Positions 1-64,000 of a DNA stretch of 64,000 nucleotides are shown here, one piece after another. The stretch spans positions 13,966,648 to 14,030,647 of the forward strand of contig CM073329.1 in NCBI GenBank assembly GCA_037043015.1, given 5' to 3'. The notes under the pieces were generated by a model. That model was not told where the DNA came from and ran no database searches. It was given only the letters and a program-made list of their open reading frames with translations. A program made the position numbers and the translations under genes. Each line of letters begins with the position of its first letter. Position 1 is the stretch's first letter. The stretch is from Bryum argenteum. Lineage: Eukaryota > Streptophyta > Bryopsida > Bryales > Bryaceae.

Positions 1-1
1 T

Positions 2-106
2 GAACAAAACCTGGCTGCCCTACAAGGACAACAACAAGTGATGATACCAGATGGTGCAATCTGTGAAGTTGTTATCCCTCTGGACGGAGAGCCTCCTTGT
101 AAGTAG
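2..106 (+). CDS. Possible 3' part of a coding exon cut by the window edge
   Basis: Frame 2 is open from the first base for 34 codons to a TAG at 104-106 and reads like ordinary soluble protein (it contains QGQQQVMIPDG and CEVVIPLDGEPP). A consensus splice donor, GTAAGT, lies at 99-104, so the exon may end at 98 instead of at the stop. I do not recognise the family, and the gene's body would lie left of the window. The short open stretch could also be chance. Confidence 0.3.
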   Translation, partial: EQNLAALQGQQQVMIPDGAICEVVIPLDGEPPCK

Positions 107-974
107 ACCCCTGTTGATTGAACCAAAAACAAGGCCTTCCAGATCCCACTATCGAACAGTTCCTACTCTGTCCTGATCCATGATAGTCTAGGAATGAGCT
201 TGTAATCCATTCATGTGTACAATAGACTCTTTTCACATAAGTGAGGTAAGGTCCTCCTTATGTATGCAGCATCTTGCTTTCTTAAGTTTTGAGCTCATAA
301 ATTGACAATCCAAGTCACTAGACCTTTTTTTCGGATATCATAGCACAGGCTTTTGATCGTACAATTCGGGCGTTTGTGCCTTATTATATTACCCTTGGAT
401 ATCACTACACTTGGAAGAGTACTCCAACTGTAGCAAGGTTCGTATCCTTGCAACTTGGATTCACTCTATGCTATAATCTTGTGTATGCTTTACAGAAAAG
501 GAGAAATGGTAGTAAGAGTCATATGCAAGTTGAGGCCATATGCAGATTTAGGGTGCAGTATGCGGCCTCTAAATTTGAGAGAGGGCCTTTTGTTCTTAAG
601 TACAGTACATAGGATAAGTATAGAGCACTGTGAGATCTTACAACTAACTAAATGCAACTAGCATTAAGTACCCTATTATTTATAGATGTGAAGGTACCTT
701 CTTTGAAGCTTCTTCCGAAATGTCTAGGAAGGTAGGTATCTAGTCTAGCATTAGTAAATAGGAAAAAGATGCATTATGTTTTTTGAGCAGTACCGTTACC
801 GTGTTTACTGTGAATATTGTAGAGTTCTTCAAGCAGTAAATTTAGATTCTAATTGATAATTAGGTTTCACTTTACAGTGACTTGAAGGAACACACTACAG
901 AAATCCTGGAGTTCGCTTCCTCAAGGTAGGAGCAACTGCAACCGCCCGTTTAAGAGATTCTGCATGTGAAGTGA
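107..974. other. AT-rich stretch without a supported gene
   Basis: Contains only short ORFs with no recognisable protein. A short open segment at about 881-936 sits between an acceptor-like TTTACAG and a donor-like AAGGTAGG and could be an exon of the gene that ends near base 100, but nothing confirms this. Confidence 0.3.
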
Positions 975-1281
975 ATGTTCGTAGAATGTCCATGTGACTA
1001 TTGAATTTTTTTCTCAAAATTTTGCAAAGCCATCCACACCACTAGTATTGTCCTACTCAGACTCAATATTGTCCTAGGGTGATTACTTTCATACGCTCAA
1101 TTCCAAGTTCGAATTTTTTTAGTATTCTTGCGAAATTTAACCAAAAATTAAATTTCCCACCTTGAGTGTTGATTGGAAACGCAACTGGAAACCACATTAA
1201 CCCAAGATTTTAGAAGAAACAAGTTCTTTTGAACATTCAACAATGGGTTGCTCGAGTTATTTTTGTACCCCATTGAACAGT
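975..1281. mobile_element. Truncated copy of the Tc1/mariner-like element found at 44747
   Basis: The stretch follows the interior and right part of the element at 44747-45685 (shared landmarks include TTTGCAAAGCC, CTTGAGTGTTGATTG and TTTTGAACATTCAACAATG). It ends with GTTATTTTTGTACCCCATTG, the same terminus with one change. The other end is missing, so this is an old fragment. Confidence 0.6.
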
Positions 1282-1477
1282 ATTTACAATATGCTGGGGA
1301 ATATGTAGTACATATATTGAGATAGTTTAATTTTGATCTTTGAATTTAGTACATAAAAAATTGTGGTGTTTCCACTAGGCTCACCAATATTTATTTTTCT
1401 ATCAAAGAGTGTCTCATTTCACCAAGCTTCATGAAGAGTTTAGTGAAAATACCACACTTCTCAAACTTATCCTTGGG

Positions 1478-1777
1478 CCCACTTTAAACACAAGTTGGGG
1501 CCGGGCGGAGAGCAGGGCGGAGAGCGGGCTGTATTCAACGGCAAGCGGGCTGTATTCAACGGCAAGAGTTCGGGCCCAAGTTGGGAAGTTTCTGCCAAGG
1601 TAAACCTTGTCCCAATTGCATTCCTTGGGCCCGAACATTTTGGCGCCAAAATAGTGCCACATAGGATAAATTGAAGTTTCAGTCGGGCCCTAGTATGAAG
1701 CCCTTGGGCCCGATTTGAAAGAATCCAACCATTTGGGCCGGCCCTGAATCTCGCCCCAAGTATAAAGTGGCCCTTAG
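1478..1777. mobile_element. GGGCC-ended MITE-like element
   Basis: A GC-rich island in AT-rich surroundings. The left end (GGGCCCACTTTAAAC, then AAGTTGGGGCC) and the reverse complement of the right end (GGGCCACTTTATAC, then TTGGGGCGAG) form imperfect inverted repeats. Inside, a 21-bp unit is repeated twice in tandem (about 1527-1566) and GGGCCC-type palindromes recur. No transposase is present. Target duplications are unclear, so the superfamily is open; GGGCC ends would suit PIF/Harbinger. Confidence 0.45.
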
Positions 1778-2463
1778 AAGCTTATGACTTTGGAGGGTTC
1801 CAGTCAATTTGATACACACCATATTGGAGAGTTTATAAACTCCCCTTTGAAATTCATGAAAATGTTTAATACATCGTATGAGAGGTCATTTGGACTAGAT
1901 AGTGCTCCTTGTTTGTAACCCTTTCTTTGAGAAATTCAAGGGGAGGTCAAAGGTAAGGTAGAAGCACATGTAAGCCTATGCCCCATTTAAACCAAACATC
2001 TAGACTCTTCCATTTTCCTAGATGTCTCCACCCTATCATGTTAGATGTACCTCATGGAGGAAATGTTGTTGTATGTTAGGTTGTATCAAATACTTCTAAA
2101 TTTTGCACTTGTTTATATAAGTGCTATATGATACCAAGAATATATGGAAATTTTATCTTTTCTATTTTCCTACTAACTAAAAAACAATAAATGACACATT
2201 TCATTATTCCAAGTATAGGGAATGCCTTAGTAATGGGTAACTTTTTCTACAAGAGGTTAGCCCCTTTGGTTGTGCCCCATCCTCTCCCTTTGTGAAATTC
2301 AAAACGAAGGTCAAGGTACTCCCTCCATCAGAAATACAAGGTATTTTCAAGAATTTAAAATTGTTAGGAAAAATGATATCATTACATCCTACAAAGCACA
2401 CATAGAAAACTCTCTAGGATTGACATGGGCGTGTCTAGCTTACATACTTACTTTCGGACCACA
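1778..2463. other. Intergenic, one possible Stowaway end
   Basis: AT-rich with no gene. TACTCCCTCCATCAG near 2319 resembles a Stowaway terminal repeat after a TA, but I found no matching right end nearby. Confidence 0.3.
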
Positions 2464-3031
2464 TTAACCTCTAAAGCTTCTTGTGTGCTTTTGGGAGCTT
2501 GAAACCTCAAGACTCAATTTTTTACCTTTGTGCACTTATGAGGGCGAGAACCAAATCTTTGCTTTACTTGAACTTCCAATCATAAGACTTTCTACCTTAG
2601 ACTATTTTTAAATTAAAGTTCCAAAAATAGACCGGTGGGTGTTTATTATTCGAGTGATCATAACATACCAAGTTTGTCTCCAAATTACTTTTGAGCATCT
2701 TGAAGATTATTTTGGAAAATTTTCGAGGGCTTCCCATGGAATATTGGTAAATATTTAAACTTTAGACACTCTTGAATGTCACTAATAATTTGGTTATGAA
2801 CATATTCCCTATTTTTTCATTTTTCTCTAAAATCGCTAAACTAAAACCGCCCCATTTCGGCTCGCTTGAAATCATTCTAGAAGATTAAAATTTGACTTTG
2901 CAAATCTAACTACATGCAACTTATGTGTATTGCTACACCCACACCAAATTGTAGCCCAAAATACTACAATTAGGCCCTTCATCTAGGCTGCCGAAAAGCA
3001 TATTTTGCATCAAAAGAGCTTTAGGGGTTAA
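2464..3031. mobile_element. TTAA-flanked non-autonomous DNA transposon (568 bp)
   Basis: Begins TTAACCTCTAAAGCT; the right end read in reverse is TTAACCCCTAAAGCT. Both ends carry TTAA followed by CC, the layout of a TTAA-targeting element. There is no ORF of note inside. It is more diverged than other family members in the window. Confidence 0.6.
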
Positions 3032-5157
3032 CCAATTACACCACATGCCTTTGTATGAAGGGGTTGGCTTTTTTTTATTTCTTTGGAGTACTCTTCATTC
3101 TTCTTCCAAAATGCTCCATGCTTGTATATAATGTACACTATGTCGGAGAGAGAAGCCCGAATTGGGTGGATATGCTCAAAAAAGACATGTTGTTTTTTAC
3201 AAAACAAAAACTTTGACTCAATGTATTTCAAAATTTGTATGGTGAAATCTGATATAAATTGATGGGTAGACTAATTAGAGAGTCTCAACAAGATTCAAAG
3301 ATTGAATTTTCCAAAATCAAATTCAAAAAATTTGGTTCACGGATTTGAGATATGATTGTAGAGCTTCTCCTTTAGGGTTAAGGCAATACCTTGTACTATA
3401 TTTACCAAGGTAACACCAACACGATTCATATTGAAACTAACCGATTGCAAACCATAAGGGCCATGGGAGGTTCCAAGTACGAATTATATGATTAAATGGG
3501 ACCAAAATCACTTGTCAAGAAACGTGTATCGACGATATCTTCATACTCGTATATCAAAAAGTACACGGTGAGTATCTAATAATGTACTACTTCGAATAGT
3601 GAATGGTTTTAGAACAAGTAAGTTTCAAGAATGTCGAACCTTACCACGAGGATAGTACGGGTTGCCCGCACTAATTATGATATTATTTTATTTTTCAAAC
3701 TCTTGTGGAATCAACTATCCATATTACATAAATATCTCCCAGCTGTATTTAGAATGGTGGGTTTATGGCATGTCCAAATGCGACATAGGGGGAATGTTGA
3801 AACCACAAGCATTGTAAGGGGGTTGCACCCATGAAAATATTTATACATGTGGAAATCACTTATCCGCTATGTAAGGTACCTTAGTTCAAAATACAATATC
3901 TTGTAATATATTTAGAATGGGGAATGGAATGGTATTCAAGACATGTACGACGGAGGAATGTAGAATCTAGAGAATTTTTTCTATATTTTTTCTTGCGAGC
4001 ATTCAATTATCCACTTAATGTAAGGTATCCGAATTTCAAACCTTCAAGGTACACATTTCGCCGATGCAATATCTTCCAATGTATTTAGAATGGTGGAAAT
4101 TCAAGGCATGGGCCAAATGCGACAAAGGGGGAGGGAATGTGGAGCCCAGCATCGCAAGCCACACAAATAGAGCCACGTGAGAATCCCGGGCCAGGGTCGG
4201 GTCGGGTCGGTCCGGAGGGGTGCTTTTACGCAACTGGCGAAATTCAGTGGGTCATGTGTATTGATGATGAATACCGACCAGATAGATAGATAGATATTGA
4301 CCGCATTCATACCTCAACTCGTTTGCGACCTGGCTGAACTGACTTGATGAAATTCGTGGTCATGTCGCGCGTCTGCCATACCATCAGATGGACCGCAGGT
4401 TTGTCGCCATTAATGCGACTACCGCGCAATCGATATACATTACCTCCCGTTTGCGCGCTTGATGGCCACGCCATTGTTGTACCAAGTACACGTTCGTAAA
4501 CATGTCACACGCACGATGTCCGTAGTTTTCATACTTCGGTGAAACAAAAAAAAATGAGTCATGGAGATATACTTGAAGACTCTTTACGTCACATTGCGTA
4601 GTATCACGTCTCAGTCATATCTATGTGGATAGGTAGGCAGTGTGATTGGTTGTGCATACCTTGATCAAACAATACAAGTCGGTTCTAAGAGATATATCTG
4701 AATCCACGTCGAAGATTTCACATTTTAGCGTTGTGGCTAAGGGACAATATGATTAAACAAAAGACGTTGCATAGAGATATTGCATCTTTTTTTGTCACAT
4801 AATATAGTGTGAAATCTATTTAAGCATTGTGGCCTAGGTAGGAGGTGTAATTGCCCACTCTTTGTACTTGACATGCATAAAATTATTAATGAAAATAGAG
4901 TTTATGGAGATGGTTGTGAACCCACTTCATGGCACAATTTATAATTTCATATGTGTAATATATTTTAAGCATTATGTCTAATGTAGGGAGTCTTATGTGT
5001 CGCTCTTCATACCATTTTTACTTTTCTTATTATTGTTCATACTTGAAGTGAATACCTTGATCAAACAAAAAAGAATTTGTGTGGATACGCTTGTATCTCT
5101 TTTGTGTCATGATTCAAAATTCACAATAGAGATATATTCTAAGCGTCGTGGCTAAGG
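3032..5157. other. Intergenic, degenerate repeats
   Basis: No gene is supported. Segments repeat motifs such as TGTATTTAGAATGG (about 3747, 3908, 4080) and GTTGTGGCTAAGG (about 4733, 5147), showing old tandem or dispersed duplications. A GC-rich patch at about 4185-4220 holds three GGGTC units. The end CTTTAGGGTTAAGG near 3371 resembles a lone TTAA-element end. Confidence 0.4.
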
Positions 5158-5166
5158 TAGGCATTG

Positions 5167-5536
5167 GCTAAGGTAGGCACCACAAGCCTTGGCTTGGTGG
5201 TTGGGGCTCATGGCCCCCATTGAGGAGGTCGTGGGTTCCATTCCCCATGCCGGCGTGGTGCTCACCACTATAGTCCACCCAACTATTGTGGGGGGTCCTT
5301 GGACCTTGTTGTATGGGTACCTCAAAGTCCTTTGGGGGGATACTATGTCATGTATCCTCAAGGCACTAGTAACTAGGCTAGAAACTAGCGTAGTTATAGT
5401 GTCCACCCTCGAGAGGGGGAAGTAGTATTGTTCCAATTTCCCCTTGTCCGGTGGCCATCGGGATATTAGCATTACGAACGGACACTTCATTCACGCCGGC
5501 CCCTTAGAAAGGGACCGGAGTTTCTATCTATCTATC
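5167..5536 (+). mobile_element. tRNA-derived SINE with (TCTA)n tail
   Basis: About 370 bp. The head (about 5185-5255) has the two internal pol III promoter boxes of a tRNA: an A-box-like TGGCTTGGTGGTTGGGG and a B box GGTTCCATTCC, one base from consensus. A tRNA-unrelated body follows, then a short TCTA tail. The 9-bp direct repeat TAGGCATTG lies on both sides (5158-5166 and 5537-5545), consistent with a target-site duplication. SINEs do not encode protein, so ORFs across it are incidental. The exact 5' end is uncertain because the host target itself repeats CTAAGGTAGGCA. Confidence 0.8.
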
Positions 5537-5545
5537 TAGGCATTG

Positions 5546-7271
5546 TCAATGGCATGTGTTTACCTCACGTACTTACCTCGATCAAACAAAAAACAATTCA
5601 TGGATATAGATTTAAACCCTTTTTGTGGCACAACTTGAAATTCCACAAGATGTCATTGTTTACACTATTTTATTGTTTATTTTAGTAGTAGTTGGTTACT
5701 ATTCATACTTGCTTAGGTACCTTTAGTTATTCAAACAAAATACAATTTGCGTAGAAAAACATCAACCCCCTCTTGTTAAAGCATTGTTGCTAAGGCCAAC
5801 ACTCTCATTGGCCATCATTAGACTTCGCATGCATACCTTGAGCAACCAAAGAACAATCCATAAATATGCATTGTGTTTATCAATTCATTCATTACCAACT
5901 CATATTCAAGTCAAGGAGTTGGGTTTTGCAATTGTATTAAGCTTGAACACAATGCTATTCTATGGGATGTGAGAAGGTAAATACTACTATAAGCACTTGA
6001 ACAACTCTATTAAAGCCCGAGATGTGGGAGCTCAAAATTGAGGACTCGACAGAGGAAGAATGCAACATGTCCACTATTGTGAAAAGACATGACCATTGTT
6101 GTTTTTTGAGTGATTTCAAGACTCAAACTATGAAAACCATGACCATGTTGTGTTTTGAGTAACTATAAAGCACAAACTATCTTTCAATAAGTATATCTCA
6201 AAAATCTTTGGCTCAACTAAAGGACTGTAAGTGGCTACCATCCTCCTACATACCCTATTTGATTTTTCCAAAGCCTTGCCCTCATACGTGAAATACAAAA
6301 TTCACTAGGTCTAGAATTGTTCGTCATACTTCAATTCCTTGGCTTGAATATTGGTTGTTAGAATTGTGGTATAATATAAGGATTGTGGCTAATATAAGCA
6401 TTGTGATTGACCACCCTTCATACTAGGCGTACATAGCTTAATCAAACTTAAAACTGTTGATTAAGACATACTTGAACTCCCTTTATGTCAAAATTCATAT
6501 TGTTTCATTTGTGGTATATTACACCCCTGAACGTCCCGAGTGTTGGAAAACAACATTTTGGATGAAGAGCCACAACTTTGAAGAGCCATAACTTTTTCAC
6601 CTAGACTCACTCTGTTATGTACAAAATCACTTGAATTGGGTCACAAATCAAAGTCTTTTTTGTGTAGAAAATATGGCAACAAAATAGAATAAATGGCATG
6701 CATTTAGTCAAGGCTACTTTTGTTTTTGGATTTCTAAACATTTGGCATGTTTTACCATTGGCAAGCCAACTATATGAGATCAAAAAAGTTCTTCATGAAT
6801 TTTATTTTTAGAAATTTTAGTTTAATTTTCTATAAGTGTGATCTTTAGGTGCATCCCAACAACTCTGTAGTTGGAGTTTATTTGATCCATACAACTTTGG
6901 TATGGGTTCTGCAATAATGTTCCTAGGATGAAAAAGTGAAAAATGGATGAGATTTTACAAAACATACAAAAACTCACATATGAAATTCATTCACATATCC
7001 ATTCAGTTGTGGAGCGTCCCCTACATATGGCTAGTTTCACTATTTAGCTTGTTGTATTGGAGATTCTCTAAACATAAAAACTCACTATATAGCATATTGT
7101 TCATGAAGAGTTTAATTGAACAACATAAAAAACAAAAAAAAATCCATAATATTAAAAGTTTGTCTTCAAGAGGTTATCTAATTTGACTATTATAAATGCT
7201 TCATATGGGGACCGATGGTGTTATTGTGGCCTCTCATGTGGTTGGTGCACCTCCTAAATATCTCGGTTGGG
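5546..7271. other. Intergenic, AT-rich repeat debris
   Basis: No supported gene. The segment at about 6521-6960 is related in sequence to 14620-14990 and, in reverse orientation, to about 53950-54410, marking it as one of several decayed copies of a dispersed repeat. Confidence 0.4.
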
Positions 7272-7629
7272 CCAATCACATAAGAGTACACGTGCAACCC
7301 AAATTCCGTTAAAATGGCATTATTCCGGTAAAATGGCACACCTCAACTTTCTGAACTGTAGTTCAAAAACCATGTGATATAACAGAATTTTAAGGTGATA
7401 TTAGGGAAAATGAGTGACAATGTATATAAAGGAGTGATATTACAAAAAAATTGTGATATTACAGAATATACCAATTTATACGAGCACAAATGTAAGATCT
7501 AGTGTGACAAAATGGCACATGGTATATTGCCATTTTAACGGAATTGGGGTTGTGCCCTCCTTAGGCCCTCCCATGAACTGCTACATTCCACGTGTAACTG
7601 ACAGCTCTTACACAACTAGCTATATAAGG
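7272..7629 (+). promoter_or_regulatory. Promoter of the secreted repeat-protein gene
   Basis: A CCAAT box (7272-7276), a G-box CACGTG (7289-7294), a second G-box within CCACGTGT (7588-7595) and a TATA box TATATAAGG (7621-7629) lie in line ahead of the gene, giving a likely start near 7650. G-boxes are bound by plant bZIP and bHLH factors (light, ABA and stress responses). A MITE separates the two G-boxes, so the distal elements have been pushed about 260 bp away. Confidence 0.65.
7294..7553. mobile_element. MITE with ~25-bp terminal inverted repeats in the promoter
   Basis: The left end (GCAACCCAAATTCCG then TTAAAATGGCA) is mirrored by the right end (TGCCATTTTAACGG then AATTGGGGTTG). The inner part is AT-rich and repeats GTGATATTACA. 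No coding capacity. It ends about 70 bp before the TATA box of the repeat-protein gene. Confidence 0.7.
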
Positions 7630-7674
7630 CGAATGCTAAGGCTCATTTTACAAACACATCTTCGCCTTCTCTTG

Positions 7675-7936
7675 GTATGAACGTCAATCCTTGTTTCAAC
7701 TTCCTTCTTATGAAATGTGAGTTCTTGTTGTCTTTGCATGTTTGAGTTTATTACGTCGAACTACCCAGGGTTTGCTAACTTGACCATACATGTGGAGATC
7801 AATTCGAAGATTTTTTGTTGCTACTTTGTTTTGTATGTACAATCGTAGTACCTAAGTGATTGATGTATTAATCTTTTGTAATTACAACTTGATCATAGCC
7901 TAGAATATTTACATTGCCTTGTTTGTTTGCGTGTAG
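7675..7936 (+). other. Intron in the 5' leader of the secreted repeat-protein gene
   Basis: The donor GTATGA follows CTTCTCTTG, and the acceptor is TTTGTTTGCGTGTAG, one base before the first ATG. The inferred first exon (about 7650-7674) has no ATG. Leader introns often raise expression in plants. This is inferred from splice consensus, not from transcripts. Confidence 0.6.
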
Positions 7937-7937
7937 A

Positions 7938-8681
7938 ATGAAAGGACGAGACATGGCAATGAGAACCGTGTTAACTACATGGAGCTTCTGGCTCTTACTT
8001 TTTGTGGTACAAGCAGTTGCTCGAGCAGAAAATGCGGTCCAAGAGAAGGTTGAGCATGCAGGGTCGTGGGGCAAGTACAACGACGACCGACCACCGAAGA
8101 AGCCCAAGTTGATCTTTGATGGGCCCGCACCACCTTGGCTCAAGAAGGAGGAAGGTGCAGCGCTGATGAATGACGATTGGTCGCCTAAAAAACCCAAGTT
8201 GATTTCTGATGGGCCGGCACCACCTTGGCTCAAGAAGGAGGAAGGTGCAGTAGCGCCGATGAATGACGATCGGCCGCCAAAGAAGCCCAAGTTGATCTTT
8301 GATGGACCCGCACCACCTTCGCTCAAGAAGGAGGAGGGTGCAGCGCCATTCAACGACGATCGGCCGCCGAAGAAGCCCAAGTTGATTTTTGATGGACCCG
8401 CACCACCTTGGCTCAAGAAAGAAGACGGTGCAGCACCGTTCAACGACGACCGACCGCCGAAGAAGCCCAAGTTGATCTTTGATGGACCCGCACCACCTTG
8501 GCTCAAGAAGGAAGAGGGTGGAGCGTCGTTGAATGACGACCGGCCGCCGAAGAAGCCCAAGTTGATTTTTGATGGACCCGCACCACCTTGGCTCAAGAAG
8601 GAAGAGGGTGGAGTGCCGTTGAATGACGACCGGCCGCCGAAGAAGCCCAAGTTGATTTTCGATGAGCCCGCAACACCGTAG
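7938..8681 (+). CDS. Secreted tandem-repeat protein, candidate multi-peptide precursor
   Basis: A 247-aa protein of unknown family. The first ATG directly follows a likely 3' splice site; a second ATG at 7953 (ACATGGC) has a better context and would shorten it by 5 residues. Residues about 8-30 are a signal peptide with hydrophobic core WSFWLLLFVVQAV and a likely cut after VARA, so it should enter the secretory pathway. After a spacer (ENAVQEKVEHAGSWGKY) come six full 30-31-residue repeats and a seventh short one. The conserved parts are NDDRPPKKPK, LIFDGPAPPW and LKKEEG, with a variable 4-5 residue joint. Lysine pairs bracket LIFDGPAPPWL in each unit. There are no cysteines in the repeats and no membrane anchor. 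It could be a precursor cut into many copies of one peptide, or a proline-rich wall protein; the sequence does not decide. The promoter, leader intron and poly(A) signal support a real gene. Confidence 0.8.
   Translation: MKGRDMAMRTVLTTWSFWLLLFVVQAVARAENAVQEKVEHAGSWGKYNDDRPPKKPKLIFDGPAPPWLKKEEGAALMNDDWSPKKPKLISDGPAPPWLKKEEGAVAPMNDDRPPKKPKLIFDGPAPPSLKKEEGAAPFNDDRPPKKPKLIFDGPAPPWLKKEDGAAPFNDDRPPKKPKLIFDGPAPPWLKKEEGGASLNDDRPPKKPKLIFDGPAPPWLKKEEGGVPLNDDRPPKKPKLIFDEPATP
8068..8681 (+). repeat. 90-bp coding tandem repeat, six full units plus one partial
   Basis: Units of 90 bp (93 bp in the second) underlie the protein repeats. Most differences between units are third-position changes that keep the amino acid (ATC/ATT, GGA/GGG, CGA/CGG, CCA/CCG). 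The few replacements are W to S and F to S, plus RP to WS in unit 2 and E to D in unit 4. The joints differ most. Confidence 0.95.
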
Positions 8682-8768
8682 GGCATGAAACTGGTGTCCA
8701 AAGCTCAAAATTAGTGTGAACCTTAGCCTTCTCTAGGCGATGATGGTAGTTGTTGGCACAAATTTAGA

Positions 8769-8774
8769 AATAAA
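8769..8774 (+). terminator. Poly(A) signal AATAAA
   Basis: Lies 88 bp after the stop codon of the repeat-protein gene, within the usual plant range, and suggests transcript ends near 8790-8810. Confidence 0.55.
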
Positions 8775-8810
8775 GATTTTCAAGAATGCGAAGTGTCATT
8801 GATGGTCTTA

Positions 8811-10474
8811 ATCTCGTCAGGTTATAAAAACACTTTGTTTTGAATGGTTGCAAACTGATGGTGTAAGTTTTGTAATTAAATTTCTTTGCATTTTCAACAA
8901 AGTCATAGAATGCAAGGAAGTAAAAAAAAATGGCTTCTATGAATGTCCTATGTGTGTATCGAGCTAAGACTATAAAAAATCTCAATTTGATAATGCGGTG
9001 TTTTGTTTTTTGTTTTTCGTGACGAATGTGTGAAAAGTAGATTAGATCTTTCTATATATATTAAAAGTAGACAAGAGATCGTGCTTGTCTTCAGTAAAGT
9101 TGAATACTATAGAATCAAAGTTCTTATTTTCTTCCATATCACAACGCTAGATATGTGATTTTCCGACCGTTTAGCCATTCCTCTTGGAGTTTACTTGTGC
9201 AGACGTAAATTTATGAATTGTGACACAGAAATGATTCTAGTGTATATTCACAATTTTTTTTGGTTTACTCAAGGTATGTACCACAAGTATGAGAATTGAC
9301 CAACTACTTTCGTTAGCTTAGTTTAATTAATTTTATTTTCTTTTGAAACACAACATATAGAATTGGCCTTTTTGATTGCTCACCGTAACTACAATGTTTT
9401 AAGAGTTCTTTGGATGTGAACTTTTGAATACAAACAATAATCAAGTGTATGTCCATATATCTTATCCTAGTTTGATTAAGGGATGCACTTCTATTACGAA
9501 TAGTGACTTTAGCTACAATGCTTTAACCCCGTAATGTCCTTGGGGTGTTTTTAGCTTAAAACTCATTTTTGGATAAAGTGACATACATGTAAATAAATAT
9601 AAGTTATTTAGATCTCAATTGTACAAAATTGCAATAGACTTGTTGTACTGTAGAGCATATGGTCCAAAAATTGATTCAAAAGACCTTCTAGAGTGCAAGA
9701 CTTTAACGTTTTAGTGCGCAGAAAGGGCTAGGATAACTAAGAAAACATTCTTACTTTGAAGGAGAAGTACAACGAGCATGAAATTTGCAATCAAAAATTT
9801 AACGATTAGAGAGTTATTCTACTTCATCCCAAAGGCTTAGACATATTTGTAGAGAGAACAGTGTTTGAATCTCAACATGTGTAAGGAAAAATACTAAAAA
9901 CCTGTTACAGTTGGACTACCTAAAAGCGCCAGGGACCCAAAAGCGCTTTGTACCTCAGTTGTAGATTGTGAAAATACAGATGTACCTCATTTGTATATAA
10001 CGCAATTGGGTCAAATCTTACTTAGCACTTTGGAATTTCGTATAAAATTCACAAATACGAATTACATGTTGCAAATTTTTCCAATTCTCCTTAAAACCTA
10101 TTTCGAATGTGGTCATAATTTTACTTTGAATTTACTAGTGCTAAAAATAGGTCAGATCTCTTATAGGACACTCTACCTTATATGTGGTATGAAATGAGGA
10201 GCATGCATATCTATGTCTGCCCAACATTTTAACAGTCAGGTCAGGGAATGTTTATGACAATTACAGATTCTGTTAATTTAAAACTGACTAATTCCCTGTT
10301 GATAAAATAGTTGAGGGCATGTCAAGTTACAGGACCTGTTTGATTCTGGCATATTGTTATCTATGGTTCATGCGAATCTTCAATTTGTGGTTTATTTGAC
10401 TTGCCTCAAACAGTCCCTTATTCTAGAAGCATCCTTTTATCACTTGAAGATGATGTATTCTTTGACATACTTTC
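8811..10474. other. Intergenic, with one TTAA-type repeat segment
   Basis: No gene. From about 9520 (TTTAACCCCGTAATGTCC) the sequence is related to stretches starting at 53436 and 59434: all three share a motif around GACTTGTTGTA and a 'cat-gt-ggacc' landmark. A matching right end was not found. Confidence 0.4.
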
Positions 10475-11171
10475 TTAACCCCTAAAGTCGAAAGCCCCCA
10501 AAACTGTCATAACTCCTCAAAATCACCCTCTTTCAATGCAAGATGAAAATTTTCAACTTTTGCCAGAATCTCAAGTGTGTAACCGTAAGATCTTATACCT
10601 AACTTGTCTATGTATGTGTGTACCAGAACTTAGATTCAAATTCCTCACCAATTGTGAGATCGTAACATTCAAAGTTGAAAAAATAAATAAATAAATAAAT
10701 AAACATTCCCTTGTTGCAAAATGAGTTGGAAGTTTTTTGTGAGCCCAAAAAACCAATTTTAAGAGTAAATTTGAATTGAGGCTCTTCAAACTCTTGTTCC
10801 TAAGTGAGTTGGGAACATGCCTATGTAATTTTTACCCTCATGCGACCTATAAAACTTGATGAAATGCTTAAACTTTCACATGGAGGTATGTTGAAATTCA
10901 ACTTCAAAGGCCTCTCATTGGTAAAAAAAAATGGCATGTAAAAAATTTTTGGATGAAGGATCCAAATGGTGAAATCATGCCTTACAACCTTATTTCCAAG
11001 TACAAAAAATAAAAAGTGAAAAAAAGTAGATTCTCAATTTTTGGTGATTTTTTGAAGTTCCTGCAATCTTGTTTATTTTGGGCAGATTTTGAGAATAAAC
11101 GAGCATATACCACAGTTTGGGCAGTTTTGGGCAGTTTTGGGCAGATTTCATATAGTGTTTTCAAACCTTTG

Positions 11172-11376
11172 TGTTGTGAGCAAGAAGAAAGAGGAAGCAA
11201 TATATAAGTGGTATTGAAAGATCTTGTTGAACCTGTATATGGTTCACATATATATACCCCAATTAGGGTAATAATTTTAGATACTTTTCCTTTAGACTTT
11301 TACTTAACTCGAACTAACCGGAGAGTAAGATCTAAGTAAGAGGTTCTAGAAGGTTCCGAGGTCGCTTATCACAATA
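11172..11376 (-). repeat. Left LTR (3' LTR of the minus-strand Copia element)
   Basis: 205 bp, two differences from the partner at 13382-13586. Preceded by target duplication CTTTG at 11167-11171. Confidence 0.93.
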
Positions 11377-13381
11377 CTCCTCCTCGATTGAGGAACACTT
11401 CACAACACTCCTCCTCGAAGGATGATCTTCCTCGTTAAAAACACTTCACGATGTTTTGAAGTGAAAAGAGTAAAGTCATCGTTCGCAATCTAATACACAC
11501 TAACTTATAAGGTGCTATGCTTGATTTTGACTACCATCACAAATGCTCATAAGACAACATCTTGGAACGCCTTGTGAAACGCTAAAAGTTCTCCTTCCAC
11601 CAGCTTGTCTATGTCTTCCTTGTCCTCCTCGCAAAGGCAATAGGGGTCCTCTCAATCTTGCTCCATCCAATCATGGATGCTGAAATCAGGATGATGTTCG
11701 CCATGTTGAAATTCTTCTGTAACGTCCTCACAGACGACTCCTACTTTGCTCTCATCTGCATAACAATTAATCTGTAATCCAAGACACTAAAAGTTGCCAC
11801 CAACACTTCCAATTCAAAGTTAGTATCACTTAGACAGACTTCATGACCCGTTAAAACATGTATCATCCGTCTAAGCATGGTCACTCTTAGGTAACTCATC
11901 TTTGAGTGCCAAAGTTGAACCTCGTCAGGTATGACAACTGAATATGTTGAATGGTCGCGGTGACCAATACTGAGAGAAGAGATCGGTTCTCATAGAGGCT
12001 GTTAGCTCCACAGTGTGCAGTAGCGAGGTAAAGCAGCGCTCCGACCACAGCGAGGTACTTTTGCTCATCCTTCTCATTCTCCTCCTCCTCGCAAGGTCGG
12101 TACGGGTCGTCTCTTGTGCTGCTCCTCCCGATCATTGGTGCCGAAAGGGACTTGGCGTTGGACATGTTAAATGCCTTGAGGAACTTCTTGGTGTAAGTGT
12201 CCTGGTGGAGAAGAATACTCCTGTCGGGAAGATGGCATACCTGAAGTCCAAGACAAAACGTAGTGCGGCCAAGGAGTTTCATCTCGAATTGAGTAGTGAG
12301 AAGCTCCTCAACCTCGGTGCACAATGCGTCAGTACCCACCAAATTGAGGTCATCTACATAAATTGCGAGGATAACAAAGACAGAATCTCAACAAAGCACA
12401 AAGATGCAAGGTAAGGCATCGCGGCATGTGAAGCCTTGATGAGTATGGAACCTCATGAGGTGATGATATCAGGCGCGCCCCAAGGCGTCAACAAGTACCA
12501 TGAGATTGCAGGAGCGCCTATGCGCTACCACTGCTAAACAAGCGAGTCTCATTGTTGTTCATTTTATCGCTACCACTGCTATGCAAGAGCGTCTTATGCC
12601 ACAACTAGGCCTTCGGAAGCACCGCCAGATTACATTCCCATGGCGCGTCCGCCATGATGGGTAATGCGTGAAGGTCAGTCGGTCCCGGTATCCATCACCA
12701 TCAAATTCACCTTCTCCATCAACAGTGGAAGCGTGAATGCCATTGGCAAGCAGAGCCCGGTAGCTGATCAGACTCCGGGGTGCATCAGGAGCATACATAG
12801 CCCTCTCAATCCTTAGGGGGAATCCCCCGGGCAAAACCACTCTTGCCCGGCGCTCTCGAAACTTCAAGTTTCGCCTTCCGGTAATCATGACAAGGTCACA
12901 ATTCAACCAGGTATCACTCGTGGAATTAAAATTCCGGTTTCCCTTCACTAGGGCATCCTCCCAATATGGGCATGGCATAGGCTAGTTACTTCTTCCATAT
13001 CGGTGGCGAGGATTGACGTCCCTGTAGAAGTCGCGGCGGTCGCTGTGGTAGTACATGTCGTGGCGCCCTGAGTCATGGTGTTGTAATAGGTCAAAGGGGG
13101 TGATCAGAACGAGGGTTTTAACTGAAAAACAAAGAGCGCTCGAAACAATCTAAAGCAATTTAAATTAGAACAAAGAAAGGATCTTCTTGAATGACAGAAG
13201 AAAGTGAAGAATCAAGTAGGAGGTTATGAGCAACGTCGACGGTTGATCTGGAAACACATGAGTAAACAAAGAGATCTAACAAAAGCAACGAGATTAAGAC
13301 ATCACGAGCAAAAAACAAAGAAAAAATAACCCTAAATCCAAAGTCTAGCACCAAAAAGCAAGAGCGAAAGTGCTGATAACG

Positions 13382-13586
13382 TGTTGTGAGCAAGAAGAAA
13401 GAGGAAGCAATATATAAGTGGTATTGAAAGATCTTGTTGAACCTGTATATGGTTCACATATATATACCCCAATTAGGGTAGTAATTTTAGATACTTTTCC
13501 TTTAGACTTTTACTTAACTCGAACTAACCGGAGAGTAAGATCTAAGTAAGAGGTTCTAGAAGGTTCCGAGGTCGCTTATCACAACA
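13382..13586 (-). repeat. Right LTR (5' LTR of the minus-strand Copia element)
   Basis: 205 bp. It is followed by CTTTG at 13587-13591 and bordered on the inner side by the primer-site-like GTTATCAGCAC (minus strand). Confidence 0.93.
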
Positions 13587-13762
13587 CTTTGACCGTAAAT
13601 ATCTCATAAAGTTTGAGGAATTTAGCAGCATGAATGACTTTTCGGAAAGCTATGGAAAAACTCTTCAACCTGTAAAAGGTTTCAATTTCATACGAGCTAA
13701 ATTTAGTTAGTATGGAGCTAACCCCCAAACGACCCGATTCGGGCTCTTTTCGACTTTAGGGG

Positions 13763-14031
13763 TTAACCCTAAAGGTCCACGATGTTTTGGGAGCTTGAAA
13801 TCCCAACACTTACCACTATGTACTAATGCGGGTATGTCCAATATCTTTGGAAATTTTTGATAACTTCAACCGTAGGATCTTGAAGTAGACTACCATAGGT
13901 AGTAGTGTGAAAATTTTCAACCGTTGGATCATAACTAGATGTGAGATCATAACATTTGAAGTTGACTGTAATTTTTTTTTTGACCTTGACCGTAAAAGCT
14001 GAATCGGTGGCCGTGGTCGTTTAGGGGTTAA
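13763..14031. mobile_element. TTAA-flanked element (269 bp)
   Basis: Left end TTAACCCTAAAGGTCCACGA; right end reversed TTAACCCCTAAACGACCACG. Its left TTAA is the right TTAA of the preceding element, so the two abut. The interior matches the left part of the element at 25522 (shared landmarks TGTTTTG, AACCGTAGGATCTT, CAACCGTTGGATC). Confidence 0.7.
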
Positions 14032-14871
14032 AGGTCTTTGACATTGTGGTCGATTTGCTTTATAAAGGTAATTTGTATTTTGTATAAAGTGAAATTTTGG
14101 TTGAATTTAAACCAAGATTTGTATAGTGAAATTTGATAAAAGTTGGTAGATTGGTTAAGTAAGGAGTTATAAACAAGACCTTACGATTGGATTTTCCAAA
14201 ATTAAAATTTTAAAGAAATAATAAATAAGGGATTTTAGATGTGGCCGTCTTGGAGGTCATTGTAGAGCTTCCTCTCTAGGGGTTAAATCATTGTGGTATT
14301 CATAATTTGATGATTGCAAGTCTCAATCTCACAAGAGAAGAATGTATGAAAATTTGGTGCAAAAAGTTGATTTTTGAACTTAAGTTATTTTAATTTTTTT
14401 TTATGAAATCCTTATGAAGTTAGGTCTTCTATTTTGAGTGAAAAGTACATGCTCTTTATAAGCTTGAGTGAAAAGTACATGTTCTTTATAAGCCCATTTA
14501 AGGTATGTGGTAAAGTTAAGAGCCAACCCTTTCTTTTTTCTCATCATTGTATGGAGAATTGTGAATCTCTCTTGGTTTGGAGGTGATAACCCTTGTATGT
14601 TCTTGATGTCAAAAAATGATATTATGGATGAAGGGTAGAAACTTTGAAGAGCTAAAATTTCTCCATTCGAAATCCTTGTTTGAAAAATTCACTTGGGTTT
14701 AGTCCCATTTTCTGTCTGATTTTATGTCGTAAACTTGCCAACCCGTGCAACAAAGTATAAATTAATGGCATGCATCTTAGGTTAAAGCAGCTTTGGTTTT
14801 GGGTTTTCAAACATGGGGCATATTTTACCATTGCAAGCCAATGATGTGAAATCAAAAATAAAATTCCATGT

Positions 14872-14908
<37 letters not shown>

Positions 14909-16228
14909 AAGATGTAATTAAAAAACTTTATAGTTGTTAGATTTTTGATCAAAACACTTTTGGTATTGGATTTGCAATTATCTTTGTACAATGGAAGAAG
15001 TAAAAGAAAGAAAGAAGTATCTCTTCTTTGTGAAATTTTTGGTAGTTTTCATCGTTGCAAGGTTATTTTTGGGTCAAGATATTTTCTGATAATTATTTTT
15101 GATACAAGGGCTTTACTAAAATGATGATGAACAACCTTCAAGTTGAAGATTTTTTTCAATGAGTAGCTTTGATGGTAGAATTTCTACTTTAAAGTAAAAA
15201 TGAAAAAATTTTGTAGTCTGATTTGAGAACTAATACGTTATGATATTGCAATCTATAAGGCTTCATAACTCAAACTTTGATCCACTTGGTCGATAATAAG
15301 TTTACTAGGAGATGAGTTTATGGTTAACATCTACATATCATGCCTCCATTTTCATCTATAACACTTATCTTTAGATTGTGTTCTTTGACTAAAAAAGAGG
15401 TTGGGTTGTTCAGGAATTGAAATATGGTTAATAGTCACTAAATATGGTTACTAGGGGGTGGTTACTTGAAGAAATATATGGAAAGATGAAAATGAATATG
15501 TAAAGTTATAAAGATGCAAATAATAATAATTGGATTCCGTACATTGGATAATAGGCTAGAAAATAGTGTATATAATAGAGGTAGAAGACATGAAGTATTG
15601 TATTACTGATTAACTCTAATGGGATTTGTAGCATGTAAATCACTACCAAACTCCTTCGTGGATATCCAATATTGAGACAGATTGATATAAGAAATGTAGA
15701 TTTGTGGTAGTCACACGCAAGATGTTTCAACAAATGTACCAACTAGTACCAACAAGATTATCATGAGTATCTAATGTGCATACTCTACAATGACATTTGA
15801 ACTTGTAGATTCGTGATAGGCCCACAAGATGTTTCAACACAAGGACCAACTGGCAAGGAAAATTTGGAATATCTTGTGCATGGGCCTACCATCTAAAGTT
15901 CTAACTATACAAGCATTGACAGACAAGAAAAATTTGAAATATCTTGACCAATCGCAATTCATCTACCACGTCTACCAGTATCTCTTATCCGATTTGATAC
16001 GTCCACTATTTGATGCTTCAGAAATTGGTTACAACAATGATGGCAGAGGGTAGAAGGTCTTCAAGAAGGACAAAGTAGAACTTGATTGTAACATAACTTT
16101 GGAGCCAAATCTTGATTGTAATGTAAACTTTGGAGCCAAATCAAGGTACTTCTCGACGTAGCGATTGTATGCATACTGTGCATTGTATTGCGTTGTCTCT
16201 TCAGATATTGTTAATCAAACTCAGAGTC
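14032..16228. other. Intergenic, decayed repeats, long T tract
   Basis: No gene. A right end CTAGGGGTTAA at 14276-14286 has no clear left partner. A poly(T) run is at about 14872-14907. The segment 14620-15180 is a diverged relative of 53436-54410 in reverse. A 74-codon ATG ORF at 15829-16053 has no recognisable product. Confidence 0.35.
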
Positions 16229-16308
16229 TTAACCCTTAAACGTCAAGCCCCTCTGAAAATACACTGGAAACCAAGCCCGAGGGGCATGCTCTGACGTTTA
16301 AGGGTTAA
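16229..16308. mobile_element. 80-bp hairpin mini-transposon, copy 1
   Basis: TTAACCCTTAAACGTCA at the left is mirrored exactly at the right (TGACGTTTAAGGGTTAA). Inside, AGCCCCTC pairs with GAGGGGC. It differs from the copy at 21734 by only a few bases, and its ends resemble the longer element at 24593. Confidence 0.85.
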
Positions 16309-16860
16309 AAAAGTCACAAATCAATGCCTTTTCAAGCCCCAGGTAATAAGTTCACTTAATGTATGCTTTGACCCTTATGCACAATTCACAAACTTGTTGA
16401 AAACACAAGACAAACCTCTCATTAAGTTTAATTTTTGAAAGGAATGGTTTAGATATCATAGTCCATCTTGTTATTTTAAACATGTAGAGCTACAAATAAT
16501 AAAACCCCAAATGATTATTAGAGTCAAATTTTGTAAAGTTTGAGGCCATACGTAAGCCAATTTTTGGTTTCAAACACCTTCACTAACCTCTTATGGGTTT
16601 ATAAAAAATTTAAAAAACTCCACCTACCATCGCAAAGCTCTTGTGGTTACCATTGTTCTTCCAATATGGTGTAACATGAAATGCAATATTTTGGGAGTAG
16701 CTTCTCATGGAAGAACACGAATCTCTCATAGTTAGGGGCATTCTTCAACTATTATCCTATCATTAGTGAAAGCATTATGGGCTTTATGTACAATATCTAT
16801 GTGATATTTTGGGCCGGTTTACACCGCTGGAGAAAGTCACCCATCAAGAATTTCGTTACC

Positions 16861-16990
16861 AACCAATAGTTTCAAGAGCCTCAATTTCAACCAATCACAT
16901 TTCGAGAGCCTCAATTTCAACCAGTCAATTTCAAGAGCCTCAATTTCAACCAATCACATTTCAAGAGCCTCAATTTCAGCCAATCACAAT
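16861..16990. repeat. ~29-bp minisatellite, four units
   Basis: Unit TTTCAAGAGCCTCAATTTCA followed by ACCAATCACA, about four copies, one shortened. An ORF crosses it but the translation is only the repeat read through. Confidence 0.85.
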
Positions 16991-17139
16991 TGATATTTTC
17001 TCCTTAATTTCTTGACCAGTGAACTTCTCCACTGAAGTGCAAACAAGCCCTTGGGTATTTGTCGACGTATTCACCAAAATTTCCAAAAGAAAAATTCAAT
17101 ACTACACCGAATTCATACGGGCTGACTTGAATATCGAAT

Positions 17140-17300
17140 CTCCTCAGTTGTTGGAAGTACACTCTCGTGTTTTTTTTCTCGTCCCTGCGACTATCGTGTG
17201 CCCTCCACACGCTAAGAGACCGAGTTATAAAAACTCCACTCAGAGATGGTATGATAACTTACAGTGTAAGTACCATGACACATTCATATTTCCCACACAG
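17140..17300 (+). repeat. Promoter-like duplicated segment, copy 1
   Basis: Shares GTGCCCTCCACACGCTA, GAGACC and a TATA-like TTATAAAAA (about 17223-17231) with the copy at 18190-18345. No gene follows either copy. It may be a remnant of a promoter carried by a repeat. Confidence 0.5.
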
Positions 17301-17372
17301 ACTGTCCCCTTGCAAATGTGTCATCCTCCTTTTTAATTATGTTTTTCATACTTTTAATGCGATACTATGGTC

Positions 17373-17640
17373 TTAACCCCTGAAGGTCCAAGAAAGCGGA
17401 AATCACTTTCTGGAATTTCTGCAGGGAGAAAATTCAGCCAACTTTGACTATTATAATCTCGAAATTGGAGAAAAATTAACGGTTCAAATGTGACATTTGA
17501 GAAAAGGGTCAAGTTAACTTCAAGATCCTACAGTTGGATTTTCTAATCAATGCTTAGATTGAGTTTCTTTGCACCTGAAGTAGAAGAAGGTTCTTTTTGA
17601 CAATTTAAACAATTTCGTATCAAGGACCTTTAGGGGTTAA
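17373..17640 (+). mobile_element. TTAA-flanked element (268 bp), copy A
   Basis: Left end TTAACCCCTGAAGGTCCAAG; right end GGACCTTTAGGGGTTAA. The same length and interior recur at 19855-20122, and a mirrored copy follows directly. No coding capacity. Confidence 0.85.
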
Positions 17641-17890
17641 TTTCTCAAGATCCTAATTACCTAAATTCTCAAAAATGATCTTCTTCTACTTCAGGTGCAA
17701 AGAAACTCAATCTAAGCATTAATTAGAAGATCCAACTGTAGGATCTTGAAGTTAACCCACCATTTTACTCGCACGTCAAATTTGAGCCATTGATTCATTT
17801 TTGGTTGTGAAATCATAATGGTCAAAATTGGCTGATTTTTTTTCAGCCCAAAGAAGCCATTTCGGCTTTCTTGGATCTTTGGAATTTGTT
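17637..17890 (-). mobile_element. Inverted, decayed partner of the 268-bp element
   Basis: Read on the minus strand it follows the 268-bp family (landmarks TTTCTTTGCACCTGAAGTAG, TCCTACAGTTGGATC, CTTGAAGTTAAC). It joins copy A tail to tail at the shared TTAA; its far end has decayed and lacks a clean TTAA. Together the two make a long inverted repeat. Confidence 0.75.
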
Positions 17891-18189
17891 TTGAAAACTT
17901 ACCAAAATTTTAAAGTATGTTGCCCATTTCATTGAGATCACTATAAATGAGTGCTACGAGCGTTTCTCAGGGCCAAGGGGTAAAGAGGCCCCTATATTTG
18001 TAATGTATAGGCTAACAAACGCCAAAGAGTAGGCTCCACGAGGCCGCACGCCACGTCAATTCAAATTATCAAAAACGGCCGTTTGGGGGGGGGGGTCCAA
18101 ATTGAAAATTCCAAGGATCGGCCGACGGGGTCTCCGAGAAATGCGGGTAGCTCTCGTTTAAGGTCCCCTCTGACTTACAAAATTCATTC

Positions 18190-18345
18190 CGAATCTCCAC
18201 AATCGATGGAACCACACTCTAGCCTCATGGTGACCATGTGCCCTCCACACGCTACGAGACCCGGTCATAAAACCCCCCGCTCAGAAGTGGAATGATGTAT
18301 CATGGGTACATTCATTTTCGCAAACGGGCAGAGGGCGGGCCTTGT
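18190..18345 (+). repeat. Promoter-like duplicated segment, copy 2
   Basis: Diverged duplicate of 17140-17300, with GTGCCCTCCACACGCTACGA and a TATA-like GTCATAAAACC. Confidence 0.5.
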
Positions 18346-18596
18346 CAAACCCACCCAGCCTGTCCGTCCAGTAACACACAGACTTTGTCTTCTGCTGCTT
18401 GTACTCATTTGACTTTTTGGTACCCACTTTTTCATTTCTGGGCAAAAGAAATTTAACCAAAAACCATCATGCGTAGTAATGACAAGAGAAAATAGTGCTT
18501 GTCCTTGCGCGCAACAAAAGTCAAATGGTAGTTGTTGACCGAGCTCGTACTTACCATTTTTGTGGGGGGGATTAATTGAGTATCCAAAAACGATAG

Positions 18597-18781
18597 GGTA
18601 TGTTTATGGGATTGATTATGATTAGTGATGAGATTTTTTTTGGGGGGGTCCAAAGATGATAGGGGATGTTTATGAGATTGATTATGATTAGTGATGATTT
18701 TTTTTTTTTTTTTTTGGGGGGTCAAAAGATGATAGGGGATGTTTATGAGATTGATATAGGGATTATGATTAGTGATGATTT

Positions 18782-18817
<36 letters not shown>

Positions 18818-18820
18818 GGG
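18597..18820. repeat. ~65-70-bp tandem repeat with poly(T) and poly(G)
   Basis: Three units, each with GATAGGG, ATGTTTATG, GAGATTGATTATGATTAGTG and a T run ending in G run. The T tracts vary in length. Confidence 0.85.
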
Positions 18821-19164
18821 TAGGTTTGGATGTAACTTTGGTCTAGTGACTTGGTTCTTAGAAGTGAGGTAGGAATATGTGGGATTTTGTTTTGTTTTTT
18901 GGGACGCTTTGAACGGGGAGTTGAGGTGAAGCTATTTTAATTGGAGAACATATTGTGAAATTTATGTATGAGTTTAGGCCCTCTTTACACTAGAGGTGAG
19001 AACTCATAGAAACAAAAAAAGAAATCATTCAATTGGAGAGCTTAGATTTTGATTCAATTCATTAGTGAGGTTTTCTTTGGTTGAAATCTTTTTCATTACG
19101 ACTTCTCAACTCTAGTGTAGAATTTTTTGAGGATATTAATGTTTAGTTATGTGTGTGGTTGTGA
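18821..19164. other. Intergenic, nothing recognised
   Basis: AT-rich; no ORF, hairpin or repeat that I could support. Confidence 0.4.
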
Positions 19165-19370
19165 ATTTGACATGTGACATATTGTTATACATGGACGTGT
19201 GACAGATTTGTATGGAAATACGTGTTATAAATTGGTATACATGTATGTGTGACATATTGGTATACATGCATGTGTGACATATTTATATACATGGACATCT
19301 ATCAAATTCATGTATAGAGACGTTTGCTAAATTTGTATATAGGGACATCTATTATATTGATATTATATAC
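19165..19370. repeat. ~29-bp degenerate minisatellite
   Basis: About six units of the type GTGTGACATATTGGTATACA followed by TG and a few variable bases. Confidence 0.75.
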
Positions 19371-19854
19371 AGATTTTTGTGATTGAACTTAAAAAGATTA
19401 TTTTTTAAGTTACATGAGCTTATTTTGTACTTCTTGTAACTTGTCAGATTTGTATCTAATGACGTCAATAACCAACTTGAACTTAGATTTATTTGCACTT
19501 GTCATAGCTTGTCAAATTTGTAGACTATGGTGCTAGTAGCCTACATAAAATTTAATCAGTATGTAACTGTCAGATTTGTGTACCAAGATGCCAATGCCAA
19601 CTTGAAAGAAAATTTGATTATACATGCTACATCATGTCCTATTTGCAAATCGAGATATCATCAACCCACCATATCATAGATTCCTCTCTATTAATCACAA
19701 GTTGTTAGATTTGTGCACCTAAAAGTGAATTTTATCATACTTGCCACAACTTATTAGATTTTAATTGACATTATTCAAGCCAATAACTTCATTATTTAGA
19801 GGCTATTCACTGCTTGGAGTATATTTTCAATAACATCCTCATGATATCTAAGGC

Positions 19855-20122
19855 TTAACCCCTAAAGGTTCAAGAAAGCGGAAATCGCTTTTTGGAATTT
19901 CCGCAGGGAGAAAATTAAGCCAACTTTGACCATTATAATCTCAAAATTGGAGAACAATTAACAGTTCAAATTTGACATTCGAGAAAAGGGTCAAGTTAAC
20001 TTCAAGATGCTACGGTTGGATCTTCCAATTAGTGCTTAGATTGAGTTTCTTTACACCTGAAGTAATAGAAGGTTCTTTTTGAAAATTTAAATTTTTTTGT
20101 ATCAAGGACCTTTAGGGGTTAA
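19855..20122 (+). mobile_element. TTAA-flanked element (268 bp), copy B
   Basis: Ends TTAACCCCTAAAGG and GGACCTTTAGGGGTTAA. The interior is closely similar to 17373-17640 and identical in length, so both derive from one non-autonomous parent. Confidence 0.88.
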
Positions 20123-21733
20123 AGTGACATATTTTACATTTTTGAAAGGATACGTACACAATAATTTTTACCATTTAGAATATTCTATCAATTTAAATAT
20201 GACAATATATCGTTGGAATGTTTTGAATATAAAGCTCAACGTACTTAAAGATAAATTAAAATGTTGATAAATGTCATACAAGTCTATAATTCCATTATGT
20301 AAATTTTTAAATCATGTTTCCCCTACTTGCTCAGATGTGCAATTATATACACAAGATAGTCTAAGTCATTGATGCAAAAGAGCACTTACAGTCTCTACTT
20401 TTACACTTCACTATTTGGAGCATTTTAAAATGTGTAGGTTGTTAGAACAAACATGTATGTATAAAAAGTAATAATTAGGTGAGATAGAATTTATTGAGAT
20501 TTTGGGGAAAATATGGAAAAAATATAAGTCTAAATTTGTGTGACAACTTATTTTCATTACATAAAAACATTGAGTTCTTGTAGGTTTATATAAAGTATAG
20601 AAAACGTCCATGTTTAATATTGTAAGTGTGGTTCACCGCATTCAAAGTATATCCGAGAGAGTCCCTTTAAAGAAATGATGGGGAGCACATTCTAAAAGTT
20701 TAAGACCAAAATTGTATATTTTCCATTGTTGTACTAGAGGAATATTTATATATATGTTGCATCCAAATACAACTTAACTCCTAACCTTTGTTGAAGTCGG
20801 AAATGGGTTTTTGCAATTTTGGGCAGGCTAGATGAAGGTGTTAAAATCAATATTTTTGCCTAAGGTTTTCATTGGGTGCTCCTTATACTGCAAAGTATAT
20901 GTGGTAATATCTCCAAAGTATAATTCTAAAGTCTTTTAGGACAATCCTTGGGTTGCGAGCAAAGATGGGGCAGCTCTATAAAGTAAATTTTTGGAGATTT
21001 AAAAATAAATAAAATGTTCATTACTAAATCACTACTAAAATTCTAAAGTGATCAAAATAAAAAAAATTATCACTTTTACAAGGAAAACCTTCAAAAGTAT
21101 CAAAAACATTTTTCAGAGTGCTAAATACTTAGGAGATAAACTTAGAAGATAAACTTCGAATGTTATGATCTCTCAAATGGTAGACATTCAAAAGACAGTT
21201 TTTGATACATTAATCAAATATAGTCTTAGGTACAAGATCTTTTGGTTGGAAGACTATTTTACAAGAGCTATGATATTTCATAACGGAGTAGTATGATGAA
21301 TGGTGATATGATGTCACTAGTAGAAAAATGGTTCCTAACTAATTGAACTACGATAACTAAATGTGTCCACAATGACTACTTTTATTCCTTATGCACACTT
21401 TCAGTTATTGTTTTTGAGTAGTCAAGGACCTCTTTTTCTACCAATGTATATATCCTAATTTAAAGATAAGTGAGCTTGATTTAAGAATATGTTGACATGC
21501 TTATACAAGAGTATGTGAATATATTGGTTTTGATATAGAAATCTAACTATACAAATTTATAATTCCGGATGTAGAAAGACTCAAAAGAGATTTCATGTAT
21601 ACCATCTATCAAAAGTTTTATTCATGTATTCCATGTTTGCTTACTTGTGTGCATTATTGGTCTTAGTTGTTGATAGTAGAGCTCGTATAGTCTTATAACT
21701 TTTACACTTCACAATTTGTAATGTTTGAACTCC
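20123..21733. other. Intergenic, with a decayed member of the 933-bp TTAA family
   Basis: From about 20775 (TTAACTCCTAACC) the sequence resembles the left part of the element at 22550 in landmarks GTCGGAAATGGG and TGGGTGCTCC. No gene. Confidence 0.45.
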
Positions 21734-21813
21734 TTAACCCTTAAACGTCAAGCCCCTCTGAAAATACAGAGGAAAGCAAGCCCGAGGGGCATGCTCTGAC
21801 GTTTAAGGGTTAA
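21734..21813. mobile_element. 80-bp hairpin mini-transposon, copy 2
   Basis: Same ends (TTAACCCTTAAACGTCA) and length as 16229-16308, with a handful of differences confined to the middle. Confidence 0.87.
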
Positions 21814-22549
21814 CATGCCATATGTTGAAATTGGCTTTTTAAGTGCCCATGGTAAATCTTTAAGGTGCTATAACTTCTTTGTTGGGTTGTCTGGTTGCAT
21901 TTCCAGTTTTGGTAGTAATATCTTTAGGATTCATTTAAGATTTTGATTTAAACTTAACAAACTTTGTGAAATAGAAACTTTGGATGAAAAAATTATGGCT
22001 TCTCAAAATTTCATATTGTCGTCTAATATGTGAATTTTCAACTTTGCGTGCGTACAAGGGTAAAAAAATATTCTTAAATCCCTTGTGCGAAGAAGCTTGT
22101 AGAAGAAATTAAGACATCCATGCATCAAGATTTTTAATAAGAGGGTCAGTTGGGATTTGTGTCATCTCTTGGAAATATCAAAACATTAATTGAGTTGTAT
22201 GGTGAAGCGTAATCCTCCCATCTAGAAGTGTTAGTGACATCTTTGCTTCTTTAAACTTGTATAAAATGAAGATTCTTTCTTCAAAAGTTGTAGAATGAAC
22301 TCGATTTGTTTTCATAACATACTAGTATGTCTTCGCGGCGTTCCACACTCATACAAATAATTTCCAATATTTTTTAGGACATAAATACTTTGAAATTCAT
22401 TATTTTTGGAGTTATCACCCGGAATTGCTATTTGATTGTTACTTGCATCTCTATAGTAGAACCCGCTTTCAACCACACCTTGTGCACCCTGATTTGATCG
22501 GCAATACCCAAGTTCATAGTGTTACTTACACACACGTAAACTACATGCC

Positions 22550-23482
22550 TTAACCCCTAAAAATCCAGGAAAACCGATTTGGCTTTCTGAGATTTCGGGC
22601 ACCTCATTTTAAGAAGATAAATTGAGATTATTGCTTAAGATTTTTAGTGGGTGCTCCCCATAGTGTAATGTGTATGTGGTAAAATTTGCAAATCCATATT
22701 TTAATTTTATGACCTTCATCTAGAAATTTTAGAATTCAAGTCCAAAACGGGCAGTTTAATTTTTTTATTTTTTAATTTTTTTTTAAGAAATATGTTCATT
22801 ACCAAATTTCTATTCAAATTCCAAAGTGTCCGAAGTCAGAAAGTTTACCAATTTTACACGGGCAGCCTCCAAAACTTTCAAAAACAATCTTCACAATTTC
22901 TAGTAATTTTACAATTTTTTCTTTCAAAAATTGCCAAAATTTGAGATTTTGAATTTTTTCCAAGATTTTTTTTTTTCAAAATTCACATTCTCATAAATGC
23001 ACCTACTCACTGTCCAAATTTTCCTCAAACTAAATATATCATATGTGATGCTTGTTTTACTATATTGTTGTTTTTAGACCTTCTTTCATAAAATAATTTA
23101 CATTAAGGTCAAAAAGTGAAATTGGTCTCTAATCTTTTGCATGAGCGTACCCAACTTGATTATCTACATGAAAAAAAATGAGGGAAAAATGATTGGAGTA
23201 ACAATCATCAAGTTGCCCTTGGCACCATTTAGACAATGCCTCTCACGCAACGGGAAAAAAAGTGTTGGACAAACTTTGATTGTTATGATCTCACAAATGA
23301 CAAACATCCAACGGTTGAAATTTTGACCAGTCCTTTGTATACAAGTTAGGTACAAGATCTTACGGTTCAAAGTCTAAAACCAAAAAAAATAGTTTCTCCA
23401 TTTCCCCATTTCCCAACGAAGGTGAAAAATGACAGTTTTTGGTTCTCGAGGTCGAGGAAACGCTTGGATTTTTAGGGGTTAA
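22550..23482. mobile_element. TTAA-flanked element (933 bp)
   Basis: TTAACCCCTAAAAATCCA at the left and TGGATTTTTAGGGGTTAA at the right are exact inverted repeats. AT-rich interior without a transposase. Decayed parts of the same family occur near 20775, 25980-26456 and 53220-53439. Confidence 0.85.
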
Positions 23483-24592
23483 ATAGTAGACTAGTATGGC
23501 CCACCGCGTTGCCACAGATTCTTGTGTAGGTGGATTCACTTATTTTTCTCCTAAATTTTTGATTAAGTCATTAATGTAATTTATGGTAATTTGAGAGTCA
23601 TAAACACTTTAAAGTTCATTATCCTAAGACCCCTTGACTTGTTTTGCAATTCGATTGTTTTCTACAACTGTATAAAAAAACTTGCATCCATCAAGACCTC
23701 ATGTGGTTCGATCCGACCAACAATGCCAAAGTAATGATGTCACATCCAAAACAAGACAAAAGAAAACAAACTACTTGCCTTAAATGATAAATTGTGTAGC
23801 TCCAAACGGTGTGATTCTTACGTAGTTGGCTTCTCTTGCTTTTCTACTAGATCAATAATTACGTCATGTTTGTAATTTTGGTGATTTGGGGCCAAAATTA
23901 CTTTAAATTTTAATATCTTAGGATCCGTAGACTCACTTTGCAATTCTTTAATTTTTTACATTTCCACCAAAAAATCAAATTCCAATGACACCTCATGCGC
24001 CCCAATCCGAACGAAGATACCCAAGATTATAATGTTACTTGCAAATCTAAACAAAACAAAACAACTAATTTGCCTTAAGTAGTAGACTAGTACGTCCCTA
24101 CGGCGTTGCAACGCTTATACAAATAATTTCCGATATTTTTTGGGCCGTGAATACTTGAAAATTCAACATCTTCGTAATTGTCGACTCATTTTTTTCGACA
24201 ACTTTACAGAAAAACACGCCTCCAAAAACATCCCATGCGCTTCGAACTAACCGACGGTGCTAGAAATCATAATGTCACGTTAAAATAAATAAATAAACAA
24301 ATAATTTTTATTTTTTTTAAAAAAAACTTAAAAAAATAAAGAACAAACAAACAACTACTTGTCTTAAATAATAGATGCTCATATGAACAACATATTTGTG
24401 GACGTCTCAATCTTGTAGAAGTATGCAAGAATCCTAATAGATTTAGGTTCTTACCAAAACTTTAGGTTTTACATTAAATCAAAATAAGTTGTTTATATAT
24501 ATATATATATTTTTTTTTAATTTTTTTTTTTTAATTTTTTTCTTTTCTTTTTTCTTCTTCCAAGAATCAATGCCTCTAGCATCAAATGTCAC
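23483..24592. other. Intergenic, diverged internal repeats
   Basis: Segments near 22330, 23500, 23810 and 24090 share AATAGTAGACTAGTA, AATAATTTCC and similar motifs, so this is an old tandem duplication of about 300-bp units. A (TA)n plus poly(T) tract is at about 24494-24540. Confidence 0.45.
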
Positions 24593-24962
24593 TTAACCCT
24601 TAAACGCCCTTGGGGTCTAAAACGGGCAGCCCGAAATTGGATCACAACATCTTTTGTATTTGGGCATCATGAATAGTGCACTTTTTGAACTCGGGCATCA
24701 TGAATGATCCAATCAATGATGAGCTTGCAACCTCCTAAAAGGTTATGTACAACCCCAACCTACCTACCACAATTCTTTCAAAGCACAAAATCATTCATAC
24801 AAATTGTGATTTGAATTGTGAAATTTCACTTTTTGAATGCATCACAAGAAGGTGACCAGTTTGACATCAAAATATAAAGGAGAAGTTGAGTACAGTGAGA
24901 GCTACATGGAAGATTCTGTTGGAATTAAGCCCCTCGGGCTTGCTTGGGCGTTTGAGGGTTAA
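24593..24962. mobile_element. TTAA-flanked element (370 bp), longer relative of the 80-bp hairpins
   Basis: Left TTAACCCTTAAACGCCCTTG; right end GGGCGTTTGAGGGTTAA preceded by GCCCCTCGGGCTTGC, matching the terminal parts of the 80-bp copies. The shorter copies look like its internally deleted derivatives. Confidence 0.75.
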
Positions 24963-25521
24963 GGACATAGACAGAAGGAGCACCTTGTATACTTATTTTG
25001 AATTTGCTTCTTAGACCACATGGTATAGAACAATCTCTTTTGCGGATGGAATTGCTATCAACACCTACCCAACACCATATGTATAAGGCAATTTCTTCCG
25101 AAAAGGGGATTTGGGTCCAAAACGACCTCTCGAAGATGGTTGGCTTTACGGCAATTGTGGCCAACGCAAGAATTGAGAGATGTATTGTTTCTAACATCAT
25201 ATGGTATTAGGGAATCTCTTTAATGAGAGAATTGCCGTCATAAGTGTCCGAACAACGTATGATGCATGGCAATCTCTTCAGAGGAGAGAATTGCAATTAA
25301 AACCAACCCAACAAGAAGGAGGAGGGCTTGTTGTGCTATCTTTATGAGAAGTAGAATTTTAACAAGACTTGTTTAAGGAGTATTCTAGACGAATTCCAAC
25401 TATGGTGATATGGAGTGAATATTCATTTAAGATTTGTTTTGTAACTCAATAAACTCATTTAACTTCAGATAGAGAAGGTTTTCCTCCTTAAAGTTTTACA
25501 TTGTTATTCAAATAAGAAATG
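24963..25521. other. Intergenic, repeated 'GGCAATCTCTT' segments
   Basis: Several imperfect repeats of about 60-80 bp with GAACAATCTCTT, GGCAATTTCTTC, GGGAATCTCTTT and GGCAATCTCTTC (25028-25300). The ORFs crossing them are not recognisable proteins. Confidence 0.4.
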
Positions 25522-26456
25522 TTAACCCCTAAACGACCATGGTGTTTTGAGAGCTCCAAACTCTAAAACTGCGATTTCATACCACCTTGTAAACTTTGGA
25601 GTATGAAAATTCTTTCCACAATTTTTTAAAAATTTTAACCGTAGGATCTTAAAGATAACTACCATCAAAGGTAGTGTTCAAAATTTCAACCGTTGGATCT
25701 TTGCCATTTGTAAGATCATAACATTCAAAGTCAATGCAAACTTTTTTTCAGCAGACATAGTCTACTTTGTGCAAAGGATAACATGATGCTTAATATCTCA
25801 AACATCTTGCTTATATTTTTTTCCATGTAGAGAACTAAGTTGAGCATTACCATGCAAAATTTTAGACACCCATTTGGCTTTTTGAACCTTCATGCAATTT
25901 ATTTACTAGAAGAAGGTATAAATCAAGGATTTAGTAAACCATGCACCACATTTGTTGTATTTGGTTTAGGGGAAAAATGAATGGTGAGTAGGTGCCTTCA
26001 TGAGTTTGTGAATTTTGAGAAAAAAGAAATTCAAAAAATTCCTAAATCCCAAATTTTAGCAAAATTCGAAAGAAAAAATTGTAATATTACAGAAATTTTG
26101 GATCTAGTTCTTGTAATTTTTTGAAGGGTGCCCTTGTAGAATAGGTAAAAGTTTTGACTTGGGTCACTTGGAAAACTAAGTATGAAATCAGTCAAGAAAA
26201 GATTATTTTTTAAAAATCTCAAAAAAAAGTTAAATATAAAAAGTTTTTTTCTTCCCGCCCCAAAGCTGAAAACAAAAATTTGCGTTTAAAAACTCTAAAA
26301 GTGAAATTTGACTTTGCAATTTTTCCCACATACACCTTGTAGTATAGGGAACATCCAATAAAAATCTTAGGCAAAAATATTGATTTTAACCCCTTCATCT
26401 AGGCTGCCCGATATAGCAAAAACCCGATTTGGTCCTCAAGGATCTTTAGGGGTTAA
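25522..26456. mobile_element. Composite TTAA-flanked region (935 bp)
   Basis: Left end TTAACCCCTAAACGACCATG; right end CTTTAGGGGTTAA. The left third belongs to the 269-bp family (13763), while the right half belongs to the 933-bp family (22550) in reverse. It is probably two partial elements rather than one. Confidence 0.6.
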
Positions 26457-26879
26457 CATGGTGTCTGTAAAAGGATTAGAGATTTTGAAATCACTTGTGT
26501 CAAAAGCTTGCACAAAATAATTATACATGAAAAAGTTGAGATTTGAAACTGGAAGGTTTTATGACACCTTTTAATTACAATTTAATGAGTTGTTTTGTTT
26601 GGTGAGACATAATCCCCTCACATCAAAGAAGTCTCCTAGTTGCTCTTTACAAGTCCAATTAAAATCAAGTTCCTTATCTAATAGTAGTGGAATGTAAATA
26701 AATTGTCATAAGAAAGCAACTGAAGAGGGAATTGCGGTCAAACCCAATAAGGAGGGTTGTCTTTGCCCCAATTTGTGACAAGGAAGAGAAAGACAATTTT
26801 ATTATGTCACAATTCTCGACAAAATTGATCAATGTCTAGAGAAGACAATTTCAGTTTTCAATAAGGCAAGGATTGATTA
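26457..26879. other. Intergenic, nothing recognised
   Basis: AT-rich transition into the minisatellite field; no gene or element supported. Confidence 0.4.
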
Positions 26880-29800
26880 GCGTATAGAGAAAATCAGAGG
26901 CGATAGTTGCAATCTAAAAAAAACAAAGTGATAGTTGCAATTTAGAGAAAAAAAAATTGCAATTTAAAGAACAACAATTGTAATTTGGTTGCAAGTGAAA
27001 GAAAGACAATTGCAAATGAAAAAAAGACAAGTGCAATTGAGAAAAAGAAAGTTGCAATTGAGAAAGAGAACATTTATAATTTAGAAAGTAACGATTGCAA
27101 TTTTGAGAACGACAACAACATTCTTGCGAGATGATGACAATGACAAAGACTTCTCATAACGATGTTCTACAACTACAATTCATAGAACGACAGTCTTGCA
27201 AGATGTCGGTTGTATTTCGGAGAACAATCGAGAAAAAAAAAAAATTGCAATTTAGACGATGACGGTTGCATTTTGGGAAACAAAAAAAGAAATCTAGAGA
27301 ACAATCTACAATTGCAATTTGGTTGCAAGTGAAAAAAGAAAAGTTGTAATTGGAAAAAAGATAGTCGCAATCAAGAAAAAATAGTTGGATTTCAAAGGGT
27401 GGCGGTTGCAATATAGGGATAAAAAACATTAGTCTTGCAAAAAATGAAAAATGTATTTTAGGGAACAGGCTTGCGAAAGCAATTCAAAGAAAGACCATTG
27501 CAATTCAGAGAGAATTCAAGGAGAATTTAGAGATAACTATAAGAGCAATTCAGAGAGCGATTATAATAACTTGTAAAGAAGTCAGTGATAACTACAAGAG
27601 CAATTTAGAAAACAACAGTTGCAATTTAGATAACGACAGTTGCAATTTGTAAGTCAGATAACAAAAATTGCGCTTGAGAGAAAGAAAGTTGGAATCGAGA
27701 AAAAACAATTGCTAATTAGAAAAAGACAAGTTGTTGATTGATAAAAATACAAGTTACAATTAATAACAACACCAATTCAGAAAACGACAACGCAATATGG
27801 AGAACAATACTTGCATTTTCACACAATGAACGTTGCGTTGCAATTGCCATTCAGTTGAGAGAATAGGAAGACAAGACAAGAGCACATCAACAAATGACCA
27901 TTAAAATTGCAATTCATAGTACGACACAAGCAATTCCGAGAATGACAAGAGCAATTTAGAAATGAGAGAGCAATTCAATGAAGAAGAGCTGAGAGTTGCA
28001 ATTCTTGCAAATCAATGCAATGTCTTGTCCAATAAGGTAGGAATTTGTGCAACATTAGAAAAAAACAATTACATGCTGCAATTTGTTTGCAATTCTCTAC
28101 AAAGCACGGATTGATAACCATAAATAGAAAAACAATTGCAGCTTTGTAGAAAATATGGATTCATTGACTTTTTAGAAATATAGTTCCAATTCCACATAAG
28201 GTAGGAAGTGTGTTATAGAGAAAGGTCTTTTGCAATCTCCAACAATATAAAGATTAGTCTTAGTGTTAAAAAAGCCATTTGCAATTTTTGTCAAAGCATG
28301 GGTGAAGGATAGAGAATAACGATCCTCAAGAATGAAGGGATTGATTGCTTGGTGTATAATACAAAAAACAACCATGGAAATTACGGTACAAAAAACAACA
28401 GTGGAAATTTAATGGTTTACCGACATTAAAAGGTAATTGTGATTCCCAACAAGGCATGGAGGGTTTAACCCAAAAAAAAAAAACAATTGCAATTTTCAAG
28501 AAGAAAGGGATTGTCAGTTGACCTAGACAAAGAAAGCAATTTTAAAATTGACCGATAGGAAAAGTACAATAACAATAGTTGCAATTTTAGAAATTTAGGG
28601 ATATTTCCACAAGAATGACACTTACATAAAGTGAATGAATTGTCTACCTACGGAGAACGGAAATGATATTTGGCAATTTATAGGTTGACCAATAGAGAAA
28701 GTTATAAGAGTGGCTATTAAATTCACGATTGACCTAAAGGAAAAGGACAAAAAATGATATTTGGAAATGAGGTTGGAATTAAAGACTGATTGACAAGGGT
28801 ATGTATTGATCAACGTATTAAGACTGACAAATAATGATAGTTGGAATTCATGTTGGATATTAAGATCGACCGATAAGAGTATAGAGAACAAGAGTCGCTC
28901 AATTGATCAACGTACAAGAGTTGCAAGTTGAACAAGGCCATGGATTTTATTTATGTAGAAGGAATGAAAGTTGGAGTTACATTTCGCATTGAAAGTTGGA
29001 ATTGAAGGGATAGTATAAAGAAGTTGGAATTGAGGAATTAACTGACAAGGGCATGGATTGATTGGCAGAGTTGAAATTTAGGCATCAATCAGCAAAAACA
29101 TTAACTAAAGCATGAATTGCTTGTTGTACAAAGAGATATAAGGAACTTATCAACCCATAAAGACCTTCAAAGAAATGATCGAAATATAAAGACGTTAAAA
29201 AAAAAAATGGATTAATGTACAAAGATGTACAAAAATGACAATTTCACTACAAAGGCTACAAAGAACTAGAGTTGCAATTCAAGACGTACAAAAAACTACA
29301 TCTGCAATTCCATTCATAATGCAATTATTGTCAACTATTGGAAATCAAGGAAGAGTCCAAGAAATAATAGTTGGAAGTTGCAATTGGAATTCAAGGAAGA
29401 GTACAAAAAAAGACAATTCGAAGTCGCAATTTCTGTCAATTATTGGAATTCAAGGGAGAGTATAAAGGATAGTTGGAAGTTGCAATTGTTGGAAGTTGCA
29501 ATTCCCATCAACAATTGCAATTCAAGAAAGATGCAATCCCTGTTGATAGTTGAAATTCAAAGAAGACGCAATTCTCGTTGACACTTGCAATTGTTGAAAG
29601 TCGCAATTTTTGCCAATAAATGAGGAGGACATGTATTGAGGACAATAGTTCAATCGGTTGTAACAATTTTCATCATAGAGGAGGACAATAGTTCCGATTT
29701 CCGATTGATCAATATATTGGAGATGACAGTTGCAATCTCCAACTAATTGACTAACAAAGATACGAGTTATTAACTTACAGAGAAAGACAATTGTAATTCT
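26880..29800. repeat. Degenerate GCAATT-rich minisatellite field
   Basis: About 2.9 kb of short irregular units of the form ACAA(T)TGCAATT plus AGAGAA or GAAAAAG. The palindrome AATTGCAATT recurs many times. The plus strand is strongly purine-rich. Unit length varies (roughly 20-40 bp) and divergence is high, so this is an old array. No coding frame persists. Confidence 0.8.
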
Positions 29801-32800
29801 CCCGGTTGCAAGGAAAACCTCCTAACCCTCAGTTACAATAAAACTTCCTAACCCCTTGGTCACAAAGAAAACCTTCTAACCCCCTTGGTTACGATAAAAA
29901 CCTCCTACCCCCTCGGTTACGACAAAAACCTCCTAACCACCCTCGTAACCCTTGAGCCTCCGCAACGCACAATTACAAAACTTCCCTATTCATAACCCCC
30001 ACTTACGAGGTAAACCTTGTAACGTGGAGTTACAAAACCCTTAGTTTTGTATCCCCCTGTTACAAGGAAAACCTCATAACCCTCCTTGTAAACTTCATAA
30101 CCTCGTAACGCACTGGTAATAGTTTCTTGTAACTCTCTAGTTTCAAACCTCGTAAACCCCCTTGTAACCTTCTATTAATCTTGGTAACTTGAGTTACGGG
30201 GTATTACTCGTTCCCAATTACAAGATTTCAGTCATAACCATAGTTTCATGGTTTCTCTTATAACCCCAATTACTAAATGTCCCTCGTAACTCCAATTACT
30301 AGATTTCCCTCGTAACTCCCAATTATGGAGAAATCTTGTAACTTCCTAGTTATGACGAAAACCTCATAACTCCAATATTATACACTACAATTCATTCAAT
30401 ATATATAAATAAGAAATTTCTATGAATGTTTTACGTATGAATTTGCTTGAAAATACTTTCATTCAAGCCAAGTTAGGGGCTATCTTTGCTATCGACAGGG
30501 GCTAAGAAGGTTACAAGAAAAACCTTGTATTCTCAATTGCAGTTCCTGACGACAATTGCAATTTTGAGTGATTGGCGTATAAAAGACAAGAGTTGGAATC
30601 TCCAACTGTACAGAGAACAACCGTTATAGTTGCAATTCCCCGAGAAGACAAGGATCGACTAACAAGGTTGTGATTTATTGATGTAGAGAAAAAGACAATT
30701 GCAATTTATAAGAAAGTAGGATTTGACTAGCGTGTAAAGAAAGGCAATCGCAATCTCCGACAGATACTTGACCCACGTGAAATGCAGGTAGGAATGATAT
30801 TTGATGGATAAACTTCCTTTGATAAATAGACTCCTTGTAATCCTTAATTACAAAAAAACCTCGTACTTTACACCAACAAAGAAAATCTCGTAATCCCTAG
30901 TTCTAAAGAAAACCTTGTTATTTCCACTTAATCTCTTAATCTTCTACTCCTCAATTACAAAGAAAACCTTGTATTTTTCAGTTACTAAGAAAACCATGTA
31001 ATCCAGTTATGAACAAAACCTCGTAATTTCCAATTCCAAAGAATACCTTATGGTGTCCAATTACAAAGAATACCTAGTAATTTTTAGTTACCAAGAAAAC
31101 CTCGTAAGTAGAAAATAGCCTCGTAAGCCTTGGTTACTAAGAAAACCTCATAATTTCTAGTTACAAATAAAAGCTTGTACTTCCAAGTTACAAAGAAAAC
31201 GTCTTACTTTCAAGTTACAAAGAATATCTTGTACTTTTCAATTACGAGGAATACCTTGTAATCTTAAGTTATGAAGAAAATCTTGTAAGCCCTGCTTTTG
31301 AAGAATACTTTGTAAGCCATAGTCAGGACAAAAACGTTATAATTTGTAATACAAATAAAACCTTGTCAATTCGAGGCATGTAAAAAACATTGTATTTTGA
31401 AGTTATAAAAAATTCATCGTAATTTCAGTTACAAAGAAGAAAACCTTGTAATCCCATGTTACGAAGAAAACCTCGTAGTTTCCAACTAGAGAAAAAGCCT
31501 CGTTACTTCTAATTACGAAGAAAATCTTGTGATTCCCACTAATGAAGAAAGCCTTGTAATTTCTAGTTACAAAAACAACCTTGTAACTCTCACATAAAAA
31601 AAAAAAACCATTGTACTTCCAATTTACGAAAAATACACAGGAATTTCAGGTAACGAAGAAAACCTTGTAATCTCTAGTTACGAAGAACATAACCTCGTAA
31701 CCCACTTACAAAGGAAACATCGTAACTTCTATTTACAAAAAAAACTTCATAACTCCGTGCTGCAAAGAAAACCTCGTATTCACAATTGCAATTCCTGACG
31801 ACAGATGCAATTTTTGATTGATTTGCTTATGAAGGACGATAGCTGCAATTCCAACTGTAAAAAGAAGAACGATCGTTGTAGTTGCGATTCTCCATTCCAA
31901 CTGTACAGAGAAGAGGATGACCGTTACAGTTGCGATTCTCCGACAAGATATGGATCGACCAACAACACTGGAATTCATTGACTTTAAGAAAAAAACAATT
32001 GCAATTCACAAGGGGTAGGATTTGACTGGCTTATAGAGAATGGTCGTCGCAATTCCAGACAAAGAATTGGCCCACGTAAAATGCAGGTAGGATTATATAT
32101 TTGATGAATTAACTTCCTTCAATGAGTGAAAACCTTGTAATCCTCGGTTACAAAGGAAACCTCGTAATCTCCAATTACGAAGAAGAAAACCTCGTAAACC
32201 CACTAATAGAGAAAACCTCGTAACTTCCAATCACAAAGAAAACTGTGTAATTTCCATTTACAAATAAAACCTTGTAACTCCCCAATTGCAATTCGTGACG
32301 ATAGTTGTAATTTCTCATTGATTGGTGTTTAAAGGACGATAATTGGAAATTTCAACTATCGACAGTTGGAAATTCCAACTACCGACCGCTGCAAATTCCA
32401 ACTGCCAAACAGTTGCAAACTCGAACGACCGACAACTGCAAATTCCAATTGCCGACAGTTGCAAATTCCAACTATCGTCTACTGCAAATTCCAACTGTTG
32501 ACAGTTGTAAATTCCAACTGTAGAGAGAACGATCATTGTAGTTGCGATTCCCCGACAGGATACGGATCTACCAATGAGGCTAAGATTTATTGACTTAGAG
32601 AAAAGACAACTGCAATTGATAAGAGGGTAAGATTTGACTGGCTTACAGAGAATGGCCGTCGCAATTCCCGACAAAGAATTGGCCCACAAAGAAATGCTGG
32701 TAGGATTACATATGTGATGGATAGACTTCATTTGATGAATGAAAATCTTGTAATTGCCAGTTACGAAGAAAACCTCGTAACCCCCAATGTTACACAAAAC

Positions 32801-32870
32801 CTCGTAACTCCAATGTTACACAAAACCTCGTAACTCCAATGTTATGCACTACAATTCACTGGGAATATGA
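29801..32870. repeat. ~27-bp minisatellite (AAAACCTCGTAA type) with larger repeated blocks
   Basis: Degenerate units like GTTACAAAGAAAACCTCGTA followed by ATTCCA fill 29800-30400, 30840-31780, 32110-32290 and 32740-32870. Between them lie three copies of a longer block at about 30515-30840, 31775-32110 and 32284-32740, each with GTTGCAATTC or similar, GGATCGACCAA-type and AATGCAGGTAGGA landmarks. This is therefore a higher-order array. Confidence 0.8.
32340..32525. repeat. 24-bp minisatellite with self-complementary units
   Basis: About eight units of CAGTTGCAAATTCCAACTG type joined by CCGA. Each unit's CAGTTG and CAACTG can pair, giving a row of small cruciform-capable sites. Confidence 0.8.
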
Positions 32871-32979
32871 ATGAGAAACTTGTAATAGTGGTTTGCGTAT
32901 GAATTGCATAAAACACTTTCAATGAACCGAAGATAGCTATGTCTCGATCTTGGCTGTGGACAGGGGCAAGGAGCCAAAC

Positions 32980-33560
32980 TAGCTATGTCCACAGCCTCAA
33001 GGCAGCCATGTACCTCCACACTCCATAGAGCAGACTCAGCAGAGGAACAGAGGGCCGCGGGACGCCGGGAAATGCCGCCGGAAGACGGGGAAGTTCCTCC
33101 CGCCGCAGCGGTCCGCCGCCGCCAGAAGCCGCGGCGGTGTCGGTGCCCGGTCGCGCCTCACGCGACCAGGGGCGCGGGTGGCCGCCGTGCCAGCAACTGC
33201 AACAGAACAGCGCCGTTCTTCTTACGCCGTCGTCAGACGCTGTCGCGCGACTGCGACCGTCACCTCCCGTCATCTCTCTCCCTGGCACTCTCCTTCCTTT
33301 CCCCTGCCCTCCTTCTTTCTGGCTATGGTGGCTCGCCCCCTGCTCTCTTCCTCCAGCCCCTTTCCCTTCCTTTTCAAACCCTTACCCCCTCCTACTCCCT
33401 CTCCCCTCCCTAACCCCCCTTCCACAGCTCACTTGCACTTTCTCTTTTCGCTAGCCGCACGCACTTGTGATAAGCACAGTAGAGCTCATCCTGTTCCCTT
33501 TCCCGCTGCAACACTACCGCCGCAAAAGTGGCAGCTGGCCGCGTCTCGGCGAGCTTAATT
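32980..33560 (+). promoter_or_regulatory. GC-rich promoter/leader region of RAPTOR
   Basis: A sharp GC rise (CCGCCGGAAG-, CCGCGGCGG-type sequence at 33050-33240) is followed by a long C/T-rich tract at about 33270-33440. This is typical of TATA-less plant housekeeping promoters and first exons. ORFs in this stretch shift between frames and lack recognisable protein, so I read it as regulatory. The exact transcription start cannot be seen. Confidence 0.5.
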
Positions 33561-33701
33561 CTGTGTTTCCGTTAGGTTTTCGAAGGAGTGTCTTTGATAC
33601 CGAGTCTGCCCTAGAATTTGGATAACTGCGGCGCGATTTCGCATTTCGGGGTTTGAGGATCGCGAGTACTGGTTTAGGAGTAAGGAGTAATTTTTTCCAT
33701 T

Positions 33702-33908
33702 ATGTGGAATTTGAATTAGAAGCATTGGAGATACGGCATTAATCTTGATGCTGGAGCGTGGAAATGTTTGAACCTCGAGAGTTACGGGCGCCTTGTGTCG
33801 CCTGTTCTTTCGTGCAATGGCGGCCCCCTGATTTTCAGTAGAGGATTGATTGTTGCTATAGATGTAATGGTGGCAAATGGCGTTGGGAGATGTAGTAGTG
33901 TTGTGTAG
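33702..33908 (+). promoter_or_regulatory. Cluster of upstream ORFs before the RAPTOR start
   Basis: Five upstream ATGs precede the main start: 33702-33719, 33748-33771, 33817-33831, a minimal ATGTAA at 33862-33867, and 33867-33908, which overlaps the main start in another frame. If the leader is unspliced here, scanning ribosomes would meet all of them, so translation should depend on reinitiation or leaky scanning. Confidence 0.55.
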
Positions 33909-36900
33909 GCAACGGTCCATGGATAGCATGGGAGGAGGACATATAGGTCCGACCTCGTCTCGTATGGCTGATGATTTATCAAGAAGGAACCAGCAGGATG
34001 CTGGTGCACATCACCTTGCTCATCAGCATCATGAAGATGAGAGGCGCTGTGGTGCTGCTGCTGCCATTGACAACAATCCTGCTACTACTGCCGGAGTGTC
34101 GTTTCTTTCGAATACTTCCTACCTATGTGACTTGCGTCATGATGCTGATGAAGCTGCTGTTCCCGCGGCTGAACCTGGCGCTGTCTCAAGATGGAGGATG
34201 AAGGACAGAGTAAGATAACTACATCTCAACTCACATTGCATTGCTTGCACCATGAAGCTTCTCTTGTTGTAGCTGGACTCTGTTAGTGCTTTAGTGCATT
34301 GACCTAATTCTTCACGGAGGCCAGATTGTCGAGAATTAGAGAGTGGCCAGTTACCCTACTGTGCGTAATTGCTAACAAAAGATAGCAGTTTCAGTCCACC
34401 AGCTGCAGAAATGTGACAATTTCGTGCTTGTTTACGAACCTCTGTTTGCCTCGCCCCGCGATTTATCAAACACCATCGTTGTATCTTGTTGAAGACACTT
34501 AAAAGAGCGTTGACTGTGTCTTACCCATGGGGCTTAAATTGGTCATATGCAGAAGTGGAGTTTTGAAATTGTTACAAGTAATTTTGGGGCATGAATTCAG
34601 TATTGACGTTGCACTTTATGGCATATGACAGATGAAAACAGGTTGGGTGGCGTTGTGTCTGTGCTTGAATATTGGAGTGGATCCGCCAGATGTTATTAAA
34701 ATCTCGCCATGCGCCCGATTGGAATGTTGGATAGGTAATGAATTTGCTATTTATTGGTAATAAAATGTTGTTTTTTGTGCAAGTTTCTGGTGCAAATCAC
34801 AGTAGGATGCTTTTCTATTGTTTCAACCGCACGACTTGTTGCTTTCAATCGGTGCATGGACCTTTTCGGAGGTCTCAATTCACGGTTCGTTAGCTGAAGG
34901 CACTTGTTCATACTTTGGTAACTCCTGACCTTTTGACGACTTTTAAACATGCTCTTCAATGTGCAGATCCATTCTCAACTGCATCTGTGAAAGCATTGGA
35001 AGCAATTGGGAAAAACCTGCAAGCTCAGTATGAGCGGTGGCAGCCCAGAGTAAGCAGCGGTGTCTTTTCTTTTTTCTGAGTTGGGTCTATATTTACAAGA
35101 AGCACTTTTCGTTAACAAATTTATGAGCTTTGGTAGTTGAACAGGGATACTCTGGTATCTCGATCAATGATCTTCTCAGTGCCAAATATTGGTCCATAAT
35201 GGAATGGAGAACGAAAACTGTTAGATTTGTTGCTTATCCGCTCATCACTGTGCTTGCAGGCTCGTTACAAAGTCAGTTTAGACCCCACTGTTGAAGAGGT
35301 CAAGAAGTTGTGCCTTAGTTGCCGGAAAAACGCGAAGGGCGAGAGAGTGTTGTTTCACTACAACGGCCACGGTGTTCCAAGACCTACAGTCAATGGGGAA
35401 ATATGGCTGTTCAACAAGGTTGGCATTCAGCTCATTGCATATAGCAGCTGGTTTTACTCACCTATACGATTTTCCCAGGCCACATATATGTACCTGTTGG
35501 TTGTCCAAAGTAGTATTAGCTAGCTCGATGATAAGAAATGAAGAATACGTATCATGTCTTAAGTATATATTATTTGTTACGTATCTTGCAGAATTTCACT
35601 CAGTACATACCTCTCTCGGTTTACGAATTGGAGTCGTGGCTTGGAAATCCGTGCATTTATGTATTCGATTGCTCAGCAGCTGGCATGATCGTGAATGCTT
35701 TCTGTGAGGTACGATGTTCCTAGCCACTTGAACGTTTAGAGTTCAGAAGTGGGTGACGCATGAGTGGTCACTCATTTCTTTGGACATGTCTGTAGCTGTT
35801 TTATTCAGTTTGTCTTGCATCACTACTGCAGTAGCTGCTCAATATCAGAAACTGATTTTGTCTGCAACAGCGGCCTGAGTGGGGTCCTGGGGGAACATCC
35901 TCGAGAGATATGGCTTCCGCAATGAAGGACTGCATCCTGTTGGCTGCTTGTGGCGCCAATGAATCACTTCCTCAAGACACGGAACTGCCGGCTGATGTTT
36001 TCACTTCCTGTCTGACAACTCCGATCAAGATCGCCTTGAGATGGTAACCTCTGAACTTCTGGATGAAAGTACTTTGATTCTCATGAATGTTTTCTGCCAT
36101 TGGTCGTATTTATTCTCTTTGAGATGGATGATTTATTGCAGCACATCCCCACTCTTGCTCACTTGAATCCCCTTGTCTTCAACTGGTTTTGTAATTGAGT
36201 GATAAGTATTGTAATTCTCTTGATTCAGGTTCTGTCCCCGGTCTCTACTTGATTTGGATCCCGAGCTCATAGACCAGATTCCCGGACGGCAGAATGATCG
36301 GAAAACTCCTCTGGGGGAGTTGAATTGGATCTTCACAGCAATAACTGATACAATCGCATGGAATGTGCTCCCGCGAGGTGAGCAGTTCGAATATCTGAAT
36401 TTTTGCGTTATTGCATATTCAGGACTCACAGTCTCCATTCTTTTTTTTGGTGAACTGATTGTCTAAGGCCTTAACACTTGTTTTCAAAAACTAAAATCTT
36501 TGTTCTGTTTTTTAGAGCTGTTCCAGCGGTTGTTCCGGCAAGATCTCCTTGTTGCGAGCTTGTTTCGCAATTTCCTACTGGCGGAACGCATTATGAGATC
36601 GGCAAACTGTTGTCCACAGTCGTATCCTCGACTCCCATCCACACATCAGCATCCTATGTGGTATGGAATTTGCTCTTTCCTCACTCTCTTTTCGTTGTTG
36701 TCGCGGCGATTCGTGATAGCTATTGTGGATGCCCATTGTAAGAAGACGTACGTGCTTTATTTCTATAGCAGTCTAACTGCTTTTCAGATGCACTATAAGG
36801 ACAATGCGTGATATTGCTGCGGAACGTGGTTACTGTTCATCGCCTTTGCACCTCCATTCATTTTGTGCTGTTTATTGCAGGCATGCATGGGACATGGCAG

Positions 36901-39900
36901 CCGAAATCTGTCTTTCACAGCTGCCAATCTTGTTGAGGGATTCGAATGCTGAGTTTCAGGTTTGCAACTCTTTTAGTGTTCAGTGTCATAGTTGAAAATA
37001 GCCGTATTTGTTAGTATCTGATTTGGTAAATATACTTCTGAAGATGTACTTGTGCGTGCAAGTTATGTTCCTTTTCCTAATGGGTAATGATGAACGTCTA
37101 AAATGTTCTGTTCATGCTGTAGATATTTGTAAGATTTGGAGTGATTTGAATTGTTGTACGTCTGTGCTGCAGCCAAGTCCCTTCTTCACGGAGCAATTGA
37201 CGGCTTTTGAAGTATGGTTGGAGCATGGTTCTGAAAGGAAGAAGCCACCAGAGCAGCTTCCCATCGTACTGCAGGTGTCACATCATACTGTACCTGCAAA
37301 TATTAGTGATGCTTGGATTTTGATTCTTTCGGATATACGATCACAGATAGATGCTGTCCAAGGGCTTATCTTTGTGGTACTTTTGGGTCCCATGGGCGTG
37401 TATCTGCCTTAAATATCACGCATTGTCCTTATAGTGCATCTGAAAGTACGTCTGTGGCGTGAAGCTGCATACCTAGTTGTTGTCCTTATTAGTGTGATGT
37501 TAATGGCTGTGACTCTGCAGGTCTTGCTGAGCCAGTCCCATAGATTCCGAGCTCTGGTACTCTTGGGTCGGTTTTTGGACATGGGAGCGTGGGCCGTCGA
37601 CTTGGTAATATGACTTTCTATTTTTCGTTGATGGTGACTTTTTATGACTCTCTGCTCAACTAGCTCAAATTTGAAATGTAGGAATAGATTAGTCTCTGCA
37701 GACTCGGGAAGTATATTTCCAGTATCCTTTGGTTACTGTACTAAGAAGTTTAAGTCTTGTTGATGTGGTATTACTTGTTTCACCAGGCGTTATCTGTTGG
37801 AATATTTCCATATGTCCTCAAGCTGCTGCAAACAACGGCTACAGATTTACGACAGATTCTTGTGTTCATCTGGACGAAGATTTTAGCTCTTGACAAGGTA
37901 GCTTTTTGTTTGATTCTTGCTCGTTCGTAAGGTCTTACATAGCTTATGGAGGTCTGTAGTTTATCCAAAATGGCCGTTTCTGAAAACAAAACATCATTGT
38001 GTATTGAAGAAATATCATTGCGTATATAGAAAGAAGGTTGGCAGTGCGAGTAGCCCCCTTTGGCTCCTGTAAATAGTTGTAGGTCGGGTTGATGTTCATG
38101 TTCTTAATTTTCAGGCATTCAGAAGTTTCAGGTTCAAATGCACATCCTTATAGATGGGATTGATTATATTTCAAACGCAAGCGCACCTTTAACTCTTGTT
38201 TATTGTATCTTTTGGTTGACAATGTTGCAGTCTTGCCAAGTGGATCTCGTCAAAGACGGCGGTCACTCTTACTTCATCCATTTCTTGGAGAGCCCTGACA
38301 TCCATGCGGAACAGCGTGCCATGGCTGCGTTTGTTCTCGCAGTCATAGTTGATGGCCACCCACATGGTCAGCAAGCTTGTATAGAAGCTGGACTCATAAG
38401 CATTTGTCTCTCACATATACAAGCAGTCTCGAGCATACAAGCAGCTCCAAATGCCCCACCGCCTGAGCCCTTGCTTCTTCAGTGGCTTTGTCTGTGCTTG
38501 GGGAAACTCTGGGATGGTATGCCAGAAGGGATTACTAGAGCTCTTGATTTGGATGCACCTGCAATCCTCGGGAAAGTTCTCTCTGAGCCACAGCCTGAGG
38601 TGAGAATAGATGCTGTTCAAAGACCTTTCAAACGTATACTACGCTCATAAATTATTCTGCGCTTATTAATTCTCTAGATGCAGGCTGGTTATTTGAGAGT
38701 TTCCTTCTAGAAAGATATCTGGGTACTGATATATTCGATATATTTGCACTGAAGTGGAATTCTGTTGATCTTCTGTTACTTATTTGTTTTACTGTTTCCA
38801 GGTTCGTGCGGCTGCTACATATGCACTGGGTACTCTTGTTAAAGTTGGAGTTGATGGTGTTTGTGCGGGAGGAACTGACGATGAGGTGGATGAAGTGAGC
38901 CAAGCTGCAGAGCAAAGAGTAGCAAGTCTACTTTTGAAAGTTCTGTGTGATGGAAGTCCACTTGTTCGAGCTGAACTTGCTATAGGTGAGATCCATTTTC
39001 TCGTATTTGTTTTTACTTTCTTGTGTATTGTTTTTACCTTTCTGAAGAAGTGGTAAATACACTCGGCTGTTTTCTATACTAATACATCATACGTTGTTGA
39101 CTGTCATGTTCCAGCAATGACCCGCTTAGCATCAAGTCACAACAGGATGTTCCGACAGTCAGCTGCAGCTTACTTAAGACCTCCATCGCATACAGCAGTG
39201 TTGCCTGTCTATGCAACAGGCTACAGGAACCCAGGGTATCCGTACTCCACGCAACTCATGTATTCCAATTCGCATCCAGACGCAGATCAGGGTCTTTTGA
39301 GCTTGGATGGAGGGACACCCTACCGCTCAGTAATGCGCATTGTCCGCAGCAATGGTTCATTGGCAGGCTCTCCAGGTACTCACAGTCTCTGATAACTTGA
39401 ATCACTACTTTCGTGCTAAATAGCAGATTTCGAGTGAGGGAAATTGCTGCATGAGTATTATGACAAGTAGGGTTCGCTTAGGCGCATATATTAAGCATGA
39501 GCGATCACGAAAGCTTGCGTATTTCAATGCGATTGCAAGGATCTTGATTGATTTTTTTTGGTACGTACATTGATCCTCTTGACTGATTGGATTTCAGGCT
39601 CTGCGGGGCACTCTCCATTATCTGATAATGGGGTGCTTGGAGATGCCAATGGTGCTGCCTCAAGCAACGGAGGAGGATCTCGCCTCTACAGACGAAGCGA
39701 GGAAAATAGTGTCTATGTACAATGCATCATGGCTTCTTACGCACTAGCGAGGGATCCTTTCCCTCGCGTGGCTAGTCTGGGCAAGAAAATTTTACGAATT
39801 GGTGGACTTGAGTCAGCTCCAGTTGTCGTAGCCTCAAGGGCTAATGGTGGCGTCCTCAGCTACCCTCGAAACCCTCCTGTTGCAGCACTACCTCCTACTC

Positions 39901-42795
39901 CTATGCCTGGTGTAATGCATCGATCTACATCGTGGGTAGCATCTTCCTCAGGTCAGTTATGTGGGGATCATATCCTGGGCTACCACTGGGCTTTCTGTTG
40001 TTCTTCTTTCCATTTTTCTTTGACACCTACGGTAAATAATGGAGCTATTCGGGTTTTCGATGATATCAATTGGAAGAATTACGCACTTAAGCTGACACTT
40101 CCAGCTTTTATTCTGGGCAGGGAACCTTGCAAGCACATGGCGAATTACAACACCACCTCCCAGTCCTCCCACTCGACCAGCATTTCTTGCAGGCTCTACT
40201 AGTACACTCAGGCGTGTGGCATCTATGGACATCTCCGCAGCACTGAATGGAAGTTGGGATACTTCTCGACCTGGTGTGCGATTAGCTGGTGATATTATTG
40301 CTCATGCTTCAACTCCAGGTCTTACTACACTAGCACCTGGGTTAACCGATGCTACTGGGAAGTTGACTTCTGGACTGTCAACAATCACTTTGGAGGCGGG
40401 CTTAATCTCGCCTCAATTGCCGGAATCAACCATTTATAAGTGGAGTTGTGGACACTTTTCCCGGCCTTTGTTGGAGCCATCTCATGATGATGAAGAAGAA
40501 ATTTTAGCTCGTCGGGAAATGAGAGAGAAGGAGGCGTGCAATGGCATTGCTAGATGCCAACATTCAAGTAAGTTCTTCTCTTGAAACTTAAATTTTCTGA
40601 CTGTTCCATTTCTTATCCCAGTTTATGGTTATATAAGTAGGGGCAGGGGAGGTATGGCCCTTATTGGTGTTTATCACATTGGTTACAGGTGTAAGCAAAG
40701 TGACCGATCAAATTGGCAGCTGGGACACTGGATCTGAAGTGGGAACCAAAGCTGTGCTTATGCATCCATTTAAACCTCTAGTCTGCATTGCAGATGACGA
40801 TGAGACTATCAGGTACTGTTTACAACGTTATTTTTTTGTCATCTGGGAGGGTCGATAAACTCAATATTTGCAAGGCAGAGGGGAATTCGTTGATAACTTC
40901 ATATCTTATTATGGTGGCTGTGCCTCTGATTTCTGCTCGTACTGTACTTGCAGGATATGGGATTATGATGCAGACGAAGTTGTGAATACCTTCGACAATC
41001 ATCACAATCTAGAGAAGGGGGTTTCTAAGCTTTGCTTGCTGAACGAGTTGGATGATAGCTTGCTACTTGTTGCTTCAAGTAAGTTGCCTATTTTCACTTG
41101 TGATCCTTCGACGTCTGTTTACAACTTCCCAGTAAATGTGGCTTTACATGAATGTCTATGAATATTAAACTAGTTCCTGGATTTAATCATGGTGTAATCT
41201 GTTCTTTGTAGATGATGGAAGCATAAGGGTCTGGAAAGACTATACACAGAAAGGCAAGCATCGCCTGGCAACGTCGTGGCAGGCCGTGCAAGGCCACGGC
41301 CCTGCTGGACTAGGCATCACTGCCGTGGTAGACTGGCAGCAGATGACGGGTTGCTTGGTAATACTTCGCAGCCACTCTTATAATTTTCATCCGTTTGCTG
41401 GTTCTAGTTCGTTCAGTTATGATTTATCGAGAGTCTACTTTCTCGTGGAGGATCTTAATATACTTCTTAACGTACTCTTGCTTACATTATCTTTTAGTTG
41501 AGTTTACTACAGGTTCATGGTGGTTGAGTTATTATTGAGCCCAGCCGTTATTACTCTCTCGTTTTGCAGTATGCGACAGGGCAAACCTCTAGTATCATGG
41601 TGTGGGATCTTGATCGGGAGCAGCTTGCCTCCAACATCTCTACCCATTCAGACAGTGCTATATCTGTAATGGTATGTAGTCCGGAATGAGATGTTTTTTT
41701 TTTTTATCTCCTTTTGAGAATTCTTCAAGTAGCTGGAGTTCATTATCGGCACAATATGGCTCACTTAAGCTTTGCATTGCAGGCCGCTTGTCAGACGCAT
41801 ACTTCTCATGTGACCACTGGCTGCGGTGATGGCTCTGTCAGGGTGTATGATATACGCTCCCGAGAAATGTAAGTGTCTGAGTTCTAGTACGCCATTCAGT
41901 TCTCACGCTGATTTTTCTGAACTCGAACTTCACTGTAGTTAATAATCTAGATAGCAGATAATCTGGTCAGCTTCTCGAAATATTCTTTAGCTAATAAACC
42001 GTTTTGAATCGAATCTACAGGCTTGTGTGTGCCATGAAACCCCACACTACAAAAGTCGTGGGCCTCGACTTTCAACCTGGAGCTGATCATACCAAGGTAA
42101 TCTTTCACTCTTTGATGACGATTCCCTCATTTAACATTGTCCCTCTTCATTTCGTTGGAATCTAATAAGGATGAACATTGCTCATGTAATGGTGGAGGCA
42201 CCTATTATGTAGTTACTGAAGTCTTCAGAAACATCTATTGTTGCTATAGATGCGAAATTCAAAATGCTTTTAAACAGATTCTAATCCCTCGACAACTTCT
42301 GCGTACCATATTTAAATCACACGTTTATTGCTGCACTGGAAACATCCTTCAGGGATATTCGACACTTAATATAATAGGCAACAAAAGATACCATTTTGGG
42401 TGTCTCTACCCTAGCACATTCATGCTTACTTTGTTATGTGGTGGAAGCAGATGATTTCAGCATCACAGGCAGGCGATATGAAGATGCTCGACATAAGAAA
42501 GAGCTCAGCACCGTACCTAGAGGTGGAAGCTCACAAGGGCAACTTGACTTCAATGGTGGTACACCGCTACGCTCCCGTAATCGCCACAGGGTCTGCGAAG
42601 CAGTTACCAGTAATCAAGACGTTTAGCACAAACGGGGAGCAGTTAAGCATGGTGAAGTTCCACAACAGCTTCTTAGGTCAACGGATTGGTCCAGTGACCT
42701 CCTTGTGCTTCCACTCGTACAACGTCTACCTCGCTGCTGGCGCAAGCGATTCCATGGTGTCCATCTATGCCGGAGAAAGCGTCCAGGGAAGATAA
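33877..42795 (+). CDS. RAPTOR: RAPTOR, TOR complex 1 scaffold and substrate-recruiting subunit
   Basis: Binds TOR kinase and presents substrates such as S6K in the cytosol. 24 exons: 33877-34209, 34632-34734, 34967-35049, 35260-35418, 35592-35708, 35871-36043, 36229-36377, 36516-36660, 36881-36959, 37173-37274, 37521-37604, 37787-37897, 38231-38599, 38802-38985, 39115-39375, 39598-39951, 40121-40567, 40689-40812, 40954-41078, 41212-41357, 41570-41671, 41783-41868, 42021-42096, 42451-42795. These total 4257 nt, 1418 aa, with all introns GT-AG and all phases consistent. The start MALGD matches Arabidopsis RAPTOR1 as I remember it. The caspase-like RNC domain spans about residues 112-330, with the His/Cys pair H210 (FHYNGHG) and C253 (VFDCSAAG). 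HEAT-type repeats cover about 340-830, then a variable Ser/Pro-rich linker, then seven-bladed WD40 from about 1085 to the end ([12 protein letters not shown]). It appears complete and intact. Exon edges are hand-derived. Confidence 0.96.
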
Positions 42796-43320
42796 TACTC
42801 ACTCACTATTCAAGTCTGGGGAAGTAGTGGGGGTTGGTTGATTTTTAAGCACTTATTTAAGCAGCAGCAACAGCAGCAGCAGCCTTTCTGTGTCTATACC
42901 TCTCTCTTTCTCTCTTTCTATGATAGGATTCCTTATTCTTGCTAGAGGGGAGTCTCCCACCGTATGTATCTTTGTACATCCATTGATTCTGGTTATACTG
43001 AATTGCTTCGTATGTTCTGTTACGTGACGATTTTTTCATTTTCCGGAACACTTTGACTTTGATACAACACTGGATTCTATGACAAACGTGCTTCAGCGTT
43101 TGTCTTGTAATTTGAATAGTATTATCGGTGCATTGCAATCTTATCATTGGTCAACCTACAATGTCTTGCCATGTTTTGAACGTCACTTTTGGTCCGATTT
43201 TTCCAAGTATGCTCCTAGTGTTTTTTCATTCTCAGAAACTTTTGGAGCATTGGATCTAGGTAGTGTTGGGAACTTGTTAATGTATATTTGTTGTGTTCTT
43301 ATCATACTATGGAGATGAAT
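42796..43320 (+). other. Probable RAPTOR 3' UTR
   Basis: T-rich sequence after the stop, with a short CAG repeat (about 42862-42886). No clear AATAAA was found, so the end is approximate. Confidence 0.45.
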
Positions 43321-44064
43321 TCCTTCGCATTCATGTGCAATGTGATTATGTACTTTCCTTCAACTGTTTAATTTTCGTAACATAATATGACAATTTTCTT
43401 ATATCTTTCTTGTACTGTTCTTCTTCGTGATAGTAACGCTATGTGTAATTATCATGGATTTGCTGACAATAAGAAAAGTATTGGACATGCACATGATTAA
43501 CCCCCAGGGCCGAAAAGAGCTCAAACCAGAACGTTTTGGGTTTGGTCCGATTTTCTAAGTTTTGGGTTTGGTCTGATTTTCTAAATTTAGATTGTACGAA
43601 GTTGAAAGCTTTTGCAGGTTGCACAGTTTTTCCTTCTCTTTTCAAAAAGTCTTTTTGTATGTTTAACAATTTTCTTATACCTTAGGAGACATTTATGGTG
43701 AAAGACTGAAAACACTATCTAGGCATGCTGAAATCTGTCCAGCACTATGGTATATGCTCCTTTATTCTCAAAACTTGCCCAAATTCAATTAGATTGTAAA
43801 AATTCTCTCAAAAGATTGAGATTTCACTTTCTTTTTGCGTTTCGTATTTTGTACATGTAGATTAAACTTTAAGGCATGATCTCATGGTCCTGATCCTCAC
43901 TCGATGTGCACATGTTGCTTAGCCCGGAGGCCCAAAGATTCCCAAGAGCAACTTCAAACCTATATTGCACCTTGTCATAAACTCCATGTGAGAAAATAAC
44001 TATGTTCTTGAATGTATTTCCATAAGGAAATATCGATTTTTAGAAATTAATCATTATTATCATA

Positions 44065-44098
<34 letters not shown>

Positions 44099-44373
44099 TT
44101 CTGCATTGTTCATATTGTCATGAAGAGATAGCATTTACCAAATTAAATTATTCCTATGCAACCTGGGTCGTGCCAACCGGTTCATGGAAGGAATCACGCA
44201 TAATGTTTTTTCAAATAGTAAGGTATGAGCGCCCATCCTCCTCTAAGCGTGCATGTTGGAATCTTGCTTTAACGGAAATTGATCACCCTACAATTATGCT
44301 CAATGTACCCCATGTGTACATACAATAGGGTGTCCAATTGTACGTTAAACATATATTAGTTATGCTTACTTTG
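43321..44373. other. Intergenic; lone TTAACCCCC end
   Basis: TTAACCCCCAGGGCCGAAAA near 43499 resembles a TTAA-element end without a partner. A (TA)n plus poly(T) run is at about 44060-44100. No gene. Confidence 0.4.
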
Positions 44374-44375
44374 TA

Positions 44376-44477
44376 CTCCCTATGTCCCATTCTTATTGTC
44401 CAGTAGGTTCTTTCAAATCTACCTCTCAAGATAGATTTGAAAGAACCTACTGGACAATAAGAATGGAAGAGAGGGAG
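44376..44477. mobile_element. 102-bp Stowaway-type MITE, near-perfect hairpin
   Basis: Flanked by TA on both sides (44374-44375 and 44478-44479). Ends CTCCCTATGTCCCATTC and, reversed, CTCCCTCTCTTCCATTC match the classic Stowaway CTCCCTCCGTCC pattern. Inside, a perfect stem of about 35 bp (including TTCTTATTGTCCAGTAGG) closes on a loop of roughly 8-10 nt. Confidence 0.88.
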
Positions 44478-44746
44478 TAATTATTATTGTAAGTGCTTAA
44501 AAATATCGTAAAAATAGAGAAACTTAGATTTTTTTATTTGCTAATCATTGAAAAATAATAAGCCACTCATTCCACCACTCTAAGTATAGTGAATCTCTTA
44601 AATGCACGATAATAGGTGTTCATACTTTAGTTGTATCACATTTGAAGAATGTAGTGTTTAGTACGGTGTGAAAACTACCGAGGTCTTACATCTGTACAAT
44701 ATCTAGATCACCATTCAAGTATAGAAGCTGATCAATGCGAAAAGTA

Positions 44747-45685
44747 CAGTGGGGTACAAAAATAACTCGAACTGCCTTTAAAGGTCATTTTAAAAAAAAA
44801 AGTTTGAAATGTGTCTTTGTACTCAAATCTGATTGGAATTGCAATCTCTAAAGGGTGTTAGAAGTCAGAACCAAATCGGAGTGTTTTATAGGATCATCAC
44901 AAAAAATTGCTTCTTATTTGTAAAATTGTTGAGAAAACTATAAATCTACATGCACCATCTATAATTAACCACTGTCACTTTTTGCTTCAATTACAACGTT
45001 TAATTTCACTTGCAAATTTGATATGAGTTCCTTAGTTATTCTTTAAACACTTGAGCCCATGCTTATTGAAATATTGAGATGTTTCTTATTTTCTTTTGGC
45101 TAGGAGGAATGTCTTAGAATGTCCGTGTGATTATTATTTTCTTTTCAAGACTTTGCAAAGCCCTTTACACCACTACAAATGTCCTGCAAGGACTCAAAGG
45201 ATTGTTTGATGTAGTTAGGGTGATTACTTTCATAAGCTCATTGCCAAACTCAAATTCTTTTAGAATTCTTGTGAAGTTTGAACAAAAGTTTAATTTCCCA
45301 TCTTGAGTGTTGATTGAAAACTCATCAGAAAACCACTCTAACTAAAGAGTTTAAGAAAGGAAGTCCTTTTGAACATTCAACAATGAGCTCAAGTGTTCAA
45401 AGAACAACTTTAGGCACTCATACTAAATCTGGAAGTGAAAATGAAGATTGTAAATGAAGCAAAAAATTATAGTGGCCAACTCTAGATGGAGTATGTACAT
45501 TTATAGCTTTTTGAACAATTTTACAAAAAAGAAATTTTTGTGTTGATACTATAAAACACTCAATTGTGGTTCCAACGCCTTTACGAAGTGCAATTCCGAT
45601 CATTTTTGAGTACATAGGCACATCTCAAACCTTTTTAAAAAAAATTCCCTCCGAAGGTGGTTTTAGTTATTTTTGTACCCTACTG
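44747..45685. mobile_element. Tc1/mariner-like element with ~300-bp inverted repeats (939 bp)
   Basis: TA lies on both sides (44745-44746, 45686-45687). The ends are CAGTGGGGTACAAAAATAAC and, reversed, CAGTAGGGTACAAAAATAAC. The inverted similarity continues for about 300 bp into the element (to about 45060 and from about 45365). CAGT ends plus a TA duplication are typical of Tc1/mariner. No transposase ORF, so non-autonomous. Confidence 0.8.
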
Positions 45686-45687
45686 TA

Positions 45688-46535
45688 GAGTTGGGTACCA
45701 GCCCATAACGAATTCCACTTTAGGAGGATTTTTTTTTCAACTGTTCAAAAAGTCATTGTGATCTCAAAAATGATCGGATTTGAGAATCGTAAAGTGTTAT
45801 GGAATCATTGGAGTGCTCTAAAAGTTTCATGATAAATCATCAATTTTTTTTATTGTATATTATCTACCAAATTTCAAGCACTTCACACACCATCTACCAT
45901 TGACTACCTTTACTTCTTGCTTCAATCCCAAGTACATTTTCAATTCCAAGTTTGAAACGAGCTTCCAACCTTGTTCTTAGGATCCTTGATGACATCCTTA
46001 AATGATCAAAATTAGACTTGGCAAGAAATATTACAAGAAGTTGAGCATGATAGTGGGGTAGTGAGAGTTATCACTGTAACAGTCTTCAACCATCCTCTAA
46101 GTTTTTGGAGGACACTTGTAGTAGTGTAAGGCCTTCACAAGAAATAAGAAAACTTTACTAGTCACTAGGACTTCTCACAAAATTTCTCCAAGCCAAGAAA
46201 AAAACAAAGAATATATCAATGCTTCAACTGGGATGTGCTCACTGATCCCAAAAACAAGATTGGAAGCTCATTTCAAATTTGGAATTGGGAATGTACTTGT
46301 AATTGAAGCAAGAAGTAAAGGTAGTCAATGGTAGATGGTGTGCGAAGTACTTGAAACTTGTTAGATGATATACATCTTTTTTTATTGTTTATCATGACAT
46401 CGTAGAGCAATCCAATGTGATTCCAAAACACTTTACGGTTCTCAAATCCGATCGTTTTTGAGATCGCAATGATTTTTCAAACATTCGAAAAAAATTCTCC
46501 CGAAGAGGAATTCGTTATTGACTAGTACCCGATTC
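45688..46535. mobile_element. Second long-TIR Tc1/mariner-like element, abutting the first (848 bp)
   Basis: Left end GAGTTGGGTACCAGCCCATA; right end reversed GAATCGGGTACTAGTCAATA. Arms of about 300 bp run 45688-45995 and 46255-46535. TA flanks both sides (45686-45687 and 46536-46537), the left one shared with the preceding element. The arm interiors are related to those of that element (ACCATCTAC, TTTTTGCTTCAAT-like landmarks), so they are sister families. No transposase. Confidence 0.78.
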
Positions 46536-46537
46536 TA

Positions 46538-47283
46538 CATCTCCTTGGACGTGGGTAATAAGGAGATGTGCTTATATTCCGAGTAGCACCACAAAACCGT
46601 GGAGTAGGAGATATCTAGCCTTTGATCTCATTCTTAAATGTACATTACAGCTTGATTGGTTGAAGAAACACCAATGACATCAACTTCCAAAATTCATAAG
46701 TGAATAAAGAAAAGTTTAAAAATTTGATCCTCAAACATCATTACTCTTTAACTAACTTTACACATTCTCTTAAAAAATAATTCTTTGACCATTCTATGAG
46801 GAACTCATTTCTAAACTTATAATTTGCCTCTATGTCTCCAACTTTAAATAAAATAAAATTTAATGAATATTGGTAGTAGTTTAAAGGATATAATTCAATT
46901 TCAAATATAAATGGCAAAGCTCTTTTGAGTGAGCTTTATAGCTTCTCACTAACCTTGTTGTAAAAAATTAAAGCAATTGACCACCTAGTTGCAGAGGTTG
47001 ATTACAACAGGTAGGGAGGTAACTACTATATGTTAAAAGTTGGTGTAAGATATACATTGATTGCAAATTTTATATATTTCATTTGTCATCAATGAGTTGT
47101 TTGATACATTTATTGCTTGTGATTTCAAATTGGAGCAAACAGGCGTATTTAATCTTGAATTTAACTTTGCAAATCATAAAGCATCTTGACTTTGGCGACT
47201 TCTTCATCTAAAAGATAATTGTTTACAATATGTTGCAAATGAGAAACTCCAAACCATTTTTTACTCAAAATATACATTTATGT
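46538..47283. other. Intergenic, nothing recognised
   Basis: AT-rich sequence without an element or gene that I can support. Confidence 0.4.
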
Positions 47284-47408
<125 letters not shown>

Positions 47409-47477
47409 CAAATGTGCACCATAATTGTATCTTCCAAAACAACTGCACAAAATATATCGTGCATGTCTACCTATTTA

Positions 47478-47810
47478 CTATGGATTTGATGTTGAACGAG
47501 ACCAAAGTCGACGCCCTTGTCTACCACCGAACTTGCGTCGTTTGCATCTTGCACTCTCAATGTTAAATGTCCTTATTCCATCTCGCTTGAAACTTCTAGT
47601 AGCTGGTTGAACAATCAAACCTTCCATCTTCAAATTTTTCACCGCAGGAAACATGACCAAAAAATTTGAGTTTGTTTTCTTGACTAGCATGATCTCTTCA
47701 TGCTTGAGTTCATCAAGTCTTGGATTTTGTGGAAGCACAAGTTCACATCTTGGGTCCTCTAGAGCCGAAGAAGCTTCAAACATATTGAAGCTCCTCTCTT
47801 GATGTGCCAT
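47478..47810 (-). CDS. Hypothetical 110-aa protein, possibly the last exon of a minus-strand gene
   Basis: An ATG-started ORF with mixed composition and a basic C-terminal region ([14 protein letters not shown]), unlike the flanking low-complexity DNA. No family recognised, and no signal peptide or membrane segment. It lies downstream of splice-donor-like motifs on the same strand (CTGTAAGTAT near 48700 and 48830), so it could be the terminal exon of a transcript starting near 49650. The paralogous locus at 56.5-58.2 kb has no clear counterpart of this ORF, which weakens the case for a conserved protein. Confidence 0.35.
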
Positions 47811-49660
47811 GCTAAGCTGTTTTCAGAAGTACTATACTAGAAAGTTGATACAAGACTACTTAAAAAAAAAATTCTTCGAAAGCTCCAAACCTCTAAATAA
47901 TCAAATATTACTACTCTATGTAGTAAGTTTTATAAGCTCCAAATATCACCTCATATGAAATCTAATTTTTGATCTGCAACATTCTGAACATCTTGTATAT
48001 GTTCTCATCAAGTTTTAAAATCCGTAGTCTCCATTGGTAATTCATATGTAGGAAGCAATTGAGTTGGCTGATATTTTGAAAGTACCTTTATCATCTGCGC
48101 ACCAAGTAAAGTGAACACAGATGAGAACTTCCACTATATACAGAAATTTTACAGAGACTTAACAAGAAATCTAAAGTTGTTCTACAGAATGTGTGCCACT
48201 AGAACCTATTTTTGAGCTCTCTTAATTCTTAACCACATAGATTGAACCCTGTGTACACTCAAAGAATATTCATTATGATAAAAATCATTGTTAGTATTGG
48301 TTCATAATATCTTGAAACATGTGCCTGACATGCATGCAATGCTTTCTACATGCATGGAACACTTACATTCTACTTGCGTGCAACACTTACTACATGCATA
48401 CAACAAACCAGAATAAGCATTTTGTCGTCTTGAAATAATTGATCATTGCTTTGATTTTTACTACTATCACATTTAGCACAAGAGCAAAACACATACAATC
48501 TACAAAGTTCTTTCATTGAACTATTAATTCAAAAGGTCTCTCTTGATGTTCAATGGTCACCCTTATAGTTCAGATGGTTAGTTTTACTAATTGGATGGTC
48601 ACTCTTAATGTTCAGATCCTCACACACTTTGAGTGTTTGGATGATCATTCTTGATGCTGTTATAATGAGTCAAATTCCAATTCAAGGTTAAAGATACTTA
48701 CAGACACTAAACTTCTCAACTTCATTCAAACAAGACAAATTAATGTTTCACACACTATACTTAAATATTCTTGAACAGATGATGATCTTAATCCAATCCA
48801 ACGATCCAATCCAACGGTAGAAATACTTACAGATACTAAGTTTCTCAACATCATTCAAGCAAGACACATTCATGTTTCACACACTGTACTAAAATATTCT
48901 TGAACAGATGATGATCTTCATTTTCAAGCTCTCCGTTGAAGCGTTATAAGAATTGGAAGTACATACCTTCACACAAAAGAGTTCAACCTGTAACTCTTTC
49001 ATTTCAACATAGCTCCATTTTGCACAAACGAGTGAGCTGCAGAGTGAAAGCCTGAAAATTAGAACATAACGATACACCTACATCATCTACCTAAAGCTCT
49101 AAAAATTTCATCAACTAAAATACAACAACAGGTTACAAGCACCTCCAAATTGTATGTCACGATGATAAATGTTCATAGCCACACTCACACTAACCATTAC
49201 ATGCAAGCTGCGTATTCTTTATGCGATTGCTTTCAAGAACCGACATAAAGTTTCGCGATCAAACGTAATATTCTCATCAGCAAAATGTGTTCACGAACAA
49301 GCATTCTCATGACAATGTTGTGTGCAGAGGAGAGACATTCAAGTAAGAGCGATTGCATCAGCCGAGGGTTTGAAATAAAAAAACCGACTTACAAAATTTG
49401 AAGTCGTCGGCACAAGGAAGTAGCAAGTCGAATGCGTATGAACTCCCGGATCTCGCAACTTTCGCAGATCGATTTGCAGAAACGAGAAACAGATATGAGA
49501 CCGGGGAACTTGAGCTACAGTTTTCTAAAAGATGCTGCGCGATCGAGCTTCCGTTTGACAGGCGCGATGGTGGTAAAGGGCGGTCACTTATAGGCGGAGG
49601 TCTACTGGTAGAGCCTACCTACCACCAGTCGGCCCTAACACTGTAGTGGGAATTACTGAA
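47811..49660 (-). other. Duplicated locus, copy 1 (possible minus-strand transcription unit)
   Basis: Diverged sequence similarity to 56.5-58.2 kb. Shared minus-strand landmarks include a GC-richer start region with a TATA-like motif (TATAAGT near 49590), the GATGAGA/GATGAAT-TACGTT block, and GGAGGTGCTTG. Two direct repeats of about 125 bp (about 48690-48800 and 48815-48925) each end, on the minus strand, in a donor-like CTGTAAGTAT. No long coding frame runs through. Possibly a spliced non-coding RNA or a decayed gene. Confidence 0.4.
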
Positions 49661-50560
49661 TAGACGCAACTGGAACAAGGACTGTATGCATGTGAAGTCT
49701 CACGAACGCGTGTCAGACAATTCCTCTATCATTTCACTCTACTCTATGTTCACATTTTTATGTTTTGTTTTCGGAGTTTACAATAAGGTAACCTGCTCAA
49801 TAATGGCTCAAATTTCAGCATGAGAAATTCATAACAAAGCTGACATACATAGCAAAGCCAACAGTGCATAGTAAGGTGTTCAATAATGGCTGAATTTTCA
49901 TCACGGGGAATTTACAGGGATGTAACTAGTGCAAGCAATTTGTGTGCACAGGGACAATTGGTGGAAAGATAGAGCAAGTGGAATCATCATTTTTGGACTC
50001 CCCTACAGTGTGTTATGAATTTTTGAAGTTGGAAATATAGGTGCTCCTAAAATGGTGCCCTAAAGTGATACCCTATAATGCATGTAGTGAGTACATCGTA
50101 CATTCGTACCGTTGCATGCTAAAGCTATTATGTACATGTGAGTGAAGAGTACTAAAGCTCCATTATGGGACCCACTCCATTTTAGACCACTCTACTATAA
50201 TGGCTCAAATTTTAGCATGAGAAATTCATAGTGAAGCCAACACTGGAAGCAACCATGTTAGCTTCACTATGAATTTTCAGTGGAAGCAACCATGGAACAC
50301 TATACATAGACAAAGTTATAACATAGTTGTTTATATGACTCTAGCTTCAAGAATTTGCTATGAATTTTAAAAGCTTGAGTGCCTTATATGTGTTTCTAAA
50401 ATGGCACCTTATAATATTTGTTATATCCTCAAAAGTTGGATTGCAAAGCTATTATGTACCTATGAGTGAATAAGCCTAATAAGCTATCACTACTATTGCT
50501 CTATTTTTTAGCACTCTACCTTAATGCCAATATTATACACTTGGGAATTATTAGTTTATC
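49661..50560. repeat. Upstream part of the duplicated region, copy 1
   Basis: Contains three imperfect repeats around AATGGCTCAAATTT / CATGAGAAATTCATA (about 49802, 49880, 50198) and corresponds to 58.7-59.0 kb (TGCTCAAATTT, GCTACTATGTAC-like landmarks). A 22-bp imperfect hairpin lies at 50221-50276. No gene. Confidence 0.45.
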
Positions 50561-52293
50561 AAGGTAGGAAGCTTTGAAATTGCAAAAATTCAAATTGGCA
50601 AGCTTATTGATGGATGGGGAGTGGCCAAGGGAATCGATTATGGAAATATGTAGACCAAAATACGTACTAGATAGGAGATTGGACTAATTGATATAATAAT
50701 TTTTGTGTCTATTTTGCATTAGTTAATTTTTTTAAAAGTGGGAGCCGTAGGTGTACCAAGAATTGCTAACTCGAAAGTTTATATTGAAGTTAGAAGTAAG
50801 TTGTAAAATACCTTGTGCTTTAATGCTTTTTACATGTTTAGCCGGTGTGTTGAAAATTGACATAGTGGATAACAAGCTAACATTTTGACATACCATAATT
50901 TTTTGACTCAAAGTTCTTTTATGACAAAATCCAAACTAGATTCGGTACATATGGTGTAATTTGTTAAGATCCCTTTTGGGTAGTATTTAAAACAAAAGAA
51001 ATCAATACGAAGCCTAGGGCAACAAGTTTTCAACATAGGGAGATGTGCTAACACCGGCATATTCAAAGCCTAATAAATCTAGTTTATTGAGATATTAGAG
51101 ATAATCTCATAAATTTTTTGATCTAACTTGGGCGTGATTGCAGAGGTATATCATGAGACACCTAAAAACTAGCTTGAGCACGAAGGTTTTCTGCTGATTG
51201 CAATTTCTTACAGAGTTGCTCTTCATTTTACTCACTGACTTATACAACAAGTGTGTGTAACAATTAAGCAATTATCTCCTCCGCCAAGCGTTCCACTTCA
51301 CATAAGGTATTATTTTGTGAGAACATAGGAGTTGGTAGCTGATTATGTACATCTAGCTAACAAATATCAAGAGGTGTGGCATTAACTTCTCATATTCTTC
51401 GAGAACCGGGAAGTGAAATCTCAGAATTACCTTGAATTGACTTGGAATGAAATGGAGAAGTATTGCTATTAGTCACTCCTCTATCAATATTACTCTCTAT
51501 CCTTGTAGATGCCAACCATCTCGAATACCCCTTTCACGAAAAGCATGGAGGTGGAGATGGGTGCCAAGAGGGTTTTTCACCTTTATTAGAATTGAAGACG
51601 TCTCCCTAATACCAGATTAATTGAAAAACTCTTTCCAATTTTGCTTGTTCCCCTCCATTTTGTTCTATAACGTTGAAGCTCCCCCCAGGCACCCATTTCC
51701 ACATGCATAGTCGTTTTCCAAGTGTGGAAAGAACAATGCCCAAATGAAAGATACCAAAATGAAGATCATGCTCACTATATTGGTACCAGATGTAGCAAAG
51801 AAAATCGGAACAAATCACAAGCCAAGGTGTCTTTGAATCCGCGCTTCAAGAACAACTTGCTTTCCAATCACTCCCGTTCACCCAAACTTGGCGTTGTGGT
51901 CAAAAAGCTTCTAGATCTCCATAGAAGATTAGATCCTAGGAATATAAGTTATGAGGTAACTGAGTTACCTCTTCAAGTTGGCAAAGTCTCGTCCATGTTG
52001 GGGTACTATCGGCGTATGGTACAATTTGTGGATTTATTCAAGATGGTATGAATTTATGACATGCACTTTTGTGTGATCCATTTATTTTTTTTAAGAGTTT
52101 GAACATGAAACATCTCCAACCGATGCAAGTGAATTATTTCAACCATGTTAAGTTATTACAATTTTTATTTACATATGTATAATTGATATTGGATTTGCAA
52201 TGATCTCCATACAAAGAAAGAAAACAAAACTAATGCATGGTCCTTATCAAGTTGTCTCTCCTTCATCTGCTCTTGGAATCCAACTAGATAGTT
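50561..52293. other. Intergenic; uncertain ORF remnants
   Basis: An open stretch without a start ATG at about 51722-52051 contains SSMLGYYRRM, faintly like the reverse-transcriptase/RNase H junction of Ty3-type elements, but the match is too short to call. Nothing else supported. Confidence 0.3.
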
Positions 52294-53039
52294 TTAACCC
52301 TAGAACGTCGGAGCCCATAACCGTGGCCTGAACTTTGATATGTCTTACTCTGAATCCTCCATTTCGCCACTTTACCTGAAAGTAAAATATTTTATTTTAT
52401 TTTTCGTAGATGTGATCACATGCTTTTCATATGCTGTAAAAATTTCAGATTTTTTTGGGAAGATTTGAAATTCAAGTGAATTTTCAAAGAAAAACCAAAA
52501 ATAATTCATATCAAATACAAATCACTTTCAAAAAATCTGAAATTTTTGGAATAAGGGGACATTGTAGTGAAGAATAGCATGGTGTAATCCATGGTTTCGT
52601 GTCATGCTATATTTGAAAATTGAGAAAGAGACCCTATAGGCATGTAAACTTAAGGTGTCAGTAAATCACTAGATATTAGGAATTTCTTGAAATTCTAACT
52701 TGGAGTAGAAACAAGACTTGGTAAGATTCATTTTATGAATTGAGCTTGAACTCAAAAGAGATCATTTAGTTGCCTAAATTTGAGACTTAATAAAAGTAGG
52801 AAAAAGTTGCAGAAATGCACTGTGTGGTGACTTGTTTTTAACCATTCTTTCAACTTTCATACCACATGTGATCTTAGGAAATACCTTAAATGACCTCAAA
52901 TGAATTCCATGATATGCTATTATCATTCATAAATCCAATTACAAAAATCATGAATGAAATTCATCCCGCAATAATAGGTTACAGTGAAAATGTTCTGTTC
53001 ATCGGACATAAAATGGCCGCTCCGACGTTCCAGGGTTAA
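52294..53039. mobile_element. TTAA-flanked element (746 bp)
   Basis: Left TTAACCCTAGAACGTCGGAG; right end CTCCGACGTTCCAGGGTTAA, an inverted repeat of 20 bp with one mismatch. GTGGCC near the left and GGCCGC near the right extend it. AT-rich interior, no transposase. Confidence 0.85.
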
Positions 53040-54792
53040 ACAACTCTTAATAACTTGCATACAATATCCAATTCACACACCTGCAAATACCTTATCATAT
53101 GTAGTGAAATTCTTAAATATATATGACAGGCTTTCACTGCAAGAAGACCCTTAAATGTAGATGAGACAAGAGGCTTGAAAATCACATAACATTAAAAATT
53201 TAAAAATTTAAAAATAAAAAATCACTTTATTGAGCTGCCCCACTTTGGCTCCCAACCCAAGGACTATTCGAGGAATTTGAGAAGTTAGAATTTGACTTCG
53301 CAAATTTTATCACATACAATTTACAGGAGAAGGAGCACTCTATTAAAGTCTTAAGCAAAAATATTACTTTTAACCCCTTCAAATAAGCTACCCAAAATTG
53401 CTAGAACCCATTTTCAGTTTGAAGGAGCTTCAAGGGTTAACCCCTATACGTCTTGACCTATTTTAAGCTAAAAAGCATATTTTCAAAAAAAGTGTTATAA
53501 ATGAGAATGACGATAAGCTAATTTCAATCTTAACTGTACAAACTTGTAATAGACTTGTTGTAGGTCATGTGGACCAGAATTTGAGTCATGAGGCTTAGCA
53601 CATTGCAAGATTGTAGTGTATTAATATGCAAAACACGCTACAAAATTTCACCATTTTCACTTTAGAGTAGAAATTCTACCAACAAAGCTACTCCCCATGA
53701 AAAGATGTCCAACTAGGTAATTGTTCACCTTCATCTTGATACTACCCTCGTATAAAAATAAATCATAAAAAGAAATTCTTGACTCAAAAATTAGCCCTGC
53801 AGTGGTGAAAATTGCCAAAAAAATATTCTAAAGGGAAAATAGTCCAAACTAGATCCTTTGCACTCAAATCTATGCCTTATCTAGGAAACATCTTTGATTT
53901 GGTCAATATTCAGTTCTACTTCCAAAACTAGACTCTAAAAAGAATCCATTCCGAAAAATGAAGTTGGAATTCAACAGTGGATGAAGGAGATATAGCTCTT
54001 CAAAAATCATCCATTTTTTCACTTATTTCATTGTGGAAACATCATTGCAAATCTAACACCAAAAGTATTTGGATAAACTATCTTCCAACTAAAGAGTTGT
54101 TAGATTTCATGTCTAGATCATGATCATGAAAAAAAATTCATCAAAAACTATTTTTGGTTTCACATAATTGGCTTGCAATAGTATATGATGCCCCATGTTT
54201 ATAAACCCAAAAACAAGAGCTGCCTTCACTAAAATGCATACCATCAATTCATATTTTATTTCATAAGTATGAAATTTTCACCACATAAACCAGACTTAAT
54301 TTATCACCTAACCCAAGTGATTTCATCTATTACAGACTTGAGATGAAGAAGTTGTAGCTCTTCAAAGTTGTTGCCTTCCATCCTAAATGTCGTTTTTTTT
54401 CTACATTCGGTACGTACATGGGTTAAGTAATATTCATCAAGATTCTACAAATAAAAATTGAACTACTATGACTTGGCTTGATGTTTGAGAAGGTTTACAG
54501 TATGCATATCAATCTTGATATATGAAGTGCAAAAATTTAGTTTTCTCATAAATCTCTTGATTGATTTTCTTGAAAAGTAATTGACCTAAAGATATGATAT
54601 GATAACGACTCTTTCACTCAAAAAGCTGTCTCTTTGCAATAATTCCGTGATGTTGAGTGAGCGTGCAAGTAATACACAAAAAAGGCAGCTTACTATTTTT
54701 TAAATTAGCACCAATTCCCAATAATCTACCTACTCCATAGATTTACTTGTCAAGTGGGCCAATTAGTGGTAAAACCACCTATTGTCATGCAC
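53040..54792. other. Decayed TTAA-type elements
   Basis: 53220-53439 is an end of the 933-bp family in reverse, closing with AAGGGTTAA. From the same point TTAACCCCTATACGTC starts another family also seen at 9520 and 59434. The interior up to about 54410 is related, reversed, to 6550-6960 and 14620-15180. No gene. Confidence 0.5.
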
Positions 54793-55257
54793 TTAACCCC
54801 TAGAGTCCAAATCAACCACACTCTGGTCAAGAATCTTGGTACCAAGAATTTAAATTTGCTACCAAGAATCTTGAGTGTCTACCTTTAGGTAGGTGCTTGC
54901 CTGTAGGTATGTGCTTGCCTTTAAGTAGGTGCGCGCTTTTAAGTGATTTCACCCTATATGAGTCAAGCCACTTTATGGTATAAAACATGGTCTTACAGGA
55001 TATTAACCCCTACAGTGCACCTCTAGACGGCCATATGTGAAATCCATGAACATTAAAATTAAAAAAAGAAAAAAGTCTAATGTCAAAAATTCAACTATAG
55101 CATCTCGTTTATAACTGCTTAATTACTCAACCAACAAAGTTTTATCACATTTCACGGTACGGATCTTGACATATATAGAGTCAAAGTTTCCGCATAATAA
55201 TATATATATTTAAGACAAATTGACCACAATGTGGTTGATTTTGACTTTAGGGGCTAA
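54793..55257. mobile_element. TTAA-flanked element (465 bp), right TTAA mutated
   Basis: Left TTAACCCCTAGAGTCCAAAT; the right end read in reverse is TTAGCCCCTAAAGTCAAAAT. The inverted repeat continues as TCAACCACA for about 30 bp in total. A further TTAACCCCTACAGTGC occurs inside at about 55005, so there may be nesting. Flanking parts (54764-54780, 54945-54956) resemble the TGGTGAAACCAC MITE. Confidence 0.65.
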
Positions 55258-55816
55258 TATGATGCTAAGAACCTCCTCAAATGGTTGTCGCATAAGTTCA
55301 CTAAGCTTTGGATTCTTTTGTAATAATACAAAGTCACCAAATCAAAATTTCTGAGCTATGTGCCATGCACTGGCCTATACACAAATTTGAAGTAAATAAT
55401 ACACATTTTTTGTAAGCGTTTTAAAAAACTTTAAACCCACATCTAAATAGCTAAATCATTTAATTTCAATTAAGGTTGTGTAACATGTACAAATCTTGAA
55501 ATGTTGTTTTCTTGATAAAAACACTTATCATTTTTCATGACATAATGACAAACCACGCGTTCTTATGGCATGAAGCATGTGTTGTTCACATAAAATTATG
55601 GCGGATCAGGTAGTCTTATGGCACGTACAATGTGTGGTTCACATAAAGTCTTAAAGATCTTCACTCTTCATTAAGAAGGTGTACGTGCCAAGCAAGTAGA
55701 CTAGTGACACGTTACAAAGCACTTGCATGATCTGCATGATGGAAGAATGACACGTGGAAGAGATCTTCTCACAAAATAAGTGCATACAAAAGAATTGGGG
55801 TCTCTTTATTTCTCCC
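55258..55816. other. Intergenic, nothing recognised
   Basis: AT-rich; no gene or bounded element supported. Confidence 0.4.
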
Positions 55817-56056
55817 CTACGAGCGTGGCTCGGATGCCAGGCTCGGTGGGGATCAATTTTCTGGCCCTTCCCGTTTCCCCCATTTGGGGCCATTTTTTGA
55901 ATTTTCTTTTGCAAAATTTGGGGCCTGGGGCCCCAAATTACCCTAGGAAGCCCCCTTTGTGTTCAAATGGGGCCTAAACAAATTAAAAAATAGGGGCAGA
56001 TTTTACCCCACCCTCCCCACCCCCACCCGAGCCTGGCATCCAAGCCACGCTCGTAG
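55817..56056. mobile_element. 240-bp GC-rich inverted-repeat element
   Basis: The left arm CTACGAGCGTGGCTCGGATG is mirrored by the right arm (reversed CTACGAGCGTGGCTTGGATG), with about 36 bp of pairing continuing through CCAGGCTCGG. The interior is rich in GGGGCC/GGCCCC palindromes. No ORF and no clear target duplication; a MITE or foldback element. Confidence 0.7.
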
Positions 56057-56221
56057 AGGATATTTAGACACTCCCAAAGAATTGATTCTTTGCAGTTGAT
56101 AATACATTGATTGATTAGAAATAAAAAAAATATAAAAATTATGATCAGGATAACATTGATGATGATAATAATAAGCCAATTTCACAAAGCAAGTGCTTAT
56201 CAATGAGCTTATCCACGTATA

Positions 56222-56504
56222 TGGTGAAACCACTTAAAGGCGGACACCTAAGATTCTTTCCTTTATAAAGATCTGACCTCCCATGCATGTACCTCATGCA
56301 AACGTAACAAGGGTGCTTGCCTTTAGGCTACTGCTTCTAAAATTTGTATGTAATCATGTGTGTTTTCTAAAAACCACAAAAATAGGAAAAATTTGTCTTT
56401 TCCGGTTCCTCATCCCTGAAAAATAGCAACCTACTCATTTCTCTTTCCAAGTATATAGATTCCCTTAATTTTTCTGAAGTGCACAACAATAGGTGGTTTC
56501 ACCA
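56222..56504. mobile_element. TA-flanked MITE (283 bp), copy 1
   Basis: Ends TGGTGAAACCAC and GTGGTTTCACCA, with TA on both sides (56220-56221, 56505-56506). Similar over its length to 58354-58628 in reverse orientation. Confidence 0.78.
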
Positions 56505-56519
56505 TACCCTATATAGTTG

Positions 56520-58200
56520 ATGATAATGCTGAGCCAGCTTCCAATCCAACTCTGAGAACAATAAAATGTACCCAGCTCTTTGGTTCCAGTCCAACTCTGA
56601 GCAGGGTACATTTTATTGTTCACAGCTAAGTACAAACTAATTGATCTGCTGTGAGGGTTTTGTTTGACACTAAAATACTATATGAACAAATTCCATCCTC
56701 ATAAAGGACTCCAATTCTCCCTTTCTATGGTAGACTACCGCAGTTGCAGCCAGGAAAGAGATGTAAAAGCAATAGTATTTTTGAGGTGACCTCTTCATCA
56801 ACACTGTATAAGCTAAAATTGCATATCTTCACAACTTTGCAACTCTAAGTTCAAAATGCCTGAGCTAGAGAGCACCTGAAGTAAAACCTACAATCAGAAG
56901 ATAATCACACCTACAAGCACCTCCATCATCCGCCTTACACTCTTCAATACGTTCATGCAGTTGATGACATATCTACAAACACCTTCATCAACTGCTGTAC
57001 ACTCCATGTAGAGAATTAGTGATAAATATTCATGCTTACAAAGCATAGCTCTGTGCATTGTAAGATGCACCCCTCTACAAAAATCTACCAAACGATGTTG
57101 AACTACAAAGACCTGTACAGAGTTGAAAGTTTGCGAGAAAAAAAATTAAAAAAATAAACAGCAACACACCTTCAAGCACCTCCGTTATATACCTCGCAAT
57201 TCATGTACCGAATGAGTGATAACCATTTGTTAAGTCCCTGGCAATGACCATTGTAAGTTGCCCGTGCTCTCAATGCAAGCTCTATGGACCTCCTATCAAG
57301 AAATGTAACGATCGAACGTATAAAATTCATCAGTAACAATGCAAGATCCTCAAACGATGCGAGTACGAGACAGCTGCAGAGTTGAAAGTCAAGCCACCAG
57401 AAAAATTGAATAAGGAACACATCTGTAAGCACCCCGTCATCTAAATCTAGTAAGAACCGTCGTAAGTTGACCTTGCTTTCAATGCAATGTTCTATCAGGA
57501 AATAAATACACTTTGTCGAGTCCATTATACAATCATCTCATCAGCAACAATCAGATCGCTCTCGGATCCTCGTTACAATGTAATACTACGCAGATGCAGA
57601 CTTGAAAAAGACGAGCACATCTGTACGCACCTCCATCATCTCAATCGAGTGGGAACCTTTTGCAATCTCTACGTCCTTTCTACCAAGAAGTGAAGAAGCT
57701 CTGTTGGGATCGAAATACAAATACCATCAATTCGGTCTCGGAAAAGTGCAAGATCCTCGAAACACTGTAGCACTAGACAGCTACAGACTTGAAAATGAGA
57801 CTCTAGTGAGAATCGTCTGTAGCGAAAGTGCAAGATCTATGCATTTTCCGTTAGAAAATGAAACGGACTTGTAGCGATGGAAAGTAAAATCTGCTCCAGA
57901 AAACAGGGACCTCAGTGAGCCATTGCAACTTAATTAGCTAGGGTTTCAAAGCAAAGGCGACTAACAAGGTATAGAGCATCGGCACAACAGAGTACCGATT
58001 CTGTTTGCGATCAAGCTCCGCAACCTTCGATGTGAGATCGTGAAACATGAGCTCTTGATTCGATGGAATGGAGCAAAAGCCCTGTGTGAACGAGGTCGAG
58101 AGTGGTGACAGTGACCGCGTAGCCAGAGCGGGGGCTACCACCGGACGGAGCGGGAACCACAACGGTTGCGTGTATAAAGTGCGCTACGGACCGACGGTTG
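56520..58200 (-). other. Duplicated locus, copy 2 (possible minus-strand transcription unit)
   Basis: On the minus strand a TATA-like CTTTATACACG near 58172 is followed by a GC-richer leader. Several imperfect units of about 190-250 bp follow (about 57120-57880), each with GTCTCGTACTC or GTCTAGTGCTAC, GAGGATCTTGCA and GGAGGTGC/GGGGTGCTTACAG landmarks. Open frames across it lack ATG starts or family matches. I read it as a tandemly repeated, possibly transcribed non-coding unit and a paralogue of 47.8-49.66 kb. Confidence 0.4.
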
Positions 58201-58353
58201 TACGGAAGAATTCAATGAGTATCTGAAATGGCAACTGTTATCAATGCCTTCTATCCCTATGTGAGACCTGACCCAACCTAGATTGCGGTAATGTGATTGG
58301 TGGTAAGTACCTATCTGGGTTAACGTTGAAAGGAAGTTGCCAAAGGAAGAATG

Positions 58354-58628
58354 TGGTGAAACTACCTATTGTTGTGCACTTTGAAGGAATCTATATACTT
58401 GGAATGAGAAAAGAGTAGGTTACTAATTTTTAGGGGTAAGGAACAGGAAAAGAGGAACTTTCTTTGTTTTTGTGGTTTTTGGAAATACACACGCAATTAA
58501 ATACAAATTTAAGAAGGAGAAGCCTAAAGGCAGGCATCCCAAATATGTACATGTGAGGTACATGCAAGGAAGGTCAGATCTTTATAAAGGCAAGAATCTT
58601 AGGTGCCCGCCTTTAAGTGGTTTTACCA
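58354..58628. mobile_element. TA-flanked MITE (275 bp), copy 2, inverted
   Basis: Starts TGGTGAAACTAC and ends AAGTGGTTTTACCA, followed by TA. On the left the flank is TG, perhaps a mutated TA. Reverse-orientation homologue of 56222-56504. Confidence 0.75.
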
Positions 58629-58679
58629 TATGCGTAAGAGGTGCAAAAGGACAACAAAATACTATGTTGTGGGCCTAGA

Positions 58680-60447
58680 TTATACTAGTGCCCTCCTATC
58701 CAAAATTGTGCCTGGTATGGTAATGTGTTTGATATTGCTCAAATTTGAGCATCGCAAATTTTCAGTGAAGTATTAGTGCATGTAAATTTTGTGCATGGGC
58801 AAACTCAGTAGAAGAGTGTAAATGTCCAAATTATAAATTTTCAACTCTTCTTGAATTTGGAGTTGGGCTTGTTCGTATTCCTATAATGGGTGGGTCAAAA
58901 ATGTGCACAATCACTCCATTGAAAACATGCCTTCAAGGCTACTATGTACCCTTAGCCTAGTGGAGCACTCTTGATGTTGCACCATTGTTGAGCATGATAC
59001 CTTAATATACCTTATTAGGGCATTGCCACCCTTTGAGTCAATCTCTGCCTCTAGAATTGTTTTTTTGTTTTTTTTTTTTTTTTTTAAATTAAATTTTTTA
59101 ATTTTTATTATTTTTTATTATTTTTTTAATTCTTAAAAATCTTCACAAGTTACCCATAGTTGTAATGTGGCTCCAGACTTAGAATCTTCTGCGAGAGGGT
59201 GGAGCTTATTTTTAGAGGGTGCGGAGTACGTTCAATGTAAAAGCAAGTGGTAGGACTTACTTCCATCGCACGTGCACGCATTTTCCCCAATTCATGAGGT
59301 ATATATGTGGTGATGTTTATAATATAGAAGACAATCTTGGTCTAAATGAGTGTCGCGCAAGAATGCACCCTAAGTTGTGTCAAGTTGAAGTTTTGAGTTC
59401 CATCTTTTCTAAGTCAAAAGTGTAAATTTTGACATTAACCCCAAAACATCCTTGCCTATATTTAGTCAAAAGACACATTTTCAAAAAACACATCTTAGAT
59501 GACAATGAATGTGACTTATTTCGATCTCAACCGTACAAATTTATATTAAACTTATTGGTAGATCATGTGGACCATATTTTAAGTGATGAACCCTCATAGA
59601 TTTGGAGATAATAACGTATTAGTACTAAAAACATAGTGTGAAATTTCATCATTTTCACTTGGGAGTGAAAATTTTACCAACAAACGAGTTGCAATAAAGA
59701 TGTCACCATCCAGAAAGTCGTTAGCCTTCATCTAAACAACACACATGTACCAAAAAAAATATTAAATAAAATCATTGGCTCCTCTAGTAGCCTGCAATGG
59801 CGGAAACAACCAAATAAATCACAGAAGAAAAGTAGTCCAAAACTACACCGATTGCACTCAAACCTACGCATTATTCTCAAAACACCTCCATTCAAGTCAA
59901 GATTTCCACCACTAAAAAAAGATCCTAATTGGAATATATTCCAAAAAATAAAGTCCAAATCTAACAAGGAATAAAGGAAATATAGTTCCTCAAACTTCAT
60001 CCAATTTTTCACTTTTTCATTGTAGAAACGTCATGGCAAATTCTATACTAAACTTGAGGCCTCCTTGAAGGCCCAAGGAAATAGAAAATGAACTTTGTTA
60101 TATCATTAAGGATTCATATTTCGATTCTCATGAAGTGTAAGTTGCTTAAATAAAGATCTAATACTATAAAGTCATCAATAATGTTATATCATATTAACGC
60201 TAAAGACAAAATTGAGTCTCCACCAATTTGATTTACTTAAGCTAAGTCATGGTGGAACACACATAGTATCTAAATAACAGTCTCACCTAAACATCAACCT
60301 GTCTATAGTGATAAACCCAAGTTCCTACCTCCGTCTCCCTCCCAAACTTGCCCCTACTTCGGTTAAGGACGCGGTCACCGATCATGTCTGATCGATTATC
60401 AGAGCGAGGCTATGGAATCCGTGATCGATATCGACAAGTCTGATCGA
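58680..60447. other. Intergenic: end of duplication, T-rich tract, decayed repeat
   Basis: 58700-59010 corresponds to 49.8-50.5 kb. An A/T tract is at about 59058-59130. From 59434 (TTAACCCCAAAACATCC) a decayed TTAA-type repeat related to 53436 extends to about 60030. Nothing coding is supported. The last 50-100 bp before 60448 would be 3' UTR of the ERF gene. Confidence 0.45.
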
Positions 60448-61247
60448 TCACCAGAGGCGGGGCTCGTCGTCATCGTCACTGTCGTCGTCACTATCGTCGT
60501 CATCGTCATAAGGAGGCGGAGCCGATCCCTGCAACTCCAGATCATCGTAAGGTGACCAGTTGTTACCACCCCAGGAGGATTGCGATGGACCAGCGTCGTC
60601 GCCCTCGTCGTACGTGATGTCTTCCACTGCATTACCACCACCAGTAGCATTGTCGTCGTCGTCGTCGTCTGAGGAGGAGGAGCTGCTGTCCGCCCGTGGA
60701 GACATGAAGTTGTTGTATGAGAATGGACGACCTGAGTACTGCGCCGCCGCAGCTGCCGCAGCTGCTTGAATCTCCCGAATGCTGTAACTTCCCACTGTCC
60801 CTGGCGGAAGCCTGTAGTCGAAGTTCGGGAAGTTCAGATTGGCTGCAGAGCGACCCCGGCAGCACAGCAGCGCTGCATCGTATGCATGAGCCTATCAGAT
60901 CAACAAAATCAACACAGAATCAGCTCACAGTCCACCTGCAGTTTGGGTCCATGCCACTGAGTACTGTTGACGTTGACTAATCAGTGTCGGCAATCATCGA
61001 TGTTGCCATGGTTAGTGATCGATCGAGGCTACTAGCATGAGATTCATAGTCATTGATCGTGCATGGTTGATGAGATTTGCAAGCAGAAATATATATTTAC
61101 CGCTTCTTCGGGTGATCGGAAGGAGCCGAGCCAGATTCGATTGGTCCGCGCACCAGCTCGTCGATGCGGCTCCCGAACCTCAGAGACCCACTTGCCCCAT
61201 TTCCGCATTCGAACCCCCTTGTATCGAGGCGATCCACTTCCAGACAT
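60448..61247 (-). CDS. AP2/ERF transcription factor, DREB-type, with one intron
   Basis: Nuclear DNA-binding regulator. The exons are 61101-61247 and 60448-60891 (minus strand), 591 nt, 196 aa. The intron (60892-61100) has a GTAAAT donor and a GATAG acceptor and joins SPEEA to AHAYDAALL inside the AP2 domain. The AP2 domain runs from Y9 to about P71: [22 protein letters not shown] and LNFP are all present. The DREB-diagnostic Val and Glu are V21 and E26 ([10 protein letters not shown]), predicting binding to DRE/CRT (CCGAC) sites. The loop between strands 2 and 3 is about five residues longer than usual ([10 protein letters not shown]). The C-terminal half has a poly-Ala stretch after SIREIQ, a Ser/Asp run and a very acidic end (to DDDDEPRLW), a probable activation region. 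Start: 61247 is the first ATG in frame. Subgroup within DREB is uncertain. Confidence 0.92.
60892..61100 (-). other. Intron of the ERF gene inside the AP2 domain
   Basis: 209 bp, phase 0, GT-AG. Skipping it restores the AP2 domain exactly; reading through gives a stop soon after the donor. Confidence 0.88.
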
Positions 61248-61585
61248 GACTTCAATAAGTCGATCTGGAGCCAATCTGATGTGATCGAACCCAGCAAGTG
61301 ATCGTCTGATATCACCACAGCACAAAGGTCAAGCTTCTAAAACTCCTGGATCTCTCCACTGTCTGCAACATTCTGCATTACTTGCACTTAAATCACGATG
61401 ATCGGCACGTTCAAATCAGAAATGAAAATTCGGAATCCAATCGATCAAATCATGATCGAGCATGAATATGAATCGACACATGATCATTGCCAGGATCTTA
61501 AGGTGACATGAACGTCAATCTCCAGAAGTAATGGCACATGATCTTCCATTCAACTCATGCATGCAGTCATGCCTGCAGCGTAGAA

Positions 61586-61876
61586 CATATATACTGAGGA
61601 GAATCAGTAAGAAGGGGAGCGTCTTCTGGAGGAAGAATCTGACCTTTTGGGGAGTGATTTGCAGATGCTTGTCGATAAAGCCAAAGAACTTGGGAAGTGA
61701 CTATTTATGGGGGTGAATCGGTAGAGACGGACAGAGCCGCTTGTAAGCATGATCGTTTTCTACGAGTAGAAAACGAGCAGGACGTCAAACCTCCGTCGGT
61801 GTACCAAGTCCACTGTTCAATTTCGACTGGGGGGGCCGCTTGCACGTCTCGCCACAAAATTTGCGTGTGCACGTGT
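61586..61876 (-). promoter_or_regulatory. Promoter region of the ERF gene
   Basis: On the minus strand: an ABRE/G-box-like ACACGTGCAC (about 61868-61877), a TATA-like CCATAAATAG (61701-61710) and a second TATATATG (about 61586-61593). The upstream TATA would give a leader of about 430 nt. ACGTG cores suggest ABA or stress control by bZIP factors. Which TATA is used cannot be told. Confidence 0.5.
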
Positions 61877-61960
61877 CTCTCGTTGTCAGTTCCCGAATAC
61901 CAGCAACATTCTGAGGAGCTTCCGTAGATTTGCCACTCCCGGCCCTCACTCACAGTTGAC

Positions 61961-62404
61961 TCAAATGCTCGAATTTTGACGTATCGATTGATGTATTGAT
62001 TGCTTTGGAGAACGAGAAATGAAGAATTGGGGGAGTAGCGGGGTGCGGTAGAGCTAGAGTGATAACAGTAGGTTTGATAGGACTGTTGATCAGTAGCCGT
62101 GGTTGATAGTTCCTGCGGGTATCGTACGATGTTGCCCGGAAACTGACCTTTCTGCAGTTGCCCTAAAAGTCCACCTCCACCTGATGCTTCGACCTTTATT
62201 CGTTCGGTATCTCACTGTGTGTGATGATTCGACCTCGGATGGTGAGCATGGCAACACTGCAGCCCTGCTATTTGGGTAAGTACTCCTATTTTCGGACACT
62301 TAAGCCATCCACCATACTTGGAAGTGATGACACGTGTGATTTACTGTTTTTCTAGTGATTCAAATGCTCAAAATTTGACGTATTGATTGATGTATTGATA
62401 TCAC
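61961..62404. repeat. Direct repeat of ~45 bp, 396 bp apart
   Basis: TTTGACGTATYGATTGATGT and neighbouring CTCAAATGCTC-type sequence occur at 61961-62004 and again at 62357-62404. A G-box ACACGTGT lies between at about 62330. Confidence 0.7.
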
Positions 62405-62460
62405 AAAAATGTGCAAATAGGAAAGACAGTCTTTCCACATTTTTGTGATATTTTTGAGCA
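62366..62460. repeat. Nested hairpin
   Basis: ATATCACAAAAATGTG pairs with CACATTTTTGTGATAT, and GGAAAGAC with GTCTTTCC inside it. TGCTCAAAA outside pairs with TTTTTGAGCA. The core is 62398-62451. Confidence 0.8.
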
Positions 62461-63999
62461 CTTAGATAATAAAATGTAAATGTTAAAAAAGCCTAGGATA
62501 GCCTTACCTATAACCAAACTCTAATATGTATGCATGGGATACATGCATGGGTCCACTACCCTAGGACCTCCGGAACCCAAAGAAATACTTGATTTTTTAA
62601 ATGGAGTTATTTTGAACTTTAAATACAAATACTATTTTTCTTACAATGAAATAGCATGTGAAGAATTAGGGTGTTGAAATTTTACGAACAAAATTTTTCT
62701 AAAATAAACCTTATTCTTGATAAAATTTTGAAATTTCTGCAATTTGATTGATTTTGGTCAAATTTTGAGGACATATAAGAGACACCATAGTTTTGTGCTA
62801 TTTTAAAGTGCCCTAATTGCACTTCTAAACTTTGGGAGTGAACCTCCTAAAAAATGAAGAATTCTAAACATGAATGGTCCTGCTCGAAAGATAAAGAAGG
62901 AATTCACCATTTGCAAAAAGTTTCAGCTTCAGCAAATGAAAGTAAAGTTGATGGGAGCGAACCTAGAGCTAAAGCAACTTGTTTTAGGCTTTTTGCAACT
63001 TAAGAGGTTAACCAATTTTTACATACCTACATTACACCAATGATTGCCTTTATTTTTACTAATATTTTGTAATCTTGTAATTCACACTTGATTCTTTTAT
63101 TGTAACTTTAAGATTCATTTGGTTATTTGGTTATTTTTAGCTATTTGTAGTGTATGTACTAGTACCTCTCCCTACACATTGCACCATGCACCATGATGTA
63201 TCTACATAAAGGTTGAGGTCTTTTTTTGTAATTGGTATAGAATAATATGACAAGCAAAAAAACATTCTTAGTCCAAGAATCACTAATAGATATGGTATTT
63301 AATGAGTTTTTCTATGATATTTTCCCATAATGAGTTCAACTCAATGAGAGATGAGTTCTTGATTATTTAAATAATAATAATAATCTTAAAAATCATTTAC
63401 AATGATCATGATTTTTTCGCATATTTCTACTAGTGTAATTTGCAATAATAAAGCCTTGCATTAGTAGATTTCGTTTTTGAAAAGTGACAATTATAATATT
63501 TGATTTTGATGGCATCAAAACTGTAAATCTAATGGGCAATCTTTAGTCATTACGGTTAAAAGGTTAAAGTTTCTTTGCCACTTCATTCTAATGTTTGTAG
63601 ATGTATTTCTACCAATAAAGTCGTGAAGAAACTTAGCTATACTGCTTTTGAACTCATTTTCAACATTCTTAAAGGTGATCCACATAGGAATCAATGAACT
63701 GGAGAGTTGGTTAGAATTGAAGCCGACATTCAGATTCCGATGAACTACTCACCGAGTTGTGCCTACTTAAGTTGAATGGTGCTAAGTTTCCTACATTGCT
63801 AGCAACTGCCACCAAATGTAATTTGTCCATTGCCTTTGATATTTTGAACTTCTTGCTACGCATTGATAAGGTTAGGATCACCACTACCTATAACAACATG
63901 CAACTTCACTACACTTATGCAATCAAGGAAACTCATCTATATTTTCTCAAGACTGAAGGGGTTTGGAATGCCATCATGACAATCTACGAGCTCAATTAA
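62461..63999. other. Intergenic; weak ORF at the right edge
   Basis: AT-rich. An open stretch at about 63757-63999 (no ATG at its start, preceded by an acceptor-like ATTCAG; contains NGAKFPTLLATATKCN and EGVWNAIMTIYEL) has fairly protein-like composition but no family I recognise. It could be a decayed exon. Confidence 0.3.
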
Positions 64000-64000
64000 G

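What the first reader, a model, noticed from the sequence alone, without database searches (positions are those of the whole stretch)
7938..8681. Secreted protein built from seven near-identical modules: a candidate multi-copy peptide precursor
A signal peptide is followed by six full 30-residue modules and a seventh short one. In each module the block LIFDGPAPPWL lies between lysine pairs (KKPK before, KK after), with acidic spacers and a variable joint. Repeated identical segments between dibasic sites is the design of animal prohormones; some plant peptide precursors also carry several copies. I know of no plant family with this module. It may instead be a proline-rich wall or storage protein.
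Basis: partly seen in the sequence, partly recalled or inferred. Interest (0 to 1): 0.8.

Follow-up and report, generated by a model that had tools for sequence, protein, structure and literature searches.

The report
Moss secreted repeat protein family
A genome that is most likely a moss's carries a family of secreted proteins, about a dozen of them intact, made of many copies of one short, strictly kept proline- and lysine-rich block; it may be a store of signal or defence peptides or a cell-wall protein, and its function is not known.

Summary
The gene is real: a signal peptide, six full modules and a short seventh; tandem-repeat score 857 against at most 56 in 200 codon shuffles. The genome is most likely a moss. 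The gene is one of 23 related places there, 12 with intact frames. The relatives change the picture: what is kept is not LIFDGPAPPWL but NDDRPPKKPKLI. Of 117 loosely anchored modules 116 keep KKP, and the pair KK is never changed; pN/pS is 0.01 for KKPKLI and about 0.8 for the spacer. The GPAPPWLKK stretch occurs in 16 of 116 modules of the intact genes, 6 of them in the window gene, which is unusual in having amplified it. Most KK pairs (116 of 133) precede proline, a poor site for dibasic processing. Best reading: a secreted array of a short sequence-specific block, possibly released as peptides, but not by prohormone-style KK cleavage. An intact extracellular or wall protein is nearly as likely. 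No family model over its cut-off and no relative outside this genome was found in the collections searched.

The parts
6970..7620 (+). upstream flank still alignable to relatives on this and other chromosomes (not along its whole length)
   Evidence: leftmost match 982-983 bases before ATG 7953 for 10 of 17 relatives, nearer for the other 7
7621..7627 (+). TATA box (TATATAA)
   Evidence: 95-103 nt before the leader donor in 12 of 12 intact copies, 96 nt in the window copy
7650..7716 (+). 5' leader exon 1; start inferred from the TATA box; ends with a short upstream ORF (MK*) across the splice
   Evidence: no RNA data
7717..7936 (+). leader intron, 220 nt
   Evidence: GTGAGT donor and GTGTAG-type acceptor kept in relatives
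7953..8681 (+). coding sequence, 242 aa from the conserved ATG (7938 is an alternative start 5 codons upstream)
7953..8021 (+). likely signal peptide MAMRTVLTTWSFWLLLFVVQAVA, cleavage by the A-x-A rule before R24 (by eye; no predictor run)
   Evidence: aligned with MAMRTVSVVWSLWLLLFVVGALA in relatives
8022..8078 (+). N-terminal pro-region
8079..8168 (+). module 1 (NDDRPPKKPKLIFDGPAPPWLKKEEGAALM)
8169..8261 (+). module 2 (31 codons; NDDWSPKKPKLIS...)
8262..8351 (+). module 3 (PPSLKK)
8352..8441 (+). module 4
8442..8531 (+). module 5
8532..8621 (+). module 6
8622..8678 (+). terminal short module NDDRPPKKPKLIFDEPATP; the other intact genes except L015 end in a 15-residue stretch such as KKPKLIFDEPAPLRG
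8682..9143 (+). 3' flank alignable to relatives
   Evidence: output cut, several relatives seen; distances

Best explanation
A nuclear gene of what is most likely a moss encodes a secreted, probably disordered protein whose business part is an array of one short block, NDDRPPKKPKLI[L/F], repeated 6 to 14 times with short free joints. Each block is read by a partner that needs its exact sequence, lysines and Leu-Ile included; the array multiplies the dose or valency. I think it slightly more likely than not that the blocks are released as short Pro/Lys-rich peptides by cuts in the variable joint (the E-xxx-PL region), not at the KK-Pro sites. Shown here: the gene structure by comparison, the gene family, strict conservation of the block against a free spacer. 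Inferred: secretion (from the signal peptide), disorder, a binding partner, release as peptides.
For: Family of 23 places, 12 intact, the intact ones sharing TATA box, leader intron and signal peptide. Of 117 anchored modules 117 keep KK, 116 KKP, 115 KKPK and 114 KKPKLI, while Pro and Ile codons of the same block vary synonymously. pN/pS between genes 0.010 for KKPKLI, 0.22 for DDRPP, 0.83 for the five spacer positions of 76 20-residue modules. The first 36 residues (signal peptide and start of the pro-region) are under milder constraint, dN/dS about 0.4-0.5. Copy number (6 to 14) and module type differ between genes, so what counts seems to be many copies of the core. No confident fold: mean pLDDT 44.3, single sequence.
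Against: No RNA, protein or peptide data. The joint in most modules has only about three free residues, short for a processing linker. Partial homogenisation within genes (78 20-codon modules, 0.892 identical within genes against 0.811 between) adds to apparent conservation. The modules for the pN/pS table were picked by a pattern that demands KKP and L (114 modules), so 0.01 is a lower bound; the looser anchoring gives the same picture. A wall protein that needs an exact repeat would look the same. Ten of the 23 places are visibly broken and an eleventh lacks the signal peptide, so the family as a whole may be loosely held. One relative, L016, has lost or never had KKPK.
Confidence: 0.42

Rival explanations
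1. An intact Pro/Lys-rich extracellular or cell-wall protein: the basic KKPK patches bind acidic pectin or another wall polymer at regular intervals, and no peptide is released.
For: 17-20% Pro, pI 8.9-9.6, and no Cys in 10 and one Cys in 2 of the 12 mature parts; a regular 20-residue period in most modules outside the window gene; KK followed by Pro is a poor processing site (116 of 133); variable copy number is common in wall proteins (recalled).
Against: Nearly invariant Leu-Ile and the lack of Lys/Arg exchange in KK are stricter than charge binding needs; no SPPP or PPVxK-type extensin/PRP repeat seen by eye; one Tyr in the window's mature part.
Confidence: 0.36
2. A multi-copy precursor of Pro-rich antimicrobial peptides, built like the insect apidaecin polyproteins.
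For: Similar layout: leader, many Pro-rich basic repeats, spacer with acid residues; several genes on different chromosomes. The apidaecin core PRPPHPRL (PMC11549390, passages read) looks like DRPPKKPKL by eye.
Against: Resemblance of a short Pro-rich string is weak and was not tested against chance; no RREAEPEAEP-like processing signal; the block runs on into Ile-Leu-Asp-Glu, while apidaecin ends at its Leu; each block carries acid residues.
Confidence: 0.12
3. Prohormone-style precursor: LIFDGPAPPWL cut out between lysine pairs.
For: KK kept in 26 of 26 GPAPPWLKK-like stretches found, broken copies included (partly circular); six copies in the window gene; one or two copies near the N-terminus in 9 of the 11 other intact genes.
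Against: Absent in 100 of 116 modules and in 2 of 12 intact genes; the leading pair is KK-Pro; plants are not known for general dibasic prohormone processing (recalled).
Confidence: 0.06
4. A selfish or decaying repeat family copied with flanking DNA, without present function.
For: 23 places of which 10 are visibly broken; copies on C2, C3, C5, C9 and C10; pairs share from under 1 kb to about 5 kb.
Against: 12 intact frames with codon-position-biased variation and strong constraint on the core; no common left end among pairs.
Confidence: 0.04

Closest known systems
Apidaecin-type Pro-rich antimicrobial pre-pro-polyproteins of bees and wasps
   Same: leader plus many Pro-rich basic repeats; conserved core with variable remainder; several genes, usually on different chromosomes (PMC11549390, passages)
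   Different: no RREAEPEAEP-like processing signal; Lys instead of Arg; core continues past Leu; plant; no activity known; likeness is by eye only
Plant multi-domain peptide precursors (CLE with several domains; CEP and HypSys recalled)
   Same: secreted precursor with several copies of a short conserved block; multi-domain CLE precursors of two to nine domains, in nematodes and some plants, are mentioned in PMC8618561 (passages)
   Different: the block has no CLE, CEP or HypSys signature (signatures recalled); copies are head to tail with joints of about three free residues in most modules
Proline-rich / hydroxyproline-rich wall proteins (PRP, extensin, PELPK type; recalled)
   Same: signal peptide, Pro- and Lys-rich, repetitive, no Cys in most copies
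   Different: no PRP or extensin motif seen; repeat is longer and stricter, with nearly invariant Leu-Ile; one Tyr in the window's mature part
Animal dibasic prohormones (recalled)
   Same: many copies of a block flanked by basic pairs in the window gene
   Different: most pairs are KK-Pro; the flanked block is missing in most of the relatives' modules

Membership tests
Dibasic multi-copy prohormone | signal peptide and repeated block | tested here: met
   (signal peptide judged by eye)
Dibasic multi-copy prohormone | cleavable basic pairs (KR, RR, KK, RK without Pro after) flanking the block in relatives | tested here: not met
   116 of 133 KK are KKP; KK[EA] 16; KR 2, RR 3, RK 0 in the 12 intact proteins; GPAPPWLKK missing in 100 of 116 modules
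Dibasic multi-copy prohormone | released mature peptide | not testable with these tools
   no peptidome data
CLE / CEP / HypSys multi-domain precursor | family signature in the repeated block | tested here: inconclusive
   no Pfam family over its cut-off for the window protein or the four relatives scanned (of 11 other intact ones); I did not check which of these peptide families Pfam covers, and the motifs were compared only from memory, without a match
PRP / extensin wall protein | Pro-rich, Lys-rich, secreted repeat protein | tested here: met
   Pro share, Lys counted for the window protein only (35 of 218 mature residues)
PRP / extensin wall protein | SPPP or PPVxK-type repeat | tested here: not met
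   not seen in the 12 printed protein sequences, by eye; motifs recalled
PRP / extensin wall protein | localisation in the wall | not testable with these tools
   needs fractionation
Apidaecin-type polyprotein | RREAEPEAEP-like processing signal between repeats | tested here: not met
   spacers are mostly xxxPL or EE(R/G)xAP; signal as described in PMC11549390
Apidaecin-type polyprotein | antibacterial action on the ribosome | not testable with these tools
   needs synthetic peptide

The most novel reading that the evidence does not exclude
A moss lineage has its own family of about a dozen multi-copy precursors of a new secreted peptide with the core RPPKKPKLI, whose copy number is freely tuned by tandem-repeat turnover while the ligand sequence is frozen, and which is cut in the free joints and not at basic pairs.
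Probability: 0.28. Interest if true: 0.75.

Novelty: new variant of a known kind. Interest (0 to 1): 0.47.

Why it matters
If the block is a released ligand, mosses would hold an unrecognised peptide family with an extreme multi-copy design, and a receptor to look for. If it is a wall protein, it is a clear case of a repeat under very strong sequence constraint with free copy number, useful for asking what binds a KKPKLI patch. Either way the contrast between frozen core and free spacer points to the exact peptide to synthesise.

Tried and rejected
Grass origin: I first took about 260 Mb in a dozen large contigs for a rice relative; the plastid contig carries accD and trnR-CCG next to rbcL, so this was dropped (that grasses lack accD is recalled). 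Transposon-borne family: left ends of homology differ between pairs, from a few hundred bases to the 3.4-kb limit of the comparison, with no common end; right ends were not mapped pair by pair. Known family: no Pfam model over its cut-off for the window protein or four relatives (four of 11 other intact relatives were scanned), no PDB sequence for the window protein. The weak XPG_N, CvfB_WH, CT021 and OGG hits are below their cut-offs and rejected. Relatives elsewhere: none in viral contigs (2 stretches matched a pattern, none confirmed) or genome contigs (14, none confirmed); these collections hold viral and prokaryotic contigs, so this says nothing about other mosses. A weak match of the L016 query at C1:2.88 Mb (27% identity, E 8e-4) was not counted as a relative. 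Papers: motif strings PAPPWL, PPKKPK, FDGPAPP and NDDRPPKK, KKPKLI, RPPKKPK, DDRPPK gave nothing relevant; topic searches showed no such family in the rows listed, nor did the passages read. Species name: not found. The distance for the 5' leader of the window copy (0.718) is probably inflated by a deletion in the alignment and was not used. A likeness of KKPKLIL to a MAPK docking motif (recalled) was dropped because the protein carries a signal peptide.

Full report
Observation. The frame 7938-8681 (+) is open for 247 codons and holds a 90-bp tandem repeat of 6.6 copies. Codon shuffles do not give this: of 200, two had any array, best score 56 against 857. Distances between successive KK sites are 30, 31, 30, 30, 30, 30, with a last stretch of 13. 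KKPK stands before 7 of 7 blocks and KK after 6 of 6; the block LIFDGPAPPWL itself is exact in 4 of 6.

Where it is. The window is C9:13966648-14030647 of a 258.8-Mb genome in 25 contigs. A 114.6-kb contig, C12, carries rbcL, trnR-CCG and accD in that order (accD named by eye). The family RNA_pol_A_bac (rpoA) gave 4 matches, 2 over the cut-off, none on C12; the best is a 346-residue frame on C3. An rpoA in the nucleus and not in the plastid is a known mark of mosses (recalled). The best PDB match of rbcL is 9chz, which I believe, from memory, to be a hornwort enzyme. I call the plant a moss, most likely; the species is unknown.

Family. Searches with the window protein and a relative and with the divergent relative give 23 places by my count: 12 within 350 kb on C9 (13.97-14.32 Mb), four more on C9, three on C2, two on C10, one each on C3 and C5. 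Of the other 22 places 21 lie in the 19 stretches fetched; the one at C9:3.19 Mb, a match of the signal-peptide part only, was not fetched. 12 of 23 have a frame intact from signal peptide to stop; one of these, L015, has lost its native 3' end. Ten are visibly broken by stops or frame shifts: L011, L012, L013, L016, one copy in L017, L020, L025, L027, the place at 3.19 Mb and a fragment at C9:14.098 Mb. The other L017 copy is an open stretch without the signal peptide. Signal peptide (MAMRT...VVGALA), a TATA box 95-103 nt before the donor, and a leader intron are shared by the 12 intact copies. In one search the script found the acceptor in 11 of 12; in L026 it picked a wrong site and the alignment shows the acceptor.

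What is kept. I anchored modules on DDRPPKKPKLIL with up to five mismatches in 12: 117 modules. KK is kept in 117, KKP in 116, KKPK in 115, KKPKLI in 114; the module without KKP is the altered tail of L015. No K of the pair is R. Synonymous codons vary at sites of the same block (Pro CCC 62, CCT 46, CCG 7; Ile ATT 61, ATC 42, ATA 12), though the lysines are mostly AAG (108 and 114 of 117). pN/pS between genes (114 modules chosen by a pattern that demands KKP and L, so biased downward): KKPKLI 0.010, DDRPP 0.22, 12-codon core 0.134, the LDE positions 1.56; the five spacer positions of 76 20-residue modules 0.83, within which the first three are free and Pro-Leu is kept. By codon position, variation in the core is 0.54, 0.39 and 2.40 (116 modules), as expected of sense coding. 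The first 36 residues have dN/dS 0.41-0.48.

The GPAPPWLKK stretch. It occurs in 16 of 116 modules of intact genes: all 6 full modules of the window gene, two in L022, one in each of eight others, none in L009 and L023. Outside the window gene it sits in the first to third module. In the loci held, broken copies included, 26 such stretches were found with up to four mismatches and all keep KK (the search string held KK, so partly circular). So it is a distinct, kept element, but the window gene's use of it six times is the exception.

Dibasic idea. In the 12 intact proteins there are 133 KK pairs after the signal peptide; 116 are KKP, 16 KK[EA]; KR 2, RR 3, RK 0. Pro after the pair blocks kexin or furin cleavage (recalled). 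The missing exchange with Arg suggests that lysine itself is selected.

Divergent relative. L016 shares the upstream region and signal peptide but has repeats of PAPPYNRKAVLDE type and a frame shift; KKPK is not kept there. It is one frame-broken copy, so it says little about function, but it counts against an unbreakable rule.

Fold. AlphaFold2 on the window protein alone: mean pLDDT 44.3, 192 of 242 residues under 50. Without an alignment this is weak evidence of disorder.

Interpretation. A frozen 12-residue block, repeated 6 to 14 times with free joints, in a protein with a signal peptide and with no Pfam family over its cut-off and no PDB relative, points to sequence-specific recognition of the block. 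Whether it is released as peptides or acts in place is open; I put these at near-even odds. Apidaecin-like polyproteins of insects show a similar layout (PMC11549390, passages), and multi-domain CLE precursors are the nearest plant precedent in design (PMC8618561, passages). Neither is claimed as a family for this protein.

Limits. No other moss genome could be searched here; the two collection scans hold viral and prokaryotic contigs. No expression or peptide data. Counts from the genome search are lower bounds by its own statement. That the family is not in print rests only on the searches in an open-licence library.

Noticed in passing
leader exon of the 12 intact copies; window 7710-7716 across the intron to 7937: An upstream ATG seven bases before the donor opens a short upstream ORF after splicing; in 8 of 12 copies it reads MNGSK...WQ* with its stop overlapping the main start, in the window copy MK*, in L009 MN*, in L022 it is in frame with the main ORF, and L026 was misread by the script.
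   Followed up: partly
L016 (C9:14.291 Mb): A relative with a shared upstream region and signal peptide but a quite different repeat, PAPPYNRKAVLDE, and a frame shift; a fragment of the same type lies at C9:14.098 Mb.
   Followed up: partly
window 11896-12387 (-): Reverse-transcriptase fragment (Pfam RVT_2, E 2.5e-10), from a Copia-type element by its family (recalled).
   Followed up: no
window 33000-43000 (+): A probable multi-exon gene whose last part has WD40 repeats; its exons look like RAPTOR (recalled, not tested).
   Followed up: no
window 29814-32844: Several diverged tandem arrays, mostly of 23-57 bp units, many with AAAACCTCGTAA-like sequence.
   Followed up: no
window 47270-47405: Long AT array, listed as 34 units of ATAT.
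   Followed up: no
L039 1638-3143 (plastid contig): A 501-residue open frame upstream of a petA-like frame; it looks like cemA with a long AT-rich insertion (names recalled).
   Followed up: no
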